Below, piece after piece: positions 1 to 64,000 of a stretch of DNA of 64,000 nucleotides. A model generated the notes under the pieces. It did not search any database and was not told the origin of the DNA. It saw only the letters and a list, made by a program, of their open reading frames with translations. The translations under genes and the position numbers were made by a program. Positions within the stretch are counted from its first letter, which is position 1. Each line of letters begins with the position of its first letter. The DNA comes from Flavobacteriaceae bacterium (lineage in GTDB: Bacteria; Bacteroidota; Bacteroidia; Flavobacteriales; Flavobacteriaceae), in NCBI GenBank assembly GCA_028284005.1, contig JANQSO010000010.1, positions 1 through 64,000 on the forward strand, read 5' to 3'.

Positions 1-50
1 AGATATCAGGTGAGCAGGCTAGCGTTGTAAAACGTCTCATTAAAGAGTAA
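1..50 (+). CDS. C-terminal end of an unidentified protein (partial)
   Basis: An open frame enters from the left edge and ends at a TAA at 48-50, giving the last 15 residues ISGEQASVVKRLIKE. A strong hairpin terminator follows 40 bases later, which supports this being a real gene end. The fragment is too short to identify. Confidence 0.45.
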   Translation, partial: ISGEQASVVKRLIKE

Positions 51-89
51 GCACTCACACTGGTAAACAAATACCAACCAAAAACAAAA

Positions 90-118
90 CCCCCTTCACA
101 TCGTGAAGGGGGTTTTTA
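90..118. terminator. Rho-independent terminator, bidirectional
   Basis: A perfect 10-bp stem (90-99 with 103-112, loop ATC) is followed by a T run and preceded by an A-rich run. It can therefore stop the rightward gene ending at 50 and the leftward THX gene ending at 138. Confidence 0.9.
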
Positions 119-137
119 ATGTTTATTAAAAAAAAGA

Positions 138-293
138 TCAAGCTTTCTTTTTGGTTGTTTTTTTAGCGGTTTTCTTCGCTGTTTTTTTTACGGCAACAGG
201 AGCTGCTTTAGCAGGCTTTTTTCTGGGCCGAAGCCTTCCGTAAGATCCCATTGTAATTTTTCCTCTTCTGGTTTTTTTATCGCCTTTTCCCAT
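138..293 (-). CDS. 30S ribosomal protein THX
   Basis: A 51-residue, very basic protein that begins MGKGDKKTRRGKITMGSYG. This matches the THX family, a small peptide that binds in the head of the 30S subunit in Bacteroidota and Thermus. The conserved N-terminal part (GDKKTRRGK, then SYGRLRPRK) is complete. The C-terminal half is a low-complexity Lys/Ala tail (KKTAKKTAKKTTKKK), typical of flavobacterial versions. It lies downstream of trpA in the same direction but is separated by about 110 bases, so it is probably its own transcript, ending at the bidirectional hairpin at 90-118. Confidence 0.88.
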   Translation of the reverse strand: MGKGDKKTRRGKITMGSYGRLRPRKKPAKAAPVAVKKTAKKTAKKTTKKKA

Positions 294-406
294 ACTCTTT
301 TAGTTAAATTATTTAATTGATAGTCGATGTTCGAACAGCGTTGGTAAACTGTTGTAAACGAAACCCTAAGTTATAAAATATTACGGACTTTTATACAAGG
401 AAGAAG

Positions 407-1168
407 TTACCGCAAAGAATGTATGAAATTTTCAATTCCGCCAATTCCCTTCTCTGAAAGCATTTTAATAAAGGCGCTGCCAATAATAGCGCCATCCGCA
501 TCTTTGGTTGCCGCTAAAAAAGTTTCGGCATTGCTGATGCCAAAACCAACAATTTGAGGATTTTTAAGTTGCATTGCAGCTATTCTTTCAAAATAGGAAC
601 GCTGTACTTCCCCAAACCCTTGCCTGGCACCGGTGGTACTTGCACTGCTTACCATATAGACGAACCCGTTCGAAGCCTTATCGATCTGGCGTATCCTGCT
701 TTCGGAGGTTTGCGGTGTTATCAGGAATATATTTACGAGGCCGTATTTTTCGAAGATCGTTTTGTAATGCTCTTTGTATTCGGCCAAAGGAAGGTCAGGA
801 AGGATCAATCCGTCGATCCCGGTTTCCTTGCATTTTGCACAAAACGCTTCAACACCATATTGCAGGACAGGATTAAAATAACCCATTAGGATCAAAGGGA
901 TAGAAACCGTTTTACGAATGTCTTTTAACTGCTCGAACAGTAGCCGGGTGGTCATTCCATTTTTTAGGGCCTCAGTAGAACTTGCCTGAATAGTAGGGCC
1001 GTCTGCCAGGGGGTCGCTAAAAGGTAACCCGATCTCAACCATATCCACACCGTTCTTCTCCAGTTCCTGCAAAATAGGCACAGTATCGTTGATAGCCGGG
1101 TATCCGGCTGTAAAATATATGGAAAGTAATTTTTTGTCTTCTGAAAATATCTTCTGTATCCGGTTCAT
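407..1168 (-). CDS. trpA: Tryptophan synthase alpha subunit
   Basis: TrpA (253 aa) cleaves indole-3-glycerol phosphate to indole and glyceraldehyde 3-phosphate and channels indole to TrpB. The TIM-barrel signature VEIGLPFSDPLADGP is at 44-58, with E45 and D56 in the places of the catalytic Glu49 and Asp60 of the Salmonella enzyme. The phosphate-binding GFGISNAETF and GSAF segments are present near the C-terminus. Length is slightly short but normal for Bacteroidota. The ATG overlaps the trpB stop by one base, so the two are translationally coupled. It is the last gene of the trp operon. Confidence 0.97.
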   Translation of the reverse strand: MNRIQKIFSEDKKLLSIYFTAGYPAINDTVPILQELEKNGVDMVEIGLPFSDPLADGPTIQASSTEALKNGMTTRLLFEQLKDIRKTVSIPLILMGYFNPVLQYGVEAFCAKCKETGIDGLILPDLPLAEYKEHYKTIFEKYGLVNIFLITPQTSESRIRQIDKASNGFVYMVSSASTTGARQGFGEVQRSYFERIAAMQLKNPQIVGFGISNAETFLAATKDADGAIIGSAFIKMLSEKGIGGIENFIHSLR

Positions 1169-2349
1169 TATAAATTAAAATAATCAATGTAAGTATTCAG
1201 GTCCTTGTCCCCACGCCCGCTTAAATTCACGATTACGAGGTCATCCTCTTTAAATTTTCTGCTTTTGAAGATAGCAAGCGCATGACTTGTTTCAATGGCG
1301 GGAATGATACCTTCCAATTTACTAAGCTCCAGTCCGGCCTGCATGGCATCATCGTCGGTCACCGAAATAAATTCACCACGGCCGCTCGCATACAAATGTG
1401 CATGCATAGGGCCCACTCCCGGATAATCCAGCCCTGCCGAAATAGAATAAGGCTCGGTGATCTGCCCGTCTGCTGTTTGCATCAGTAAGGTTTTGCTTCC
1501 ATGTATGATCCCCATTCTTCCCAGGGCCGAAGTAGCGGCACTTTCACCACTGTGTATTCCTTTTCCGGCAGCTTCCACGGCAATGATACCAACTTCCGGA
1601 GTGTCGAGGTATTCGTAATAGGCACCGGCCGCATTACTGCCGCCACCCACACAGGCCACCACATAGTCCGGATGCTCACGACCTTCCTTTTCCGTTAATT
1701 GTTGTTTTATTTCTTTTGAGATCACACTTTGAAAGCGTGCGACCATATCGGGGTAGGGATGTGGCCCTACCACACTGCCGATTATATAATGGGTATTCGT
1801 AGGATTGTTGATCCAATCGCGGATAGCCTCGTTAGTAGCATCTTTGAGTGTTCTGCTTCCACTGGTCGCAGGAACGACCTTAGCTCCTAACATTTTCATT
1901 CTCGCAACATTGGGTGCCTGTCGCTCAATATCTATTTCTCCCATGTATACAATACACTCCAGTCCCATTAAGGCACATACCGTTGCTGTAGCAACACCGT
2001 GCTGCCCCGCACCGGTTTCAGCAATGATACGGGTCTTATTGAGGCGTTTTGCCATTAAGATCTGGCCAATGGTATTATTCACTTTATGTGCCCCGGTGTG
2101 GCAAAGGTCCTCCCGTTTCAGATAGATCTTTGTATTGTATTTTTCTGAAAAGCGTTTTGCAAAATAGAGTGGAGTAGGGCGCCCCACATATGCTTTGAGC
2201 AATTGTTTGAATTCTTTTTGAAAGGACGCTTCCCGCATAACCTGCAGGTAATTAAGCCGAAGCTCCTCTACGTTCGGAAACAACATTTCCGGGATATAGG
2301 CTCCGCCAAACTCACCGTAATATCCCTTTTCATCAACATTATACTTCAT
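1168..2349 (-). CDS. trpB: Tryptophan synthase beta subunit
   Basis: TrpB (393 aa) condenses indole with serine using pyridoxal phosphate. The PLP lysine lies in the HTGAHKVNN segment (K89), the catalytic Glu in ETGAGQHG (E111), and the phosphate-binding GGGSNA loop at 235-240. Full length, with no missing motif. The start overlaps the end of trpF by 11 bases and the stop overlaps trpA, which fits a compact operon producing a TrpA2B2 complex. Confidence 0.97.
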
Positions 2350-2983
2350 AGTTTCGGTATTCAGTATTATTTAATTCTTTTAAAAACCTTTGCAGGTCAG
2401 TTATGTTTTTTAACCCCGGTTCACTCTCAAATTTGCTGTTTACGTCAATAGCGTGAATAGGCAGGTCTGTTTTAAGGACCTCTTTCAGGGCATCCATTTC
2501 TTCCAATCCGATTCCGCCACTCAAAACAAATGGTTTTTTTGAAGGATAGTCCTTTAGAATGCTCCAGTCAAAAGCATACCCATTGCCCCCTTTTTCTTTG
2601 CCCTTTGCATCAAAGAGAAATGCATCAGTTATTTTTTCATAGGGGGTAAGAACTTCAAAATTGAAAACATCCTTGATACTAAAAACTTTCCAAAGTTCAA
2701 TATGCTCCAAAGCTTTCAGCTTTGCACAGAAAGAAGCAGATTCTTCTCCATGTAATTGAATAACATCCAAATTGTATTGTTTTATTTTTTCTGAAATATC
2801 TTCCAAAGGGGCATCTACAAAAACACCTGTTCTTTTAATTCCGGAAGGCAGCTCCGGAATCTCACCATCAAAAAATCGTGGGGAACCGCTATAAAATATA
2901 AACCCCAGGTAATCCGGCCGAAGCGATGCCACTTCAACAGTATTGTATTTCATACCGCAGACCTTAAGTTTTATACTTTTCAT
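2339..2983 (-). CDS. trpF: Phosphoribosylanthranilate isomerase
   Basis: TrpF (214 aa) converts phosphoribosylanthranilate to CdRP by an Amadori rearrangement. The N-terminal KVCGM motif gives the catalytic Cys (C9), and FLFDAKG supplies the catalytic Asp (D125). LSGGIG and the [14 protein letters not shown] segment form the phosphate site; the usual DxSSGxE is DVNSKFE here, a conservative local change. It overlaps trpC by 4 bases (ATGA) and trpB by 11 bases. In enterobacteria this activity is fused to TrpC; here it is separate. Confidence 0.95.
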
Positions 2984-3762
2984 TTTAGTTTCCGAATAAA
3001 CGTTCTTGCACTCTCCCCCGGCTTTGAGGTTTTCATAAAATGCTCACCGATCAGAAAACCTTCGTAACCGTATGGTTTCAATTCGATAATAGCTTCAATA
3101 CTACTGATTCCACTTTCGGAAACCTTCACAAAATCTTTGGGAATATGCGCCGAAAGTGCTTTGCTTGTTTCAAGAGAAACATCGAATGTTTTCAGATTTC
3201 TATTGTTCACGCCCAACATATCTACTGTTGGCAGCAATGACCTCTCCAGTTCCTTTCTGTTATGAACTTCCAGCAAAACGTCCAGATTCAGGCTTTTTGC
3301 AAGGCTGGAAAGATCTTTCAATTCTTTTTCTGAAAGGCAGGCAGCAATTAACAAAATGGCATCGGCACCATACGCTTTAGCCTCACAGACCTGGTAAGGA
3401 TCCACTATAAATTCCTTCCGAAGCAATGGCAGGCCGGTAACCGAACGTGCTACTAACAGATCCTCCAATGAACCTCCAAAGAAATGAGTGTCCGTTAAAA
3501 CCGACATGGCACTGGCACCGGCATCTTCATACCCTTTTGCCACCTCTTGTACCAATACCTTTTCATTGATGACCGATTTGCTGGGAGAACGTCTTTTGTG
3601 TTCTGCGATGATACCAGTTTCGGAGTTTCTAAGGCTGGCGGCCATTGAAATGGTTTCCCTTGAAAAATGTTGGGATCGTTCCAGAACCGGGATCGGAAAT
3701 ACCTCCTTTTTAGCAGCTACTTCTCTGTATTTATGAGCGATTATGGTATCGAGTATCGTCAT
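2980..3762 (-). CDS. trpC: Indole-3-glycerol phosphate synthase
   Basis: TrpC (260 aa) closes the indole ring from CdRP. The TIM-barrel signature AEHKRRSPSKSVI at 53-65 carries the catalytic Glu/Lys pair, LLRKEFIVDPYQ holds the second catalytic lysine, and GVNNRNLKTF and SESGI are the phosphate-binding loops. Length is normal for a monofunctional enzyme. It starts 4 bases after the trpD stop and overlaps trpF by 4 bases. Confidence 0.96.
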   Translation of the reverse strand: MTILDTIIAHKYREVAAKKEVFPIPVLERSQHFSRETISMAASLRNSETGIIAEHKRRSPSKSVINEKVLVQEVAKGYEDAGASAMSVLTDTHFFGGSLEDLLVARSVTGLPLLRKEFIVDPYQVCEAKAYGADAILLIAACLSEKELKDLSSLAKSLNLDVLLEVHNRKELERSLLPTVDMLGVNNRNLKTFDVSLETSKALSAHIPKDFVKVSESGISSIEAIIELKPYGYEGFLIGEHFMKTSKPGESARTFIRKLK

Positions 3763-3766
3763 TCTT

Positions 3767-4759
3767 CTATTTGCTTAATACCTGTAATTTTTTTAGTGAC
3801 TGCAATGCTTTTCCGGACGCTAATGATTCTTTAGCTTTTCCGAAGCCTTCTTCAAGACTGCAACCCTCTACAACCGAAATAGCTGCTCCGGCATTGGCAC
3901 ATACTACATGGTTCTGCGCTTCCTTGCCTTTTCCGTTTAAGATGTTCATGAATATTTCAGCCGAATCTTTTACGGTCTCACCTCCGTAAATGTCAGACGG
4001 TTCAATTTGAGTTACTCCAAAATCCTTGGGTTGCAATACGGTTTCCGAAGTATTTGATATCAATTTTACGGGGCCTGTTAGTGAGATCTCGTCATAACCG
4101 TCTATGGCATGCAACACCGTATATCTTTTGTTATTCTTTTGGTAGAGGTAGCCGTACATTCTTGCCAGCTCCAGGTCGAAAACACCTACCAGTTGGTTCT
4201 TTGGGAATGCAGGATTTACCATAGGGCCTAACATATTAAAGAATGTCTTCACTCCCAGTTCCCTTCTAATGGGAGCCACATTTTTCATGGCAGGGTGGAA
4301 GAGAGGCGCATGTAATACACAGATCCCTGCTTCATCCAGGCAACGTTTTAAAAAGCCGGTATCATTACTAAATGTAATACCCAGATATTCCATTACATTG
4401 CTGCTGCCGCTTATGGATGAGACCCCGTAATTTCCATGCTTGGTAACTTGTACTCCGGCACCGGCGGTTACAAAAGAAGCCAGTGTGGAAATGTTGAATG
4501 TATTTTTACCGTCACCCCCCGTACCGCATAGGTCTATGGTATTATAATCGTTTACGTCTACCGCCAAACAAAGGTTCAGCAATGCATCACGAAACCCTTC
4601 CAGTTCTTCCAAAGCAACACTTCGCATCATATATACGGTAAGAAATGCTGCGATCTGACTTTGATTGAATTTCCCTTCGGAAATAGACACCAAAACACCT
4701 CTCGCTTCTTCTTTTGTTAGCTGCTCGTGGTTGATCAACCTGTTTAAGATCTTTTTCAT
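3767..4759 (-). CDS. trpD: Anthranilate phosphoribosyltransferase
   Basis: TrpD (330 aa) transfers the phosphoribosyl group of PRPP to anthranilate. The PRPP loop DLCGTGGDGKNTFNIST is at 77-92, followed by KHGNYGVSSISGSSNVMEYLG (107-127), which contacts anthranilate and the second metal. It is a standalone enzyme, not fused to the TrpG glutaminase domain. Its ATG is directly adjacent to the trpG stop. Confidence 0.96.
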   Translation of the reverse strand: MKKILNRLINHEQLTKEEARGVLVSISEGKFNQSQIAAFLTVYMMRSVALEELEGFRDALLNLCLAVDVNDYNTIDLCGTGGDGKNTFNISTLASFVTAGAGVQVTKHGNYGVSSISGSSNVMEYLGITFSNDTGFLKRCLDEAGICVLHAPLFHPAMKNVAPIRRELGVKTFFNMLGPMVNPAFPKNQLVGVFDLELARMYGYLYQKNNKRYTVLHAIDGYDEISLTGPVKLISNTSETVLQPKDFGVTQIEPSDIYGGETVKDSAEIFMNILNGKGKEAQNHVVCANAGAAISVVEGCSLEEGFGKAKESLASGKALQSLKKLQVLSK

Positions 4760-5326
4760 TTAGCTTTCTATCCAGTTTTTAATGATTTGTTTTCCGTTGG
4801 GCGTAAGCACACTCTCGGGATGGAATTGTACCCCCCGAACGTCAAATACCTTATGTCGCAGCGACATGATCTGTCCGTTCTCATCTACCGAAGTTACCTC
4901 CAGGGTTTCCGGAAAATCCTCCCGGGAAACTACCCAGGAATGGTATCTGCCTATTTCAATTTCGTTTTCCAGTCCCTTAAAGAGAGGCTCGTCATCTACG
5001 ATCAGGGTTGCCTTGGTAGCCACCCCGTGAAATACCTCACTCAGATTTTCCAGTTTTCCTCCAAAGACCTCACCCATGGCCTGTTGTCCCAGGCAAACCC
5101 CCAATATACTCTTTGAATCCGCATATTCTTTTATAAGCGCTTTCAGCATTCCGGCCTCGTTCGGGATCCCCGGGCCGGGAGACAATAAGATCTTATCGTA
5201 ACCGGAAACTTCATCCAGAGAAAAACGGTCGTTCCGTTTTACGGTCACCTCACAATCCAGTTCCTCCAGGTAATGTACCAGGTTGTACACAAAACTGTCG
5301 TAGTTATCAATTACCAAAACCTTCAT
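4760..5326 (-). CDS. trpG: Anthranilate synthase component II (glutamine amidotransferase)
   Basis: TrpG (188 aa) is a class I glutaminase that supplies ammonia to TrpE. The nucleophile Cys is in GVCLGQQAMGE (C78) and the His/Glu pair in VQFHPESVLTPNG (H169, E171); the SPGPGIPNEAG oxyanion strand is at 49-59. It lies 2 bases after trpE and directly before trpD, the normal place for the synthase heterodimer. It could in principle also serve aminodeoxychorismate synthase (PabA role), which the sequence cannot decide. Confidence 0.95.
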   Translation of the reverse strand: MKVLVIDNYDSFVYNLVHYLEELDCEVTVKRNDRFSLDEVSGYDKILLSPGPGIPNEAGMLKALIKEYADSKSILGVCLGQQAMGEVFGGKLENLSEVFHGVATKATLIVDDEPLFKGLENEIEIGRYHSWVVSREDFPETLEVTSVDENGQIMSLRHKVFDVRGVQFHPESVLTPNGKQIIKNWIES

Positions 5327-5328
5327 AT

Positions 5329-6726
5329 CTATATGTTTTCTGCAAGTTCCAGGGCCTTTGTCAAAGCACCTAATTTGTTATACACTTCTTGTAATTCTTT
5401 TTCTTCATCACTCCCGGATACAATACCGGCACCGGCTTGATAATACAAGTGGTGGTCTTTGCTCACAAACGAACGAATGATGATCGCGTGGTTAAAATTA
5501 CCTTTAAAATCCATAAAGCCAATAGCGCCGCCGTAAAACTCCCGACTTCTGTTCTCATACCTTTCCAATAGTTGCATGGCCTTATGTTTGGGAGCGCCAC
5601 TCAAGGTCCCTGCCGGAAAGGTGTCCGCAACTATTTGCATGGTAGAAGCTTCCGGGTCCTTTTTAGCGGTCACTTTGCTCACCAGGTGGATCACATGTGA
5701 AAAGAACTGAACTTCCCGATAGGTTTCAACGGTAACGTCAGATCCGTGGCGGCTCAGGTCGTTTCGAGCCAGGTCGACCAGCATCACATGTTCGCTGTTC
5801 TCTTTCTCATCTGCGGAAAGTTGTTTTGCCAGCTCCGCGTCTTTTTCGTCATTCCCGGTACGTTTAAAAGTTCCGGCGATAGGGTGGATCTCGGCATGGT
5901 CATCCTTTATGACCAATTGTGCTTCGGGGGAGCTTCCGAATATCTTGAACTTCCCATAATCAAAATAAAAAAGATAAGGTGAAGGATTCACACTCCGTAA
6001 GGCGCGGTATACGTTAAATTCGTCCCCGGTAAATCCCTGTACAAACCGTTTGCTGGGTACGATCTGAAAAACATCTCCCCGGGCACAGTGTGCTTTGCAT
6101 TTTCTAACAAGATCTTTAAAATCGTCGTCTTCCAGATTTGTTTCCAGGCCGCCCTGCCGCCGAAAAGGATACTCGGCAAAGTTCCTGGACCTGAGAAGCT
6201 GCTCTATTTGTGAGATATTATTTTCAGAATTAAAACAATGTGCAAAAAGATAGGCTTCATTGTTAAAATGGTTGATGGCTATGATATTCTGGTATACCGC
6301 ATAATAACAATCCGGCATTTGCAGGTTACTTTCTTTTTTTGAAACGGGAATATCTTCAAAATAACGTACCGCATCGTAGGCCATATAGCCGAAGAGTCCG
6401 TTATTGATGAATTTAAATGAATTTGTTTCCGAAGAAAAGGACGAGGCAAATGTTTCCAGAACCGAAGGCACGGAAGTTTCCGGAGTAATTTTGGAAACAA
6501 GCACCTCTCCATCCGGAAATTGCTGTGTGATGAGCTCATTTTCAATTTTGATGGATGCGATGGGATTGCAGCAAATATAGCTGAAGCTATTGTCGTTGGC
6601 ATGATAATCACTGCTCTCCAGCAAGAGGCTGTTCGGGTATTTGTCACGCAGCCGTAAATAAACGGACACCGGAGTGATGGTATCTGCAAGGAGTTTTTTT
6701 GAATAGGTTCTCAGTTTATATCTCAT
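5329..6726 (-). CDS. trpE: Anthranilate synthase component I
   Basis: TrpE (465 aa) makes anthranilate from chorismate with ammonia from TrpG. The N-terminal LLESSD motif (35-40) corresponds to the tryptophan feedback site. The C-terminal chorismate-binding domain has FQIVPSKRF, PIAGTFKRTG, DLARNDLSRHG and GTLSGAPKHKAM. First gene of trpEGDCFBA. The ATG lies 6 bases past the T run of the attenuator hairpin at 6732-6762, so its transcription depends on readthrough of that element. Confidence 0.96.
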   Translation of the reverse strand: MRYKLRTYSKKLLADTITPVSVYLRLRDKYPNSLLLESSDYHANDNSFSYICCNPIASIKIENELITQQFPDGEVLVSKITPETSVPSVLETFASSFSSETNSFKFINNGLFGYMAYDAVRYFEDIPVSKKESNLQMPDCYYAVYQNIIAINHFNNEAYLFAHCFNSENNISQIEQLLRSRNFAEYPFRRQGGLETNLEDDDFKDLVRKCKAHCARGDVFQIVPSKRFVQGFTGDEFNVYRALRSVNPSPYLFYFDYGKFKIFGSSPEAQLVIKDDHAEIHPIAGTFKRTGNDEKDAELAKQLSADEKENSEHVMLVDLARNDLSRHGSDVTVETYREVQFFSHVIHLVSKVTAKKDPEASTMQIVADTFPAGTLSGAPKHKAMQLLERYENRSREFYGGAIGFMDFKGNFNHAIIIRSFVSKDHHLYYQAGAGIVSGSDEEKELQEVYNKLGALTKALELAENI

Positions 6727-6731
6727 AAAAT

Positions 6732-6762
6732 AAAAAAAGGCTTGTCGTGATTGACAAGCCTT
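6732..6762 (-). terminator. trp attenuator terminator hairpin
   Basis: On the minus strand a perfect 10-bp stem (AAGGCTTGTC with GACAAGCCTT, 6-base loop) is followed by seven T. It stands between the leader peptide stop and trpE. The loop and 3' arm contain TCACGAC, the exact complement of GTCGTGA at the leader stop codon (6793-6799), which would give a competing antiterminator. Confidence 0.88.
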
Positions 6763-6792
6763 AGTATAATATTATATACGATAGTGCCTAGC

Positions 6793-6849
6793 TCACGACG
6801 TTTGACGTAAGTTATTCCACCACCATGTATTTGTTTTTATTGTATTCAT
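6793..6849 (-). CDS. trpL: trp operon leader peptide
   Basis: An 18-residue peptide MNTIKTNTWWWNNLRQTS with three consecutive Trp codons (TGG TGG TGG), then TGA. It lies between a consensus promoter and the trp terminator hairpin, the architecture of ribosome-mediated attenuation. If ribosomes stall at the Trp codons, GTCGTGA around the stop codon stays free to pair with TCACGAC in the terminator and transcription continues. If they reach the stop, they cover that segment and the terminator forms. The mechanism is inferred from sequence; the codons and complementarity are visible directly. Confidence 0.9.
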   Translation of the reverse strand: MNTIKTNTWWWNNLRQTS

Positions 6850-6860
6850 AATTTCATTTT

Positions 6861-6890
6861 CAAATATAGAAATGAAATTTAAAACAACAA
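6861..6890 (-). promoter_or_regulatory. trp operon promoter (Bacteroidota type)
   Basis: On the minus strand TATATTTG (6868-6861) matches the -7 consensus TAnnTTTG exactly, and two adjacent TTG triplets (6885-6890) supply a -33 element at a spacing of 16 or 19 bases. It lies 12 bases before trpL and just after the stop of the upstream YceI-like gene. Confidence 0.75.
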
Positions 6891-6901
6891 GAGAATGTCG
6901 C

Positions 6902-7468
6902 TTAAAATTTTAAAGTAACATCCAATTCGAATTTGTTTGAGATGGTATTGTCTCCCAGACTGTCAAAGAAACTTCCGCTTCCGTAGCGTACTCCATATTT
7001 GGTACGGTCTATTTTCAGGCTGGTTCTGGCTGCCGTCTCTCCCATGATAAGTTCGAACGTAATTGGGTTTGTGGTTCCTTTTATGGTCATGTCCCCAGTT
7101 ACGGTATAGATATTTCCGTCTTTGGTGGCCCCTGTGATCTTTAAGGATGCTGTTGGGTGCTCTGCCACACCAAAGAAGTCGTCACTTTTTAAATGCCCTT
7201 CCAGTTTTCCTTTGTATTCGCCTTCCAGGTCGGTGTTTTTCAGGCTGGTCATATCTACCACGAATTTCCCGCCAACCAATTGGTCGTTGTCCATTTCCAG
7301 GTACCCTTCTTTAAGGTCGATAGTTCCCGTATGAGAACCTAATATCTTCTTTCCTTTCCACTCGATGGTGCTTTCCTTGATGTCGATCTTTTTCTTTATA
7401 GGTGTAGTAAATGCCATGGCAGTTACTGCAACTGCTAAGATTAGTACTGATCTGATGATTGTTTTCAT
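6902..7468 (-). CDS. YceI-like domain protein, secreted
   Basis: 188 aa with an N-terminal signal peptide (MKTIIRSVLILAVAVTAMAF). The rest matches the YceI lipocalin-like fold: IEWKGKKILGSHTGTIDLKEG, then VDMTSL, the LKSDDFFGVAEHPTASLKITG block, and a C-terminal DRTKYGVRYGSGSFFDSLGD. YceI proteins bind polyisoprenoid-type lipids in the periplasm. It sits 38 bases downstream of a MarR regulator in the same direction, so they are probably co-transcribed and regulated together. Confidence 0.9.
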   Translation of the reverse strand: MKTIIRSVLILAVAVTAMAFTTPIKKKIDIKESTIEWKGKKILGSHTGTIDLKEGYLEMDNDQLVGGKFVVDMTSLKNTDLEGEYKGKLEGHLKSDDFFGVAEHPTASLKITGATKDGNIYTVTGDMTIKGTTNPITFELIMGETAARTSLKIDRTKYGVRYGSGSFFDSLGDNTISNKFELDVTLKF

Positions 7469-7506
7469 AGCTTAAAAAATTTAGTTTATATGATGATTAT
7501 TAAAAT

Positions 7507-7971
7507 TTAAAATGTTCTTAGTGCGTCCAATAGATGGTTTAGTTCTTCCAGTTGTTCTTCGGAAAGATTTTTAAGGACCTTTTCATTATTTAGTTCGGTA
7601 ACAGGGTCCAGTTCTTTCAAAATAGCAAGGCCTTTTTCGGTGATGAACATTTCCACTTTTCTGCGGTTTTGTTCACAAACCTGTCTTTTCACCCATCCTT
7701 TTTTAATGAGTTTGTCCACCAGGCGGGTCGTATTACTGCTGCGGTCGATCATGCGTTCCTGTAATGTGCAAAGGTTGGCGGGATTGCCTTTCTGGCCCCT
7801 CAGGATCCGCAGCACATTGTATTGCTGCATCGTTAGGCCATAAGGCTTTAGTGTAGCTGCAATGGCCTCTTCCACGATACGGGAGGTATATAGGATGTTG
7901 ATCACGGTTTTGGTGCTGATGGCCATCTTGTGGATGGACTTGATAGCGTCGTCTATTGGTATTGTTTTCAT
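7507..7971 (-). CDS. MarR-family transcriptional regulator
   Basis: 154 aa. The winged helix-turn-helix is clear in LTMQQYNVLRILRGQ, LCTLQERMIDRSSNTTRLVDKLIKKGWVKR and the wing residues NRRKVEMFITEKG. A helical dimerisation C-terminus follows. The proposed ATG lies 7 bases from a 16-bp palindrome (7978-7993) overlapping a TACATTTG -7 element, so autorepression is likely. It is co-oriented with the YceI-like gene and divergent from the thioredoxin-like gene at 8123. Confidence 0.9.
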   Translation of the reverse strand: MKTIPIDDAIKSIHKMAISTKTVINILYTSRIVEEAIAATLKPYGLTMQQYNVLRILRGQKGNPANLCTLQERMIDRSSNTTRLVDKLIKKGWVKRQVCEQNRRKVEMFITEKGLAILKELDPVTELNNEKVLKNLSEEQLEELNHLLDALRTF

Positions 7972-7977
7972 TACAAT

Positions 7978-7993
7978 ATTTGTATATACAAAT
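7978..7993. promoter_or_regulatory. Probable MarR operator overlapping its promoter
   Basis: A perfect 16-bp palindrome ATTTGTATATACAAAT in the divergent MarR/thioredoxin intergenic region. On the minus strand TACATTTG (7989-7996) overlaps it and matches the -7 consensus. MarR proteins bind 16-20 bp palindromes of this kind; which regulator binds is inferred from position. Confidence 0.6.
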
Positions 7994-8122
7994 GTAATGT
8001 AAATTTTTAAACTGAAAAGAAGTTTAACAGAATTTTAATCAACATGAGGTAAAAACTTTTTTTAACTACAAATGATTTGTTAAATAGTTTTTGTTTTTCA
8101 TTTAAATAGATATTTTTAAAAA

Positions 8123-8680
8123 ATGAAATGGATTTCGCTTGTACTTTTAATGCTGCTCTTAACAGCTTGTCCTTATAGGAACTATAAGAATTCCGAACCT
8201 CCCATAGATGAAGCGGTAACTTTGGAAGCAAAGAAAAAAGATGCCTCCATAGATGTATCGGCCCATAACGTCCCTTCCCTGAACTTTGACGGACTGCAAC
8301 CGCTGCTGTCAAAAGATAATGACTCTACCTACGTGGTCAATTTCTGGGCGACCTGGTGTAAGCCTTGTATCAAGGAGATGCCGTATTTTGAAAAGCTGGC
8401 TTCAGAATATGCAAAAGAAAATGTGAAGGTGCTTTTTGTAAGCCTTGATTTTCCTGAAAAACTGGAGTCCCAGGTGATCCCTTTCATTCAAAAGAATAAC
8501 ATCCAATCGGAAGTAGTCCTTCTGGACGATGCGGATGCTAACGGTTGGATCCCGAAAGTATCCAAAGAGTGGAGTGGAGCCATTCCGGCTACCATTATAT
8601 ACAATAGTGCCACAAGGCGTTTTTACGAACGCTCCTTTACCTATGAAGAATTAGAAGAAGAATTAAAAACTGTTTTATAA
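8123..8680 (+). CDS. TlpA-family thiol-disulfide oxidoreductase, lipoprotein
   Basis: 185 aa. The signal ends in a lipobox (LLLTAC, C16), so it should be anchored in an envelope membrane. The thioredoxin fold has the redox motif WCKPC (C79, C82) in NFWATWCKPCIKEMPYF and a cis-proline region at AIPATIIYN. TlpA/ResA-type proteins reduce disulfides in the periplasm, often for cytochrome c maturation. It is followed 10 bases later by a second thioredoxin-like gene. Confidence 0.88.
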   Translation: MKWISLVLLMLLLTACPYRNYKNSEPPIDEAVTLEAKKKDASIDVSAHNVPSLNFDGLQPLLSKDNDSTYVVNFWATWCKPCIKEMPYFEKLASEYAKENVKVLFVSLDFPEKLESQVIPFIQKNNIQSEVVLLDDADANGWIPKVSKEWSGAIPATIIYNSATRRFYERSFTYEELEEELKTVL

Positions 8681-8690
8681 ATTATTTACT

Positions 8691-9326
8691 ATGAAAAAGA
8701 GATCAATTAGTATCGTACTGTTCCTTGCTTTAATAAGCGTAGCGGTATTCAGTAGTTTTAAGATCACGAATGAAGAAAATACTATCGCCGGATATACCAT
8801 TGGCGATGAGGCTGCTAACATCAATTTGCTGAATGTTGACAAGACCATGGTTTCTTATGACGATTATCCCGAAGCTTTGGGCTTTATTGTAATTTTTACC
8901 TGTAATACCTGTCCGTATGCGGTTGCCAGTGAAGACCGTATGATCGCTTTGGACAAGGAGTTCAAACCAAAAGGCTATCCGGTCATTGCCATCAATCCCA
9001 ACAACCCTGCAGTTCAGCCGGATGATACGTTCGAGTTGATGCAGAAAAAAGCAAAGGACAAAGGATTTACCTTTCCGTACCTGTATGATGAGAGTCAGAC
9101 AGTATATGCCGTTTACGGTGCAAAAAAGACACCTCATGTATATTTGCTACAGAAGGAGGACGACGGAAAGAAAATTGTAAAATACATTGGAGCCATAGAC
9201 GACAATGTAAGGAACGGAGCTGCCGTTAAAGAACGCTTTCTGGCCAATGCGGTCAATGAGTTGCTGGCAGGAAAAGAAGTTTCGGTAAAAGAGACCAAAG
9301 CGATAGGCTGCTCGGTAAAGCAATAA
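8691..9326 (+). CDS. Redoxin/AhpC-TSA-like thioredoxin-fold protein, exported
   Basis: 211 aa with an N-terminal hydrophobic signal segment (residues 6-23). The motif FTCNTCPYA (C71, C74) has the CxxC spacing of the subgroup of thioredoxin-like proteins with CNTCP, and KKTPHVYLL supplies the cis-proline. It belongs to the AhpC/TSA-type redoxin branch. It forms a two-gene unit with the TlpA-like lipoprotein. The substrate is unknown. Confidence 0.82.
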   Translation: MKKRSISIVLFLALISVAVFSSFKITNEENTIAGYTIGDEAANINLLNVDKTMVSYDDYPEALGFIVIFTCNTCPYAVASEDRMIALDKEFKPKGYPVIAINPNNPAVQPDDTFELMQKKAKDKGFTFPYLYDESQTVYAVYGAKKTPHVYLLQKEDDGKKIVKYIGAIDDNVRNGAAVKERFLANAVNELLAGKEVSVKETKAIGCSVKQ

Positions 9327-9421
9327 TTTTTCCGTGAGTAAATAAAGGCTGAAAAAAGTGTTTTGGATTTTTATGGTTCAAATCAACTGAATTGTTATTT
9401 TTACGAAAAAATTTTTAAAGC

Positions 9422-9730
9422 ATGGACCTATCTCAGTCTCAATGGAGAGAACAACTCGCTAAGGACGATAACGCTGTCATATTGGATGTACGCACCGAAA
9501 TAGAAGTAGAAGAAGGGCATATCCCCAATATGAAGAATCTAGATATTTATAACGCGGCTGCTTTTATGGCGGAAGCACAACAAATGGACCCTTCCAAAAG
9601 TTATTATGTGTACTGCCGTTCCGGCGGAAGAAGCGGACAGGCTTGTGCGATCCTTAAGTCTTTGGGGTTTGAGAAGACCTATAATTTGCTGGGCGGTTTT
9701 ACCGATTGGGACGGAGAAACAACCACTTAA
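9422..9730 (+). CDS. Rhodanese-like sulfurtransferase, cytoplasmic
   Basis: 102 aa, a single rhodanese domain without a signal peptide. Motifs: VILDVRTEIEVEEGHIP and the active-site loop CRSGGRSG starting at C65, then LLGGFTDW. Single-domain rhodaneses carry a persulfide on the loop Cys. Ends 10 bases before a second, exported rhodanese gene, so one protein probably works inside the cell and the other outside. Confidence 0.92.
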   Translation: MDLSQSQWREQLAKDDNAVILDVRTEIEVEEGHIPNMKNLDIYNAAAFMAEAQQMDPSKSYYVYCRSGGRSGQACAILKSLGFEKTYNLLGGFTDWDGETTT

Positions 9731-9740
9731 AATCTTTACC

Positions 9741-10199
9741 ATGAAAAAGTATCTATCTATTTTAGTTTTAGCACTATTGGTTTCCTTCCAGTCTTGTAAG
9801 GAATCCAAAGAAGCTCAGGAAAATCAGGAGGTCGAAGCAGTTGAGGACACCAGGACCAAAGCTTCCAGTGAGGATAAGAAAATAATGTTGCTCAACCGGG
9901 AACAATTGGATAAATCATTGGACCGGATCGCAGGCATGCAATTGGTGGATGTACGAACTCCGGAAGAATACAATGCAGGGCATATAAGAAGATCCGTGAA
10001 CATTGATATCAATAACGCTTTATTTAAAGAGAAACTGGCAGAATTGAACTTAAGCAAGGCAGTATATGTGTACTGTCAAAAAGGCTCCCGAAGCGGCCGT
10101 GCTACCCAAATGCTCATAGAAATGGGCGTTCCTCGTGTCTATGACCTGGAAGGCGGTTTCTCTGCCTGGGAAGCAGACGGCTATGCTGTTGAAAAATAA
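9741..10199 (+). CDS. Rhodanese-like lipoprotein
   Basis: 152 aa. The start chosen is the ATG at 9741 because it gives a classical lipoprotein signal (MKKYLSILVLALLVSFQSC, C19); a longer frame reaching upstream overlaps the previous rhodanese gene and lacks a signal. After an acidic linker (20-45) comes a rhodanese domain with LVDVRTPEEYNAGHI and active loop CQKGSRSG (C112), ending LEGGFSAWEADGY. An envelope sulfurtransferase; the acceptor is unknown. Confidence 0.9.
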   Translation: MKKYLSILVLALLVSFQSCKESKEAQENQEVEAVEDTRTKASSEDKKIMLLNREQLDKSLDRIAGMQLVDVRTPEEYNAGHIRRSVNIDINNALFKEKLAELNLSKAVYVYCQKGSRSGRATQMLIEMGVPRVYDLEGGFSAWEADGYAVEK

Positions 10200-10325
10200 T
10201 AACTTACCATACATTTCTTAATATTTTAACAGATCGCTTCCGATAGGTTAATTTCATGCTAAATTTTATGCGGTCGCGTAATTTTTGGCAGGTTATTTCG
10301 ATTCTATATATATAAATAACTTGCT

Positions 10326-10706
10326 ATGAAAGATCAGGGTCAAATAGTTAGGGAAGAAATGCGGAAGCTTATCAGCAAAAGCTGCGTGGCTACTATGCCG
10401 GTACATGAAGAATACTATGCTTTTCATAAAGCGTTATTGAAATTTTTCTTCAGCTCGGTGGATGTGGCCATAGATTATGAAAAACAGGTCATTTCTTTAT
10501 GGACCTCAAAAACCACTAAGCGGTCCGGAAACAAGTTATATGATATGAATGATGCAGTTGTCATTACCATAGCATATACCGACCTGGAAGAGACCCTTAA
10601 GGGCTGCCTTGAAAACGGAAAGAATTCATCACGATTCTATAAAACACTCTTGTTCCATTACAACCATATTGACCGGGAAATGCGAACGGGTGTTATTAGT
10701 GCTTAA
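10326..10706 (+). CDS. Conserved-looking protein of unknown function
   Basis: 126 aa, soluble, no signal peptide, mixed alpha/beta pattern. The end carries LFHYNHIDREMRTGV. I do not recognise the family. Codon use resembles the surrounding core genes, and it lies in the same orientation as the rhodanese genes and the small membrane protein that follows 12 bases later, so it is probably expressed. Confidence 0.6.
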   Translation: MKDQGQIVREEMRKLISKSCVATMPVHEEYYAFHKALLKFFFSSVDVAIDYEKQVISLWTSKTTKRSGNKLYDMNDAVVITIAYTDLEETLKGCLENGKNSSRFYKTLLFHYNHIDREMRTGVISA

Positions 10707-10718
10707 ATAGATAAACGA

Positions 10719-10898
10719 ATGCCGCAATTGATATTTTATACCTTCAGAGTTATTGTGCTGGCTACCACGGTAGCAGCATTGGGAATTCACTATTTACTGA
10801 ACCCATTGTCCAAACCGGTGGTCCTTGTACTCTACGGGATCATGTTCGTTACCTTGTTGCTGGGATTGTTAAAACCCGGGAATGAAGAAAAGGCTTAA
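10719..10898 (+). CDS. Small membrane protein, unknown function
   Basis: 59 residues (starts MPQLIFYTFRVIVLATTV, ends GLLKPGNEEKA). Two predicted transmembrane helices at about 5-27 and 34-52 are joined by a short PLSKP turn, with a charged C-terminus. It begins 12 bases after the upstream stop, consistent with an operon. Confidence 0.6.
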   Translation: MPQLIFYTFRVIVLATTVAALGIHYLLNPLSKPVVLVLYGIMFVTLLLGLLKPGNEEKA

Positions 10899-10925
10899 AA
10901 ACAGGGCATCACTTCAATTTAAGGA

Positions 10926-11513
10926 TCAATGAAAACCGTATTTTCTGAACGTCAGGTTAATTCTTGGGCGTTTATAGGCTGCATCCACAGGTAAGCTGTG
11001 TTCATACAATTCCTGGCAGTTCTCTCCCATGATGATCAAACTTCCGTTCTCAAGGAAGAACTTGTGTTCCTCCAACGTCCGCTTTTCCCGTAAATAGAAT
11101 TTTCTTTCTTCCCCCAGGCTTACGGATGGTATAATAGAAGTATCACCAAATGAAGCAAAATCCGAATGATACTCCACCCCCGAGTTGCCATCCGGGTAAT
11201 AGATACATACACAGGTGGCAAAGGTGTGTCCGGTAAGGGTTTCAACGCGCTCTTTGACCATTGCCATTTCTTTGGACCAGATCCTGTTGGCGCCCCAGAC
11301 AGCTTCCGGAAACTTTTTTTCTTCAAACAGATCTTTATCAATGAACATCATCTTGCCATAGGTATGCCGGTAAGCCTCTCCGCTCAGGGTTGTTATTTCA
11401 AACGGAGCCGTGAGTTCTTTAAAGTTCATTAAATGATCGAGCAGTTCTTGAGATTCGGCCCCTGATAAGAACTTTTTTTGGTAGGTCACATTGCAATGTA
11501 AGGGTAGCTTCAT
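10926..11513 (-). CDS. alkB: AlkB-type 2-oxoglutarate/Fe(II) dioxygenase
   Basis: 195 aa. The Fe ligands are H116 and D118 (EYHSDFA) with H172 (YEHSLP); the 2OG-binding arginines are in RINLTFR (R184, R190). The fold is continuous from the nucleotide-recognition lid (TFATCVCIYYPDGNSG) to the C-terminus. AlkB-like enzymes remove alkyl groups from DNA or RNA by oxidative demethylation. The length and motif spacing are closer to AlkB homologues that act on nucleic acid than to small-molecule dioxygenases. Confidence 0.88.
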   Translation of the reverse strand: MKLPLHCNVTYQKKFLSGAESQELLDHLMNFKELTAPFEITTLSGEAYRHTYGKMMFIDKDLFEEKKFPEAVWGANRIWSKEMAMVKERVETLTGHTFATCVCIYYPDGNSGVEYHSDFASFGDTSIIPSVSLGEERKFYLREKRTLEEHKFFLENGSLIIMGENCQELYEHSLPVDAAYKRPRINLTFRKYGFH

Positions 11514-11829
11514 GTTTTTGGCTCTGGTTTCCCCGGCAAGATATTCAAAGTGTTTGAGATCTGAAAAAAGGCACTGGAGAAATAATTTTAAACGTTTGTA
11601 AATATTTTTAAAACAAACATTTATAAAAAAACCTTCCCATTCATAAATGTATATTCCCGTTCATAAAACTTTAACCGCTTTTATGACCTTTATCATATTT
11701 TTTTGAAAAAAATTAGGTAGCTTTGGGTCTCTCCCCGTAGAATTTTAATAACACAATACTAATGGTAAGGTGATGTGCCTTAACTAAAATTGTTATTGTT
11801 TAGTATTTATTTTTTAAAACCTCATTTCC
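11514..11829. other. Divergent intergenic region with candidate RHS promoter
   Basis: AT-rich spacer between divergent alkB and the first RHS gene. TAGCTTTG at 11718-11725 matches the -7 consensus for rightward transcription; the nearest TTG (11703-11705) is too close for a standard -33. That leaves about 100 bases of leader before the RHS ATG. I see no hairpin or further gene. Confidence 0.5.
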
Positions 11830-14800
11830 ATGAAAAACCTTCTTCTTTTTCCAGCGCTGCTGTTGTGCAGTTTTCTTTCTTTTTCACAAATTGAATTTGA
11901 TTATGATACCGAATTAAACCGTAGGATAAGTGTTCCTACCTCCCCGGAAGCCAGTGCCTTTGGCAGCTATGGTGACATTCCCGTGGACCTGCGGGTGGGA
12001 AAGCCCCAGGTGTCCATTCCTTTGTATACTTATAAAGGGAATGAGTTTGATATTCCAATCTCTCTTACCTATGATATTGATGCCCGTAAGGTAGAAGATA
12101 TAGCCTCCAATGTGGGGTTAGGCTGGAATCTTAATTTAGGTGCCAGGATCACTCGGAGGGTTAATGAAAAAGCGGATGATCCTACTATTACCAGTGGAGC
12201 CCATTATAATACTATTTATAATACATCTACTCTAAGACAAGACTATATTGATTTTAGGGATACTTTTTATGACCATAATATGGATAATCAACTTCAAAAT
12301 ATAGAGTTTGCTAGTCAAACAACTGCTGAAAAATATTTTGATTTTTTGTTAGACATACAATTAGGACTATCTGATGTTGTACTGGATACTTATACCCTTA
12401 GTGGTTTAGGTTTAAGTGATGATATCATAATGCTTATCGATGAGGATAACAATACTTTAGTTCCAACTCCTGTTAATAACCCCAGATTAAAAATTGAAGA
12501 TCATGGTGCTTATTGGACGGTAGTGGATGATGCGGGGGTGCAATATATTTTTGCTGAAGAAGAAATAACTGAGACATCACATGATGATGACACAGGGAGT
12601 AATAATAAACCGCCAATAGCAATTGACATGAAATATACCTCTTCCTGGCTGTTGACCAAGATCATTTCTCCCAATGGAAAGGACGTATATGAGTTTACTT
12701 ATACCGATTTTGGTTTCTGGCAAAATGATGTGAGTTTATGGGTGACTCAAATTACAAACACTCCCAAACCGCATCCTCAAGTAGGGACAATTGAAAGAGA
12801 AATAAACCCTAGCCATGAATATAAAATTATGCAGCAGTTTTTAACCGAGGTAAAACACAATGGAAATGTTATTATAGATATTGACCTAAAAGCAAGAGAT
12901 GACCTCAATACAGACTCAGCAATTGAATCGATCACGATCAAGGATCCTGTAAACAGCAGTAATATTATCAACTATATTGAATTTGACCATGACTATTTCG
13001 GGACGCATATAGTTACAGGGGATGAAGAAAAAGAACTACGATTACGATTGGATGAGGTCAAGATAGCAGGCAATGGCTATGATGCTCAAAACCCTTCTTT
13101 TGAAAAGAAATATTCTTTTGTTTATGAAAGCCCGGGAGATATGCCTCGAAGAGATTCTGTGGATCAGGATTGGCTTGGATTTTATAATGATGCCGGTAAT
13201 ACTGCGGGCACTATGTATCCTGCCTGGGATATAGACGGATATAATTTTTCAGGAGCCGACAGGGATTTTGACCTGGCCAGTGCCAAGGTCGGAATTTTAA
13301 ACCGGATCAACTATCCACAGGAAGGGTATACTGAATTTGTATACGGGCAGCATGGAGAAAGTGGAGTGAATTATGCCGGTATCAGGGTGGATTCCATTAT
13401 CAATTATACAGATACTGGTGTAATAGCGACCAAGAAAGCCTTTTCTTACTCCGGTTTAGTAGAGAATTTTGAAAAGAATTTAACCTACGAAACAGATGAT
13501 TATTATATCAATACATCTGGAGATGTTACATTGCGAACAAAATATAATAGAGTAGCCAAAGCTACATTGGGGGACCAACCTTATATAAGCTATGATCAGG
13601 TTACGGTAACGAATGTGAACCCTAATACAGATAATGCCGATTACGGAAGTACGGTAAATATCTTTTATAATGACAATGATGATGATGATGACTATGACGG
13701 AATCAGAATAGATGAATCTTACCCCTTTGTAAGTCATTACTACGATAATATTGAAAAAGGAAACCTGAAAAGAAGTACTGTTACTGCAGATGGTGGTACA
13801 GATGTTACTAAAGTTTCAAAGGATTATACCCCGGATACCACTATTTCATATTATACAGATTATACATTCACGGACTACCCAAAGTACAAATACTATTTTG
13901 TGGAATTATATTGGAAGGATGCACAGCAAAACGCAGTTATGTTTCAATATGTTGAAGGAAGGTACAATTCTGGGATCTGGGGCCCTCCTCCGCCAGACAC
14001 TAATAACATTACTTTTCTGGTTGGTGAAGCCTATGCAAGCATACAACCAGCCAGGATCTATATGCGGCTACGTAATGAAGATTTGCAAAGTAGTACGGAG
14101 ACCAAATATCTGGATGGTAACCAGGTAACCACAACCACTACGACAGATTTTGATTCCACCATTAATTATTTACCCAGAAAAACAACCGTTACTACCAGTG
14201 ATAGTAATAAAACCTTGATCACAGAATACAAATACCCGGAAGACTATAGTGGGGATACAGTCATTGACAAGCTAATTGCAGCAAATAAAATAGCTTCTCC
14301 AATGCAGGTGGAGAACTTCCAGAAAATAGGAGCTGCCAGTGCGGAACTGCTCAGTACCCAGAAAACAGAATACAACGATTGGGGAGGTATAGATGTTTAT
14401 GGAAGCGTTACTCAAATGGACCTGATCGCTCCCCGTTATATTAAAACTGCAAAAGGAACCATCACCGTTGGGAACCCTTTAGAGACCCGGGTAAGCTTTA
14501 GCGATTATGACGATGATGGCAACCTGGTAAGTGTTTCTCAGGCCTATGGAGCAACTACCAGCTATGTATGGGGCTACAACGGGCAATACCTGGTGGCGAA
14601 AATAGAGAACAAGTCCTATGCGCAGTTACCTTCTTCCATAGTAGCTAATATTGAATCCACTACTGGAGAGACGGCTTTAAATGGTTACTTAGACCAGCTT
14701 AGAAATGATGCCTCTATGAGCGATGCGCAGGTGACCACCTATACCTACAGGCCCCAGATAGGGGTCAGGACCATTACCGACCCCAAGGGATATCGGATGA

Positions 14801-14898
14801 CCTATGTTTATGACGATGAAAACCGCCTGAAATATGTCCTGGATAAGGATGAGAAGGTCGTGGGAGAGAATCAATACAATTATAGAATCAATAACTAA
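11830..14898 (+). CDS. Large secreted RHS-type repeat protein, upstream partner
   Basis: 1022 aa with a signal peptide (residues 1-19, ending SFSQ). The N-terminal part has the YGDIPVDLRVGKPQVSIPLY and GLGWNLNLGARITRRV pattern that opens RHS/YD proteins in Bacteroidota. Later parts carry YD-like repeats (FTYTDFG, YDDDGNLVSVSQAYG, YVYDDENRLKYVLD). An Asp-rich stretch is encoded near 13676-13690. It lacks the RHS core and any C-terminal toxin. It ends 11 bases before the second RHS gene, which suggests that the two make one surface structure from two chains. Confidence 0.8.
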   Translation: MKNLLLFPALLLCSFLSFSQIEFDYDTELNRRISVPTSPEASAFGSYGDIPVDLRVGKPQVSIPLYTYKGNEFDIPISLTYDIDARKVEDIASNVGLGWNLNLGARITRRVNEKADDPTITSGAHYNTIYNTSTLRQDYIDFRDTFYDHNMDNQLQNIEFASQTTAEKYFDFLLDIQLGLSDVVLDTYTLSGLGLSDDIIMLIDEDNNTLVPTPVNNPRLKIEDHGAYWTVVDDAGVQYIFAEEEITETSHDDDTGSNNKPPIAIDMKYTSSWLLTKIISPNGKDVYEFTYTDFGFWQNDVSLWVTQITNTPKPHPQVGTIEREINPSHEYKIMQQFLTEVKHNGNVIIDIDLKARDDLNTDSAIESITIKDPVNSSNIINYIEFDHDYFGTHIVTGDEEKELRLRLDEVKIAGNGYDAQNPSFEKKYSFVYESPGDMPRRDSVDQDWLGFYNDAGNTAGTMYPAWDIDGYNFSGADRDFDLASAKVGILNRINYPQEGYTEFVYGQHGESGVNYAGIRVDSIINYTDTGVIATKKAFSYSGLVENFEKNLTYETDDYYINTSGDVTLRTKYNRVAKATLGDQPYISYDQVTVTNVNPNTDNADYGSTVNIFYNDNDDDDDYDGIRIDESYPFVSHYYDNIEKGNLKRSTVTADGGTDVTKVSKDYTPDTTISYYTDYTFTDYPKYKYYFVELYWKDAQQNAVMFQYVEGRYNSGIWGPPPPDTNNITFLVGEAYASIQPARIYMRLRNEDLQSSTETKYLDGNQVTTTTTTDFDSTINYLPRKTTVTTSDSNKTLITEYKYPEDYSGDTVIDKLIAANKIASPMQVENFQKIGAASAELLSTQKTEYNDWGGIDVYGSVTQMDLIAPRYIKTAKGTITVGNPLETRVSFSDYDDDGNLVSVSQAYGATTSYVWGYNGQYLVAKIENKSYAQLPSSIVANIESTTGETALNGYLDQLRNDASMSDAQVTTYTYRPQIGVRTITDPKGYRMTYVYDDENRLKYVLDKDEKVVGENQYNYRINN

Positions 14899-14909
14899 AA
14901 GCAAAGACA

Positions 14910-17900
14910 ATGAAAAAGTTACTTATATCCGTATTTGTTGTATTGCCAATGCAAGTTATTGGCCAGACCAACTCTGAAAATTATATACAATCCATCAGCT
15001 ACCAGAAAGAGTATACAGAAGCTCAGGTAGCCGCAGGGAACATCCCCAATGATGATAAAATAGAAACCATTACCTATTACGATGGCCTGGGCAGGCCCAA
15101 ACAAACGGTTACGTTACGTGCCGGAGGGGACCGCGAAGACCTTATTATCCCTGTAGAATACGATCATATGGGCAGACAGCCTAAAAATTACTTGCCTTTA
15201 CCAGTAAGTGGCAACGAAGGAGGTTTTTATGTGCCGACATCCGGAACCATTCAGGATGAATTGATCAGCTTTTACAAAACCAAGTTCCCTGATGATTTTT
15301 ATCCGGGAAGCGGCTCTTATCCTGCCGGGTGGGACAATCCGTATAGTAATAAGCGATTTGAAGCCTCTCCTGCCAGCCGTTTGCTGGAACAGGGTGCCCC
15401 GGGTAAGGACTGGCATATAGAAGTAGCTTCGGATACGGACCATACTGTAAAATTTGAATACCATACCAATACGGCCAATGAAGTGATCTATTTTTCCGTG
15501 GATCTTTCCGGTTCTGACCCAGACCTGGATTCCAATGGTTTTTATGCAGCCAATCAACTCACTAAGAATGTCACCAAAGATGAGAACTGGGTGACTGCGG
15601 ACGGGGTCTATGGGACAAGCATGGAGTACACCAATAAACAAGGACAAATGATATTAAAACGTATCTCTGTCTATGATTCGGCACGTGCCCCTGACTATTA
15701 TTATCACGATACCTATTATGTCTATGATGATTATGGAAACCTAACCTTTGTACTTTCCCCGGAAGGTTCGGAACAGATCGTGGACAGTAGCGCAAATTTA
15801 GTGACCGGTTATGGAACTATCTTGGATGATTTGTGCTACCGCTACAAATATGATTACAGGAACCGTTTGGTAGAAAAGAAAATTCCCGGTAAAGGAAAAG
15901 AGTATATTCTCTATGATGCCCTGGACCGTCCCATCCTTACCCAGGATGCCAATTTAAGGATAGGCAACGACTGGCTCTTTACCAAATACGATGACTATGG
16001 CCGTGTAGCCTATACGGGGCTCTTTACCAACTCGGGGGGGAAATCAATGTCGCAAATAGAGTCTGACCTAAAAGCACCTACCTATGTAAGTGAGGACCGG
16101 ACCGGTACAGCAATCTCTATTGGAGGCACCACTGTATACTATACCAATTTTGCCTATCCTACAGCTGACCTGGAAGTATATACCATTAACTATTATGATG
16201 ACTATGATGTCAATATGAACAACCTTTCCTTACCGGCCTCTGTCTATGGGGAGACCGTATCCAATGATACTCAGGGGCTACCTACAGTAAGTTGGGTAAA
16301 GGTGTTGGATACCAGTGACTGGATCCTTTCTTTTGCAGGCTATGACAACAGGGGACGTACGATTTACACCCGGTCTCAAAATGACTATCTGGATACGGAT
16401 GATATTCTATATATGCAGCTTGATTTTGCCGGAAAGTTAGTTAAAAGCAATACCACCCATAAGAAAGATGATCTTCCTATTTTGTATGTGTATGATTATT
16501 TTTCCTATGATCATATGGGACGATTGATATCTCATACTCAAAAACTGGACAACGAACCTGTACAGCTTATCGCGGAAAACAGCTATGATGACCTGGGACA
16601 GCTAACACGAAAGTATGTGGGTGGTGAGACCTATATAGATGGTTATACTGAGATCACCAATGCAGATATGACCTTTGATGGGGAATTGGTAAAGAATACT
16701 ACTACCAATGCCTGGGATGCAGGTGCCAAAACCAAAGGAGAGATCCTGGAAGATGGGGGCGTAAGCTATGTGATCTCTACCGATGACAGGATCACTCAGG
16801 TAGGCCTGGTAAAGACTTCCAATAGTGGCGGATGGAACTCCTATGATTTTGGTATCTACCATTCCGATCAGGATACTGATTCAGATAACCTAAAGGATGT
16901 AAAACTGATCAAAAATGGCGTACTGCAGTCTACGGTCGTGGCGGGTTATGAAGAAGGAGTAGCCTTTTCTATAGAACGGGTAGGCACCCAGATTATCTTT
17001 AAAAAGGGAGGATCTCAGATAGGGACAGCTGCTATTGATACCAGTGGAGACACCATGATAGGAAAGGCATCCTTATACCATAGTACGGCACAGATAGAGG
17101 ATTTTACATTATTTGGTACTATCTTAGACAAGAAATTACAGGATGTGGACTATACCTATAACGTACGGGGCTGGCTTACCGACATCAATGATGTGGAAGG
17201 TGGTGGCCATGGGCTCGATACCGACCTGTTTAAATTCAGGATCAATTACAATCGGCTGGAGGGAAATGCTTCAGGCGATGAGCTCTACAATGGTAATATC
17301 GCACAGACCCTTTGGAAAAGTGTGACCGATGCTACGGATATGAAGATACGAAGCTACGCTTATGAATATGATGACCTTAACCGTGTGAAAACAGCTACGG
17401 GTTATAAGGGTAGTACTTTAGCAGCTATGACAGCCAATAACAAACACGATGTAAGTGGAATTGATTATGACCGAAATGGAAACATTCAAAGCCTGAACAG
17501 AAGGGGGTATGACGATAACGGCAGTACCCATGGAGAATGGGATGATTTAAGGTATACCTATACCAGTAATAGCAATCAACTTAAAAAAGTAGATGATGCT
17601 GCTGGTTCCGGGGCCACCTTAAAAGCCTTAGGGTTTAACGATGGAAATACTACTGGCGATGATTATGAGTACGATGACAATGGTAATATGACCAAGGACA
17701 AAAATAAAGGGATCAATACGGCTATTACCTATAATCATTTAAATTTTCCCAAAGTGATACTTATTGATCATGGTAATGATACCGGGAAGATAGAATATGT
17801 ATACGATGCTACAGGCGTAAAACTAAAAAAGACCTTTACTGAGATTATAGGAGGAACTCCCCCGGCCGTAGTTACTGAATATGCAGGTAGTTATAAGTAT

Positions 17901-19124
17901 ACAGATGGCGAATTACAATTCTTCAATCATCCGGAAGGTTATGTAAAACCGGTGATAGAGATCGAACGGGTAAAAGGTTCTACGAATGGTGTCACTACTT
18001 ATAGTGCCTTTAAATATGTTTTCCAATATGTGGATCATCTGGGGAATGTACGACTCTCCTATGCAGACGATAACCTGGATGGAGCGATTACCCCATCCTC
18101 TGAGATCATAGAAGAATCCAATTATTATCCTTTCGGCCTAAAACACAATGGCTATAATACAAATGTTACCGGAATTGGAAATGCCCTGGCACAGCAATGG
18201 AAGTATAATGGAATTGAGTTAAATGAGGACCTGAGTCTTAACCTGTATGAGATGGACCTTCGGCAATACGACCCGGCTATCGCGCGATGGATCGCTATTG
18301 ATCCTGTAACACACCATTCGCAATCTACCTATACGGCCTTTGATAATAATCCGGTATTCTGGCCGGACCCTAGTGGAGCATCGACAGGTTTTGGAGCTGC
18401 AGGAGGTTTTGTTTCTGGTAGAATTATGGAAGAAGGCGTGACATATACAGAAATAGACGTTGGCCCATTAGAAGGAGTGGGTAATATTAGCAATGGTAGT
18501 ATAGAAATTAATGGAGGACAAAGTCATACTGAAAGTACTGCTGAGTCTGGAAATAGTGAATGCCCTGATTGTGATAACAAGAGACTACTCATGGATTTTA
18601 TTCAATCTGCTGCTATTGCTGATGGGGAAAGGCAAGCAGAAGATCTAATCAATAAAGCCAATAATTCTACTTCCGAACTTTCATTTTATGATAATCAAGC
18701 TTCAATCTCTGCTCCTGAAGTCCCAATTGTTGGATCAGATAGATTATTATTTACATCAGGAAATAAAAATCTAAGAAAATATTTTTCAGGAGGAATTTTA
18801 GATTTGAATGAATACATATTTAATTTGAATTATGAGTTAATGTTGGAAGACGGAAGTATAAAAACATTTAATGCTAGCGCAGTAATATTTATTAAACCAG
18901 ATACAAAAGACATGAATATCGCTAGTATGAGTTACCCAATATCTGGGGTTGGTTTTGATGATCAAAATATCATTAGGTTTTTCAACAACAAAGGTAATCG
19001 CATTGCAGAAATTAGATTTAAAAACAAGCAACACTTAGATCAATTCTCAAAAAAATATTTTCGCACACCTAAACGAAAAAGACGTAATGAAGTAATTAGT
19101 GAGTATAATAAAAGTAAAAATTAA
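14910..19124 (+). CDS. RHS repeat-associated core protein with polymorphic C-terminal module
   Basis: 1404 aa. A signal peptide (1-19) is followed by a DUF6443-type domain (ITYYDGLGRPKQTV at about 50-63), many YD repeats, and the RHS core YDPAIARWIAIDPVTHHSQ near 1117-1135. The core ends at WPDPSGA (1151-1157). The last ~248 residues are unrelated in style: first Gly/Ser-rich, then Lys/Asn-rich and AT-rich at DNA level. This is the classic place where RHS proteins exchange toxin tips. I do not recognise a toxin family in the tip; it contains a CPDC motif near 1218-1222 and a basic TPKRKRRNE segment near the end. Two to three small AT-rich genes follow. Confidence 0.85.
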   Translation: MKKLLISVFVVLPMQVIGQTNSENYIQSISYQKEYTEAQVAAGNIPNDDKIETITYYDGLGRPKQTVTLRAGGDREDLIIPVEYDHMGRQPKNYLPLPVSGNEGGFYVPTSGTIQDELISFYKTKFPDDFYPGSGSYPAGWDNPYSNKRFEASPASRLLEQGAPGKDWHIEVASDTDHTVKFEYHTNTANEVIYFSVDLSGSDPDLDSNGFYAANQLTKNVTKDENWVTADGVYGTSMEYTNKQGQMILKRISVYDSARAPDYYYHDTYYVYDDYGNLTFVLSPEGSEQIVDSSANLVTGYGTILDDLCYRYKYDYRNRLVEKKIPGKGKEYILYDALDRPILTQDANLRIGNDWLFTKYDDYGRVAYTGLFTNSGGKSMSQIESDLKAPTYVSEDRTGTAISIGGTTVYYTNFAYPTADLEVYTINYYDDYDVNMNNLSLPASVYGETVSNDTQGLPTVSWVKVLDTSDWILSFAGYDNRGRTIYTRSQNDYLDTDDILYMQLDFAGKLVKSNTTHKKDDLPILYVYDYFSYDHMGRLISHTQKLDNEPVQLIAENSYDDLGQLTRKYVGGETYIDGYTEITNADMTFDGELVKNTTTNAWDAGAKTKGEILEDGGVSYVISTDDRITQVGLVKTSNSGGWNSYDFGIYHSDQDTDSDNLKDVKLIKNGVLQSTVVAGYEEGVAFSIERVGTQIIFKKGGSQIGTAAIDTSGDTMIGKASLYHSTAQIEDFTLFGTILDKKLQDVDYTYNVRGWLTDINDVEGGGHGLDTDLFKFRINYNRLEGNASGDELYNGNIAQTLWKSVTDATDMKIRSYAYEYDDLNRVKTATGYKGSTLAAMTANNKHDVSGIDYDRNGNIQSLNRRGYDDNGSTHGEWDDLRYTYTSNSNQLKKVDDAAGSGATLKALGFNDGNTTGDDYEYDDNGNMTKDKNKGINTAITYNHLNFPKVILIDHGNDTGKIEYVYDATGVKLKKTFTEIIGGTPPAVVTEYAGSYKYTDGELQFFNHPEGYVKPVIEIERVKGSTNGVTTYSAFKYVFQYVDHLGNVRLSYADDNLDGAITPSSEIIEESNYYPFGLKHNGYNTNVTGIGNALAQQWKYNGIELNEDLSLNLYEMDLRQYDPAIARWIAIDPVTHHSQSTYTAFDNNPVFWPDPSGASTGFGAAGGFVSGRIMEEGVTYTEIDVGPLEGVGNISNGSIEINGGQSHTESTAESGNSECPDCDNKRLLMDFIQSAAIADGERQAEDLINKANNSTSELSFYDNQASISAPEVPIVGSDRLLFTSGNKNLRKYFSGGILDLNEYIFNLNYELMLEDGSIKTFNASAVIFIKPDTKDMNIASMSYPISGVGFDDQNIIRFFNNKGNRIAEIRFKNKQHLDQFSKKYFRTPKRKRRNEVISEYNKSKN

Positions 19125-19128
19125 CAGA

Positions 19129-19887
19129 ATGAAAAAGACGTTAAAAAAGACTCTAACTTTAGTTGCTTTGCTATTGGGATTAATGATATTCTTGCTTTAC
19201 ATTCTCTTTGGAGAAAGTTATGAGTATTATAAAATACAATCCAATCTTGAAAAGATTAATGTTGATAGCCTAAGTAAATATTATCAAATTTTTAGGATAG
19301 AAAATGAATCAAGAGATTATGATGAAGTTGATTTTTTTAATTTCTTAACAGATAAAAATTTAATATTAAAAAATCAATTATCTAAATATAATATTAAATT
19401 AAATTCTGAATTTGTATCTAATCAGAAAAATGTGTTTAAAGGATTTTATCATATAGGTCCTGACGATGTTGATGATAATATGGAAAATTTATTAGTTGAA
19501 AATGATATTACTTCTTTAAAAGGAGATATACTTTTACCAACAAAGAATTATTATAACATAAAAACAAATAATATATATGGAATAAGGAATGGTGAAGTAA
19601 TTAATCTCGGAATATTTAATCCAATTTCGATTGTTGCAAAATCTATTCCTTGTGAAGGGAATGTAAAGATAAAACTTGACACAATTGATTTTGGAGTAAA
19701 TATAATTAGATTTCACAATCAAAAGAGCAGTATTAAAAATGAGATTGATAATGAAACTTTAGGCATTATTTTGAATGATTCTTTATTGAAGTCAATAGTT
19801 AAAATAAATGATCACCTTTATATTCCCTTTAATACCTATAAACCTAAAAGTTATTTTTATTGTGATGAAAATATTGACATTGATTAA
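19129..19887 (+). CDS. Membrane-anchored protein, candidate immunity protein for the RHS tip
   Basis: 252 aa from the ATG at 19129, 4 bases after the RHS stop. A possible start at 19099 would overlap the RHS gene and put charged residues before the membrane segment. One N-terminal transmembrane helix (about 10-28, VALLLGLMIFLLYILFG) is followed by a soluble Asn/Lys/Ile-rich domain of unknown fold. Its position directly behind a swapped RHS tip and its matching AT-rich composition suggest an immunity or accessory role. No immunity family is recognised. Confidence 0.55.
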   Translation: MKKTLKKTLTLVALLLGLMIFLLYILFGESYEYYKIQSNLEKINVDSLSKYYQIFRIENESRDYDEVDFFNFLTDKNLILKNQLSKYNIKLNSEFVSNQKNVFKGFYHIGPDDVDDNMENLLVENDITSLKGDILLPTKNYYNIKTNNIYGIRNGEVINLGIFNPISIVAKSIPCEGNVKIKLDTIDFGVNIIRFHNQKSSIKNEIDNETLGIILNDSLLKSIVKINDHLYIPFNTYKPKSYFYCDENIDID

Positions 19888-19941
19888 GGTAATGAATAAT
19901 GAAGTTAATTGTTATGATGGTTTTGATGTTGGTCCCTGTCC

Positions 19942-19962
19942 CCACTAGCTGTAAGCTAGTGG
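19942..19962. repeat. REP-like palindrome, copy 1
   Basis: Perfect 8-bp stem CCACTAGC/GCTAGTGG with loop TGTAA, preceded by CCCTG and followed by TTTA. It shares layout with copy 2 at 20897-20920 (CCCTG, 2-3 bases, palindrome starting CC and ending GG, TTTA) although the stem bases differ. This covariation implies a structured mobile palindrome rather than chance. Confidence 0.6.
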
Positions 19963-20025
19963 TTTACTGAAATAAACACAATAAAAAATAATTTTATTAA
20001 ACCTTCCTTAGGAATAATTTTAAAT

Positions 20026-20439
20026 ATGCTTTTTTTTAGAAAAAAAACACCCTTAACTCCTATGAGTGAATACAGGGAAGAATATATTCTAATCCTATCA
20101 AATTTAAGTAAAATTCTTTCTAGGAATAATAGTATTGGTAAAAAACAGTTTATTGAATTCTTAATAAACTGTTTAAATGAAAATCAACTAGATAAATTTC
20201 AGAGAGAAATTAATTCTTTAGATATGTGGGGAGGAGCAGGAGCAGTTTGGGATATCTACATTGAGGATGAAAATCTCTACAAGGATTTTAAGAATAATAT
20301 TATAAAACTAATTGATTTGATGGAAAAATCTCAAAAATTAAAACGATCTGTAAGATCAGTGAGGAATATTTTTAAATTTAATAAAAATGATTCTATTATT
20401 TGGGATGTTAATAGTATAGAAAGATTAAAAAAAGATTAA
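20026..20439 (+). CDS. Small cytoplasmic protein, candidate orphan immunity protein
   Basis: 137 aa, no signal or membrane segment. The central motif DMWGGAGAVWDIYIED is conspicuous: Trp/Gly-rich motifs of this kind occur in small immunity-type proteins next to polymorphic toxins. That is a resemblance noticed by eye, not a database match. It is AT-rich like its neighbours. REP-like palindromes flank it and the next gene, so the pair may be one mobile or displaced cassette. Confidence 0.5.
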   Translation: MLFFRKKTPLTPMSEYREEYILILSNLSKILSRNNSIGKKQFIEFLINCLNENQLDKFQREINSLDMWGGAGAVWDIYIEDENLYKDFKNNIIKLIDLMEKSQKLKRSVRSVRNIFKFNKNDSIIWDVNSIERLKKD

Positions 20440-20474
20440 AAAAAGATTAAATCAACTCAATAAGATCTATACTA

Positions 20475-20852
20475 ATGATTAGAACTCGAGTTTCAATAGT
20501 TTTATTTTTTATTTTGCTTAGTTTTCTAAGTTTTGGCCAAGAAAATGATTATGAATTGTTTATAATGGTAAAGGATAATAAAGGAGACCTAATTAATTCT
20601 ATTGACTGTGGACCGTTAATTAACTTTTCTTATAATCAAGAGAAAAAGACTTATGAAATTGTGTATAGCATAGATAATGACAATGTTTATATTCATTTTA
20701 AATATTTAAATAATAAACAGGACTTAATTTTATTGGGAGATCATCGAGACTTGATTTTTAATTTTAATGAGCAAGAAGATATTTTAGAATTTATATCAAA
20801 GCCAAAAGATAATTTGATATTTGTTTATAGGATAGAAAAAAACAGTTCCTAA
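20475..20852 (+). CDS. Secreted small protein of unknown function
   Basis: 125 aa with a signal peptide (residues 1-21, LSFLSFGQ). The mature part begins ENDYELFIMVKDNKGDLI and looks beta-rich. It follows the preceding gene by 35 bases and is equally AT-rich. It lies inside the REP-bounded segment, so an accessory role in the RHS locus is possible but unproven. Confidence 0.5.
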   Translation: MIRTRVSIVLFFILLSFLSFGQENDYELFIMVKDNKGDLINSIDCGPLINFSYNQEKKTYEIVYSIDNDNVYIHFKYLNNKQDLILLGDHRDLIFNFNEQEDILEFISKPKDNLIFVYRIEKNSS

Positions 20853-20896
20853 TTATCTTTAACTAACTTTCTAGTAGAAGTAGCAAAAACCCTGCT

Positions 20897-20920
20897 ACCG
20901 CCAGGTTCTTACCTGGTGGT
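20897..20920. repeat. REP-like palindrome, copy 2
   Basis: A 10-bp stem (ACCGCCAGGT with ACCTGGTGGT, one G-T wobble, loop TCTT), preceded by CCCTG and followed by TTTA, the same frame as copy 1 at 19942-19962. No REP-associated transposase gene is present in the window. Confidence 0.6.
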
Positions 20921-21022
20921 TTAAACTACTGTTATATTTGTTTGCTGCTAGTATGATTGAACCATTCTAACGATTATCCTGCTACTAGTGATCCTAAAAA
21001 AAAATAAATAAACTCCGGAAAA

Positions 21023-21066
21023 CTGACAAATGTCATACTTATGAAGTATATTAAAGGATAATTTTA
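21023..21066 (+). promoter_or_regulatory. nap operon control region with FNR/FixK-like site
   Basis: CTGAC-AAAT-GTCAT (21023-21036) matches 8 of 10 arm bases of the Crp/Fnr-family pattern TTGAC-N4-GTCAA. A second perfect palindrome ATACTT-ATG-AAGTAT follows at 21035-21049. TAATTTTA at 21059-21066 is one base off the -7 consensus and stands about 33 bases from the first site's centre, a usual place for activation. Anaerobic or nitrogen-oxide control of nap is expected from known systems. Confidence 0.45.
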
Positions 21067-21089
21067 TCGAGCTTTTTTAAACACAGACC

Positions 21090-21329
21090 ATGCCCATAAA
21101 AAGTTATTTGGCACACCCGCATGACGGACAAAAAGAAAGGCTTATAGAAGAACTTTCGGCACTCAAAGAATGTGATGTGCTTCCTTCCCAAAATAAAGAG
21201 GTTATCGTTCTGGTAACCGATACCGAAGATGAGGACCGGGAAAAGATCTTAAAACAAAAACTGGAGGCCATCAGCAGTTTGAAATTACTGGCTATGGTAT
21301 CCGGATTCAATACACCACAAAACAATTAA
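21090..21329 (+). CDS. napD: NapD-like chaperone for NapA maturation
   Basis: 79 aa, the size of NapD, which binds the Tat signal of NapA and holds it until the molybdenum cofactor is inserted. The ferredoxin-like pattern is visible (beta strand around SYLAHPHDG, a helix ERLIEELSALKECDVLP, a VIVLVTDTEDED strand and a final helix and strand). Similarity is weak, so the name rests mainly on size, fold pattern and its place 3 bases before napA. Confidence 0.75.
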   Translation: MPIKSYLAHPHDGQKERLIEELSALKECDVLPSQNKEVIVLVTDTEDEDREKILKQKLEAISSLKLLAMVSGFNTPQNN

Positions 21330-21332
21330 TGT

Positions 21333-23660
21333 ATGTATACATCAATATCCAACAGAAGGGATTTCATAAAGAAGATGGCACAATTATCGGCAATAACTGC
21401 CGCAGCCACCATGTTTCCGGGTATTTTATTTGCTGAAGAACAGGAAGAAGGCCTTCCAAAAGGAGGCAATCTGGATTGGAAAAAAGCACCATGCCGGTTT
21501 TGCGGTGTAGGCTGTGGAGTTCTGGTAGGCGTTGAAGAAGGTAAGGCAGTTGCCGTAAAAGGGGACCCTGCTTCTTCCGTAAATAAAGGATTGTGCTGTG
21601 TAAAAGGCTACCATTCCGTGATGGCGCTCTATGGTAAGGACCGCTTGACAAAACCCTTAGTGAAGAAGAACGGGAGGTATGTGGAAACTTCGATGGATGA
21701 AGCATTGGACCTGATCGCTTCAAAAATGAAGGAAACTATCAAAGACCATGGAAAAGATGCGGTTTCCATTTATGGTTCCGGACAGTGGACGATTCCGGAT
21801 GGCTATGCCGCTTCAAAGCTGTTCAAAGGATGTATCGGGACCAATAATGTGGAAGCCAATGCCCGCTTGTGTATGGCAAGTGCGGTGACCGGGTTCCTGA
21901 CATCTTTCGGACTGGACGAACCCATGGGCTGCTATGAAGATATTGACTATGCGGACGTTTTTGTCCTATGGGGGAATAATATGGCAGAAATGCACCCGGT
22001 ACTGTTTTCCAGGCTGCTGGACCAGCGCTTAAAAAGAGGCGTAAAGATCATAGATTTTGCTACCCGCACCACCCGTACAAGTATGGCGGCGGATAAATCC
22101 ATTTTGTTTCTGCCGCAAACAGACCTGGCGGTTGCCAATGCTATTTGTTACGAGATCATTAAGAATGGCTGGGTCAATGAGACCTTTGTAAAAAAACACT
22201 GTAACTTCAGTAAAGGTTTGACCAATATGGGTTACGGCCTGGAGGACAAATATAAGTTCAAGGACAAGCCGGAAGCGATAAGTTTTGAAGCCTTTAAAAC
22301 CTTCCTGGAAGATTATACTCCTGAGAAAGTAGAAAAGATATCCGGTGTTTCTGCCAGGGATATCAAATATATGGCAGCCTATTACGGTGACCCTAACAAA
22401 AAGGTAATGTCCCTCTGGTGTATGGGACCAAATCAGCATAGCAGGGGAACCTGGATGAATAACCTGATCTATAACATTCACTTGCTCACCGGAAAGATAT
22501 CAACACCCGGGAACAGCCCTTTCTCATTAACAGGGCAGCCCTCTGCCTGTGGTACTGTGCGAGAAGTAGGAACGCTTACCCACAAACTGCCACACGGAGT
22601 GGTCATGAAAAAGGAACACCGTGAATTTGCTGCAAAGATCTGGGATGTTCCGGTTGAGAATATCGACCCGAAACCCACCTATCATACCGTTGAAATGTTC
22701 AGAGCTTTGGATAGGGGAGATATCCGTTTTATGTGGATACAGGTAACCAATCCTATGGTGACCATACCCAAGTTAAAGCGCTATAGGGACGCGGCAAAAA
22801 AAGAAGGGCGCTTCATCGTGGTTTCTGATATTTATCCGACACCCACAACCGATATTGCAGATGTCATATTGCCATCGGCCATGTGGGTCGAACGTGAAGG
22901 AATGTATGGTAATTCCGAACGACGAACACAATATTTTGAACAAATGGTACAACCTCCGGGAGAAGCCATGAGTGATACCTGGCAGCTGATCGAAGTTGCC
23001 AAGCGAATGGGCTTCGAAAAACAATTCTACTATAAAGAAGAGACCCATGTAGAAGAAATTTACACGGAATACCGGAAACATCACGATAATAAAAAGCATA
23101 ATATGGCTCCGTTACAGGTGCTGAAGGAAAACCCCGGAATGCAGTGGCCCTATGTGGATGGGAAGCCTACAAAATGGCGTTTCAATTCCAAATATGACCC
23201 TGCCTGTAGCAATGGGGAAGAATTTCATTTTTACGGCAAACCGGACGGTAAGGCCATTATCTGGCAACGTCCTTACGAGCCCGCTGCCGAATCCCCCGAT
23301 TCGGAATATCCGTTCTGGCTCAATACGGGCCGCGTCGTTGAACACTGGCATACAGGTTCCATGACCCGCAGAATACCGGTATTGCACAGAGCAATGCCAC
23401 ACGCCTATGTAGAATTGAATCCCGGCGATGCAAAACGTATGCAGATACGTACCGGGGATAAAGTGAAGCTAACGACCCGGCGGGGGGAGATCGTACTGCC
23501 CGCCTCGGTGAATGAGCGTGGTGTACCCGCCCCAATGCAGGTATTCGTTCCGTTTTTTGATGAGAGTATGTTGATCAATGACATCACATTGGATTCTTTT
23601 TGCCCGATCTCAAAAGAACCGGACTATAAGAAATGTGCTGTCAAAGTAGAAAAAGCATAA
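21333..23660 (+). CDS. napA: Periplasmic nitrate reductase catalytic subunit
   Basis: 775 aa. A Tat signal (SNRRDFIKK, residues 6-14, then a hydrophobic stretch) directs export after folding. The [4Fe-4S] motif is C54-x2-C57-x3-C61-x27-C89, and the Mo ligand Cys is in NARLCMASAVTGF (C180). Segments CYEDIDYADVFVLWGNNMAEMHPV and the C-terminal molybdopterin-binding domain (WLNTGRVVEHWHTGSMTRR) are characteristic of NapA. It reduces nitrate to nitrite with bis-MGD molybdenum. Electrons should come from the multihaem and NrfCD-like proteins encoded downstream. Confidence 0.95.
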   Translation: MYTSISNRRDFIKKMAQLSAITAAATMFPGILFAEEQEEGLPKGGNLDWKKAPCRFCGVGCGVLVGVEEGKAVAVKGDPASSVNKGLCCVKGYHSVMALYGKDRLTKPLVKKNGRYVETSMDEALDLIASKMKETIKDHGKDAVSIYGSGQWTIPDGYAASKLFKGCIGTNNVEANARLCMASAVTGFLTSFGLDEPMGCYEDIDYADVFVLWGNNMAEMHPVLFSRLLDQRLKRGVKIIDFATRTTRTSMAADKSILFLPQTDLAVANAICYEIIKNGWVNETFVKKHCNFSKGLTNMGYGLEDKYKFKDKPEAISFEAFKTFLEDYTPEKVEKISGVSARDIKYMAAYYGDPNKKVMSLWCMGPNQHSRGTWMNNLIYNIHLLTGKISTPGNSPFSLTGQPSACGTVREVGTLTHKLPHGVVMKKEHREFAAKIWDVPVENIDPKPTYHTVEMFRALDRGDIRFMWIQVTNPMVTIPKLKRYRDAAKKEGRFIVVSDIYPTPTTDIADVILPSAMWVEREGMYGNSERRTQYFEQMVQPPGEAMSDTWQLIEVAKRMGFEKQFYYKEETHVEEIYTEYRKHHDNKKHNMAPLQVLKENPGMQWPYVDGKPTKWRFNSKYDPACSNGEEFHFYGKPDGKAIIWQRPYEPAAESPDSEYPFWLNTGRVVEHWHTGSMTRRIPVLHRAMPHAYVELNPGDAKRMQIRTGDKVKLTTRRGEIVLPASVNERGVPAPMQVFVPFFDESMLINDITLDSFCPISKEPDYKKCAVKVEKA

Positions 23661-23664
23661 TACT

Positions 23665-24360
23665 ATGAGAAAACGATTAGGTATCATATCATTGTTCGTG
23701 CTTTTGTTCATCACCTTTATTGCGGTTTGGAACTATAGTTACTATGAAGGACTGGAAGAAGCGTATGTTCCTGTTGAAAAGGACAAGGAACTTCCGGTGA
23801 TCCCTTCGGAAATAGGTGTTTTTCAACGTTCGCAATATGCACTGGAATATGCCAACATGGCCGTTGATGAAAAGTACCAGCGCTCCTTAAGTACGTATTA
23901 CGATAACAGGGCATTTTATGGAGCTCCTCCAAGTATTCCGCATGATGTGGAAAATGAGCGGAATATGGGAGAGAACAGTTGTCTGAAATGCCATGAGAAC
24001 GGAGGCTTTGCCGAAAAGTTCAATGCATACGCACCCGTAACACCACATCCCGAAATGATAAACTGCCGTCAATGCCACGTGCCGCAGCAGTCCCAAACGG
24101 TGTTTAAAGGCTCCAATTTTGAAAAAGGGACCATTCCTTTGGTTGGTGTGAACAGTGCTTTGGAGGGAGGCCCTCCGGCCATACCACATCAATTACAATT
24201 ACGTGAAAATTGTTTGGCGTGCCATGCGGGTCCCAGTGCGCCTAAAGAAATACGCGTAACACACCCGGAACGCATTAATTGCCGTCAATGCCATGTTCCA
24301 AACGATAAAGAGACCAAAGAAACAGGAATTTTTAACAGAGCCAACCCTCATGAACAATAA
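23665..24360 (+). CDS. napB: Tetrahaem cytochrome c, two fused NapB-like units
   Basis: 231 aa with an uncleaved or cleaved N-terminal hydrophobic helix (7-23). Four CxxCH motifs: CLKCH 106, CRQCH 134, CLACH 183, CRQCH 206. Each half reads PP.IPH ... CL.CH ... PHPE or THPE ... INCRQCHVP, the signature of dihaem NapB. So the gene looks like an internal duplication giving four haems instead of two. It should pass electrons to NapA. The 3' end overlaps the next gene by 11 bases. Confidence 0.85.
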   Translation: MRKRLGIISLFVLLFITFIAVWNYSYYEGLEEAYVPVEKDKELPVIPSEIGVFQRSQYALEYANMAVDEKYQRSLSTYYDNRAFYGAPPSIPHDVENERNMGENSCLKCHENGGFAEKFNAYAPVTPHPEMINCRQCHVPQQSQTVFKGSNFEKGTIPLVGVNSALEGGPPAIPHQLQLRENCLACHAGPSAPKEIRVTHPERINCRQCHVPNDKETKETGIFNRANPHEQ

Positions 24361-24973
24361 TGTTATCTATAAAATAATTGGTATTCTATGTGTAGCCCTG
24401 CTGGCTGCTTCGTGTAAACACCACGAAGAGGAATACCATAGTATTACCGATAAGATAGAAGCTGAGAGTAAAGACTATCATGGGATTTCCACTTCTTCGG
24501 AAGAACACCTTGAGGGCCTTACCATGATCGAGGTTACCGAAAACGGAATTACTTTCCTGATCCCGGAGCGTAAGGGCGAGATCAAATCCTATGCCTGTAC
24601 GGAGTGCCATAACAAGCCTTTGGACCAAATGCAAAGCAAGGACCTGAAGAAGGCACACTGGGATATTAAGCTGAATCATGCAGACGAGAATACGATGAAT
24701 TGTATCACCTGCCACGATGGTAACGATATGGACCACCTGAAGAGCTTAACATTTAAAACGATCGATTTTGACAGGAGCTATCAGGTGTGTAGCCAGTGCC
24801 ACACCAGGCAATTCACCGATTGGACAGGAGGAGCACACGGAAAGCGTATTGAGAGCTGGGCTCCGCCGCGGGCATCCATGACCTGTGTGAACTGCCATGA
24901 CCCCCATAAACCACATTTCGAATCGAAGTGGCCGGAAAGATACAACACACAAAAGGTTGAAGAACGTAAATAA
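24350..24973 (+). CDS. Tetrahaem cytochrome c lipoprotein
   Basis: 207 aa from the ATG at 24350; an earlier in-frame start would lie inside the previous gene and lose the lipoprotein signal. Lipobox LLAASC (C22). Four CxxCH motifs: CTECH 83, CITCH 118, CSQCH 147, CVNCH 179, plus extra His residues (NHADENTMN, GGAHGKR) that can be distal ligands. It is not NapC-like (no membrane-anchored NapC/NirT fold). It probably relays electrons between the NrfCD-like module and the NapB-like cytochrome. Confidence 0.8.
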   Translation: MNNNVIYKIIGILCVALLAASCKHHEEEYHSITDKIEAESKDYHGISTSSEEHLEGLTMIEVTENGITFLIPERKGEIKSYACTECHNKPLDQMQSKDLKKAHWDIKLNHADENTMNCITCHDGNDMDHLKSLTFKTIDFDRSYQVCSQCHTRQFTDWTGGAHGKRIESWAPPRASMTCVNCHDPHKPHFESKWPERYNTQKVEERK

Positions 24974-24979
24974 TCAGGT

Positions 24980-26056
24980 ATGAGCGACAACAGGAAAAAA
25001 TGGTTCTCTCTGGACCTCGGGAACAAAAGAAAAGAAACAACGGCATGTGGTTGTGGCAATGCAGAAGGTACATGCAACTCTAAAAGCAATGCTATTGGGG
25101 AAGAGAGGCACAAAGATGGTTTTGACCAGGTGTTCGATGTGCAAATGGGGAGGCGTACCGCTTTTAAAAAACTAACAGCAGGTCTAATGATAGGGGCAGG
25201 GGCCATATCTACATCTTGTAGTTTGGTAGCCGGAGACGAAACCAAAGAAAAAGCGCAAATTGATTGGGAAGAGCAATTTAAAGGAAACTATAAATTAATG
25301 ACCGATGACGAAAAGAAAGCGACCATCGACCGGCTCACACGTTCCTATCAGCTCCGTACCGGAAAAACGATCAATATGTCTGCTAAGAATGCAGAAAAAA
25401 ATGTGCTCTTTGGATACGCTTTCAATATTTCGAAATGCCAGGGATATATGGATTGTGTGAATGCTTGTGTTGAAGAAAATAACCAGGATAGAAAATCGCA
25501 GATGCAATACATCCGTATTCATGAAATGAAGGACGGGAAAGGATTCAATTTCAATGAAGCCGATGATAATTACTATCATGAGGTACCTGCGGAAGGACAT
25601 TTTTATATGGGAACACAGTGCTTCCATTGTGACAATCCGCCCTGTGTTGAGGTATGCCCCGTAGAAGCAACCTGGCGGGAAGAAGATGGGTTGGTGGTGA
25701 TAGACTATGATTGGTGTGTAGGCTGTAGGTATTGTATGGCTGCCTGTCCGTATGATGGCCGCCGCTTTAACTGGAGCAAACCGGAAGTACCCGAAAATGA
25801 AGTAAATAAAAATCAGCACTATCTGGGGAACAGGTTACGAAAAAAAGGAGTTATGGAAAAATGTACTTTCTGTGTACAGCGTTCCAGGGCAGGAAAGAAT
25901 CCGGCCTGTGTTGAAGCCTGCCCAACAGGAGCACGCATTTTTGGGAACCTGCTGGATCCAAACAGTACCATCCGTTGGGTATTGGAGAATAAAAAGGTAT
26001 TTCGGTTAAAAGAAGACCTGGGGACAGAACCCAAGTTCTGGTATTTCATGGATTAA
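24980..26056 (+). CDS. NrfC/DsrO-like periplasmic iron-sulfur protein
   Basis: 358 aa. Four ferredoxin-type Cys clusters: CQGYMDCVNACVE (153-165), CFHCDNPPCVEVCP (214-227), CVGCRYCMAACP (246-257) and CTFC ... CVEACP (295-315). A twin-arginine motif GRRTAFKKLTAG starts at 57, preceded by an unusually long n-region with C23, C25 and C32 (TACGCGNAEGTC). It should carry electrons from the NrfD-like membrane protein to the cytochromes. It starts 6 bases after the tetrahaem lipoprotein gene. Confidence 0.85.
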   Translation: MSDNRKKWFSLDLGNKRKETTACGCGNAEGTCNSKSNAIGEERHKDGFDQVFDVQMGRRTAFKKLTAGLMIGAGAISTSCSLVAGDETKEKAQIDWEEQFKGNYKLMTDDEKKATIDRLTRSYQLRTGKTINMSAKNAEKNVLFGYAFNISKCQGYMDCVNACVEENNQDRKSQMQYIRIHEMKDGKGFNFNEADDNYYHEVPAEGHFYMGTQCFHCDNPPCVEVCPVEATWREEDGLVVIDYDWCVGCRYCMAACPYDGRRFNWSKPEVPENEVNKNQHYLGNRLRKKGVMEKCTFCVQRSRAGKNPACVEACPTGARIFGNLLDPNSTIRWVLENKKVFRLKEDLGTEPKFWYFMD

Positions 26057-26127
26057 GGATCGAATAAATAGGGATAAGACACAAAAGAAATGACTAAAAT
26101 AAGAACAAGAGGCTAACAAGAAACACA

Positions 26128-27348
26128 ATGAGAAGACTTAGAGTTTTTGGAAGTTTGGTTAAAGACAGTTTGGATATAATCACCCACGGGTCAAAAAAAT
26201 ATCATTTGTGGATGGCATCTTTGACATTGGTCATGCTAATTGGGATGTACTGTTATTCCATACAATTGGAACAGGGATTAAGTGCTACAGGTATGACGGA
26301 CAGGGTGAGTTGGGGGTTGTACATCTCAAACTTCACTTTTTTGGTGGGAGTAGCTGCTGCTGCGGTCATGTTGGTAATGCCAACCTATGTTCTGAAGGAT
26401 ATTGATTTTAAACAAGCGGTTCTTATTGGCGAAGGAATAGCCGTTGCTGCACTTGTGATGTGTTTGGCATTTGTCATTGCCGATATGGGAGGCCCTTCGG
26501 TACTATGGCACATGATCCCGGGGATAGGAGTATTTAACTTTCCCAATTCCATGCTTACCTGGGATGTTCTGGTACTGAATGGCTATCTGTTCTTAAATGT
26601 TACAATTCCGTTCTATATCCTCTTCAGGCATTACCAGGGGAAAAAGTCAAAATCCAGTGTCTATGTGCCCGGTGCATTGCTGTCTGTCTTCTGGGCAGTG
26701 GCGATCCATTTGGTAACCGCTTTTTTATATCAGGGATTACAGGCACGTCCGTTCTGGAACAATGCCTTACTGGGACCTCGGTTTTTAGCTTCGGCTTTTG
26801 CAGCCGGCCCGGCTTTGATCATTTTGGTCTTAGCGATCATACGCACCTATACCGCATTTAAGATCAAGGACAAAACACTTAAAAAAATTGCAATGGTGGT
26901 AACGGTTGCAGCACAGATCAACCTGATCATGTTGGCTTCGGAATTGTTCAAGGAATTCTACGCGCCTACCCACCATAGTGAGAGCGCTTATTATCTGTTC
27001 TTTGGCCTCGAAGGAAAAACAGCGCTATTACCGTGGATATGGACCGCGATCGGACTGAATGTACTGGCAACGATAATTCTGACCTTCCATAAACTTAGAA
27101 ATAATTTTAGGGTGCTCTTCTTTGCCTGTTTGATCCTCTTCATTGCCATTTGGATCGAAAAAGGATTTGGTTTGATCATTCCCGGCTTCATTCCGGGGCC
27201 ATACGGAAAGATTGCCGAGTATACGCCTACAGGGATAGAGATTGGAGTAACCTTAGGTATTTGGGCCCTGGGAGCCTTTATCTTTACCATCCTTGCCAAA
27301 ACTGCGATCAAGATAGAAACCGGGGCGTTACGGTATAAGGGAAAATAG
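26128..27348 (+). CDS. NrfD/PsrC-family quinol-interacting membrane protein
   Basis: 406 aa with about nine to ten transmembrane helices and no cofactor motif, the pattern of the NrfD/PsrC/DsrP family that oxidises menaquinol at the periplasmic side. Typical segments: WGLYISNFTFLVGVAAAAVM, IADMGGPSVLWHM and a C-terminal PTGIEIGVTLGIWALGAF. It stands 71 bases after the NrfC-like gene and is the last gene of the nap operon. It probably replaces NapC or NapGH as the entry point for electrons. Confidence 0.88.
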   Translation: MRRLRVFGSLVKDSLDIITHGSKKYHLWMASLTLVMLIGMYCYSIQLEQGLSATGMTDRVSWGLYISNFTFLVGVAAAAVMLVMPTYVLKDIDFKQAVLIGEGIAVAALVMCLAFVIADMGGPSVLWHMIPGIGVFNFPNSMLTWDVLVLNGYLFLNVTIPFYILFRHYQGKKSKSSVYVPGALLSVFWAVAIHLVTAFLYQGLQARPFWNNALLGPRFLASAFAAGPALIILVLAIIRTYTAFKIKDKTLKKIAMVVTVAAQINLIMLASELFKEFYAPTHHSESAYYLFFGLEGKTALLPWIWTAIGLNVLATIILTFHKLRNNFRVLFFACLILFIAIWIEKGFGLIIPGFIPGPYGKIAEYTPTGIEIGVTLGIWALGAFIFTILAKTAIKIETGALRYKGK

Positions 27349-27382
27349 GCAGGCACGACTCTTAAAAACTCAGCTTTAAAGT

Positions 27383-28147
27383 CTAATCATATATTACAAA
27401 ATTTATCTTATCAACACCTGTATTTCCTGTTTGAGGGTTGTAGGCATAAACAATAATTTCATACTTGCCTTCTTTTTCTATTTTGAAGGTTCCTTCAAAA
27501 AGATTTACATCAACAAACTTTAACGGTTTTTCAAAGACGAATTTATTATTTCTTTTAATAACAGCTTTAATTTCAATTTCATCAGCATCCCATGTGCCAC
27601 CTTTACTTATGATACACCCACACATCATTACTATATTGGTTCTAATTGGGAACAATTCATTTTTTACAGAATTTAATGAAATATATTGGTGGGTTCTGGG
27701 GGTTAGAATATCAATGATAAAACCAGGGATTTCAACTATGATTCCATCACCAAGAATATGTTTTCCGGGTATAAGCCACAATTGAACCGATGCTAAAACC
27801 TTGGCATTCTTATAATTCAATGGTGAATTGACCTCAATGGTCACAAAAACGGGCTCATCAATATCTATCGAAGCTTTAAATCCAGCAGTATTGTCATCTG
27901 TAATTAAACTTCTTCTATCTTTAAGCGGACTCATTATTAATTTAGTATTTCCGGTGGATCCGCTCGTTTTTCCTTCAGCTAAAACCTGTTGATTTATAGT
28001 GTTCCTTATTATAATATAGGCACCACCTAGTGAGCTTCCAATAAACTTAGCGTCTTTGGCCTTGGCTCTTACAATAATATTAGTTTCGGTGGCAGATAGA
28101 TTTTGACATAAAAGAAAGGATAAAGAGAATAAGAGTAATAGTTTCAT
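27383..28147 (-). CDS. Secreted protein of unknown function
   Basis: 254 aa with a signal peptide (residues 1-19, LSATE). Beta-rich, with no domain I recognise; a CGC at about 173-175 and a C-terminal strand pattern (EGKYEIIVYAYNPQTGNTGVDKINFVIYD) suggest an Ig-like fold at the end. It is convergent with the nap operon, 35 bases from the NrfD-like gene, and opens the AT-rich block. Confidence 0.55.
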   Translation of the reverse strand: MKLLLLFSLSFLLCQNLSATETNIIVRAKAKDAKFIGSSLGGAYIIIRNTINQQVLAEGKTSGSTGNTKLIMSPLKDRRSLITDDNTAGFKASIDIDEPVFVTIEVNSPLNYKNAKVLASVQLWLIPGKHILGDGIIVEIPGFIIDILTPRTHQYISLNSVKNELFPIRTNIVMMCGCIISKGGTWDADEIEIKAVIKRNNKFVFEKPLKFVDVNLFEGTFKIEKEGKYEIIVYAYNPQTGNTGVDKINFVIYD

Positions 28148-28175
28148 AGCGTTATTTTAAATGTTCCATTTGGGT

Positions 28176-29078
28176 TCAATAGTTCTCATAAAATGTTAAA
28201 ATTTGCTCATGCACAGCTTTCAGCATTTTAAATGGTTCATGACCTACATCTTTGACGACAGTAATTTTGATTTCGTTTCTGTTTGATGAGTTCTTTGAAT
28301 TCATAATGCTTGCCCAATTATAGGCCCTTTCCATACGGGTATTACCAATAAGACCTTCTCTGCTTTTACGTGGTAATGTATCACCAGAACCTATGACTAT
28401 GCAGATGGGGATTTGGTCAACTGCCCGTATGGCGTATTTGAGTTTAGGTGAAAATAGCGCTCCTGCTACTTTTTCAGAATCATCTTTGACTTCAGTAGTT
28501 CCATTAAAAATAGAGTCTCTTATAATAGCTTTAAAGCCATATGGCCAATTAACACTCTCATTTGGAAAAGGATATGTGCTTGGTGCACTTATTATTGCTC
28601 CATCGAGTTTTTCCGGACGGGTTATTGCATATCTGACAGCGAACTGTGCTCCAGCCGAGTGGCCGTATAGGGTAAATTTGCCAGAATAGTCTTTAATATA
28701 CTCATTGCTATAATGATCAACCAGTTTTTCGATATAATCTCCGGGATCAATTCTATATCCAAACATTTGCCTATATCCTGCAAAATCTCCTGAACCCATT
28801 TGAGGAATAATAGTTATGGCCTTATTTACATCAGAAAACTCTCTCCATTGATCTGCATAACTTAAAACATGTTCTTTTAACTGTTCTTTGGTTCTTGAAT
28901 CATCAGGCCAGGGATATCCATGTACAAGCACTATTAATTTTTGAGGATTATTAGGTATGTAAATAGCATAGTCCCCAAATTCATCAGATTTATGGGTAAT
29001 AGAATTTGATTTCTTTTGACATGCAAGAAAAACAATGAAAATTGAACCTATAATTAAAATTGTTTTAGTTAACCTCAT
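28176..29078 (-). CDS. Alpha/beta hydrolase lipoprotein
   Basis: 300 aa with a lipobox (FIVFLAC, C20). The nucleophile elbow is GHSAG in LYGHSAGAQFAVRYA, the oxyanion strand is VLVHGYPWPDDSR-like (LIVLVHGYPWPD), and the last catalytic His is probably VGHEPF. An esterase/lipase-type hydrolase; the substrate is unknown. It is AT-rich relative to the nap genes. Confidence 0.8.
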   Translation of the reverse strand: MRLTKTILIIGSIFIVFLACQKKSNSITHKSDEFGDYAIYIPNNPQKLIVLVHGYPWPDDSRTKEQLKEHVLSYADQWREFSDVNKAITIIPQMGSGDFAGYRQMFGYRIDPGDYIEKLVDHYSNEYIKDYSGKFTLYGHSAGAQFAVRYAITRPEKLDGAIISAPSTYPFPNESVNWPYGFKAIIRDSIFNGTTEVKDDSEKVAGALFSPKLKYAIRAVDQIPICIVIGSGDTLPRKSREGLIGNTRMERAYNWASIMNSKNSSNRNEIKITVVKDVGHEPFKMLKAVHEQILTFYENY

Positions 29079-29173
29079 GGATTGCCTTTTTAAATTATTT
29101 GCCTGAAGTGTATACCTTCGATCAGGAAAGTAGGAACTTATTCTTTTAATATGAATTTATTGTAATGATGGCC

Positions 29174-30091
29174 TTATTCAATTTCTTTTACCGAATAGCG
29201 TTGATTGAAATAGTCCAAAATCAATATATAATTCTTTAAAATCTTGATCCCTATGTTTCCGGTCACATCATCCGAAGCCAGAGCACCTTCTTTGGCAGTA
29301 GAGAAGTTAAATTGTAAATTCTTATAGGTTTTTCCCCAAATAGTGAATGTCTCCAATGTATCACTCTTCAATTCCAGATTATCAAGTCCAATAGCCTTGA
29401 CGTTTGTTTCATTTCTATTCTCTAACATTGAAAACCTCTTGACCGTTGGAGAATGAATAATACCATTAGTGTCCGAACCTGCATCAATTCTAAATTTACC
29501 ATCATGCCCTTCAAATTGGGCATCGACTATTAGCTGCCCATTTTCTAGATGGGCTTTTTTCCAATCGACTATATTATCACTGGAATATTCTGTAGGGTCG
29601 AAAACAGAAATAGTAGGTTTATTAAAATCAATTTCAACGACGACACTTTTAAGGCATGAATACCCAATTATGCCATAGATTTCAACTCCCCATGCTTTCT
29701 CCAACATACTTAGATCCGTATCGATCACTTCTGTGTCTGTAAAAACAGCAGGGCCCAAAACCAGTTTATCCAGTAGCCAATAATTTGAAGTTTGTGTAGT
29801 CCCTGACCCTTCAACTTCGACCTGCTTTCCTTTTTTAAGATTTAATTTCTCCCTAACATGAGTTGACAATACATTGACGCTAGCGCCAGAATCAAAAATG
29901 AACCAACCTTCCAGATCATTAACTTCACTCCAAACCAAAATATGCCCACTGCTCATTTTATTGGTTTTAACTTCTGGAAGATCTGATTTAAATGACACTC
30001 CTTTTTTGGAATTTGAGTTTAATTCTTTTGACTTGCAAGAAGCAAATATTATAAGCGTTATCAATGCCAATTTTAAAACAAATTTTTTCAT
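29174..30091 (-). CDS. Retropepsin-like aspartyl protease family lipoprotein
   Basis: 305 aa with a lipobox (IIFASC, C19). Two half-domains each show an acid-protease-like motif: WFIFDSGASVNVLS and FRIDAGSDTNG, followed by hydrophobic strands (IYGIIGYSCL, GNIGIKIL). The first DSGA is canonical; the second is DAGS. The arrangement matches bacterial clan AA aspartyl protease-like proteins. Enzymatic activity is not certain. Confidence 0.75.
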   Translation of the reverse strand: MKKFVLKLALITLIIFASCKSKELNSNSKKGVSFKSDLPEVKTNKMSSGHILVWSEVNDLEGWFIFDSGASVNVLSTHVREKLNLKKGKQVEVEGSGTTQTSNYWLLDKLVLGPAVFTDTEVIDTDLSMLEKAWGVEIYGIIGYSCLKSVVVEIDFNKPTISVFDPTEYSSDNIVDWKKAHLENGQLIVDAQFEGHDGKFRIDAGSDTNGIIHSPTVKRFSMLENRNETNVKAIGLDNLELKSDTLETFTIWGKTYKNLQFNFSTAKEGALASDDVTGNIGIKILKNYILILDYFNQRYSVKEIE

Positions 30092-30114
30092 AAATGTTTC
30101 CTTACTTAAACACT

Positions 30115-30627
30115 CTATTTCTTAATATTTACTAATTTAATTGGGGTGTTTAAGTAGACTTGCTCCCAAATTCCATTTTTGTACTTTCCAATTTTTAAAT
30201 TATAGGTTGAATCATCTACATATTCCCACATATCAGTAAGGGTAGTATCATCACCATACTGATATTGGTGAACAATATTCTTTCCTTCCAAATAGATCTT
30301 TCCTGTCGTAACTCCCCCAAATACATCAAATTCCCAAAATTTGATTTGCTTAGAAGTAGCATCATACTTTCTAATTCCATAATTTCTTTCACCGAATTTG
30401 GTTTGAGCTTTGTTTGTGTAGCCTATAGTTTTAGCAATCACAATGCTTTTGTTTAAATGATATTCAAAAGTGATTTCTTGTTTAAGTTTTGATCCGTCGC
30501 CCCAGGTTCCTTCTAATTTCCATGTCTTATCAACTAAGTTCTTGTATATTGATAGATCAGAATTTTGGCAATAGCTATAGGCAAAAGCCATAAGAGTGAT
30601 TAAAGCAGTGATATAATTTTTTTTCAT
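30115..30627 (-). CDS. Secreted lipocalin-like protein of unknown function
   Basis: 170 aa with a signal peptide (residues 1-20). A beta-rich body with LEGTWGDGSKL near 40-50 and repeated Trp/Tyr strands resembles small calycin-type proteins (the DUF6265-like group). The name is tentative. It lies 23 bases upstream of the aspartyl protease-like gene in transcription order. Confidence 0.5.
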   Translation of the reverse strand: MKKNYITALITLMAFAYSYCQNSDLSIYKNLVDKTWKLEGTWGDGSKLKQEITFEYHLNKSIVIAKTIGYTNKAQTKFGERNYGIRKYDATSKQIKFWEFDVFGGVTTGKIYLEGKNIVHQYQYGDDTTLTDMWEYVDDSTYNLKIGKYKNGIWEQVYLNTPIKLVNIKK

Positions 30628-30631
30628 AATA

Positions 30632-31204
30632 TTATTTATTTATTCTGTTATAGGATTCATTTAGCCAATTTAGAACGGTATCGCTAAAATCTTCATTTTC
30701 TTTTAAGATTACCATATGAGAAATTCTAGGCATTGGCCCGGTTAATTTTGCTTTTTCCAGTTTGCCGTCATATGGTATTTCTCCCAGATCCATTCCCAAC
30801 CGAAGTTCCTTGGATTTGATGTTGATAGCTGCAAACTCACGTTTAGCAGTAAAAGAAACATATGTTTTCTTTGGAATCATTTTTACTTCTGGAAAATGAT
30901 GCAAAATTTTGTTGGAAACCGTTTCAAAGAGTGGCCGCCATATTTCATACTTAGATATTTGATTTTCCAACAAATCATTAGAATTACCATAAACAGATTT
31001 TCCATTATTCAAGTAAATAGCCGTCAACATTGTGGCATAGGTGTGTTTTAAATTTTGAACAGTTTTTAGCCAATTAACCAGCTCATTTCTTTTTGGAGTA
31101 TCTATTTTTTTAAGTAGAAGCATCCATTCTTTAAGTTCCTTGCCTGTTTTAACAGCCATATTTTCGATGAAATCTTTCTCTATTTCATGTGATGTCTTTG
31201 TCAT
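30632..31204 (-). CDS. DUF4287/DUF5655 domain protein
   Basis: 190 aa, cytoplasmic. The N-terminal ~75 residues (KTGKELKEWMLLLKK ... NELVNWLKTVQNLKHTYATML) fit DUF4287, a short helical domain. The C-terminal ~110 residues (WRPLFETVSNKILHHFPEV ... KKTYVSFTAKREFAAINIKS) fit DUF5655. This two-domain arrangement is common, and no function is established for it. Confidence 0.75.
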   Translation of the reverse strand: MTKTSHEIEKDFIENMAVKTGKELKEWMLLLKKIDTPKRNELVNWLKTVQNLKHTYATMLTAIYLNNGKSVYGNSNDLLENQISKYEIWRPLFETVSNKILHHFPEVKMIPKKTYVSFTAKREFAAINIKSKELRLGMDLGEIPYDGKLEKAKLTGPMPRISHMVILKENEDFSDTVLNWLNESYNRINK

Positions 31205-31222
31205 ATTTTTATTTCTTATTAT

Positions 31223-31630
31223 TTATCTCCAAGCTCCAATTATATAGCCAATCAGGGTAAAGTAAATTATAATATAGCCGCAGTGGATTAATATATATTT
31301 CCAACTTTTTAACTCAAATAATGCTATGATAGTAAAAATTGTTGCTGCCCAACCAAACCCTGCCAGAAAGCCGGCTGTCATACCCCATTGCCAATCTGTA
31401 TTGGTATCTCCCAAAAAAAACGCCATGTTATAGGATATTATATAAGCCAATAAAAATCCCAAACCGTAAACTTTCGCTTGATTCGCTCCTTTTATAGTAT
31501 CATCAGTTAACTTGTTTTCCTTGATCCATGGTTTATAAAAAAGAATGGGTGAATACCATAGTGCTCCTAATGCTAAATTGGACACTGCACATACTAAAAC
31601 TGCCCAGTGGTTAATAATCATGTTTTCCAT
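31223..31630 (-). CDS. DUF1761 family membrane protein
   Basis: 135 aa, four predicted transmembrane helices. The opening NHWAVLVCAVSNLALGALWYSP and later FLAGFGWAATIF match DUF1761. It starts 126 bases downstream of a perfect FNR-type box (31756-31769). Function is unknown. Confidence 0.78.
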   Translation of the reverse strand: MENMIINHWAVLVCAVSNLALGALWYSPILFYKPWIKENKLTDDTIKGANQAKVYGLGFLLAYIISYNMAFFLGDTNTDWQWGMTAGFLAGFGWAATIFTIIALFELKSWKYILIHCGYIIIYFTLIGYIIGAWR

Positions 31631-31755
31631 ATTTTAAAGTTTAATTTTGGTTATAAGGTTGTTTATAGTAAAACTAGCATATCCTAATTAATATCAGAAA
31701 TAGTATTTTTATCATGAAATAATATCAAACATATCATATTTTCATATATAATGCA

Positions 31756-31769
31756 TTGATCTATATCAA
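31756..31769. promoter_or_regulatory. FNR-type operator, copy 1
   Basis: TTGAT-CTAT-ATCAA is a perfect match to the FNR consensus TTGAT-N4-ATCAA. It directly abuts the stop of the Crp/Fnr-family gene and precedes the DUF1761 gene by 126 bases. An 18-bp core CATTGATCTAWATCAATT is shared with 33386-33399. Confidence 0.65.
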
Positions 31770-32339
31770 TTATCTAAATTTTCTTAGCCGACTTAAAGTT
31801 TCAGGAGTTATTCCAATATAAGAAGCAATAAAATGTTGCGGAATTCTACCCTCTAGATCTGGAAATTTGCATAAAAAAGAAGCGTACCTTTGCCCTGCAT
31901 TAAACATTAAGAACTCTCTTTCTCTTTGTTCCTTAATTAACAACGCATTTTGTAAGATTTTTAATAAAAAAGAATTCCAACATGGATGATTGTAACATAA
32001 TTCATCAAATTTTGTGAATTCGATTTCTTCAATTTCAGAATCTTCAAGTGCTTCTATAGTATAATATGCCCCTCTTTTTTCTAGAATGGAACTATAAGCA
32101 AGTAAAATAAAATTTTCAGGAATAAAAACTTTGGTTAGATCATTCCCTTTTTTGTTGACGTAGAAATATCTGAATAGCCCTTCGTTTACAAATGAGATAG
32201 TTCTTGCCGATTGACCTTTTAAAAGATAAACCTCTCCCTTAGAAATCCTTCTGATTTTTATTAATGAAGTTAATTTGTCTTGTTCCGATTTAGGAACATC
32301 AACAAAACTTTTTACATAATCGATAAATTTAGACTTCAT
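31770..32339 (-). CDS. Crp/Fnr-family transcriptional regulator
   Basis: 189 aa. A cyclic-nucleotide-binding type beta roll (ISKGEVYLLKGQSARTISFVNEGLFRYF) is followed by a long helix and a C-terminal HTH (IPQHFIASYIGITPETLSRLRK). The total is short because flavobacterial members end right after the recognition helix. There are no N-terminal Cys ligands for an iron-sulfur cluster, so it is not a classical oxygen-sensing FNR. It may be the regulator binding the nearby FNR-like boxes, which is inference. Confidence 0.88.
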   Translation of the reverse strand: MKSKFIDYVKSFVDVPKSEQDKLTSLIKIRRISKGEVYLLKGQSARTISFVNEGLFRYFYVNKKGNDLTKVFIPENFILLAYSSILEKRGAYYTIEALEDSEIEEIEFTKFDELCYNHPCWNSFLLKILQNALLIKEQREREFLMFNAGQRYASFLCKFPDLEGRIPQHFIASYIGITPETLSRLRKFR

Positions 32340-32426
32340 TTTTTAATCTTTTCATATATTAAAATCAGACCTCCATAGTTGACAAAAATTGAGATTGCTC
32401 AAAGCTTTATTAATAACGAACTATAG

Positions 32427-32891
32427 TCATAGTCCGATCTCAAAATATTTTGTTCCTTCAATAGGATTAAATCTATATGGCTGTATCTCATAAAAGCCAA
32501 CTTTTCTATACAAATTAATAGCAGCATTCATTTTTGGTAATGTGTCTAATCGTATCTTTTTATATCCTAATCTTTTACCTTCTTTAATAGCTCTTTTAAT
32601 CATTTTTTCTCCAATTCCAAGTCTCCTGAATTCTATCTTTATGTACATTCTTTTTAACTCACAAATTGCGTCTTCAAATCTTCTTATAGCAAAACAACCT
32701 ATGGGATTATTGTAATTTTCAGTAATTAAAAAGGCAACTCCATATGGCTTTGAATATATTACTTCAAGATTTTTAATTTCCTTTCCGAAGTTTTGAAACT
32801 CCAAATCAACATCTAACATTAAAGCATACTCTTTAAATAGATTACGCACCAGTGAAAAGTCTTTTTTACTTTTTGCCTCAACAAACTTCAA
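32427..32891 (-). CDS. GNAT-family N-acetyltransferase
   Basis: 154 aa. The acetyl-CoA pyrophosphate loop is RRLGIGEKMIKRAI, followed by the LYRKVGFYEIQPY beta-bulge segment; both are GNAT signatures. The core CELKRMYIKIEFR strand precedes the loop as expected. Substrate unknown. Confidence 0.88.
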   Translation of the reverse strand: MKFVEAKSKKDFSLVRNLFKEYALMLDVDLEFQNFGKEIKNLEVIYSKPYGVAFLITENYNNPIGCFAIRRFEDAICELKRMYIKIEFRRLGIGEKMIKRAIKEGKRLGYKKIRLDTLPKMNAAINLYRKVGFYEIQPYRFNPIEGTKYFEIGL

Positions 32892-32909
32892 AATGAATCA
32901 AGGTTTAAT

Positions 32910-33320
32910 TTACTTGTCGTCGCAAATTTTCGATTGGAGACCACCAACTAATTTATATTTGTTATTCTCTTTACGCCAAATATGAATCATTCTGTAATCA
33001 GAACTTACGGTTGTTCTATCATTTAATTCAGCTAGTATTTTACATGTAAAATATATAATGGCTTCATTCTTATCAATTACACTTGTATACATTTCATTAA
33101 TCTCAAAATCAAGTGAAATAAACCCGCTTTTTGTTTTTTCAAGAAAATCTAACATGGACTTGATATTTCTTAGCGGTTTATCTGTAATAGATGGCCAATC
33201 TGAAAATTCTTCATGTAATAAATTCCTGTAGTTTATTATATTTCCGTTTTTTATTGTATTCCAATAATTTATTTCCAATTGCCAAAAATCGTTCTCAATG
33301 GTTGTTGAATGATCTTTCAT
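32910..33320 (-). CDS. NTF2/SnoaL-like (DUF4440-type) protein
   Basis: 136 aa with the cone-shaped NTF2 pattern: an N-terminal helix (FWQLEINYWNTIKNG), a DWPSITDKP turn and later strands YFTCKILAEL and YRMIHIWRKENNKYKLVGG. Small single-domain proteins of this kind are often enzymes or ligand-binding proteins; no catalytic residues can be assigned here. A perfect FNR-type box lies 66 bases upstream. Confidence 0.75.
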   Translation of the reverse strand: MKDHSTTIENDFWQLEINYWNTIKNGNIINYRNLLHEEFSDWPSITDKPLRNIKSMLDFLEKTKSGFISLDFEINEMYTSVIDKNEAIIYFTCKILAELNDRTTVSSDYRMIHIWRKENNKYKLVGGLQSKICDDK

Positions 33321-33385
33321 TTTAAATGAGTTAATTATTTAGATGATTCAAAAGTCTAAGCTATAACCTTTTTTGCGTTATTACA

Positions 33386-33399
33386 TTGATCTAAATCAA
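33386..33399. promoter_or_regulatory. FNR-type operator, copy 2
   Basis: TTGAT-CTAA-ATCAA, perfect match to the FNR consensus, 66 bases upstream of the NTF2-like gene. On the minus strand a CTTTTG (near 33349) could be a weak -7 about 40 bases downstream, compatible with activation. The core is nearly identical to 31756-31769. Confidence 0.6.
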
Positions 33400-33437
33400 T
33401 TGTCAAAAAGACTCACAACTTAAAAATACACCTGGTA

Positions 33438-34181
33438 TTAGCTATAATATAGTTGTACCATTAGTATTGTATCCATATATGCATGAGCAAAAATTAAAAC
33501 CCAAATTCTTTTTTTTAGATATACATAACAAAACCCTAATACCAAACCCATGAACATCGTTTGAACGATGCCTGTTATTCCCCAGCTATAATGTGCTACC
33601 CCAAAAATTAATGCACTTATAATTACGGTTAAAATTTTTCCTGCTTTACTGTTTAGTCCTAATTCAGAAATTCGATTTATCAAAAAAGCTCTGTAAATTA
33701 CTTCTTCACCAAATGACGAAACAATATAAACTCCAACAAGTGTTAAGCAGAGCATCCATATATCATCTTTCAAATAATCATAGCTATTCATATTCGAGCC
33801 TTCGGGAATACCTACAATATTTGCCATTATTATTGAACCAATAATAAAACCGATTAGCGCTAAAGCAAAAACAAGAATTGACTGTAAGAAAGTTTTAATT
33901 CCAAATCTAATACTGAACTTTTTTAAACTAAACCCAAAATGTGTTAGGTTTTCTCCTCTTAGTCTTAATCCAATAAATATTATTGCCAGCATAATAATAT
34001 TAGCAGCCCATATAATTGCTTGAGTAAATATTAAACTTGAAGACTCTTTGAACGAGAATAATTTTATAAAAAGAAAGGCTGCTATAAAGACCAAAAGCAA
34101 TTCTATGATTTTAGCTTGCTTGTTTGTCCTTAAAAGGTGCCCAAGTTTATTTGATGGAGTGTTCTTAATTTGTTTCTTCAA
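33438..34181 (-). CDS. CPBP-family intramembrane metalloprotease
   Basis: 247 aa, about seven transmembrane helices. The conserved motifs are EEVIYRAF (E159, E160, R164), FGVAHYSW (H197) and the final FAHAYMDTI (H233), the glutamate/histidine set of the ABI/CPBP (Rce1-like) family. These are membrane proteases or related enzymes, several linked to bacteriocin or prenyl-protein processing. Its target is unknown. Confidence 0.88.
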   Translation of the reverse strand: MKKQIKNTPSNKLGHLLRTNKQAKIIELLLVFIAAFLFIKLFSFKESSSLIFTQAIIWAANIIMLAIIFIGLRLRGENLTHFGFSLKKFSIRFGIKTFLQSILVFALALIGFIIGSIIMANIVGIPEGSNMNSYDYLKDDIWMLCLTLVGVYIVSSFGEEVIYRAFLINRISELGLNSKAGKILTVIISALIFGVAHYSWGITGIVQTMFMGLVLGFCYVYLKKRIWVLIFAHAYMDTILMVQLYYS

Positions 34182-34247
34182 CTATCTTAATTTTAATAGT
34201 ATTTGAAGTACAATACTATATCTTAAAATAATCAGAACAGGTCGAAA

Positions 34248-35396
34248 TCAGGAACTCGAACTCTTTTGTAAAGAATTTTTAAACTGAGAGGGTGTTAATT
34301 TGGTAAATTTTTTAAAAGCTGTATTAAAAGAAGATTTAGAATTAAAACCTGAATCGTACATTACTTCTTTAATAGTCATTTTTTTGTCCACTTGATTGAT
34401 AAAAATAGACTTTGCTGATTCTACTCTAAATTTGTTTACAAAATCAAAAAAATTACAAGAGTACCCTTCATTAATTACTTGCGATAAAATTTTTGATGAT
34501 AACTCCAATTCACTTGACAGATCATTGATGTTTAATTCGCTATCTAAAAACCTTTTGTTATTTATCATATGGTTTTTTAATCTATCCTTGAATATATTTA
34601 ATTCGGTCGGTGATAATTTCGACCCGGCATACTTCTCTGCCTTTTTGAAATTCATTTGTGTAATAGCGCCACTTTCTTTTGATGATTGATTCAACATTTT
34701 TAACAATATGGAATTAACAAAATAAAACATGAATAGGATAATTAAAATAAGTGTGATTAATAATCCGTTTTTGATTCCAATAAATGGTAATACTGAATGA
34801 ATTAATGATATAGAGAACAATGCCATGAAAGAGTTAATTATGAACTTTAAGAGTTTAAAATTATCTTGATTAAATGTTGAATATATATTCATGGCTTTAC
34901 CCAGAACTTTTCCAATTTCTATTTTAGATTTGAATAAATAAAATAGAATATGTAGCAAAACTGAGATCTCAGCAATACGGAAGTATAAAGTTGAGTTTTG
35001 ATTTTTATTTTGGTCCATGGCTTGGTATATAAAATCAATGTCAACATATAGAAGTATATAAAAAACAGAGCATACAGCTAATAAAAAAGGAATGAGATGC
35101 ACAATGTATTTTCTCTTAAATGAGTAGTTTTTGAATATTACCGACTGTGTGAAGAAGTATAATAATGGACCATAGGCAAACATAAATGTGTCATCGATCA
35201 ATAATAACCGAGGTTCTTTGACATTAACTCCAAACACTATTAAAAAAAGGTTGATAACAGCAATAAACAACATAAAAAAAACTATACTTAGTATCTTATT
35301 ACTTAAAGCTTTTCCTTTTTTACTTTGAAACAAAAAGAATGAGACAAATATTAGCTGAAAACTTAATATAATAAATAGTACTTTTAGTATGTTCAT
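34248..35396 (-). CDS. AraC-family regulator with N-terminal membrane domain
   Basis: 382 aa. About seven membrane helices in residues 1-225 are followed by an AraC/XylS HTH domain at about 280-382 (INDLSSELELSSKILSQVI ... IKEVMYDSGFNSKSSFNTAFKKFTKLTPSQFK). This membrane-tethered AraC design is common in Flavobacteriia. No target site is identifiable here. Confidence 0.88.
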   Translation of the reverse strand: MNILKVLFIILSFQLIFVSFFLFQSKKGKALSNKILSIVFFMLFIAVINLFLIVFGVNVKEPRLLLIDDTFMFAYGPLLYFFTQSVIFKNYSFKRKYIVHLIPFLLAVCSVFYILLYVDIDFIYQAMDQNKNQNSTLYFRIAEISVLLHILFYLFKSKIEIGKVLGKAMNIYSTFNQDNFKLLKFIINSFMALFSISLIHSVLPFIGIKNGLLITLILIILFMFYFVNSILLKMLNQSSKESGAITQMNFKKAEKYAGSKLSPTELNIFKDRLKNHMINNKRFLDSELNINDLSSELELSSKILSQVINEGYSCNFFDFVNKFRVESAKSIFINQVDKKMTIKEVMYDSGFNSKSSFNTAFKKFTKLTPSQFKNSLQKSSSS

Positions 35397-35615
35397 GAAA
35401 ATTAAATTAAGTACAATTAAACAAATCTAAAAATAATAGTCTTTTTCTATTTTAAAAATGTTAGCTAAAAGTTAACTAAGAAAACAAATAACAGTTTCGT
35501 AGGTTTTTTTCAAAATGATATTAATTTTCATTAAACCAAAATATTTTAATACTCTATTAACTCTCCTTTTAAGAGCTTTTAAATATTATCTTCTGAAGTA
35601 ACCTTTCCATAACAA

Positions 35616-36935
35616 TTATTGCAATAATTTCCCATTCACAATTACTTTTTCTATAGATAATGTGTTTTTAATTTCTACTAACGGGTTTTCATTTAAAATG
35701 ATAAGATTAGCTGTTTTTGACACTTCAATTGTTCCAAAATCATTTTCTACCCCTAAAAACCTAGCAGCATTCAATGTTGCCATTTTCAAAACTTCATATT
35801 CCGAAACCCCACACGACCTAAGTAATTGGAGTTCTTTATGTAGTGATTTTCCAGGGACTAGGTTCCAGTATGCTGGTGCGTCAGTTCCAGCTAACATATT
35901 TACTTTTTGATCATTTAAAGATTTTACCAATAACTTTTGAAATAAAAATGCTTTCTCCAATCTAAATCGTTTTTCAGGTGAATTAAATTTTGAAGGTATC
36001 TTGTTATTAGGCGGAAACCAATTCCAATATGCCCCTATTCTATTTTCTAATTCACTTCCTTCAAATTTTAGACTATCACTCTTAGATTGTGTTAAAATTG
36101 AGTGAAAAGAGATTAATGTGGGGCTCAACCACTTTTGATTCATTTTCATTGAAACAGCCACAGTATCTATTAAATCGTAATTCGGCTCGACCATTTTGTC
36201 ACTACTCATTAAATAGTTAAACGGTTCATTGTACAATATTTCTTCTGCATGGCAAATAAGCTCTAGATTACTCTTTAAAATTTTGTAAAAACCCATTTTT
36301 CTGGGTATATGGCCAACGATTCTTAAACCTTCTGCAGGGGCTTTATCATTATAAGTTTGAAATCCTTCAATAGACAAATTCGTATAAATTTTAATAAATT
36401 CTTGATCATTAATTTTATGAACTCCAATAATACTATCTGCGGTGTTTTCGACGAGATAAGGATTGTTTTGAATTCTTCCTGTAGAAATTATATCAGGTCT
36501 GATCAAACTTTCGACCTCATTATTAATATGATCAGCCAATTCGGATGACCCATGCATGTTAAAAACATTAGTCACTCCATATGTTATTAGTAATGAATCA
36601 ATTGCTTTATATAACTGTTCATTTCTACCATAATGAAAATGACTGTCGAATAAACCAGGAATAATAAACTTACCAGTACAATTAATCTTTCGTGTGTTCT
36701 GATCTATATATTCTGAACTTAAATTATCATCAATCGCTATTATTTTCTTACCTTGAATTACAAGATTCTTTTTGTACAACAATGTATCTTGGTACATTGG
36801 GATGATAGTACAGTTCTCCAAAATCAAAAAAGACTGATTCTTATCCGGGCCATTTACTCCACAGGATAGTATAATTTCGAAAACAATACTAAAACTTACC
36901 AGAGTAAAAAAGGTTTTTTTGAACGACTTTGTCAT
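35616..36935 (-). CDS. Amidohydrolase-family lipoprotein
   Basis: 439 aa with a lipobox (EIILSC, C25). The metal-binding motifs are FDSHFHYG (HxH), a later LICHAEE and AGTDAPAYW (Asp). The C-terminus has the cap beta strand TANLIILNENPLVEIKN typical of amidohydrolases of the imidazolonepropionase-like group. The usual metal-bridging Lys is not evident. Substrate unknown. Last gene of the AT-rich block before the tmRNA region. Confidence 0.82.
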   Translation of the reverse strand: MTKSFKKTFFTLVSFSIVFEIILSCGVNGPDKNQSFLILENCTIIPMYQDTLLYKKNLVIQGKKIIAIDDNLSSEYIDQNTRKINCTGKFIIPGLFDSHFHYGRNEQLYKAIDSLLITYGVTNVFNMHGSSELADHINNEVESLIRPDIISTGRIQNNPYLVENTADSIIGVHKINDQEFIKIYTNLSIEGFQTYNDKAPAEGLRIVGHIPRKMGFYKILKSNLELICHAEEILYNEPFNYLMSSDKMVEPNYDLIDTVAVSMKMNQKWLSPTLISFHSILTQSKSDSLKFEGSELENRIGAYWNWFPPNNKIPSKFNSPEKRFRLEKAFLFQKLLVKSLNDQKVNMLAGTDAPAYWNLVPGKSLHKELQLLRSCGVSEYEVLKMATLNAARFLGVENDFGTIEVSKTANLIILNENPLVEIKNTLSIEKVIVNGKLLQ

Positions 36936-37154
36936 AATAGTAAATGTATCAATTCTTTAATATTTTTATAGCTAAGGGTACAAACTTGTTGACGCAAAAG
37001 AATCTATTTATCTTCTGCCTTGGCATGTGCACAATATAATTATGCAGTATCATTTAGCAATCAATCCAGATCATTGGAAAATTACCTGTAAGCATGATTT
37101 AACTCCAGGGTACTTTTTTAACTCTTAAACAGCTATTTTTCCAGTTACTATGGT

Positions 37155-37205
37155 GAGTAAAGGTACAGCTGTTGCACAGGCCTCCGAATCCCGGAGGCGG
37201 AACGA
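37155..37205. repeat. Direct repeat copy a near the tmRNA 3' end
   Basis: Shares with 37358-37408 the pattern AGT.AAGGT.CAGCTG..GCACAGGC, then CGAATCCCGGAGGCG and AACGAA, with about six substitutions in 51 bases. The CGAATCCCGG core resembles a T-arm, as in tRNA and tmRNA 3' ends. Confidence 0.7.
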
Positions 37206-37264
37206 ACATACGAAGCTTGCCAGGGGAGTTCGGTCAACAAATTTATCGTATAAATATAAAAAAA

Positions 37265-37302
37265 CTCGCCGTTGCTTCTGATATATCAAAAGCTCTGGCG
37301 AG
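37265..37302 (-). terminator. Hairpin terminator downstream of the tmRNA copies
   Basis: CTCGCC (37265-37270) pairs with GGCGAG (37297-37302). Inside is a second stem GCTT.TGAT/ATCA.AAGC with one mismatch. On the minus strand it is followed by seven T (37258-37264). Confidence 0.6.
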
Positions 37303-37334
37303 CGAAGGTGGAGCCGGAGAGGACCGAACGTATA

Positions 37335-37357
37335 AAAAATATCCTGAGGATATTTTT
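37335..37357. terminator. Perfect hairpin with A/T flanks
   Basis: A 10-bp perfect stem (AAAAATATCC with GGATATTTTT, loop TGA). T-rich on both strands, so it may act in either direction. Confidence 0.55.
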
Positions 37358-37408
37358 AGTGAAGGTGCCAGCTGGCGCACAGGCTTTCGAATCCCGGAGG
37401 CGAAACGA
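37358..37408. repeat. Direct repeat copy b near the tmRNA 3' end
   Basis: Second copy of the 51-base repeat at 37155-37205, spaced 203 bases. It lies between two terminator hairpins downstream of the tmRNA gene. Confidence 0.7.
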
Positions 37409-37410
37409 AA

Positions 37411-37432
37411 AAAACCACCCGTAGGTGGTTTT
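37411..37432 (-). terminator. tmRNA terminator
   Basis: A 9-bp stem (AAAACCACC with GGTGGTTTT, loop CGTA) lies 6 bases after the mature tmRNA end, with a T run on the minus strand. Confidence 0.85.
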
Positions 37433-37437
37433 TGGAG

Positions 37438-37834
37438 TGGAGCCGGAGGGATTCGAACCCTCGTCCAAACGCGCAACAATAACGCTTTCTACATGCTTAG
37501 TTTTCATTTGGATTTTCGTCTGCTTCCCGGTCGAAAACTACCAAGTCACAGCTTAGCTTCCATTAGATTTCGTTAGTACATCAAAGCCCTGCACCAACTA
37601 GGTTTACTTTTACGAAGCCTCTATATCGATTGCCGTAAACCAAGGCCATCGAGAGACTTCCTGCTTTCCGACCTTGTCGGACGAGGCATTATCCTACTAT
37701 AATTCAGATTATGCAGCTAGGGCGTAGTTATTCTCGCCGTTTAAAAAGTGTGAAATATGAGATTTACGAGCTGTATCCCAGCGCTCGGCATGCTTACACT
37801 ATCATTAGACCCGCTGTCAAAACCAGTCGGCCCC
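37438..37834 (-). ncRNA. ssrA: Transfer-messenger RNA (tmRNA)
   Basis: 397 nt. The 5' end GGGGCCG pairs with the 3' CGGCTCC (7 bp including the typical G3-U pair), and the 3' T-arm reads GAGGGTTCGAATCCCTC. The tag reading frame at 37738-37709 encodes GENNYALAA then TAA, matching known Bacteroidota tags once the tRNA-carried alanine is added. CCA is not encoded after the discriminator A (CTC follows), so it must be added by nucleotidyltransferase. tmRNA rescues stalled ribosomes and tags products for proteolysis. Confidence 0.97.
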
Positions 37835-37843
37835 AGGTATTTT

Positions 37844-37873
37844 CAAAGATCATTTGGCGGGTTCGCCTTGCAA
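37844..37873 (-). promoter_or_regulatory. tmRNA promoter
   Basis: On the minus strand TTG (37873-37871), a 19-base spacer, then GATCTTTG (37851-37844), one base off TAnnTTTG. The mature 5' end lies 9 bases downstream, so little or no 5' leader needs removal. Confidence 0.7.
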
Positions 37874-37958
37874 AACAATGCGACCGGGCTTTCGGTTTTA
37901 CACGGTAAATTACCTCAATCCCTACCCGAAATGGAATGCAAAGATACACTAAAAACAC

Positions 37959-37966
37959 TATCTTTG
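37959..37966 (+). promoter_or_regulatory. Promoter -7 element of the dehydrogenase gene
   Basis: TATCTTTG matches the -7 consensus, 32 bases before the ATG at 37999. A mirror-image TATCTTTG on the minus strand lies at 37946-37939. No clear -33 TTG at standard spacing is visible for the plus-strand one. Confidence 0.55.
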
Positions 37967-37998
37967 CCGCCAGTAAAAAATAACAAAAAGCATTCCAA

Positions 37999-39216
37999 AT
38001 GGCTATCACCTTCGCAATCATTAAAGAACGTAAAAATCCACCCGATCGCCGTGTCGTTTTTTCACCCCAAAAATGTCAGGAAGTCAGGCAAACGTTTCCG
38101 GAGGCGAAGATCATAGCAGAAGCATCAGACATTCGTATTTTTCCAGATGAAACCTATCGCGAAGCAGGCTTTGAGGTAACGGAAGATGTTTCGGAAGCCA
38201 CAGTCATGTTAGGTGTAAAAGAAGTCCCTGTAGAAGCATTGATACCCAATAAAAAATACTTTTTCTTCAGCCATACCATAAAAGAACAGCCTTATAACCG
38301 AAAACTACTAAAAGCCATTCTCGATAAAAAAATTGAACTCTATGACCATGAGACCATTGTAAACAGAAATGGTCGCAGGTTAATAGGTTTTGGGCGCTAC
38401 GCGGGGCTTGTAGGTGCTTATAACGGATTCCGTGCCTTAGGATCAAGGGATGGCCTGTTCGAATTACCCAAAGTAGAAACCCTGGCCGATCTCGATGCGG
38501 TAAAAGCGGAATTGGATAAGATCAGCCTTCCGCAACAATTACGGATCATCTTATCCGGAACCGGAAAAGTGGCAATGGGCGCCAAGGAGATCTTGGACCA
38601 TCTAAAGATCAAGGAAGTAACAGATGCGGTATATCTTACGTCTTCCTTTTCGGAACCTGTGTACTGTCTTATTGATGTGATGGAATACAACCGCCGGAAA
38701 GATGGAAAAGCAGGGGATAAGTACGAATTCTATAAAGACCCTTCCGGTTATGAAAGCAATTTTATGCCGTATGCCAAAGTAAGTAATGTATTTATTGCCG
38801 GCCACTTTTATGGGAGCGGCGCACCTTTTTTGTTCACAAGGGAAGATGCCCGGCATCCCGATTTCAATATCAACCTTGTGGCAGATATATCCTGTGATGT
38901 GGATGGCCCTGTAGCGAGCACGCTCCGTGCTTCGACCATTGCCGAACCGTTTTACGGATATGATCCAAGTACCGAAACAGAAACAGCTTTCAACGCGCCC
39001 GGCGCGATCACCGTTATGGCAGTGGATAACTTGCCCTGCGAATTGCCCAAGGATGCCAGTGAAGGTTTTGGAGACATGTTCATGGAACAAGTTATTCCTG
39101 CATTTTTTAATAATGACAAGGACGGGGTTTTAGAACGCGCCAGAATGACCACACATCAGGGCACCCTTACGGAGCGTTATGCGTACCTTCAGGATTATGT
39201 GGATGGAAAAAATTAA
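37999..39216 (+). CDS. NAD(P)-dependent saccharopine dehydrogenase-like protein
   Basis: 405 aa. An N-terminal alanine dehydrogenase/PNT-like domain (IIKERKNPPDRRVVFSPQ, then FFFSHTIKEQPYNRKLL) is followed by GFGRYAGLVGAYNGFRALG and a Rossmann segment with GTGKVAMGAKEIL. The overall layout matches the fungal LYS1-type saccharopine dehydrogenase (forming lysine and 2-oxoglutarate) found in Flavobacteria. It could be degradative or biosynthetic. Adjacent to, and divergent from, the tmRNA. Confidence 0.8.
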   Translation: MAITFAIIKERKNPPDRRVVFSPQKCQEVRQTFPEAKIIAEASDIRIFPDETYREAGFEVTEDVSEATVMLGVKEVPVEALIPNKKYFFFSHTIKEQPYNRKLLKAILDKKIELYDHETIVNRNGRRLIGFGRYAGLVGAYNGFRALGSRDGLFELPKVETLADLDAVKAELDKISLPQQLRIILSGTGKVAMGAKEILDHLKIKEVTDAVYLTSSFSEPVYCLIDVMEYNRRKDGKAGDKYEFYKDPSGYESNFMPYAKVSNVFIAGHFYGSGAPFLFTREDARHPDFNINLVADISCDVDGPVASTLRASTIAEPFYGYDPSTETETAFNAPGAITVMAVDNLPCELPKDASEGFGDMFMEQVIPAFFNNDKDGVLERARMTTHQGTLTERYAYLQDYVDGKN

Positions 39217-39255
39217 TTTGAAGATTGATTTCCTAAAAGATATAGTGAACGATTT

Positions 39256-39615
39256 TTATTGTTTAAGACTGTTTCTATATTCAAAGACAAAGATTATAAC
39301 TGCACCAACTGTATAAGCAACTAAATCCCACCAATCAAAAACTGAACCCAGTACAATACGTAATGGTTTTGATTGGATATTAAAAGTTTCAACAAGATCG
39401 AAAAACTGAAGTAGTTCTACCGTAAATGCAAATAGCAGAATTCCAATTGCTAATTTTTCCGAAGTAATGGAAAAGAAGGCTTTCAGAAAAGTAAAAAGCA
39501 GCAGGATCACTAGTACATCTCCTACAAACCCTCTTACAAAGGGATGAAAATGAAATACTGCAATGGCAATTTCCATGATCAATAGGATGAAAAAAAATAA
39601 CAGGTATTTTTTCAT
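39256..39615 (-). CDS. DUF2809-family membrane protein
   Basis: 119 aa, four transmembrane helices. VRGFVGDVLVILLLFTFLK and FAFTVELLQFF match DUF2809 (VanZ-like in shape), with a final DWWDLVAYTVGAVI. No function is known. Confidence 0.78.
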   Translation of the reverse strand: MKKYLLFFFILLIMEIAIAVFHFHPFVRGFVGDVLVILLLFTFLKAFFSITSEKLAIGILLFAFTVELLQFFDLVETFNIQSKPLRIVLGSVFDWWDLVAYTVGAVIIFVFEYRNSLKQ

Positions 39616-39639
39616 TCAGTTTTAGTTAATTGATAGAAG

Positions 39640-39780
39640 ATAGGAGCATGAAGACAGAGGTTGGAAGTTTGTGGTTCTAATACAAAATAGTATCACCTCT
39701 ATCCTCTAACTTCCAGCTCCCAACCTCACACCCCTAACTTCATACTTCCAGCTTCAGCCTTCTATCCTCATACTCTCTTA
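39640..39780. repeat. Low-complexity degenerate repeat with inverted symmetry
   Basis: A purine-rich left part (GGAGCATGAAGACAGAGGTTGGAAG) and a pyrimidine-rich right part (CTCTATCCTCTAACTTCCAGCTCCCAACC, then CCCCTAACTTCATACTTCC) are imperfect inverses around 39690. The right part repeats a degenerate AACTTCCAGCT-type unit. It may form a long hairpin downstream of creD. Confidence 0.55.
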
Positions 39781-39783
39781 AAC

Positions 39784-41130
39784 CTAGTCATTTCCCCAAT
39801 CAATTTTTCGCGAAGCAAACATAATGATGGCAAGGATCACAAACAATCCTATACTTCCTACCAGCAATGCGTAATTCTCCAATTGTATGATCACATAAAT
39901 GAATCCGTATAAAGATGCCAGTGATGTACAGACCAGTAAAGGGAATTTAAATCCTTTTAAAATGGCCCTGGAATAAATGGTTATCAATCCTAAAACCGAA
40001 ACTCCGGCTATGGCGTACGCTTTTAAAAATGAACTGTGTTCCGAAATGGATATAAGCAGCGTATAGAACATGACCAATGCCAGGCCTATCATTACATACT
40101 GAAAGGGGTGAATGTAGATCCTGCTTACCAGCTGGATCAATAAAAAGACAAGAAGAGTAAGTCCAATGACCATGAATCCGTATTTGGCGGTACGTTCACT
40201 TTTTTGATATTCGTCTACAGGAATAATGAAGCTGGTCCCAAACCCAAAAGCACTTAGGTCCGGCAAAGTACCAAAGAACTGTTGTTCAAATTGACGATTT
40301 ATCTGGTACACCTGCCAATCTGCATGAAAGCCTTCTTTTGTAATTTCTTTAGTACCGTCATCCGGTAAATAACGCCCGTCAAAACTGGGAGAATGCCAAT
40401 CTGATTTCATTGTTGCTTTGGTTTCTTTTCCTATGGGAATGAATTTAAGGCTTCCGCTTCCGTTGATCTTTATATCGAATGAAAAAGGGATAGCACTATC
40501 ATTTTCGGCAAAATTGGTTTTAATGATCTCACTCTCTATTACGTTGAGGTAGGATTGACCATATTTCGGGTTCATAGAAAAGTTTTCATTACTTAAAGTA
40601 ACCTCCATGGAATTTCTGATGCCTTTTAAATTTGAGGTACTTATCTCTACGGTAATCTTATCCCAGAGGATATCCTCTGTCGCAATGTTCTTTTCAGAAA
40701 AATCTATCATCGGAAAATTTCCTTTTACGTTCATATCTGCCGTATATACCACAGATTCATAGATTCCGCGCTTTAAGGGTTTGGAATCTACATTAGCATC
40801 TATATGCAATGAATCCGGAAGCAGATATGCATTTTTATAGAGGACCTCTGTTTTTACCTGGTAGCTTTTGGTCTTTTCATTGTATATCTTTTCTTCTTTG
40901 TAGGTTTTGTACGGGATCTTGAGTATGGGTCCTGATAGAAGAACTTCATTACCCCATTTCCCATTGATATCCTGTATTACTTCTGTTTGCCGGTATGCTC
41001 TTTCATTGATAAGGCTTTTTACAAATTCCAGAGGTATTAACAGTACGATCAGTAAAAAACCAACGATTAGCATTCGTGCCGTAATTGAGTTACGCAACCA
41101 GTTTCCAAATTTGCTTCTTTTTTGTTCCAT
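39784..41130 (-). CDS. creD: CreD family inner membrane protein
   Basis: 448 aa. An N-terminal helix (MLIVGFLLIVLLIPLEFVKSLI) is followed by a large periplasmic domain (about 45-310) with VLLSGPILKIPYK and GSGSLKFIPIGKET, and six C-terminal helices with PFQYVMIGLALVMFYTLL. This matches CreD of the CreBC stress regulon. A 19-bp palindrome lies 17 bases upstream (41147-41165). It and the following winged-helix regulator gene are co-oriented. Confidence 0.92.
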   Translation of the reverse strand: MEQKRSKFGNWLRNSITARMLIVGFLLIVLLIPLEFVKSLINERAYRQTEVIQDINGKWGNEVLLSGPILKIPYKTYKEEKIYNEKTKSYQVKTEVLYKNAYLLPDSLHIDANVDSKPLKRGIYESVVYTADMNVKGNFPMIDFSEKNIATEDILWDKITVEISTSNLKGIRNSMEVTLSNENFSMNPKYGQSYLNVIESEIIKTNFAENDSAIPFSFDIKINGSGSLKFIPIGKETKATMKSDWHSPSFDGRYLPDDGTKEITKEGFHADWQVYQINRQFEQQFFGTLPDLSAFGFGTSFIIPVDEYQKSERTAKYGFMVIGLTLLVFLLIQLVSRIYIHPFQYVMIGLALVMFYTLLISISEHSSFLKAYAIAGVSVLGLITIYSRAILKGFKFPLLVCTSLASLYGFIYVIIQLENYALLVGSIGLFVILAIIMFASRKIDWGND

Positions 41131-41146
41131 AATTAAAATTTTAAAG

Positions 41147-41165
41147 TACTTTGTATTTCAAAGTG
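41147..41165. promoter_or_regulatory. Operator-like palindrome upstream of creD
   Basis: TACTTTG-TATTT-CAAAGTG, one arm mismatch in 7+7 bases. The same palindrome occurs perfectly at 42095-42113 upstream of the regulator operon, which indicates one shared regulator. Confidence 0.7.
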
Positions 41166-41184
41166 AATTAATAAAAAAATAGTA

Positions 41185-41475
41185 TTATTTTCTGATTAGT
41201 TTTTCCAAAGCATCGATATGCTTTTTAAATTCGATTTTTCCAAGTTTGGTAGCGCTGTAACGTGTATTGGGCTTTCTGCCTATGAACTGTTTTTCCACCA
41301 GGATATATTTAGCCTGTTCCAAAGCTTTCAGATGACTTGCCAGATTTCCATCTGTCACATCCAGTAGCTCTTTTAACCTATTGAAATCGGCACTGTCATT
41401 AACAACCAGAATGGACATGATCCCCAGGCGTATTCGATGATCAAATAGTTTATTTATATTATCAATAATTCCCAC
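41185..41475 (-). CDS. Winged-helix transcriptional regulator (HTH_34 type)
   Basis: 96 aa from the GTG at 41475, which is 2 bases after the upstream stop and gives the expected VGIIDNINKLFDHRIRLGIM opening; upstream in-frame codons would sit inside the previous gene, so a start there is unlikely. The body SADFNRLKELLDVTDGNLASHLKALEQAKYILVEKQFIGRKPNTRYSATKLGKIEFKKHIDALEKLI is a single winged helix as in PF13601-type regulators. The palindromes TACTTTG-N5-CAAAGT before its operon and creD are its likely targets. Confidence 0.85.
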   Translation of the reverse strand: MGIIDNINKLFDHRIRLGIMSILVVNDSADFNRLKELLDVTDGNLASHLKALEQAKYILVEKQFIGRKPNTRYSATKLGKIEFKKHIDALEKLIRK

Positions 41476-41477
41476 AA

Positions 41478-42086
41478 TTACACCTTTTTTTCCTGAAGAT
41501 ACATCAAACTTCCGTACAGGATATGCAATAATCCAAATCCGGCAATCCAAAACCAGAATCCATAGCCGGGCAGCGCGGCACAAATAAGTCCGAGAACTAT
41601 TTCAGCATAGCCCAGATACTTTATATTTCCAACGGTATACTTTGAAGCATTGACAAGTGCCAATCCGTAAAAGATCAGCATTAAAGAGGCTGTAAGGCCG
41701 TAATGTTGGCTATTTATTTTTATAATAATATAAATACCGCCTGTAATTAACGGAATTAAAAAGTTAATAAGTAGTCGTTTTGTTGTGGAATCCCATGCTT
41801 TTACATTGTCCTTTTTGGCTTTTTTGGAGGTTAATAAAAAAGCGGTTACAATACTAAAAATTGCTACTAAGGCCAATAACAGCAATGTGATCTTAAAATT
41901 CCAACTATGAATGTATAGATATTCTCCCGGTTTTGGGAAAACAAATATGTAAGCAATTATTGCTCCCGCAATCGCATAGAGTCCGGCAAAGATACCCGAG
42001 AGGCCACTAAGTGAGATAAACCGTGAAGAGCGATTCATTAGATCTTTGATCTCGCTGATGTCTTTTAAATAATCTTTTTCAGTCAT
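41478..42086 (-). CDS. Multi-pass membrane protein of unknown function
   Basis: 202 aa, six predicted transmembrane helices (one near 24-50, the rest from 63 on). The C-terminal part GYGFWFWIAGFGLLHILYGSLMYLQEKK is typical of proteins adjacent to this kind of winged-helix gene. First gene of the operon with the regulator, starting 9 bases after the palindrome at 42095-42113. Confidence 0.7.
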   Translation of the reverse strand: MTEKDYLKDISEIKDLMNRSSRFISLSGLSGIFAGLYAIAGAIIAYIFVFPKPGEYLYIHSWNFKITLLLLALVAIFSIVTAFLLTSKKAKKDNVKAWDSTTKRLLINFLIPLITGGIYIIIKINSQHYGLTASLMLIFYGLALVNASKYTVGNIKYLGYAEIVLGLICAALPGYGFWFWIAGFGLLHILYGSLMYLQEKKV

Positions 42087-42094
42087 GATAAAAG

Positions 42095-42113
42095 TACTTT
42101 GAAAAACAAAGTA
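42095..42113. promoter_or_regulatory. Operator-like palindrome upstream of the regulator operon
   Basis: Perfect palindrome TACTTTG-AAAAA-CAAAGTA, 9 bases from the start codon of the membrane protein gene. Same arms as the site upstream of creD. Autoregulation is expected. Confidence 0.75.
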
Positions 42114-42253
42114 AGAAGAATCTTTTAGATTTTCAAAATGAACAGGTGTTAATATTTCACTAAAACTTCTTTTTTCGATTTTACCTGCAAATGATTTTTG
42201 TCATATTTTCTTGGCCATTTGTTTGCGAAATTTAATATCAAATTCAAATTTTA

Positions 42254-42679
42254 ATGATTATGAAAAAAAGAACGCCAATTTCCGCAATAATGACCAAAAA
42301 TGTGATCACATTAAACCATACAGATAGTTTGGAGACGGCCGAGCACCTGTTTAAATTGCATAAGATAAGACATATTCCCGTTGTAAGTGGTGACGCTATT
42401 TCCGGGATGTTAAGCTATACAGATTTGCTGCGCATTAGTTTTGCAGATGCGGTGGATGAAGAAGAACATGAAGTAGACACGGTTGTATATAATATGTTTA
42501 CCATTGAACAGGTAATGGCAAAGAACCTGGTTAGTGTTCCTTCTACTGCTACCATCAAGGAAGTTGCAGAGATTCTTGCAAAAAAAGAATTTCATGCGAT
42601 CCCGGTTGTGGATGACGCCAAATTGGTTGGTATTGTTACCACAACAGATTTGATCAATTACTTATTGGAACAATTCTAA
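42254..42679 (+). CDS. CBS-domain pair protein
   Basis: 141 aa, two CBS motifs: VITLNHTDSLETAEHLFKLHKIRHIPVVSGD and LVSVPSTATIKEVAEILAKKEFHAIPVVDDAKLVGIVTTTDL. It is a stand-alone CBS module, usually binding adenosine nucleotides. The ATG at 42254 is used; another ATG is 6 bases further on. Its 3' end is 4 bases from the first element of the repeated units at 42683 onward. Confidence 0.9.
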   Translation: MIMKKRTPISAIMTKNVITLNHTDSLETAEHLFKLHKIRHIPVVSGDAISGMLSYTDLLRISFADAVDEEEHEVDTVVYNMFTIEQVMAKNLVSVPSTATIKEVAEILAKKEFHAIPVVDDAKLVGIVTTTDLINYLLEQF

Positions 42680-42682
42680 GAA

Positions 42683-42824
42683 TAGGAAAAACCCTATAAA
42701 AATATAGGAATTTTCCTCTTGTAGGTTGTTTTAGATAAACAGATATTTAAGTGGCTTAATTAATTGGGAAATTAATATAAGCTGAAATGGGAAAAGGTTG
42801 TTCAATTTTGAACAACCTTTTTTT
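42683..42824 (+). ncRNA. Tandem short transcription unit A (candidate small RNA)
   Basis: Layout: palindromes TAGG-AAAAAC-CCTA and CCTATA-AAAA-TATAGG, TTG (42719-42721), GATATTTA after 20 bases, conserved block TTAATTAATTGGGAAATTAA (42756-42775), then a perfect 11-bp hairpin (42793-42820) with T tail. The predicted transcript is about 68 nt. There is no credible open frame. Units B and C repeat the design with different hairpin sequences, which argues for a family of small RNAs. Confidence 0.55.
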
Positions 42825-42867
42825 AATAGCTTATTTATTGACCTTTAGTGTTTTGAATTGCAAAAAA

Positions 42868-43054
42868 CAGGAAAAATCCTGTAGCAAAAATAGGAAAAAC
42901 CCTGTTGCTTTACATATAAGTTTATTTGCATATTTGAGTGTCTTAAAGAGATGATCTATATCTAATCATAAGACATTTTAATCGTTATATAATTAATTGG
43001 GGAGTTAATAAAAACGGTTATTTAAAAAGTTGTTCACCTCGAGCAACTTTTTTT
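42868..43054 (+). ncRNA. Tandem short transcription unit B (candidate small RNA)
   Basis: Begins with ACAGG-AAAAAT-CCTGT and a second half-similar TAGG-AAAAAC-CCTG. The conserved block ATAATTAATTGGGGAGTTAA is at 42989-43008, and a terminator hairpin (43026-43050) with T tail ends it. Predicted RNA ~65 nt. The hairpin stem (AAGTTGTTC) resembles unit A (AGGTTGTTC). Confidence 0.55.
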
Positions 43055-43073
43055 ATTTGGAGTAGCAATAAAA

Positions 43074-43217
43074 AACAGGAAAAACCCCTATACAAAAAGG
43101 GGGATATGCCTCTTGTACATAATTTACAATCGCCGCATCTTTGTATAGCTTAATTAATTGGGGAGTTAAAAAAAGCGATTTTAGAAGGGCTACTCTTTAT
43201 TGAATAGCCCTTCTTTA
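43074..43217 (+). ncRNA. Tandem short transcription unit C (candidate small RNA)
   Basis: Layout: AGGAAAAACCCCT, CCCCT-N8-AGGGG, TTG (43113-43115), 20 bases, CATCTTTG (43136-43143), block TTAATTAATTGGGGAGTTAA (43149-43168), hairpin 43184-43213 with T tail. Of the three this has the best promoter. Its hairpin sequence (GAAGGGCTA) is unlike A and B. Confidence 0.6.
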
Positions 43218-43261
43218 TTAAAAACTAATTTATTTGAACTCAGCCAGGTTCTTATTAGTAT

Positions 43262-43297
43262 AAAAAGCCCTGCTATTGCAAAATAGCAGGGCTTTTT
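43262..43297. terminator. Strong bidirectional terminator
   Basis: A 16-bp perfect stem (AAAAAGCCCTGCTATT with AATAGCAGGGCTTTTT, loop GCAA). Ends the region of the tandem units; 23 bases later the DUF1801 gene starts. Confidence 0.85.
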
Positions 43298-43320
43298 AAT
43301 TAGTAGTATCTTAGCCGTCA

Positions 43321-43683
43321 ATGAACCCGGCAGAAAGCTATATACTTGATCAGTCAGAACCATTTCGCTCCATATTACTGCATTTACAGGTGGTAATTGA
43401 AACTACTGTACCCAATGTAGTCCTGCAATACAAATGGAAAGTACCTTACTATTGCATAGACGGAAAGCTTCCATTTTGTTATTTAAATTGTACCAACGGA
43501 TATGTTGATCTGGTATTTTGGCATGGGGCACATCTTACAAAACATTTGGAGGTTTTGGTTTCTAAAGGAAGGAAACACTTTAAGTCATTGCGCTATAGGA
43601 AACCGGAAGATATCGACCAGGAGGTCTTACTCGATCTTATAAAAGAAGCGTATTCCTTAAAGGACAAAAAATACTATAAGTGA
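43321..43683 (+). CDS. DUF1801 family protein
   Basis: 120 aa. VLQYKWKVPYYCIDGKLPFCYLNC, VDLVFWHGAHL and the C-terminal LRYRKPEDIDQEVLLDLIKEAY are typical of this small fold of unknown function (YdhG/PF08818-like). Its 3' end overlaps the convergent kdsA by 10 bases. Confidence 0.82.
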   Translation: MNPAESYILDQSEPFRSILLHLQVVIETTVPNVVLQYKWKVPYYCIDGKLPFCYLNCTNGYVDLVFWHGAHLTKHLEVLVSKGRKHFKSLRYRKPEDIDQEVLLDLIKEAYSLKDKKYYK

Positions 43684-44492
43684 TTGATGGTTTTTCGGAT
43701 GGCCACCAGGTCTGTCAATAATTTTTCCAATTTACTTAGGTCCAGCATATTTGCTCCGTCACTTTTTGCATTAGCCGGGTCAAAATGAGTTTCAATAAAA
43801 ATGCCGTCCACTCCTGTCGCAATTCCCGCACGGGCTATGGTACCAATCATTTCAGGCCGGCCACCGGTTACACCAATAGTCTGGTTGGGTTGTTGCAGGC
43901 TATGTGTTATATCCAAAACCACGGGGGCATACAGCTTCATGGTTGGAATCCCTCTAAAGTCAACGACCATGTCCTGGTAGCCAAACATGGTTCCACGGTC
44001 CGTGACCATTACCTGATCATTACCGGAATCTGTTACTTTCTTAACTGCATGTTGCATGCTTTCGGGACTCATAAATTGCCCTTTTTTAAGATTCACCACC
44101 TTTCCGGTATTCGCCGCGGCAACTACCAGGTCGGTTTGACGCACCAGGAAAGCCGGAATTTGCAATACATCAACATATTCGGCCGCCATAGCAGCATCAC
44201 TTACTTCATGAATATCGGTTACGGTAGGAACATCAAATGTTTCAGAAACTTTTTTAAGAATATTCAAAGCTTTTTCATCTCCAATACCGGTAAAACTATC
44301 AATACGGCTTCGGTTGGCCTTTTTAAAACTTCCTTTAAAAACAAACGGAATCTCAAGTCGATTGGTGATAGCGACGATCTTTTCAGCGATCAATAGTGCC
44401 ATGTCTTCACCTTCAATGGCACAGGGACCCGCTAATAGGAAGAAATTATTGGAATCTACGTGTTTTAGCTTCGGAATTAATTCAAGTTTCAT
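43674..44492 (-). CDS. kdsA: 3-deoxy-D-manno-octulosonate 8-phosphate synthase
   Basis: 272 aa. Condenses PEP with arabinose 5-phosphate to Kdo-8-P for lipopolysaccharide. LLAGPCAIEGEDMAL, VFKGSFKKANRSRIDSFTG, QIPAFLVRQTDLVVAAANTG and MVTDRGTMFGYQDMVVDFRGIP are the PEP- and phosphate-binding segments. Length is typical. Its -7 TATCTTTG is at 44518-44511. Confidence 0.95.
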   Translation of the reverse strand: MKLELIPKLKHVDSNNFFLLAGPCAIEGEDMALLIAEKIVAITNRLEIPFVFKGSFKKANRSRIDSFTGIGDEKALNILKKVSETFDVPTVTDIHEVSDAAMAAEYVDVLQIPAFLVRQTDLVVAAANTGKVVNLKKGQFMSPESMQHAVKKVTDSGNDQVMVTDRGTMFGYQDMVVDFRGIPTMKLYAPVVLDITHSLQQPNQTIGVTGGRPEMIGTIARAGIATGVDGIFIETHFDPANAKSDGANMLDLSKLEKLLTDLVAIRKTINHL

Positions 44493-44510
44493 TTTAAAAA
44501 TTTAGTAGTG

Positions 44511-44518
44511 CAAAGATA
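44511..44518 (-). promoter_or_regulatory. kdsA promoter -7 element
   Basis: On the minus strand TATCTTTG is a perfect -7 match, 18 bases before the kdsA ATG. The nearest TTG (44535-44533) is at 14 bases, shorter than usual. Confidence 0.55.
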
Positions 44519-44577
44519 ACATATTATTGAAGCAAAATAATTAACTGTTTATTGTGCTTTAATAGTTTCAGAAACAC

Positions 44578-44585
44578 TACTTTTG
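44578..44585 (+). promoter_or_regulatory. typA promoter -7 element
   Basis: TACTTTTG fits TAnnTTTG, 25 bases before the typA ATG. A TTG at 44552-44554 is 23 bases upstream, slightly longer than the usual spacing. Confidence 0.55.
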
Positions 44586-44610
44586 CACGGCCTTAAGAAA
44601 GAGCAACACT

Positions 44611-46404
44611 ATGAATATCAAAAACATTGCGATCATTGCACACGTAGACCACGGTAAAACCACATTGGTGGATAAGATCATGCATCATTGTAGTTTGTTT
44701 CGTGAAAACGAAAAAACAGGCGAACTGATCCTGGATAACAATGACCTGGAACGTGAGCGGGGTATTACCATTACTTCAAAAAATGTCTCTGTAGTTTACA
44801 AGGACACAAAGATTAATATTATCGATACTCCGGGCCACGCCGATTTTGGAGGAGAAGTAGAGCGTGTATTGAATATGGCCGACGGTGTTTTGCTGTTAGT
44901 GGATGCTTTTGAAGGCCCTATGCCACAAACACGTTTTGTATTACAAAAAGCCATTGCATTGGGCTTGAAACCCTGTGTGGTTGTAAATAAAGTAGACAAA
45001 GAGAACTGTACTCCGGATGAGGTTCATGAAGCTGTGTTTGACCTGATGTTTGAACTGGGTGCCGAAGAATGGCAATTGGATTTTCCAACAGTGTATGGCT
45101 CTGCAAAACACAATTGGATGAGCGATGACTGGAAAAACAAAACCGAAAATATTGAACCTTTACTGGATATGGTCCTGGAACACATTCCATCTCCAAAAGT
45201 AGAGGAAGGTAGCGTACAGATGTTAATTACCTCATTGGATTATTCTTCTTTTACAGGCCGTATCGCTATTGGGCGTTTACAAAGAGGGGTTTTAAAAGAG
45301 AATATGCAGATCACGCTTGTAAAGCGAGACGGTTCTACGGTAAAGTCCAGGATAAAGGAATTACACACCTTTGAAGGTTTGGGCCGCTTAAAAGTTACTG
45401 AGGTTCAGGCCGGTGATATTTGTGCATTGGTTGGTTTGGAAGGTTTTGATATAGGCGATACGGTTGCGGATATTGAAAACCCGGAAGCATTAAAGACCAT
45501 TGCGATCGATGAACCAACAATGAGCATGTTGTTTACCATTAACGACTCTCCTTTCTTTGGAAAAGACGGAAAATATGTTACGTCACGACATATTAAAGAA
45601 CGTTTGGAGCGCGAACTGGAAAAGAACCTAGCGCTGCGTATGCAGCCTACGGACAGTGCTGATAAATTTATGGTATTTGGTCGTGGTGTTTTGCACTTAT
45701 CCGTCCTTATTGAAACCATGCGCCGCGAAGGTTACGAATTACAAATTGGACAGCCCCAGGTTATTATAAAAGAGATCGATGGTGTTAAATGTGAGCCCGT
45801 TGAAGAGTTAACCATAGACCTACCCGAAAATGTGAGTGGAAAAGCTATAGACATGGTGACATTGAGAAAAGGGGAGATGCTTAGCATGGAAGCAAAGGGA
45901 GAGCGAATGGTATGTAAATTCAATATTCCGTCACGTGGGATCATTGGATTGCGTAATCAATTGTTAACAGCTACTGCGGGTGAAGCCATTATGACGCATC
46001 GTTTCTTAGAATACCAGCCCTTGAAAGGAGGAATTCCCGAAAGACAGAATGGAAGTCTGGTGTCTATGGAGAACGGTTCTGCAATTCCGTATTCAATTGA
46101 TAAATTACAGGAACGCGGACGTTTCTTTGTACATCCTAATGAAGATATTTACGAAGGGCAGGTAATAGGCGAAAATTCACGCCAGGATGATATGGTGGTG
46201 AATATCACCAAAACAAAAAAGCTTAGTAATGTACGGTCTGCAGGTGCAGATGACAAGGCTAAGATCGTTCCTGCTATAAAGTTTTCATTGGAAGAAGCTT
46301 TGGAATATATTCAGAAAGATGAATATGTAGAAGTGACGCCAAGCCATTTAAGATTGCGTAAAATTTTACTTAAAGAGGTAGATCGCAAACGTAATAAGCT
46401 ATAA
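44611..46404 (+). CDS. typA: Ribosome-associated GTPase TypA/BipA
   Basis: 597 aa. G1 HVDHGKT (11-17), G3 [10 protein letters not shown] (72-81) and G4 NKVD (126-129), then EF-G-like domains and the BipA-specific C-terminal domain ([33 protein letters not shown]). It acts on 70S ribosomes in stress and assembly at low temperature. Length and domain order are normal. Confidence 0.97.
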
Positions 46405-46497
46405 ATATTATTGGTTTTTGTTTCAATAAACTGGGTGTTTTTTAGTTTATTTGTTAAGTTTTTGTAAAAAGAAAATCAATTTAAAAAACTTGTTGGT

Positions 46498-46698
46498 ATG
46501 AATTTTTTGTATTTCGACCCGGGATTAGGGGCAATGATTGTACAAGCCATAGTGGCTGTAGCTGCAGGGGTTATTTTATTTTCAAAAAATGTGATGTATA
46601 AGATTAAGGCCTTTTTTGGATTATTGAAAGAAGATGAGGATACTTACGATTCAATAGATATTGATGAGCAAGACACCGATACACATGACAAACAGTAA
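46498..46698 (+). CDS. Small membrane protein next to the polysaccharide locus
   Basis: 66 aa. YFDPGLGAMIVQAIVAVAAGVILF gives one membrane helix after a FDPG motif, then a basic KIKAFFGLLK and an acidic tail. Proteins with this YFDPG-start occur with surface polysaccharide genes. It overlaps the methyltransferase start by 14 bases (46685-46698), so the two are coupled. Confidence 0.7.
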   Translation: MNFLYFDPGLGAMIVQAIVAVAAGVILFSKNVMYKIKAFFGLLKEDEDTYDSIDIDEQDTDTHDKQ

Positions 46699-48070
46699 TA
46701 GTAACGTACACCAAGCTTCATTCAGGGACCCTTCCGGGTATATGTTTCATGACGGTGGGACCTTGCGCAGAGTTATAAATCCTATTTATTTTCCACAGTA
46801 TAAAAAATTAACCGATAGTGGTTTTTATGAAGCGCTTATCAAAAATGAATTGCTGATCCCTCATACGGAAACTTCAGTTTCTGAAGACACTATCATTATC
46901 ACTCCTGAAAAAATTCCGTTCATCACCAATCCTTACGAATGGAGTTTTAACCAGTTTAAACATGCTGCACTTCACACTTTGAAAATTCAGAAATATGCCT
47001 TGTCCAAAGGATTTATTCTGAAAGATGCATCTGCATATAATGTTACTTTTTACAAAGGGAAGCCTATTTTTATAGATACACTTTCTTTTGATTTTTACGA
47101 AGAGGATACTCCCTGGAGAGCGTATAAACAGTTTATTACTCATTTTTTTGGCCCCTTAGTGCTGGCAAAATACCACGGTACCGAAGTTTTTAAAATGTTG
47201 CAAACCCATATTGACGGGATTCCGGTAAAATTAATAGCTTCCATGCTTCCCGGAAAGTCGAAATTAAGCTCTACTTTGTATACCAATATTCATTTGCTGG
47301 CAAAGATGGAAAGCAAACACAGTGAAGATTATAAAGCAGAGACAAAAGTGGCAAAACTTTCCAAAAAAGCGCAAAGCAATATATTGGAAAGTTTATTTGA
47401 TTACATAAAAAAACTGGATGTAAAAGAAGCTACCGAGTGGGGAGATTACTATGCCAAGACCAATTATGAGACTGCTGCTTTTGAAGCTAAGAAAGAATTG
47501 ATAAAGAGTTGGGTAAATCCGCTACGACCTCAAACATTGATTGATGTTGGAGGTAATGACGGGACCTTTGCCAGAACTGTTCTGGATACTGTGCCACATG
47601 TAATTGTAACAGATATTGACAGCAATGCGGTAGACCACAACTACAAACAAATTCAGCAAAATAATGAAGTAAATATGCTTCCGTTTGTATGTGATGTTTT
47701 GCAACCCGCTCCGGGAATTGGCTTCAATAATACCGAGCGTAATTCGCTCATAGAACGGTTGCGGGATTATGCCCCTGATGTCACCATGGCCCTGGCTTTA
47801 ATTCATCATATTACACTTTCGGGCAATGTGCCTTTCGAAAAATCTGCAGAATTTTTTGCAAAATTCTCAAAGAACCTGATCATTGAGTTTCCCACCCGGG
47901 AGGATTCTTGGGTACAATCGCTATTGGTTAGAAAACGTGAGTTTATCAACCATTTTGATTTTTATAATGAAAATGAATTTGAAGACGGATACAAAAAATA
48001 TTTTCAGTTAGAAAAGAAAGAAACCGTAGCCGGAACAAAGCGTATATTATATTTGTTTAAAAGCAAGTAA
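46685..48070 (+). CDS. Class I SAM-dependent methyltransferase, NoeA-like
   Basis: 461 aa from the ATG at 46685, which overlaps the small upstream gene; an ATG at 46661 is also in frame. FRDPSGYMFHDGGTLRRVINPIY opens the N-terminal domain seen in NoeA-type proteins. The SAM motif is IDVGGNDGTFART at about 280-292, with VIVTDID as motif II. The middle shows kinase-like FKGKPIFIDTLSFDFYEE. It may methylate a sugar of the surface glycan. It comes directly before the sulfatase-like triplet. Confidence 0.75.
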   Translation: MTNSNSNVHQASFRDPSGYMFHDGGTLRRVINPIYFPQYKKLTDSGFYEALIKNELLIPHTETSVSEDTIIITPEKIPFITNPYEWSFNQFKHAALHTLKIQKYALSKGFILKDASAYNVTFYKGKPIFIDTLSFDFYEEDTPWRAYKQFITHFFGPLVLAKYHGTEVFKMLQTHIDGIPVKLIASMLPGKSKLSSTLYTNIHLLAKMESKHSEDYKAETKVAKLSKKAQSNILESLFDYIKKLDVKEATEWGDYYAKTNYETAAFEAKKELIKSWVNPLRPQTLIDVGGNDGTFARTVLDTVPHVIVTDIDSNAVDHNYKQIQQNNEVNMLPFVCDVLQPAPGIGFNNTERNSLIERLRDYAPDVTMALALIHHITLSGNVPFEKSAEFFAKFSKNLIIEFPTREDSWVQSLLVRKREFINHFDFYNENEFEDGYKKYFQLEKKETVAGTKRILYLFKSK

Positions 48071-48071
48071 G

Positions 48072-49556
48072 ATGGTGACCAAAAAGAAGCAAGGGATACC
48101 TGGCCTTTTAAATAACGAAAAATGGCTACCTGTGTTAGCCGCATTGGCTTCGGGACTGTATCCGGTCCTATTTTACTATACCAATAATTATTCACTGATC
48201 AATTCCTGGAAGCACCTGGGGTTCTTTATTGGTTTCTTTCTGGTAGTACCTGTTTTAACCTTTTTGGTCATTAGCAGGTTGTTTAAAACTCCCAAATTAA
48301 AGAAATGGGATAAGCGCGTATTACCTTTTTTAAATGTTTTTTCCTTTTTTATGTTCATACAATTGTGTTTGTATGCAAAGACACAATGGCTCTTTAGCAG
48401 TATAATATTTGTTGCCGCATTACTTTTTGCGATCTACCTCTATGCGTATTTAAAAAAAGTGATCATCATACAATTTTTACTTGTGGTCGTAGGTTTGTTT
48501 TGGCTTTTTCCTACTATTAAAACACAATTGACCTATTCCAGCCAATGGTCTGTACAGCCGGATGATATTGAAGAAGTTGTATTTAAAAAACGTCCCAATA
48601 TTTATTACATACAACCGGATGGGTATGTAAATTTTTCTGAAATGGACAAAGGATATTATAATGTTGATAATACAGAATTCTGGAATTTCTTAGAAGAAAA
48701 TAATTTTAAGAGCTACCCGGATATACGTAGTAACTATACATCGACGCTGGTATCAAATAGTGCAACTTTTTCAATGATGCACCATTATTATAATAATGGT
48801 TTTAATTTCACCGAGATTGCCAATGCACGGGAAATTATCATTTCCAAGAATCCTGTTCTGGACATATTTAAAAACAATAATTACAAAACACATTTTATAG
48901 CGGAAATATCTTATCTCTTGAATAATTTTCCTGAAATGGGGTATGATGCCTGTAATTTTGATTATGATGATATTGCGTTTATAACAGACGGTTTTAAAAG
49001 GGAAGAGGATATATTGAAGCCAATTGAAGCATTTTTAGATGTAGATAAAGAAAGATCAAAATTCTTTTTCATAGAGATCTTTAAGCCGGGCCATGTTTCA
49101 TCAAAAAAACATGAAACAACAGGAGTGGAAAAAGAACTTGAACTATATAAAAAGAATCTTAAAATTGCCAATGAAAAGCTTGTCAAGGTTATTGACCTTA
49201 TTCAGGAAAGGGACCCCGACGGATTAATTATGATCATGGCGGATCACGGCGGTTATGCTGGCTATGACCATATGCTTGAAATTAGGAAAAAGACATTGGA
49301 CAAGGACCTTTTATATTCGGCATTTAGTACACAACTATCAATTAAATGGCCTTCTGGAGAAGCGCCAAAATTCGATACAAAATTTAAAACCGGAGTTAAC
49401 GTATTCCGAATTCTGTTCTCTTACTTAAGTGAAGAAGAAAAATACCTGGAAAATCTTCAAAATGAGGGTAGTTACACGATCATTGAAGAAGATGCCCCAA
49501 AAGGTGTTTATAAGGTTATTGATGATGAAGGAAATGTTACTTTTGAAAAATATTAA
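48072..49556 (+). CDS. Sulfatase-fold membrane enzyme, paralogue 1
   Basis: 494 aa. Four to five N-terminal membrane helices (to about 145) precede an alkaline-phosphatase-superfamily domain. IQPDGY (D183) starts the metal site, STLVSNSATF (about 224-233) carries candidate nucleophile Thr/Ser, and MADHGGYAGYDHM (about 390) supplies the metal-binding Asp/His. No Cys-x-Pro-x-Arg sulfatase motif, so a phosphoethanolamine-transferase-like or phosphoglycerol-transferase-like role on surface glycans fits better than sulfate hydrolysis. Confidence 0.75.
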   Translation: MVTKKKQGIPGLLNNEKWLPVLAALASGLYPVLFYYTNNYSLINSWKHLGFFIGFFLVVPVLTFLVISRLFKTPKLKKWDKRVLPFLNVFSFFMFIQLCLYAKTQWLFSSIIFVAALLFAIYLYAYLKKVIIIQFLLVVVGLFWLFPTIKTQLTYSSQWSVQPDDIEEVVFKKRPNIYYIQPDGYVNFSEMDKGYYNVDNTEFWNFLEENNFKSYPDIRSNYTSTLVSNSATFSMMHHYYNNGFNFTEIANAREIIISKNPVLDIFKNNNYKTHFIAEISYLLNNFPEMGYDACNFDYDDIAFITDGFKREEDILKPIEAFLDVDKERSKFFFIEIFKPGHVSSKKHETTGVEKELELYKKNLKIANEKLVKVIDLIQERDPDGLIMIMADHGGYAGYDHMLEIRKKTLDKDLLYSAFSTQLSIKWPSGEAPKFDTKFKTGVNVFRILFSYLSEEEKYLENLQNEGSYTIIEEDAPKGVYKVIDDEGNVTFEKY

Positions 49557-49570
49557 CTTGCAGGTACCAT

Positions 49571-51040
49571 ATGTTGCAAAATTTATTGAAAAATAAAGAT
49601 GTTTCTCCCATACTAATTGCTTTTGCAGCGGGTCTATACCCTTTTTTGCATTATTATAATAGCAATTTTGACCTGGCCGATTCCTGGGTGCAATTGCTGT
49701 TCTTACTGGGAATATGCTTTGTTCTGCCGGTTTTTTTTGTAGTAGTTTCCAAATATGTTTTTAGACTTTCTTTCCTGAAACCCCTTGAAAAGTACCGCCT
49801 TAGTGTCATCAATATAATTGTATTTTCCGGCCTTATAAGTATTCTTGTCTTTCTTTCAAACAAAAAGACATTTGTGTTAGTGGTCTTCCTGGCCGGACTT
49901 TTGGGCCTGCTTGTATATAAACATCTTGGTAAAATAGTCATTCTGCAACTTCTCCTGGCCGTGATGAGCTTTGTTAGTTTCATCCCAAGAGTCATTTTTA
50001 TGGTAAATTACAATGATGACTGGACATTGGTGGAAGATAATATTTTAGATACCAGGTTTAAAAAGACGCCAAACATCTATGTTATTCAGCCTGACGGGTA
50101 TACAAACTTTGCCGAATTAAGAGAAGAGCCTTATAATTACAACGACACCCGTTTTGAAGAATGGTTGACCCGGAATGATTTTGTGAATTATACCAACTTT
50201 AGAAGTAATTATTACTCAACACTAACTTCTAATTCCTCGATGTTTGCAATGAAGCATCATTATTATAGCAATACTTTTAGAGGAAACCTAAAAACGTATG
50301 GATCACAGGAGATAATTGTTGGAGATAATAACAATGTATTGAAGATCCTAAAGAACAATGCATATACATCTCACTTGATAACGGATAATTCCTTTTTCCT
50401 GGTGAACCGAAAATTATCGGGTTTTGATTATTGCAATATAGACCAAAGTAAAGTGAAATTGTATGACTCCGGTGGTGTTAGGGGAGCAGATATTGTTTCA
50501 GATTTTGAGACGCTGCTTAAGAACACATCCACCAGGAATAACTTCTATTTTATAGAAAAGACCATTCCAAGCCACGTAACCTATGCAAAGTCGTACTCTA
50601 CGGGCGTTGAGGGAGAGCGGGAATTGTATCTGGAAAGGCTTGAAGTTGCCAATGATTGGCTGAAAGAATTGATCAATATCATCAATACGTATGATGATAA
50701 TGCAATGATAGTTATCATTGCTGATCATGGAGGTTATGTAGGTTTAAGTTATATGTTAGAGGTCGAAAGGAAACAATTAAGCGAGTTGGAGGCCATATCG
50801 GTCTTTAGTAGTTTATTGTCCATTAAATGGCCGGATGGTGACGTTCCCGAAGACCTGAGCTTTAGATCTAATGTGAACCTCTTCAGAACCATTTTTTCGT
50901 ACCTGAGCGACGATCCTTCCTTGTTGAACTATAAAGAAGAAGACAAAAGTTTCATTCCATTATACGATGGAAGCCGTGCAGATTTTTTTGAATGTATCAA
51001 TGAAGATTACGAAGTGCAATACAGAAAGCTGGACCCATAA
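49571..51040 (+). CDS. Sulfatase-fold membrane enzyme, paralogue 2 (divergent)
   Basis: 489 aa, same layout as its neighbours: N-terminal helices, IQPDGYTNFAELRE, STLTSNSSMFAMKHHYY, IIADHGGYVG. It differs in many places and lacks the conserved ending PKGVYK or PRGVYK (here DFFECINEDYEVQY). Ends by sharing an overlap base with paralogue 3 (TAATG). The divergence suggests a changed substrate. Confidence 0.72.
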   Translation: MLQNLLKNKDVSPILIAFAAGLYPFLHYYNSNFDLADSWVQLLFLLGICFVLPVFFVVVSKYVFRLSFLKPLEKYRLSVINIIVFSGLISILVFLSNKKTFVLVVFLAGLLGLLVYKHLGKIVILQLLLAVMSFVSFIPRVIFMVNYNDDWTLVEDNILDTRFKKTPNIYVIQPDGYTNFAELREEPYNYNDTRFEEWLTRNDFVNYTNFRSNYYSTLTSNSSMFAMKHHYYSNTFRGNLKTYGSQEIIVGDNNNVLKILKNNAYTSHLITDNSFFLVNRKLSGFDYCNIDQSKVKLYDSGGVRGADIVSDFETLLKNTSTRNNFYFIEKTIPSHVTYAKSYSTGVEGERELYLERLEVANDWLKELINIINTYDDNAMIVIIADHGGYVGLSYMLEVERKQLSELEAISVFSSLLSIKWPDGDVPEDLSFRSNVNLFRTIFSYLSDDPSLLNYKEEDKSFIPLYDGSRADFFECINEDYEVQYRKLDP

Positions 51041-52521
51041 TGAGCATTGTACAGACTTTTTTGAGATCTACTACTGTAAGCCATGTATTGGCAGCAGTTG
51101 CTTCAGGTTTGTATCCTATTTTATTTTACTTTAACAACAATTATACACTAGTTAGTTCCTGGGAGCACCTTGGCTATTTCATCCTTATATTTTTAATTGT
51201 TCCTATTGGAGTGTTTAGTCTGTCTCAGCGAGTATTTGCCATTCATTCCATACAAAAGTGGCAACGATACATTCTACCCTTTTTAAATGTTTTTACATTT
51301 TTATTTTTTGTGAGTCTATGTTTGCATGGAAGCATTAAAAAGAAGATCACATTGGGGATTTTTATTATTGCCGCACTGTTTGCTTTTTTTCTATACAAGC
51401 ATATAAAGAAAGTAATTGCATTGCAATTATTGCTGGCCGTGATAGGGCTCATTACTTTATTGAGTTCTCTTTACAGAATATTTGATTATTCTGAAGAATG
51501 GTTACAACAACCGGATGATATAGCTCAGGTTACATTTGTATCTACTCCCAATGTATATTACCTCCAGCCGGATGGCTATGTGAATTTTTCAGAATTGAAT
51601 AAAGGTTATTACAATATTGAAAACAATGCGTTTGAATCTTTTTTAACTGAAAATAACTTTACGCATTACCCCGATTTCCGAAGCAATTACGAAGCTACGC
51701 TTACATCAAACAGCGCTACTTTTATGATGAAGCATCATTATTATGAAGGCAATGCTTCTTCCAACGAAGCCGTTAATGCACGGGATCTAATCGTAACAAA
51801 GAATACCGTTTTAGATGTATTCAAGAACAATGGATATAAAACATATCTCTTAACCGAAATGCCTTATATCTTATTGAACAGGCCCAAAATGGGATACGAT
51901 GAATGCAATTTTGACTACAGTGAAATTCCTTTTATTAGTACCGGACTAAGAACCAAAAAAGAGATACTTCCGTCCCTTAAAGACTATGTAACGGAGGACA
52001 TTGAGTCCCCTAAGTTCTTTTTTATAGAGATCTTCAACCCTAAACACATCAATGGGGACACTTCTGTTGAAAATGCAGTACAGGTAAAAAGAGATATGTA
52101 TATAAACGATCTTAAAAAGGCCAATACTACATTAATGGATGCAATTGATGTCATTATAGAAAATGACCCTAATGCACTTATCATGATCATGGCGGACCAT
52201 GGAGGTTATGTTGGGATGGAGTATTTACAACAGGGAGGTGTAAAAACACAGGACCGCGATCTTGTATATTCTATTTTCAGCAGTGCACTTTCCATTCGTT
52301 GGCCCGATGGAGTATTACCGGAAAAGAAAACAGAATTTAGGTCGGCAGTAAATATATTTAGAATTTTATTTTCATATTTGAGTGAAGACCCTTCATATAC
52401 AGAGAATTTACAGGATGACGGGAGCTATATCATTACCACTGAAGGCGCTCCAAGAGGTGTTTACAAATATATTGATGACAGTGGAAAAGTCGTTTTTGAA
52501 AAAATAAAACTGTTTGACTAA
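51040..52521 (+). CDS. Sulfatase-fold membrane enzyme, paralogue 3
   Basis: 493 aa, close to paralogue 1 along the whole length: QPDGYVNFSELNKGYYNIEN, FRSNYEATLTSNSATFMMKHHYY, MGYDECNFDYSEIPFI, IMADHGGYVGMEY, APRGVYKYIDDSGKV. Last of three. The stop overlaps that of a convergent glycosyltransferase gene by 4 bases (TTA/TAA). Confidence 0.75.
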   Translation: MSIVQTFLRSTTVSHVLAAVASGLYPILFYFNNNYTLVSSWEHLGYFILIFLIVPIGVFSLSQRVFAIHSIQKWQRYILPFLNVFTFLFFVSLCLHGSIKKKITLGIFIIAALFAFFLYKHIKKVIALQLLLAVIGLITLLSSLYRIFDYSEEWLQQPDDIAQVTFVSTPNVYYLQPDGYVNFSELNKGYYNIENNAFESFLTENNFTHYPDFRSNYEATLTSNSATFMMKHHYYEGNASSNEAVNARDLIVTKNTVLDVFKNNGYKTYLLTEMPYILLNRPKMGYDECNFDYSEIPFISTGLRTKKEILPSLKDYVTEDIESPKFFFIEIFNPKHINGDTSVENAVQVKRDMYINDLKKANTTLMDAIDVIIENDPNALIMIMADHGGYVGMEYLQQGGVKTQDRDLVYSIFSSALSIRWPDGVLPEKKTEFRSAVNIFRILFSYLSEDPSYTENLQDDGSYIITTEGAPRGVYKYIDDSGKVVFEKIKLFD

Positions 52522-53669
52522 TTAGTGTTCTTTAGGCCAAGGATACTAAAAAACAGGCTAAACAAGATAATTTGTACACCCAATAACATACTTGTAACAG
52601 CAGGAATTACCATTCGCAATGTATTTGAATTTGTAATATCTCCAAAGCTAAGTTCCTGCCAGTAACTGTAGGCCAGAACACTTAGTACAATTCCAACGAT
52701 TACAAATAAGGCCCCTACAATTAATCCTCTTTCCAGGTTTATGAATTTGAATTGGCGGTCATAGTGCTTTGACTTTGGCAGCAGGCCGTTTTCAACCGTA
52801 AATACCTTGGTGAGACCGTAGAATAGTATGAACTGGAATCCAATTAGTAAACATCCCGATGTGAACAGTAACGTATGTACATCAAAAGTTATATTACTAA
52901 TGGTCACCGGATTGTAGATCAAAATTCCCGAAGTGATACCGCCAAAGAGCATCAATAACATACCCGGAATAAAGAATAACCATTTAGGGCTGTACAATAA
53001 CAGGAACCGTAAATGGCGCCATCCATCACTCCACGTATTCAGATGCGGAGGCCGGGTTCTTCCGTCCGGAGAAAGGATTGTAGGTACCTCTGTGATTTTA
53101 AGGTCGTATAAACTCGCTTTTACGATCATTTCACTGGCAAATTCCATTCCTGTGGTCTTGAGGTCCATTTTGTAAAAGGCCTCTTTACTGAATCCCCGTA
53201 AACCACAATGAAAATCACCAATTTTAGAATTAAAGAACAATCTGCCAATAAACGACAGTACCGGATTACCCAAATACTTATGTAAAAAAGGCATTGCGCC
53301 TTTCTTTATTCCTCCCTTAAAACGATTACCCATCACCAGGTCGTAGCCTTCCCTCAATTTTTCCAGATAGGGCATCATATTACTAAAATCGTAACTATCA
53401 TCGGCATCTCCCATCATAACATATTTTCCTTCAGCAGCAGTAATACCCCCAATAAGGGCATTTCCGTAGCCTTTATCTGTTACATTGACAACACGGGCTT
53501 TCAGGCTTTTGGCGATCTCCTGAGATCCGTCCGTACTTCCATTGTCAGCAATAACCACCTCTCCCGCAACACCTTCCCTTTCAAAAAAGGCCTGTGCCTT
53601 TTTGATACATACGGCAAGCGTTTCAGCTTCATTTAAACAAGGCATTACAACAGTTAGCTCAGGATTCAT
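52518..53669 (-). CDS. Glycosyltransferase family 2 with C-terminal membrane helices
   Basis: 383 aa. GT-A fold: TVVMPCLNEAETLAVCI, DNGSTDGS, MMGDADDSYDF (the DxD) and RGFSKEAFYKMD. About four helices follow after residue 230 (LFFIPGMLLMLFGGITSGILI). This matches dolichyl-phosphate-glucose/mannose synthase-like enzymes that charge a polyprenyl carrier. Overlaps the next minus-strand gene by 11 bases. Confidence 0.88.
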   Translation of the reverse strand: MNPELTVVMPCLNEAETLAVCIKKAQAFFEREGVAGEVVIADNGSTDGSQEIAKSLKARVVNVTDKGYGNALIGGITAAEGKYVMMGDADDSYDFSNMMPYLEKLREGYDLVMGNRFKGGIKKGAMPFLHKYLGNPVLSFIGRLFFNSKIGDFHCGLRGFSKEAFYKMDLKTTGMEFASEMIVKASLYDLKITEVPTILSPDGRTRPPHLNTWSDGWRHLRFLLLYSPKWLFFIPGMLLMLFGGITSGILIYNPVTISNITFDVHTLLFTSGCLLIGFQFILFYGLTKVFTVENGLLPKSKHYDRQFKFINLERGLIVGALFVIVGIVLSVLAYSYWQELSFGDITNSNTLRMVIPAVTSMLLGVQIILFSLFFSILGLKNTN

Positions 53670-54954
53670 GTTCAGGAAGAATTTTTTTCAAAAGTATGAT
53701 TATTATTAAGAGTCCTAAGAAATAATTATAAAATAAATATCGCATAATAGAATGTGATGCAATACCAACAACCATTGCATTGGACAAAATAAGTAAGGTA
53801 GCAAAGAAAATGAACGAACTTTTAGGCCGAAATCTTTTTATGGTTCTCCAAAAAGATACAATGGCAAGAACGATCACAAAAAAGAGTATAAAAACAGATT
53901 TAAACCCATGAATGATCCCGGTTAGATAAATAGCACTCCACTCTTTAAAGTTTTCGGAAATCAGGACAGGAAACATTTTTTTACAGGCTTCTTCAATTTT
54001 AAAAGAATCCATGGGAGGTATAACTCCAATGTCCCTATAATAGGCTTTACCGTAATCATGTATATTCTGGTTACAGATCTTAGGAAAATTGTTGTGGAAC
54101 ACCTTATACTTTGCCTTATAGCTGCTTTTAATTTTAGAGCTCAGCAAACCCATACTATCAATGCGATGATGGGATAGTAGAAAGATATTCCGGTGATCCT
54201 TATTTTCAATATGGTTTGCATTTTCTTTTTCAGAAACAAAAAGAGACAGTGTGATCGCATTTACATAACTATAAGGGGTAGTTTCAAAAAAACCATAGAA
54301 GACCTTTCGGTAGGTGCGATCCAAAGTCCCTGTAATAACCGGTAAAAGCAAGAATACTATCAGGTATAATACATATTTTCTTTTTAATACATCTCGCTTC
54401 ATTTTTAGCAGATACAGTAAGGCAACGATAGGGGCAGCCACTATAAATTGGCCACGGGTGAGTACCAATACTATAAACGCGATACATAAGTGAAATATCT
54501 TACGGTCTTGATCTCTGTAAATAAAATCAATAGTAAATGAAATGAATAACAAATAAAGAGGATATGCAATTCCTTCTGAAGTAAGGTTTAAGGCAACCTC
54601 TATAGGGTAAAAATAAGGAAAAAGCAGAACGCCTATTAAAATTGCCCTGAAGAAGGCCGAAAGTTTAAAGAAGCTGCTGCAATTTTTAAACAATATATAA
54701 ATTGCTGTAAAACCGAATAGCAGGTGTCCGGCTACTGCCGCAATGCCTAAGTTGCTTCCAAATACATATTGCAAGCTTCGCAAGTAAATGATATAGCCCG
54801 GAAAGCGGGAAATATCTGCTCTTAAATAACTATAGGTATCCGGTGAATAGAGAGGTGACTGTATGATAAAAAAAAGGAAAGATCCCAGAAATACTAAAAA
54901 CAATACCCAATTTTCTAATGTGTTTTTTTTATGCAATGACAAAGGCCCACTCAA
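53659..54954 (-). CDS. Multi-pass membrane glycosyltransferase-like protein
   Basis: 431 aa with about ten transmembrane helices and a short periplasmic loop region. Near the N-terminus YSPDTYSYLRADISRFPGY contains an acidic motif as in GT-C enzymes, which use polyprenyl-phosphate sugars. It is translationally coupled to the GT2 gene, so the two may form a charging and transfer pair. No family name can be given with certainty. Confidence 0.6.
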   Translation of the reverse strand: MSGPLSLHKKNTLENWVLFLVFLGSFLFFIIQSPLYSPDTYSYLRADISRFPGYIIYLRSLQYVFGSNLGIAAVAGHLLFGFTAIYILFKNCSSFFKLSAFFRAILIGVLLFPYFYPIEVALNLTSEGIAYPLYLLFISFTIDFIYRDQDRKIFHLCIAFIVLVLTRGQFIVAAPIVALLYLLKMKRDVLKRKYVLYLIVFLLLPVITGTLDRTYRKVFYGFFETTPYSYVNAITLSLFVSEKENANHIENKDHRNIFLLSHHRIDSMGLLSSKIKSSYKAKYKVFHNNFPKICNQNIHDYGKAYYRDIGVIPPMDSFKIEEACKKMFPVLISENFKEWSAIYLTGIIHGFKSVFILFFVIVLAIVSFWRTIKRFRPKSSFIFFATLLILSNAMVVGIASHSIMRYLFYNYFLGLLIIIILLKKILPEHES

Positions 54955-55039
54955 TTTAGATAGTTTTTATACGTTATAGTATTCCAGATAAATGTAAAAA
55001 TAATTTTAGTTTTACATTCAATAACCAACAACTGTTTTT

Positions 55040-56041
55040 TTGAAAAGCACCATCACCAAAAATATACCTGTTTACCGGGTTAAAAAATATGCTGCACAGG
55101 ATAAAACTGCCTGGGATAATTTTATAGCTCAGGCGAAGAACGCTACATTTTTGTTTAAGCGTGATTTTATGGAGTATCATAACGATCGATTTGAAGATCA
55201 TTCGTTGATGGTCTTGAAGGAAGAAAAACTCGTAGCTGTACTTCCTGCAAACAAAAAGGGTGACATTCTTTATTCGCACCAGGGACTTACTTATGGTGGT
55301 TTGGTATTGCCAAAAAAAATAAAATTGAACGAAACACTTCAGGTTTTCAAAGCACTGTTGTTCTTTTTGAATTCTGAAAAGATTACAACACTTCAATTAA
55401 AAGCTATCCCGAAGATTTACAACTTGCAGCCGGCTGATGAAATAGACTATCTGTTGTTTTTAACTGAAGCAAAGCGTATACGGGTGGATGTTTCAAGTAC
55501 AATAGACCTAAACAACCCTTTGAAGATACAGCCCAACAGGACCGAAGGTGTTAAAAAGGCAGAGAAAAACAACCTGACAATTGAAGAGAACCTAAACTTT
55601 CAGTCTTTTTGGGATGAGATATTGATTCCAAACCTACAACAAAGGCATAATGCTTTACCTGTACATTCGGTAGAAGAGATAAAACAATTGGCATTTAAGT
55701 TCCCAAAACATATAAGTCAGTTTAATGTATTGAAAGATACTAAGATAGTTGCAGGAGCTACTATTTTTGAAACAAAACAAGTGGCACACGTACAGTACAT
55801 CTCTGCAAATGAGGATAAGCAACAATTGGGAAGTTTGGATTATCTTTTTCATGAATTAATTACGGTGCGGTATAAACATAAAAGATATTTTGACTTCGGA
55901 GTGTCTAATTTAAATCAGGGTAAAAACATAAACGAAGGATTGTTATACTGGAAAGAATGTTTTGGAGCACGGAGTATCGTACATGAATTCTACGAAATAA
56001 ATACATCCTATTTTTCTAAACTTGAAGCTGTCCTTATATGA
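55040..56041 (+). CDS. GNAT-like N-acyltransferase (FemAB-type fold)
   Basis: 333 aa from a TTG at 55040; the next in-frame ATG is at 55169 and would remove the conserved N-terminus. The N-terminal [35 protein letters not shown] and the later [26 protein letters not shown] match GNAT_6/FemAB-like proteins of polysaccharide loci. A possible role is acylating an amino sugar. The 3' end overlaps the aminotransferase start by 4 bases. Confidence 0.72.
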
Positions 56042-57138
56042 TCCCTTTTTTAGATTTACATAAGATCAATCAACGATTCGAAAAGCAATTCAAAGAACGA
56101 TTTCAAGCCTTTCTGGACTCAGGGTATTATATTCTGGGTGATCAGGTTGCTGCTTTCGAAAATGATTTTGCAAACTATTGTGGTGTCAGGCACTGTATTG
56201 GGGTAGGAAATGGATTAGACGCTTTGCGCCTTATTTTGGAAGGCTATAAAATTTTGGGTAAATTAAAGGAAGGAGATGAGGTATTGGTTGCTTCAAATAC
56301 ATATATCGCAACTATTTTGGCAATCAAGCAGGCTCATTTAAGACCGGTTCTGGTAGAAGCGGAAACCACAAGCTTCAATTTTAATTTAAAAAATTTAACC
56401 GAAAGTATTTCTGAAAGAACAAAGGCGATTATGCCGGTACATTTATATGGCCAGCTTTCTCCTATGGAAGCGATTAACAAAATTGCAAAGCAGCATGATT
56501 TATTGGTTATCGAGGATGCGGCACAGGCCCATGGTGCTAAAAATGATGAAGGAATATATGCCGGTAATTTAGGGAATGCTGCAGGATTCAGTTTTTATCC
56601 TACCAAGAACCTGGGAGCACTTGGTGATGGAGGTGCTGTAACAACAAATGATGATGCATTAGCGCTTCAGATAAGAAAACTTAGGAATTATGGGACTTCT
56701 TCGAAATATGTAAATGACATTCTGGGCTTTAATTCCAGATTAGATGAGTTGCAAGCTACCTTTCTAAGTACCAAGCTGCCATTGCTAGACAAAGACAATG
56801 AAGTTCGCCGCAATATTGCCAAACGATATATTTCAGAGATAAATAATGATAAACTGGTACTTCCCGGATTTAGTGGAGCAAAAGACCATGTTTTTCACCT
56901 TTTTGTGGTACAGGTACAAAACAGAACAGATTTTATAGACTATTTGAAAGAGAAGGGTATAGGCAGCCTGATACATTATCCCATAGCACCACACAAGCAA
57001 GAGGCACTTCCCGACTATAAAGATATGAACTTCCCTGTTTCCGAAAAAATTCACCGTGAAGTGGTAAGCATTCCCATGAGTCCGGTTTTAAGTAGTGAAG
57101 AAGTAAGTACAATCATTTCAGTTTTAAATTCGTATTAA
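56038..57138 (+). CDS. fdtB: DegT/DnrJ/EryC1/StrS-type sugar aminotransferase, FdtB-like
   Basis: 366 aa. PLP lysine K190 in [29 protein letters not shown] near 57-66 and EDAAQAHGA (160-168) are further cofactor and substrate motifs. With the FdtA-like gene at 61574 it would convert a dTDP-3-keto-6-deoxyhexose into dTDP-3-amino-3,6-dideoxyhexose. The specific sugar is unproven. It abuts the flippase gene. Confidence 0.82.
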
Positions 57139-58434
57139 TTGAAAGTACCGGAATTTATACGCGCTAATCTATTGTTAAAGATGACCTCTTTAAATGCGGT
57201 AGTGATTAGCATTAGACTGGTAATTGGCTTATTTATTCAGCGTTTACTGGCAGAGATGTTAGGTGAAGCGGGGTATGCTAAAATAGGGCAGTTACGCAGC
57301 CTTACACAAATGCTCACCTCTTTGACCTCTTTAGGGATATTCAATGGAGTTGTAAAATATGTAGCAGAGTATAAAGAAGACCAAGGACAACTTCAAAAAT
57401 TATTTTCCACGGCATTTGTATTTGTAGCAATTGGATCTATCTCTTCCGGCCTTATCCTTTTTTTTGGAGCCTCCTACATTAGTGAATATCTATTTACAAC
57501 TTCAGATTTTGCTTATATCATTAAACTGTTAGCGGTTATAGTTCCTCTAATAGCCATGCAACGTATTTTTAACGGGGTTGTAAACGGCCTTTCAAAGTAT
57601 AAAAAGTTCGCCAAGATCGAACTCATTGCTTATTTGCTAAGTGCAGCGACAACAGTTGTGTTATTATACAAGCATAATATTGACGGGGCATTGATAGCAA
57701 TAGCCATTACTCCGGCCATCCAATTCTCTGTCCTGCTCTTTATTTTCGTTAAAGTTCTAAAAGAATATGTTAAGTTTAAAAAACTGTCTTTTAAAGCACC
57801 CATGGCCAAAGAATTATTGGCTTTTTCATTGATGTCTTTCGTTTCTACCATTCTTTTGGGGTATGTTGAGATCGATATCCGGAATATGATTACCGGGCGT
57901 ATGACCGAGGCCGATTCCGGTATCTGGACAGCTATGACAACACTTTCAAAGAATTATATGGTTTTTTCGGGGGCAATTTTCACTTTATACGTAATTCCAA
58001 AATTCGCAAGCATTCATACGCGATCAGGTTTTCAAAAAGAGGTATTATCCATCTATAAGACATTGTTGCCTCTTTTTGGCGTGGGGATGATCTTAGTGTT
58101 CTTTCTTCGGCATATAGTTATAGATATTATTTACCCGGGCTTTACAGAGATGGCCCCTCTTTTTAAGTGGCAGTTATTGGGGGATTTTGTTAGGCTGGCG
58201 TCATTGGTATTGGCACATCAGTTCTTAGCAAAGAAAATGGTACGTAATTTCATTTTTTCTGAAATCTTGTCACTTGCATTGTTTTATGGATTTGCATATT
58301 ATTTCACAGAATTTTATGGAGTGGAAGGGGTTGTAATTGCACATTTTATAAGGTATGTGATTTATTTTGTGGTGGTATTTTTCCTAGTGTGGAGATATTT
58401 TAAAAAGACCGAAAAGATTCAGGGTGATGCATAG
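57139..58434 (+). CDS. Wzx-type polysaccharide flippase
   Basis: 431 aa starting with TTG directly after the aminotransferase stop. About twelve membrane helices; FIQRLLAEMLGEAGYAKIGQLRSLTQML and FNGVVKYVAEYKED are typical of O-antigen/lipid III flippases (WzxE-like). It should move the undecaprenyl-linked repeat unit across the inner membrane. Confidence 0.85.
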   Translation: MKVPEFIRANLLLKMTSLNAVVISIRLVIGLFIQRLLAEMLGEAGYAKIGQLRSLTQMLTSLTSLGIFNGVVKYVAEYKEDQGQLQKLFSTAFVFVAIGSISSGLILFFGASYISEYLFTTSDFAYIIKLLAVIVPLIAMQRIFNGVVNGLSKYKKFAKIELIAYLLSAATTVVLLYKHNIDGALIAIAITPAIQFSVLLFIFVKVLKEYVKFKKLSFKAPMAKELLAFSLMSFVSTILLGYVEIDIRNMITGRMTEADSGIWTAMTTLSKNYMVFSGAIFTLYVIPKFASIHTRSGFQKEVLSIYKTLLPLFGVGMILVFFLRHIVIDIIYPGFTEMAPLFKWQLLGDFVRLASLVLAHQFLAKKMVRNFIFSEILSLALFYGFAYYFTEFYGVEGVVIAHFIRYVIYFVVVFFLVWRYFKKTEKIQGDA

Positions 58435-58469
58435 TATTTCAATAAATAGAGTTGTAAATTTGTGCTTCT

Positions 58470-59303
58470 ATGGCTACTGAGATATGTCACTTGTATTTGG
58501 ATGGAGCATCTTATGATTTTAAGGTGGAAGGAGATTTTTTTTGGGGAGAAGAAGAGCTTCTCTATAAAGAAAAGGATAGCGTTATTTCCAAAACTTCCTG
58601 GAGCCATCTGGGATTTGGTGTTGTCGATGCATTTGAAGGGAATGAATTTGAGGACCTAAGGGCCTCTATTGAAAAGAATATTATCCGGGCTTTTGAAGCA
58701 AATAATATTCCATATGATAAGGATACTTTCAAACTGGGTGATTATCACAAAGTGGTAACTAATGATGAAATGCACCTTCAGGTTATTGATATTACACGAA
58801 ACCTGACAAATGAAGATTTCGATTTTGATATTGATAAACTTACGGACCGTTTTGGAAAAATTCTTGGTTACCCGCTTACTTCCTGGGTAGAAGAATTACA
58901 GAAATCCCATATTCAAATAAGAATCAACAGACCCAGCTCTTTGGATATCAACCCGCCACATAGGGATGGATATTTAAGTTATTGGGAAGATGTAATAAAT
59001 GTCTGGATTCCCATTGAAGGTTGTAATGAACATACATCCTTACCGGTTTTTCCCGGAAGCCATTTAATTCCGGAGAATGAAATTTTACGGACCGGAAGCA
59101 AAGGAGCTACTATCAACGGGAATACATATTTTGTTCCCTGTATCCTTAAAACCAAAGAAGGGGATCTGCAAATGATACGCCCTAATCCTAAAGAGGGTGA
59201 GGCGTTGTTATTCTCTCCTTTTATAATCCATGGAGCAGCGGTAAATAGAAGTGAGTCCACCAGGGTTTCAATTGAACTTCGGCTTCCAAAAGTAAAAAGT
59301 TAA
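58470..59303 (+). CDS. Phytanoyl-CoA-type 2OG/Fe(II) dioxygenase
   Basis: 277 aa. The iron ligands are H164 and D166 (NPPHRDGYLSYW) with H254 (PFIIHGAA), and R265 binds 2-oxoglutarate (STRVSIELR). VWIPIEGCNEHTSLPVFPGSHL is the PhyH-type core. It lies within the polysaccharide locus, so a sugar or lipid hydroxylation is possible, but the substrate is not known. It converges with the next minus-strand gene, overlapping by 4 bases. Confidence 0.8.
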   Translation: MATEICHLYLDGASYDFKVEGDFFWGEEELLYKEKDSVISKTSWSHLGFGVVDAFEGNEFEDLRASIEKNIIRAFEANNIPYDKDTFKLGDYHKVVTNDEMHLQVIDITRNLTNEDFDFDIDKLTDRFGKILGYPLTSWVEELQKSHIQIRINRPSSLDINPPHRDGYLSYWEDVINVWIPIEGCNEHTSLPVFPGSHLIPENEILRTGSKGATINGNTYFVPCILKTKEGDLQMIRPNPKEGEALLFSPFIIHGAAVNRSESTRVSIELRLPKVKS

Positions 59304-60442
59304 AAGGCAGCCTTCCATTTCTCAAGATATAAGGATGCGGAAGCAACATGATCATGTTCCTCTTCAACAAATTTTCGTGCGTTTTGAGAGATCTCTACTA
59401 TTTTTTCGGGATGTTTAATGAGCCACTCTAATTTTTCAGCAATTAGAACGGGGTCCGGAAGCGCATTAATGGCAACAGTATCTTCTTTTAAGTTATAGTA
59501 GTCCAGCCATTCCTTTTCGGCTCCTGTAAAGACTACTTTTCCTTTTGCCATGGCCTCCAAAGCATTAAAACCCTGGTCGTAGGCAAAGACCTGGTCCAAT
59601 AGGATATGGGCATTATCAAATAAGGTAATGTATTCTGCATAAGGAACACTTCTTACTGTGATGACCTCGATTTTATCGGGGTATTTTTCAGAAATAATTC
59701 TTAAAGCATCTTCAAAGAGGTCGTTTCCTTTCTTGTAATAGTTGTTGTCATTGATTCCGTGAAAGATCACGATCTTTCCATCGGTCTTTTGTGGTATATA
59801 CTTTATCTGATTGGTATTAATAGGGTTGGGAACCATACCCAGATACTTTTCATTTTCTGTCAAAGGAATATGATAATCCAGATCTGAAGCGATTACCCCT
59901 TTTATATTTTTGTAAATAAACTGGTGCAACGCAACAAAATCCTTAGTGAGGTACTGCGTAACATGTAGAAACTGTTGAGCGGTTCCTTTTTTTTGTAAAT
60001 ATGGAGTAACGATCGAATAACTAAACTTTCCGTCCATTGCATATTTAACACTTGGATAATCCGTTCCACAGGACAGGAGAAATACGTTCTTATTGTTTTC
60101 AAAGATATATTTTAAAAGCTCTTTTTCAATTTTAGGTACTGTAGTGAACGAATTTTCGTTTATGAGTTGTACTATATCGTTGTTTTTGAAAAGATCCTGA
60201 TGCTTGTAAAATTGTTTTTTGATATGAAGTGAAGTAAGATCGATCTTGAATAGTTTATAGATAACCTTTTTTATGAAAAGAGGAAAGCCTTTGGAGTAAT
60301 TTCGGATAAAATTGACATCGACCGTTCTTTTTTTAAAACCATCCCCAAAGCCTATTACCGTTACATCGTGTCCTAAAGTAGTCAATCCTTCTTTTAAAGT
60401 ATAATGAGAAGAATTATATTCGCCTATCAATAGTATTTTCAT
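59300..60442 (-). CDS. Glycosyltransferase (GT-B fold)
   Basis: 380 aa. MKILLIGEYNSSHYTLKEGL opens the N-terminal domain. The second domain has IVIFHGINDNNYYKKGNDLFEDA and the NDP-binding end FAYDQGFNALEAMAKGKVVFTG (E-x7-E type). It resembles GT4/glycogen phosphorylase-clan enzymes, with an unusual N-terminal half. Confidence 0.78.
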   Translation of the reverse strand: MKILLIGEYNSSHYTLKEGLTTLGHDVTVIGFGDGFKKRTVDVNFIRNYSKGFPLFIKKVIYKLFKIDLTSLHIKKQFYKHQDLFKNNDIVQLINENSFTTVPKIEKELLKYIFENNKNVFLLSCGTDYPSVKYAMDGKFSYSIVTPYLQKKGTAQQFLHVTQYLTKDFVALHQFIYKNIKGVIASDLDYHIPLTENEKYLGMVPNPINTNQIKYIPQKTDGKIVIFHGINDNNYYKKGNDLFEDALRIISEKYPDKIEVITVRSVPYAEYITLFDNAHILLDQVFAYDQGFNALEAMAKGKVVFTGAEKEWLDYYNLKEDTVAINALPDPVLIAEKLEWLIKHPEKIVEISQNARKFVEEEHDHVASASLYLEKWKAAF

Positions 60443-60480
60443 GGAGTTATCTTAACTTCAAATTTAAATGAATCATCAGA

Positions 60481-61593
60481 GTGCAAAATAAGCATAAAAA
60501 AATTTGTATAGTCACCATTTCACTCGGAAAAGGAGGTGCGGAAAGATCCTGTGCAATGTTATCGCGGATGCTTTCTCAGCAAGGGCACGATGTTCATATT
60601 GCGCTATTGACAGATGAGATAGATTACCCGTATGTGGGCACCCTCTTCAATCTGGGTGTATTCAAAAAAAAGCAGGATGACCTTTTAAGTCGTTTCAAAA
60701 GGCTTAAAATGTTTCGTAAATACCTTAAACAATATCGTTTTGATGTTATTATCGACCACCGCACCAAAAATAAGTATAGTAAAGAAATGTTCTATGACAG
60801 GTATGTGTACAGAGGGTTTAAAAGGATTTTTGTAGTGCATAGCTCACATCAGGAATTATATCTTACCGAAAAGCCCGAAAAGTTTAAAAAGGCTTATAAT
60901 AAGAATCTTTTCAATGTAGGGGTGTCAAAATACATTACCGAAAAGATCTTAAAAGAAAGAGGCATCAAAAACTGCTATACTATATATAATAGCTATGACC
61001 CTGATTGGAATGAGAACGATTTGGCAGTTCCTTCTGAATTGGAAAATAAGAAGTACATGCTTTTTTATGGCAGGATTGAGGACGATGTAAAGGACCTTAC
61101 TTTTTTGATACATTCCTTTACGGCATCAAAGGTATGGGAGCAGGGTTTTAATCTGGTGATCATGGGAGAGGGGAATGATAAAGAAAAATTACAGGCGCTC
61201 GCTAAAAGTCAAAACAGTGCTTCTCACATACTATTCCTGCCGTATACCAAAAACCCGTTTCCATATATTGCCAATGCATCTTTTGTGGCATTAACCAGTA
61301 AGTTTGAAGGATTTCCAATGGTATTGGCGGAAGCACTTTCGTTGGGTGTGCCTGTTGTGTCTTTGGATATAGTGTCGGGCCCTTCAGAAATAATAAAACA
61401 CGAAGAAAATGGTTTGTTAGTTTCAAAAAGAAGCATACCTTTATTTGCCGAAGCGATCAACAGAATGTGCGTGGACCAGGAATTAAACCTACGTTGTCGA
61501 AGCAATGCAAAAGCTTCGGTACGACAATTTTCAATGAAAGAAATATCAAACCAATGGAATCAAATACTGCAAGATGAGTTACGACAGAGTTGA
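60481..61593 (+). CDS. Glycosyltransferase family 4
   Basis: 370 aa beginning with GTG (60481). SLGKGGAERSCAMLSRML is the donor-side glycine loop, and KFEGFPMVLAEALSLGVPVVSLDIVSGPSEII is the classical GT4 C-terminal signature (E-x7-E). It overlaps the FdtA-like gene by 20 bases, so it belongs to the same transcript. Confidence 0.9.
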   Translation: MQNKHKKICIVTISLGKGGAERSCAMLSRMLSQQGHDVHIALLTDEIDYPYVGTLFNLGVFKKKQDDLLSRFKRLKMFRKYLKQYRFDVIIDHRTKNKYSKEMFYDRYVYRGFKRIFVVHSSHQELYLTEKPEKFKKAYNKNLFNVGVSKYITEKILKERGIKNCYTIYNSYDPDWNENDLAVPSELENKKYMLFYGRIEDDVKDLTFLIHSFTASKVWEQGFNLVIMGEGNDKEKLQALAKSQNSASHILFLPYTKNPFPYIANASFVALTSKFEGFPMVLAEALSLGVPVVSLDIVSGPSEIIKHEENGLLVSKRSIPLFAEAINRMCVDQELNLRCRSNAKASVRQFSMKEISNQWNQILQDELRQS

Positions 61594-61999
61594 AGATATA
61601 GCCTTAAGGGACATTCCTAAAATAGTACACCCAAGAGCAAAGGGTAATCTTTCTGTAGTAGAAAAGGACCTTATCCCTTTTGATATAAAGCGCGTGTATT
61701 ATTTGTACGATGTACCCAGTGATTCTACACGCGGAGGACATGCACATATTGAGCTGCAACAATTTTTAATAGCTTTAAGTGGTAGCTTCGATGTGGTTTT
61801 GGATGATGGGTACAACCGCAGGGTCATTACTTTGAACCGCCCGTTCAAAGGGTTATTGATCCCAAATGGTATTTGGAGGGAATTAGAAAACTTTTCGGCA
61901 GGAGCTGTTTGCCTTTCTTTGGTAAGTGATGTTTATAAAGAAGAAGATTACATTAGGGAATACGAGGCGTTCAAATCATTTAAACGAAGTAAACCTTAA
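61574..61999 (+). CDS. fdtA: FdtA/QdtA-like dTDP-4-keto-6-deoxyhexose 3,4-ketoisomerase
   Basis: 141 aa, a cupin. YYLYDVPSDSTRGGHAHIELQQFLIALSGSFDVVLDDG, with the HAH catalytic pair, and LLIPNGIWRELENFSAGAVCLSLVSDVY match the WxcM-like sugar 3,4-ketoisomerases. It would act before the FdtB-like aminotransferase at 56038. FdtA versus QdtA cannot be decided from the sequence. Its 3' end overlaps the convergent GT2 gene by 24 bases. Confidence 0.88.
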   Translation: MSYDRVEDIALRDIPKIVHPRAKGNLSVVEKDLIPFDIKRVYYLYDVPSDSTRGGHAHIELQQFLIALSGSFDVVLDDGYNRRVITLNRPFKGLLIPNGIWRELENFSAGAVCLSLVSDVYKEEDYIREYEAFKSFKRSKP

Positions 62000-62923
62000 G
62001 CCCAGCTTTTCTGCAAAACCTTTACTTTTCAATAGTAATTTCAATACATTTTTTGGTTGCTTCAGTAAGTAACGCTGTTTTGATGTTAGATTACTAAGAT
62101 CGATCTTTTTGGTATACTTATTAAAAGAAGAAATATCGTTAGCCAATTTGTGTTGTATTGCAAAAGAGTAACGATTAATGTCCAAATATTTCTTTAGGTA
62201 TGGATCGTTTTCCGCTTCCTGTTCATATGCATCCATATTCATAAAATTCCTGGTAAGTGTAGGCGTATGTGAAATTCTGTTACTTCCGTCTAAATTATGC
62301 CTGGCAGTGACCGTATTTGAAAATGCTAAAGGGGCCTTTAAGGCAGCTCGCATCCAAAGGTCTGTATCTTCTCCAGCGCCATGTGTAATGGATGCATCAA
62401 AACCATTTAAAAGGTGAAAAAAATCTTTCTTGAAACATACAGCCGATGTCCATGCAAGCGGGTCTATCAAGCTGTACTCAAAATAATTGTCTATACTAGC
62501 TTTCCAATCTTTGCCTTTTTGCATTGCAGGCGAAAGCATTGGGGTAATTAATTTATGATTGTACTTTCTTTCATAGGCCGTTGCATACCAGGACTGATCC
62601 GGATATTTTTTGATCAAAGAACTCAAATTCTCTAAGTGGCCGGGATGCCAATAATCATCTGCATCCAAAAAGGCGATGTGTTTTGACCTGGCTTGCGCAA
62701 CACCAAAATTTCGGGTTAAAGCAACTCCTTCATTTTTTTTATAAAAATAGTGTATGCGATCATCCTTCAAGCTTTTTACAACCGCTTCGCTTTCATCTGT
62801 TGAACCGTCATTTACAATAACAACCTCAAAATTGGTGTAGGTTTGTAAAAAGACACTATTGAGTGTTTTTAGGATATCACGCTCTTTATTATATAGTGGT
62901 ATGATGATTGAAAATTCAGGCAC
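61976..62923 (-). CDS. Glycosyltransferase family 2
   Basis: 315 aa. FSIIIPLYNKERDILKTLNSVFLQ, VNDGSTDESE, FLDADDYWHPGHL (DxD) and the C-terminal GAGEDTDLWMRAAL segment are all GT2 signatures. Overlaps the next upstream gene by 8 bases, so the two minus-strand GT2 genes are coupled. Confidence 0.92.
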   Translation of the reverse strand: MPEFSIIIPLYNKERDILKTLNSVFLQTYTNFEVVIVNDGSTDESEAVVKSLKDDRIHYFYKKNEGVALTRNFGVAQARSKHIAFLDADDYWHPGHLENLSSLIKKYPDQSWYATAYERKYNHKLITPMLSPAMQKGKDWKASIDNYFEYSLIDPLAWTSAVCFKKDFFHLLNGFDASITHGAGEDTDLWMRAALKAPLAFSNTVTARHNLDGSNRISHTPTLTRNFMNMDAYEQEAENDPYLKKYLDINRYSFAIQHKLANDISSFNKYTKKIDLSNLTSKQRYLLKQPKNVLKLLLKSKGFAEKLGLRFTSFK

Positions 62924-63806
62924 GCTGTTTGGATTTTAATTCAATATAATAGTTAAGGCGATACAGGTCAAACCAGAATAGATGTGGGTTTTCTGATTTA
63001 AAATTACGCTCCATCAATTTTTTAAAGGGAGAAATACAGAAGCTGAATACTTGTGTAGCTCTATATTTTTTTAACCTCAAATAACTTTTTTGAAGAGGCC
63101 TCAGATTATCGTCCATTAAACCTCTCCTTTCAAAAATTACGGTTGTTTCTACGGCTTTTTTGGCTTTTTGAATAAAAGATTCACTGTCTTCAATGCCAAG
63201 ATGAATGACAGGATTATCAATATGGCGAACTTTGACTTCCAGTTTTTTTAACTGGTTGGAGAACAAATTATCCAACCCGTAGTGATTTTCTTCATTTATA
63301 TTTGCGGAAAGGAACACCTTTTTCTTAATGAACAGGTTTTGAGATATTATGAAATATGGGTCCTTGTTTCTTTCGGCTACAGATTTAGCCTCTCTTTTTC
63401 TACCATAGTGCCACCGCAAATATTTGTGTTTTGATGGCGCCTTTTTTTGATAGGAAATGCCTCCGTAAATTACATCTGCAGAAGAGTTCTCACAGTTTTC
63501 CAGATACGTTTGTATAAAATTTGAATGTTTTGGCAATACATCTGCATCCAAAAAAAGTAACCAGTTGTATTGCGCATTTTTAGCCAATAGGTTTCTAATT
63601 GCCGTACGTCCCAGGTTTTTATCAAGCCTGGTGAAAGTAGTATTCCTGAAATTGGTAATTTGTTCGTTTTCTAAAACCACATTAGGGGAACAATCATCAA
63701 GGACCTTGATCTCAAAATCAACATCCAGCTTCTCAACTTCCTCATGGATCTTCTTTACCAAAGAGGTAATGTTGTAATTATATGTGGGAATTAGAATTGA
63801 AAGCAT
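62916..63806 (-). CDS. Glycosyltransferase family 2
   Basis: 296 aa. MLSILIPTYNYNITSLVKKI, LDDCSPN, LLFLDADVLPKHSNF (DxD) and GLDNLFSNQLKKL. The C-terminal ~60 residues are Lys/Arg-rich and lack membrane helices. Acts on an unknown acceptor of the surface glycan. Confidence 0.88.
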   Translation of the reverse strand: MLSILIPTYNYNITSLVKKIHEEVEKLDVDFEIKVLDDCSPNVVLENEQITNFRNTTFTRLDKNLGRTAIRNLLAKNAQYNWLLFLDADVLPKHSNFIQTYLENCENSSADVIYGGISYQKKAPSKHKYLRWHYGRKREAKSVAERNKDPYFIISQNLFIKKKVFLSANINEENHYGLDNLFSNQLKKLEVKVRHIDNPVIHLGIEDSESFIQKAKKAVETTVIFERRGLMDDNLRPLQKSYLRLKKYRATQVFSFCISPFKKLMERNFKSENPHLFWFDLYRLNYYIELKSKQRA

Positions 63807-63857
63807 AGTTGTAATAATCTTCTAATAACGGCTTTTTTTCTAACAAACAGAATAAAT

Positions 63858-64000
63858 TTATTTTTTGACTGCAATTACGGTTTCTTCTTTGAGGCCCAAA
63901 TACGGATCTTCTTCAAAGAATAGTTCTGTTATAGTATCAAAATGATTGTTCTTTAAACGTTCTTTTAATCCTTGTATTGAATAAATTCTCACATGGTCCT
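63858..64000 (-). CDS. C-terminal end of a probable SAM-dependent methyltransferase (partial)
   Basis: The frame runs in from the right edge and ends at a TAA at 63860-63858. The visible end DHVRIYSIQGLKERLKNNHF and GLKEETVIAVKK resembles the final strands of class I methyltransferases of glycan loci (the HVRxYS..L..R segment). The name is tentative as the SAM motif is off the window. Confidence 0.5.
   Translation of the reverse strand, partial: DHVRIYSIQGLKERLKNNHFDTITELFFEEDPYLGLKEETVIAVKK

Follow-up and report, generated by a model that had tools for sequence, protein, structure and literature searches.

The csRNAs of the CiaRH regulon in streptococci are several similar, short small RNAs (sRNAs) of 87–151 nt, some of them in tandem (PMC3091779, PMC8186281), and the Rsm sRNAs of the Gac/Rsm system need several GGA motifs (PMC2375449). 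Within Bacteroidota, FopS of Bacteroides thetaiotaomicron comprises a single-stranded 5′ seed and a terminator and exists as 14 dispersed copies, with no known two-component control (PMC11697453), and Rfp18 of Flavobacterium psychrophilum is described as genus-wide, with at least three stem-loops (PMC9723704). Little is known of post-transcriptional control in Flavobacteriaceae, and no described sRNA family from this group with a named transcriptional regulator was found in the literature.

Three plus-strand units lie between a CBS gene (ending at 42679) and a DUF1801 gene (starting at 43321) in the window, by which we mean the whole 64-kb stretch of DNA analysed. The reading preferred here, at a probability of about 70%, is that a two-component system switches on tandem sRNA genes, each with its own promoter and terminator, and that a conserved hairpin would be their active part. 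A twin control site and a hairpin in each copy, a shared chromosomal spot and the same site before a sensor/regulator pair together point to an undescribed family of co-regulated sRNAs in marine flavobacteria.

Anatomy of the array

The 20-base block TTAATTAATTGGGGAGTTAA occurs on the plus strand at 42756 (2 mismatches), 42989 (1 mismatch) and 43150 (exact), against a mean of 0.01 matches in dinucleotide shuffles of the window, none of which reaches three. The block is well beyond chance, and the three units of one design in the original prediction are real. Each runs in the same order: two GG-N6-CC palindromes, TTG, a spacer of 20–21 bases, a (C/G)ATnTTTR box and then the block, with a terminator hairpin at the end (Table 1). 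The palindromes, TTG-N20-NATNTTTN and T-tailed hairpins were all found at the predicted places, with the palindrome always paired, and a regular expression for the operator pair plus promoter has exactly three matches on both strands of the 64 kb. The sole open reading frame overlapping the units is one chance-like 55-aa frame.

Table 1. Predicted features of the array, and the candidate regulator gene elsewhere in the same genome (G000). Loop bases are in square brackets.
Feature	Position	Strand	Details
Unit 1	42685-42825	+	
Unit 1 paired operator	42685-42721	+	GGAAAAACCC 42685-42694, GGAATTTTCC 42707-42716; 22 bp apart, abutting TTG 42719-42721
Unit 1 -7 box	42742-42749	+	GATATTTA; Bacteroidota sigma-ABfr-type; 20 nt after TTG
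Unit 1 predicted sRNA, class S	42752-42825	+	~74 nt; start inferred from promoter spacing
Unit 1 hairpin	42753-42783	+	apex UUAAUU[GGGA]AAUUAA
Unit 1 terminator hairpin	42788-42825	+	
Unit 2	42870-43054	+	
Unit 2 paired operator	42870-42907	+	GGAAAAATCC 42870-42879, GGAAAAACCC 42893-42902, then TTG 42905-42907
Unit 2 -7 box	42929-42936	+	CATATTTG; relatives with long 5′ parts share this geometry
Unit 2 predicted sRNA, class L	42941-43054	+	~113 nt; start likewise from the promoter; extra 5′ segment
Unit 2 hairpin	42980-43019	+	apex UUAAUU[GGGG]AGUUAA
Unit 2 terminator	43024-43052	+	
Unit 3	43078-43218	+	
Unit 3 paired operator	43078-43115	+	GGAAAAACCC 43078-43087, GGGATATGCC 43101-43110, then TTG 43113-43115
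Unit 3 -7 box	43136-43143	+	CATCTTTG
Unit 3 predicted sRNA, class S	43146-43218	+	~73 nt; covariance model
Unit 3 hairpin	43148-43176	+	apex UUAAUU[GGGG]AGUUAA
Unit 3 terminator	43183-43214	+	
Inverted repeat	43261-43298		perfect, 17 bp, T-runs on both strands; just before DUF1801
Response regulator, NarL/GacA-type	G000:C1:124694-125350		HisKA_3 kinase adjoining

Transcripts of about 65–70 nt had been proposed for all three units. This holds approximately for units 1 and 3 (~70–74 nt, with predicted starts near 42753 and 43147), but unit 2 had been misplaced by a predicted start at 42990; because its -7 box is CATATTTG, the promoter would put the start at ~42941 and the length at ~113 nt. Among relatives, the distance from the end of the -7 box to TTAATTGGGG is 9–12 nt (class S), 22–23 nt, or 47–65 nt (class L). 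The predicted RNAs fold better than their shuffles (z = −7.2, −3.1 and −3.4 for units 1, 2 and 3), and units 1 and 3 score 70.4 and 73.4 bits with the covariance model described below. The inverted repeat before DUF1801 is probably a bidirectional terminator closing the array rather than a fourth unit; a similar CCCTGC..GCAGGG hairpin ends the array before kdsA in an Aequorivita-type locus (L210).

Structure of the RNA and its possible mode of action

A covariance model (R1) of the block and hairpins recovered 77 copies in total, so that the search proposed for other Flavobacteriaceae did return a family. Matches at E ≤ 0.01 were present in 43/299 sampled Flavobacteriaceae genomes and convincing copies, 1–4 in each, in 26/299; nearly all members score 40–82 bits. 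Weak or late matches were read individually: those at L209, L212–L216 and L219 are real, and those at L217, L218, L220 and L221 are bare terminators and were rejected. Exact 16-mer matches outside Flavobacteriaceae were also rejected as chance or coding sequence (≤36 bits with R1), except for one in a Bacteroidetes MAG (L101, 50 bits), which looks real. No described element had been recognised in the array, and Rfam 15 agrees: at the gathering threshold it matches only tmRNA and Bacteroid-trp in the window, and in a permissive scan every match in the array region was below threshold.

In the two-hairpin structure (77 copies, 70 distinct), 94.5% of cells are paired, and double-change cells number 174 compared with 45.7 in shuffles. 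Covariation was 0.438 in the alignment fitted to the model, compared with 0.07–0.16 for slid pairings, and 0.274 compared with 0.08–0.13 in an independent MAFFT alignment. Covariation involves the outer stem of hairpin 1 and each of the eight terminator pairs. The apex, UUAAUU[GGGG]AGUUAA, varies little in sequence and has a near-invariant core, YU[GGGG]AGUU; where it does vary, the pairing mostly survives (U-G to C-G or U-A; U-A to C-G in L216 or to A-U in L213). Compensatory changes, put forward at the outset as a check on the hairpins, are present in outer stem, apex stem and terminator. Loop variants are GGGA, in window unit 1 with a matching U-A pair, and GAGG. Two outlying RNAs were seen. 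The fourth copy in Ulvibacter antarcticus (L115:2706-2777) has a lengthened stem that is paired throughout, GGUUUAAUUAGCU[GGGG]AGUUGAUUAAACC, and keeps only the GGGG loop and its nearest pairs; a diverged hairpin plus terminator in Patiriisocius marinistellae (L147:7001-7076, AAUAGCU..UUAAUUGGGGAGUUAA..AGCUAUU, 31.8 bits with R1) may be a distant relative.

Each RNA amounts to a near-invariant apex on a 5′ hairpin, followed by a terminator, with hardly anything besides, so the apex would be the functional part. Recognition of the folded hairpin by an RNA-binding protein is tentatively favoured as the most likely mode, at about even odds with antisense and other modes, because changes in the apex preserve folding and nothing other than the apex is conserved in every copy. 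No RNA-binding partner was found. A CsrA sponge was rejected, CsrA/RsmA (PF02599) being found in 0/22 sRNA-bearing genomes by a search with positive controls.

The chief alternative, which we consider possible with the odds somewhat against it, is that the units are csRNA-like antisense RNAs acting in trans, whose apex opens so that GGGGAG pairs with CUCCCC-type sequence near the start codons of several mRNAs and represses translation. Known multicopy sRNAs under two-component control, such as the csRNAs, act in this way (PMC8186281); the A/U-rich apex stem is weak, the apex sequence is near-invariant, and the 10-mer AACTCCCCAA, antisense to the apex, is commoner than its reversal in 22 genomes. 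However, this excess sits in coding sequence rather than in start regions: of 80 sites read out, 45 were antisense to an ORF, 27 fell within an ORF in the sense direction and 8 lay elsewhere (72/80 in coding sequence), start regions were not enriched and no gene or start region was seen to recur among the 80, which leaves room for shorter or imperfect seeds. The apex changes, moreover, keep pairing as they would in a folded element.

A more specific form of the folded-hairpin reading is a Gac/Rsm-like circuit of Bacteroidota, in which a NarL-type system drives multi-copy sRNAs whose GGGG-loop hairpin sequesters or recruits an RNA-binding protein in genomes lacking CsrA; this we hold to be rather unlikely.

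A paired operator and its candidate regulator

In most of 51 units, GG-N6-CC sites lie 34–37 bp and 56–60 bp before the -7 box, and the two palindromes of each window unit are 22–23 bp apart. The operator consensus is near AACAGGAAAAATCCTGTT and the pairs are of ACAGGAAAAACCCTGT type (the weight matrix was trained on the sRNA promoters). Across 873 kb of control loci, operator pairs occurred at 26 loci, all with sRNA blocks; two genomes (G287 and G090) have the sRNA without the operator. Pattern searches for the regulon in the window's own genome returned mainly the three sRNA promoters, C1:137596-137632, C1:127247-127340 and C8:363596-363638, the last two upstream of two paralogous kinase operons. 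At the first (L224, G000:C1:137596-137760), the same twin operator and promoter stand before an ORF of 37 aa whose product contains a hydrophobic segment (MKKVAHKLLLAIINFVIVVFFPHDYRSKEKQAETEKK) and may be a small membrane protein belonging to the regulon.

By Pfam, both paralogous operons encode, in order, a 114- or 161-aa protein, a membrane protein, a HisKA_3 histidine kinase and a response regulator. The operon, marked by its 161-aa protein, is present in 22/22 sRNA-bearing genomes; of 30 genomes without the sRNA, 21 have a relative of the marker. A paired operator was found at 19/30 kinase-operon loci in the former and 2/24 in the latter (Fisher p = 5e-5 by locus, 3.5e-5 by genome), the kinase operons of the latter being putative orthologues. 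Gene order is kept in the 17 operons read out, and in 16 of them one or more sites scoring over 12 bits precede the first gene or its relative. No clear operator pair was seen at the kinase operon of 6/22 sRNA-bearing genomes, one of which (G101) has well-scoring sites there. The best models for the response regulator are MctR, NarL and UvrY/SirA/GacA, all below equivalog cut-offs, and its best solved relative is NarL. The first-gene proteins (L230, G000:C1:126806-127150; L419, G000:C8:362980-363462) match neither Pfam nor NCBIfam and some have a lipoprotein-like signal; they are candidates for an accessory signal protein.

The inverted repeat of the operator fits a GerE-type dimer, and we infer that the regulator binds the twin sites. 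When phosphorylated, it would bind each GG-N6-CC palindrome as a dimer, so that every promoter carries two dimers and the proximal one contacts the -33 TTG, and in this way would activate all three sRNAs together, plus its own operon. Transcription, the regulator's identity and activation as the direction of control are all deduced from sequence. The adjacent HTH_34 repressor of the creD operon was rejected as regulator: no operator was seen in its upstream region (42087-42253), and creD/HTH_34 is not beside the array in several genomes.

It is unlikely, but a good deal less so than the remaining alternatives below, that the sRNAs are real and answer to another regulator, of which the kinase/NarL operon would be a co-target. 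The link is the shared operator only, the kinase operon has no operator pair in some sRNA-bearing genomes, and genomes of this kind usually carry several LuxR-type regulators. Against this, the kinase operon was the only recurrent partner found, autoregulation is common in two-component operons, and inverted repeats suit a GerE-type dimer.

Chromosomal setting and relation to known systems

In the 3.13-Mb genome that contains the window, R1 detects the three array copies and no other convincing one, its next match having E = 0.2. Elsewhere it matches in ~20 genera (hosts named in a GTDB scan include Altibacter, Ulvibacter, Marixanthomonas, Aequorivita, Planktosalinus, Aureisphaera, Aureitalea, Cochleicola and Pukyongia), and nearly all copies occupy one place, after ald or the creD/HTH_34/202-aa gene (sometimes the CBS gene) and before DUF1801 and/or kdsA and typA. 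This conserved synteny, with a twin operator and promoter for each copy, bears out the proposed family of co-regulated sRNAs. Ulvibacter litoralis carries four copies. Roughly ten sRNA-bearing genomes carry just one each, and this counts against a pure dose or titration role. In the window, the HTH_34 winged-helix gene (41185-42086, minus strand) stands with creD and a gene for a 202-aa membrane protein that belongs to no Pfam family; these three are conserved array neighbours in most genomes. A tmRNA gene (37435-37834, minus strand, Rfam 145 bits) adjoins an alanine dehydrogenase-like gene a few kb before the array, and a Bacteroid-trp leader (RF01692, 82.9 bits) lies at 6753-6869 on the minus strand.

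Tandem blocks with palindromes could suggest a repeat at the DNA level or a mobile element, such as a REP-like one or a MITE, that has no function as RNA, but the locus beside kdsA is fixed across genera, no copies occur elsewhere in the genome, no phage match was found for the array, both hairpins carry compensatory changes and promoter geometry is fixed, making this very improbable. A multi-copy 5′ leader or attenuator of DUF1801, suggested by the array's position directly upstream of that gene in the window and as a regulatory leader by the original prediction, is equally remote given that each unit has its own terminator and that neighbouring genes vary, Aequorivita, Planktosalinus and others having no DUF1801 after the array.

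The units have what distinguishes intrinsically terminated sRNA genes, namely their own promoter, no ORF, a terminator hairpin and structural covariation, and the sequence itself shows their anatomy, structural conservation, synteny and an operator common to the kinase/regulator operon. With the operator, the candidate kinase/regulator pair and the RNA element all named, a two-component/sRNA regulon could be established in a cultured relative such as Ulvibacter, Aequorivita or Altibacter, and the invariant hairpin could be a route to a new RNA-binding partner where CsrA is absent.

CiaR is an OmpR-type regulator with direct-repeat sites. Like the csRNAs, some of which are also tandem, each short sRNA of the array has a regulator site upstream and its own terminator (PMC3091779, PMC8186281); unlike them, the units conserve a folded GGGG-loop hairpin under a predicted NarL-type regulator, whereas csRNAs keep regions complementary to the ribosome-binding site and AUG, and the AACTCCCCAA sites read out for the array family showed no enrichment at translation starts. 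The array shares with FopS a multi-copy Bacteroidota family ending in an intrinsic terminator (PMC11697453), but the 5′ part of its units is a covarying hairpin, with no Rfam match. With the Rfp sRNAs it shares an intergenic origin in Flavobacteriaceae, but its two-hairpin units differ from Rfp18 as described (PMC9723704). On that comparison, made by description only for the Rfp sRNAs, and with no Rfam match, the array looks like an undescribed sRNA family. Its differences from Gac/Rsm are the lack of CsrA/RsmA in the genomes that bear it, one motif per RNA and two operators per promoter; like RsmX/Y/Z, it is multi-copy and has a purine-rich GG(G)A in a hairpin (PMC2375449). RsmX/Y/Z also have a palindromic upstream site and a regulator of GacA type (LuxR family), to which the array's palindromes, present also before the NarL/GacA-type operon, and its candidate regulator may correspond.
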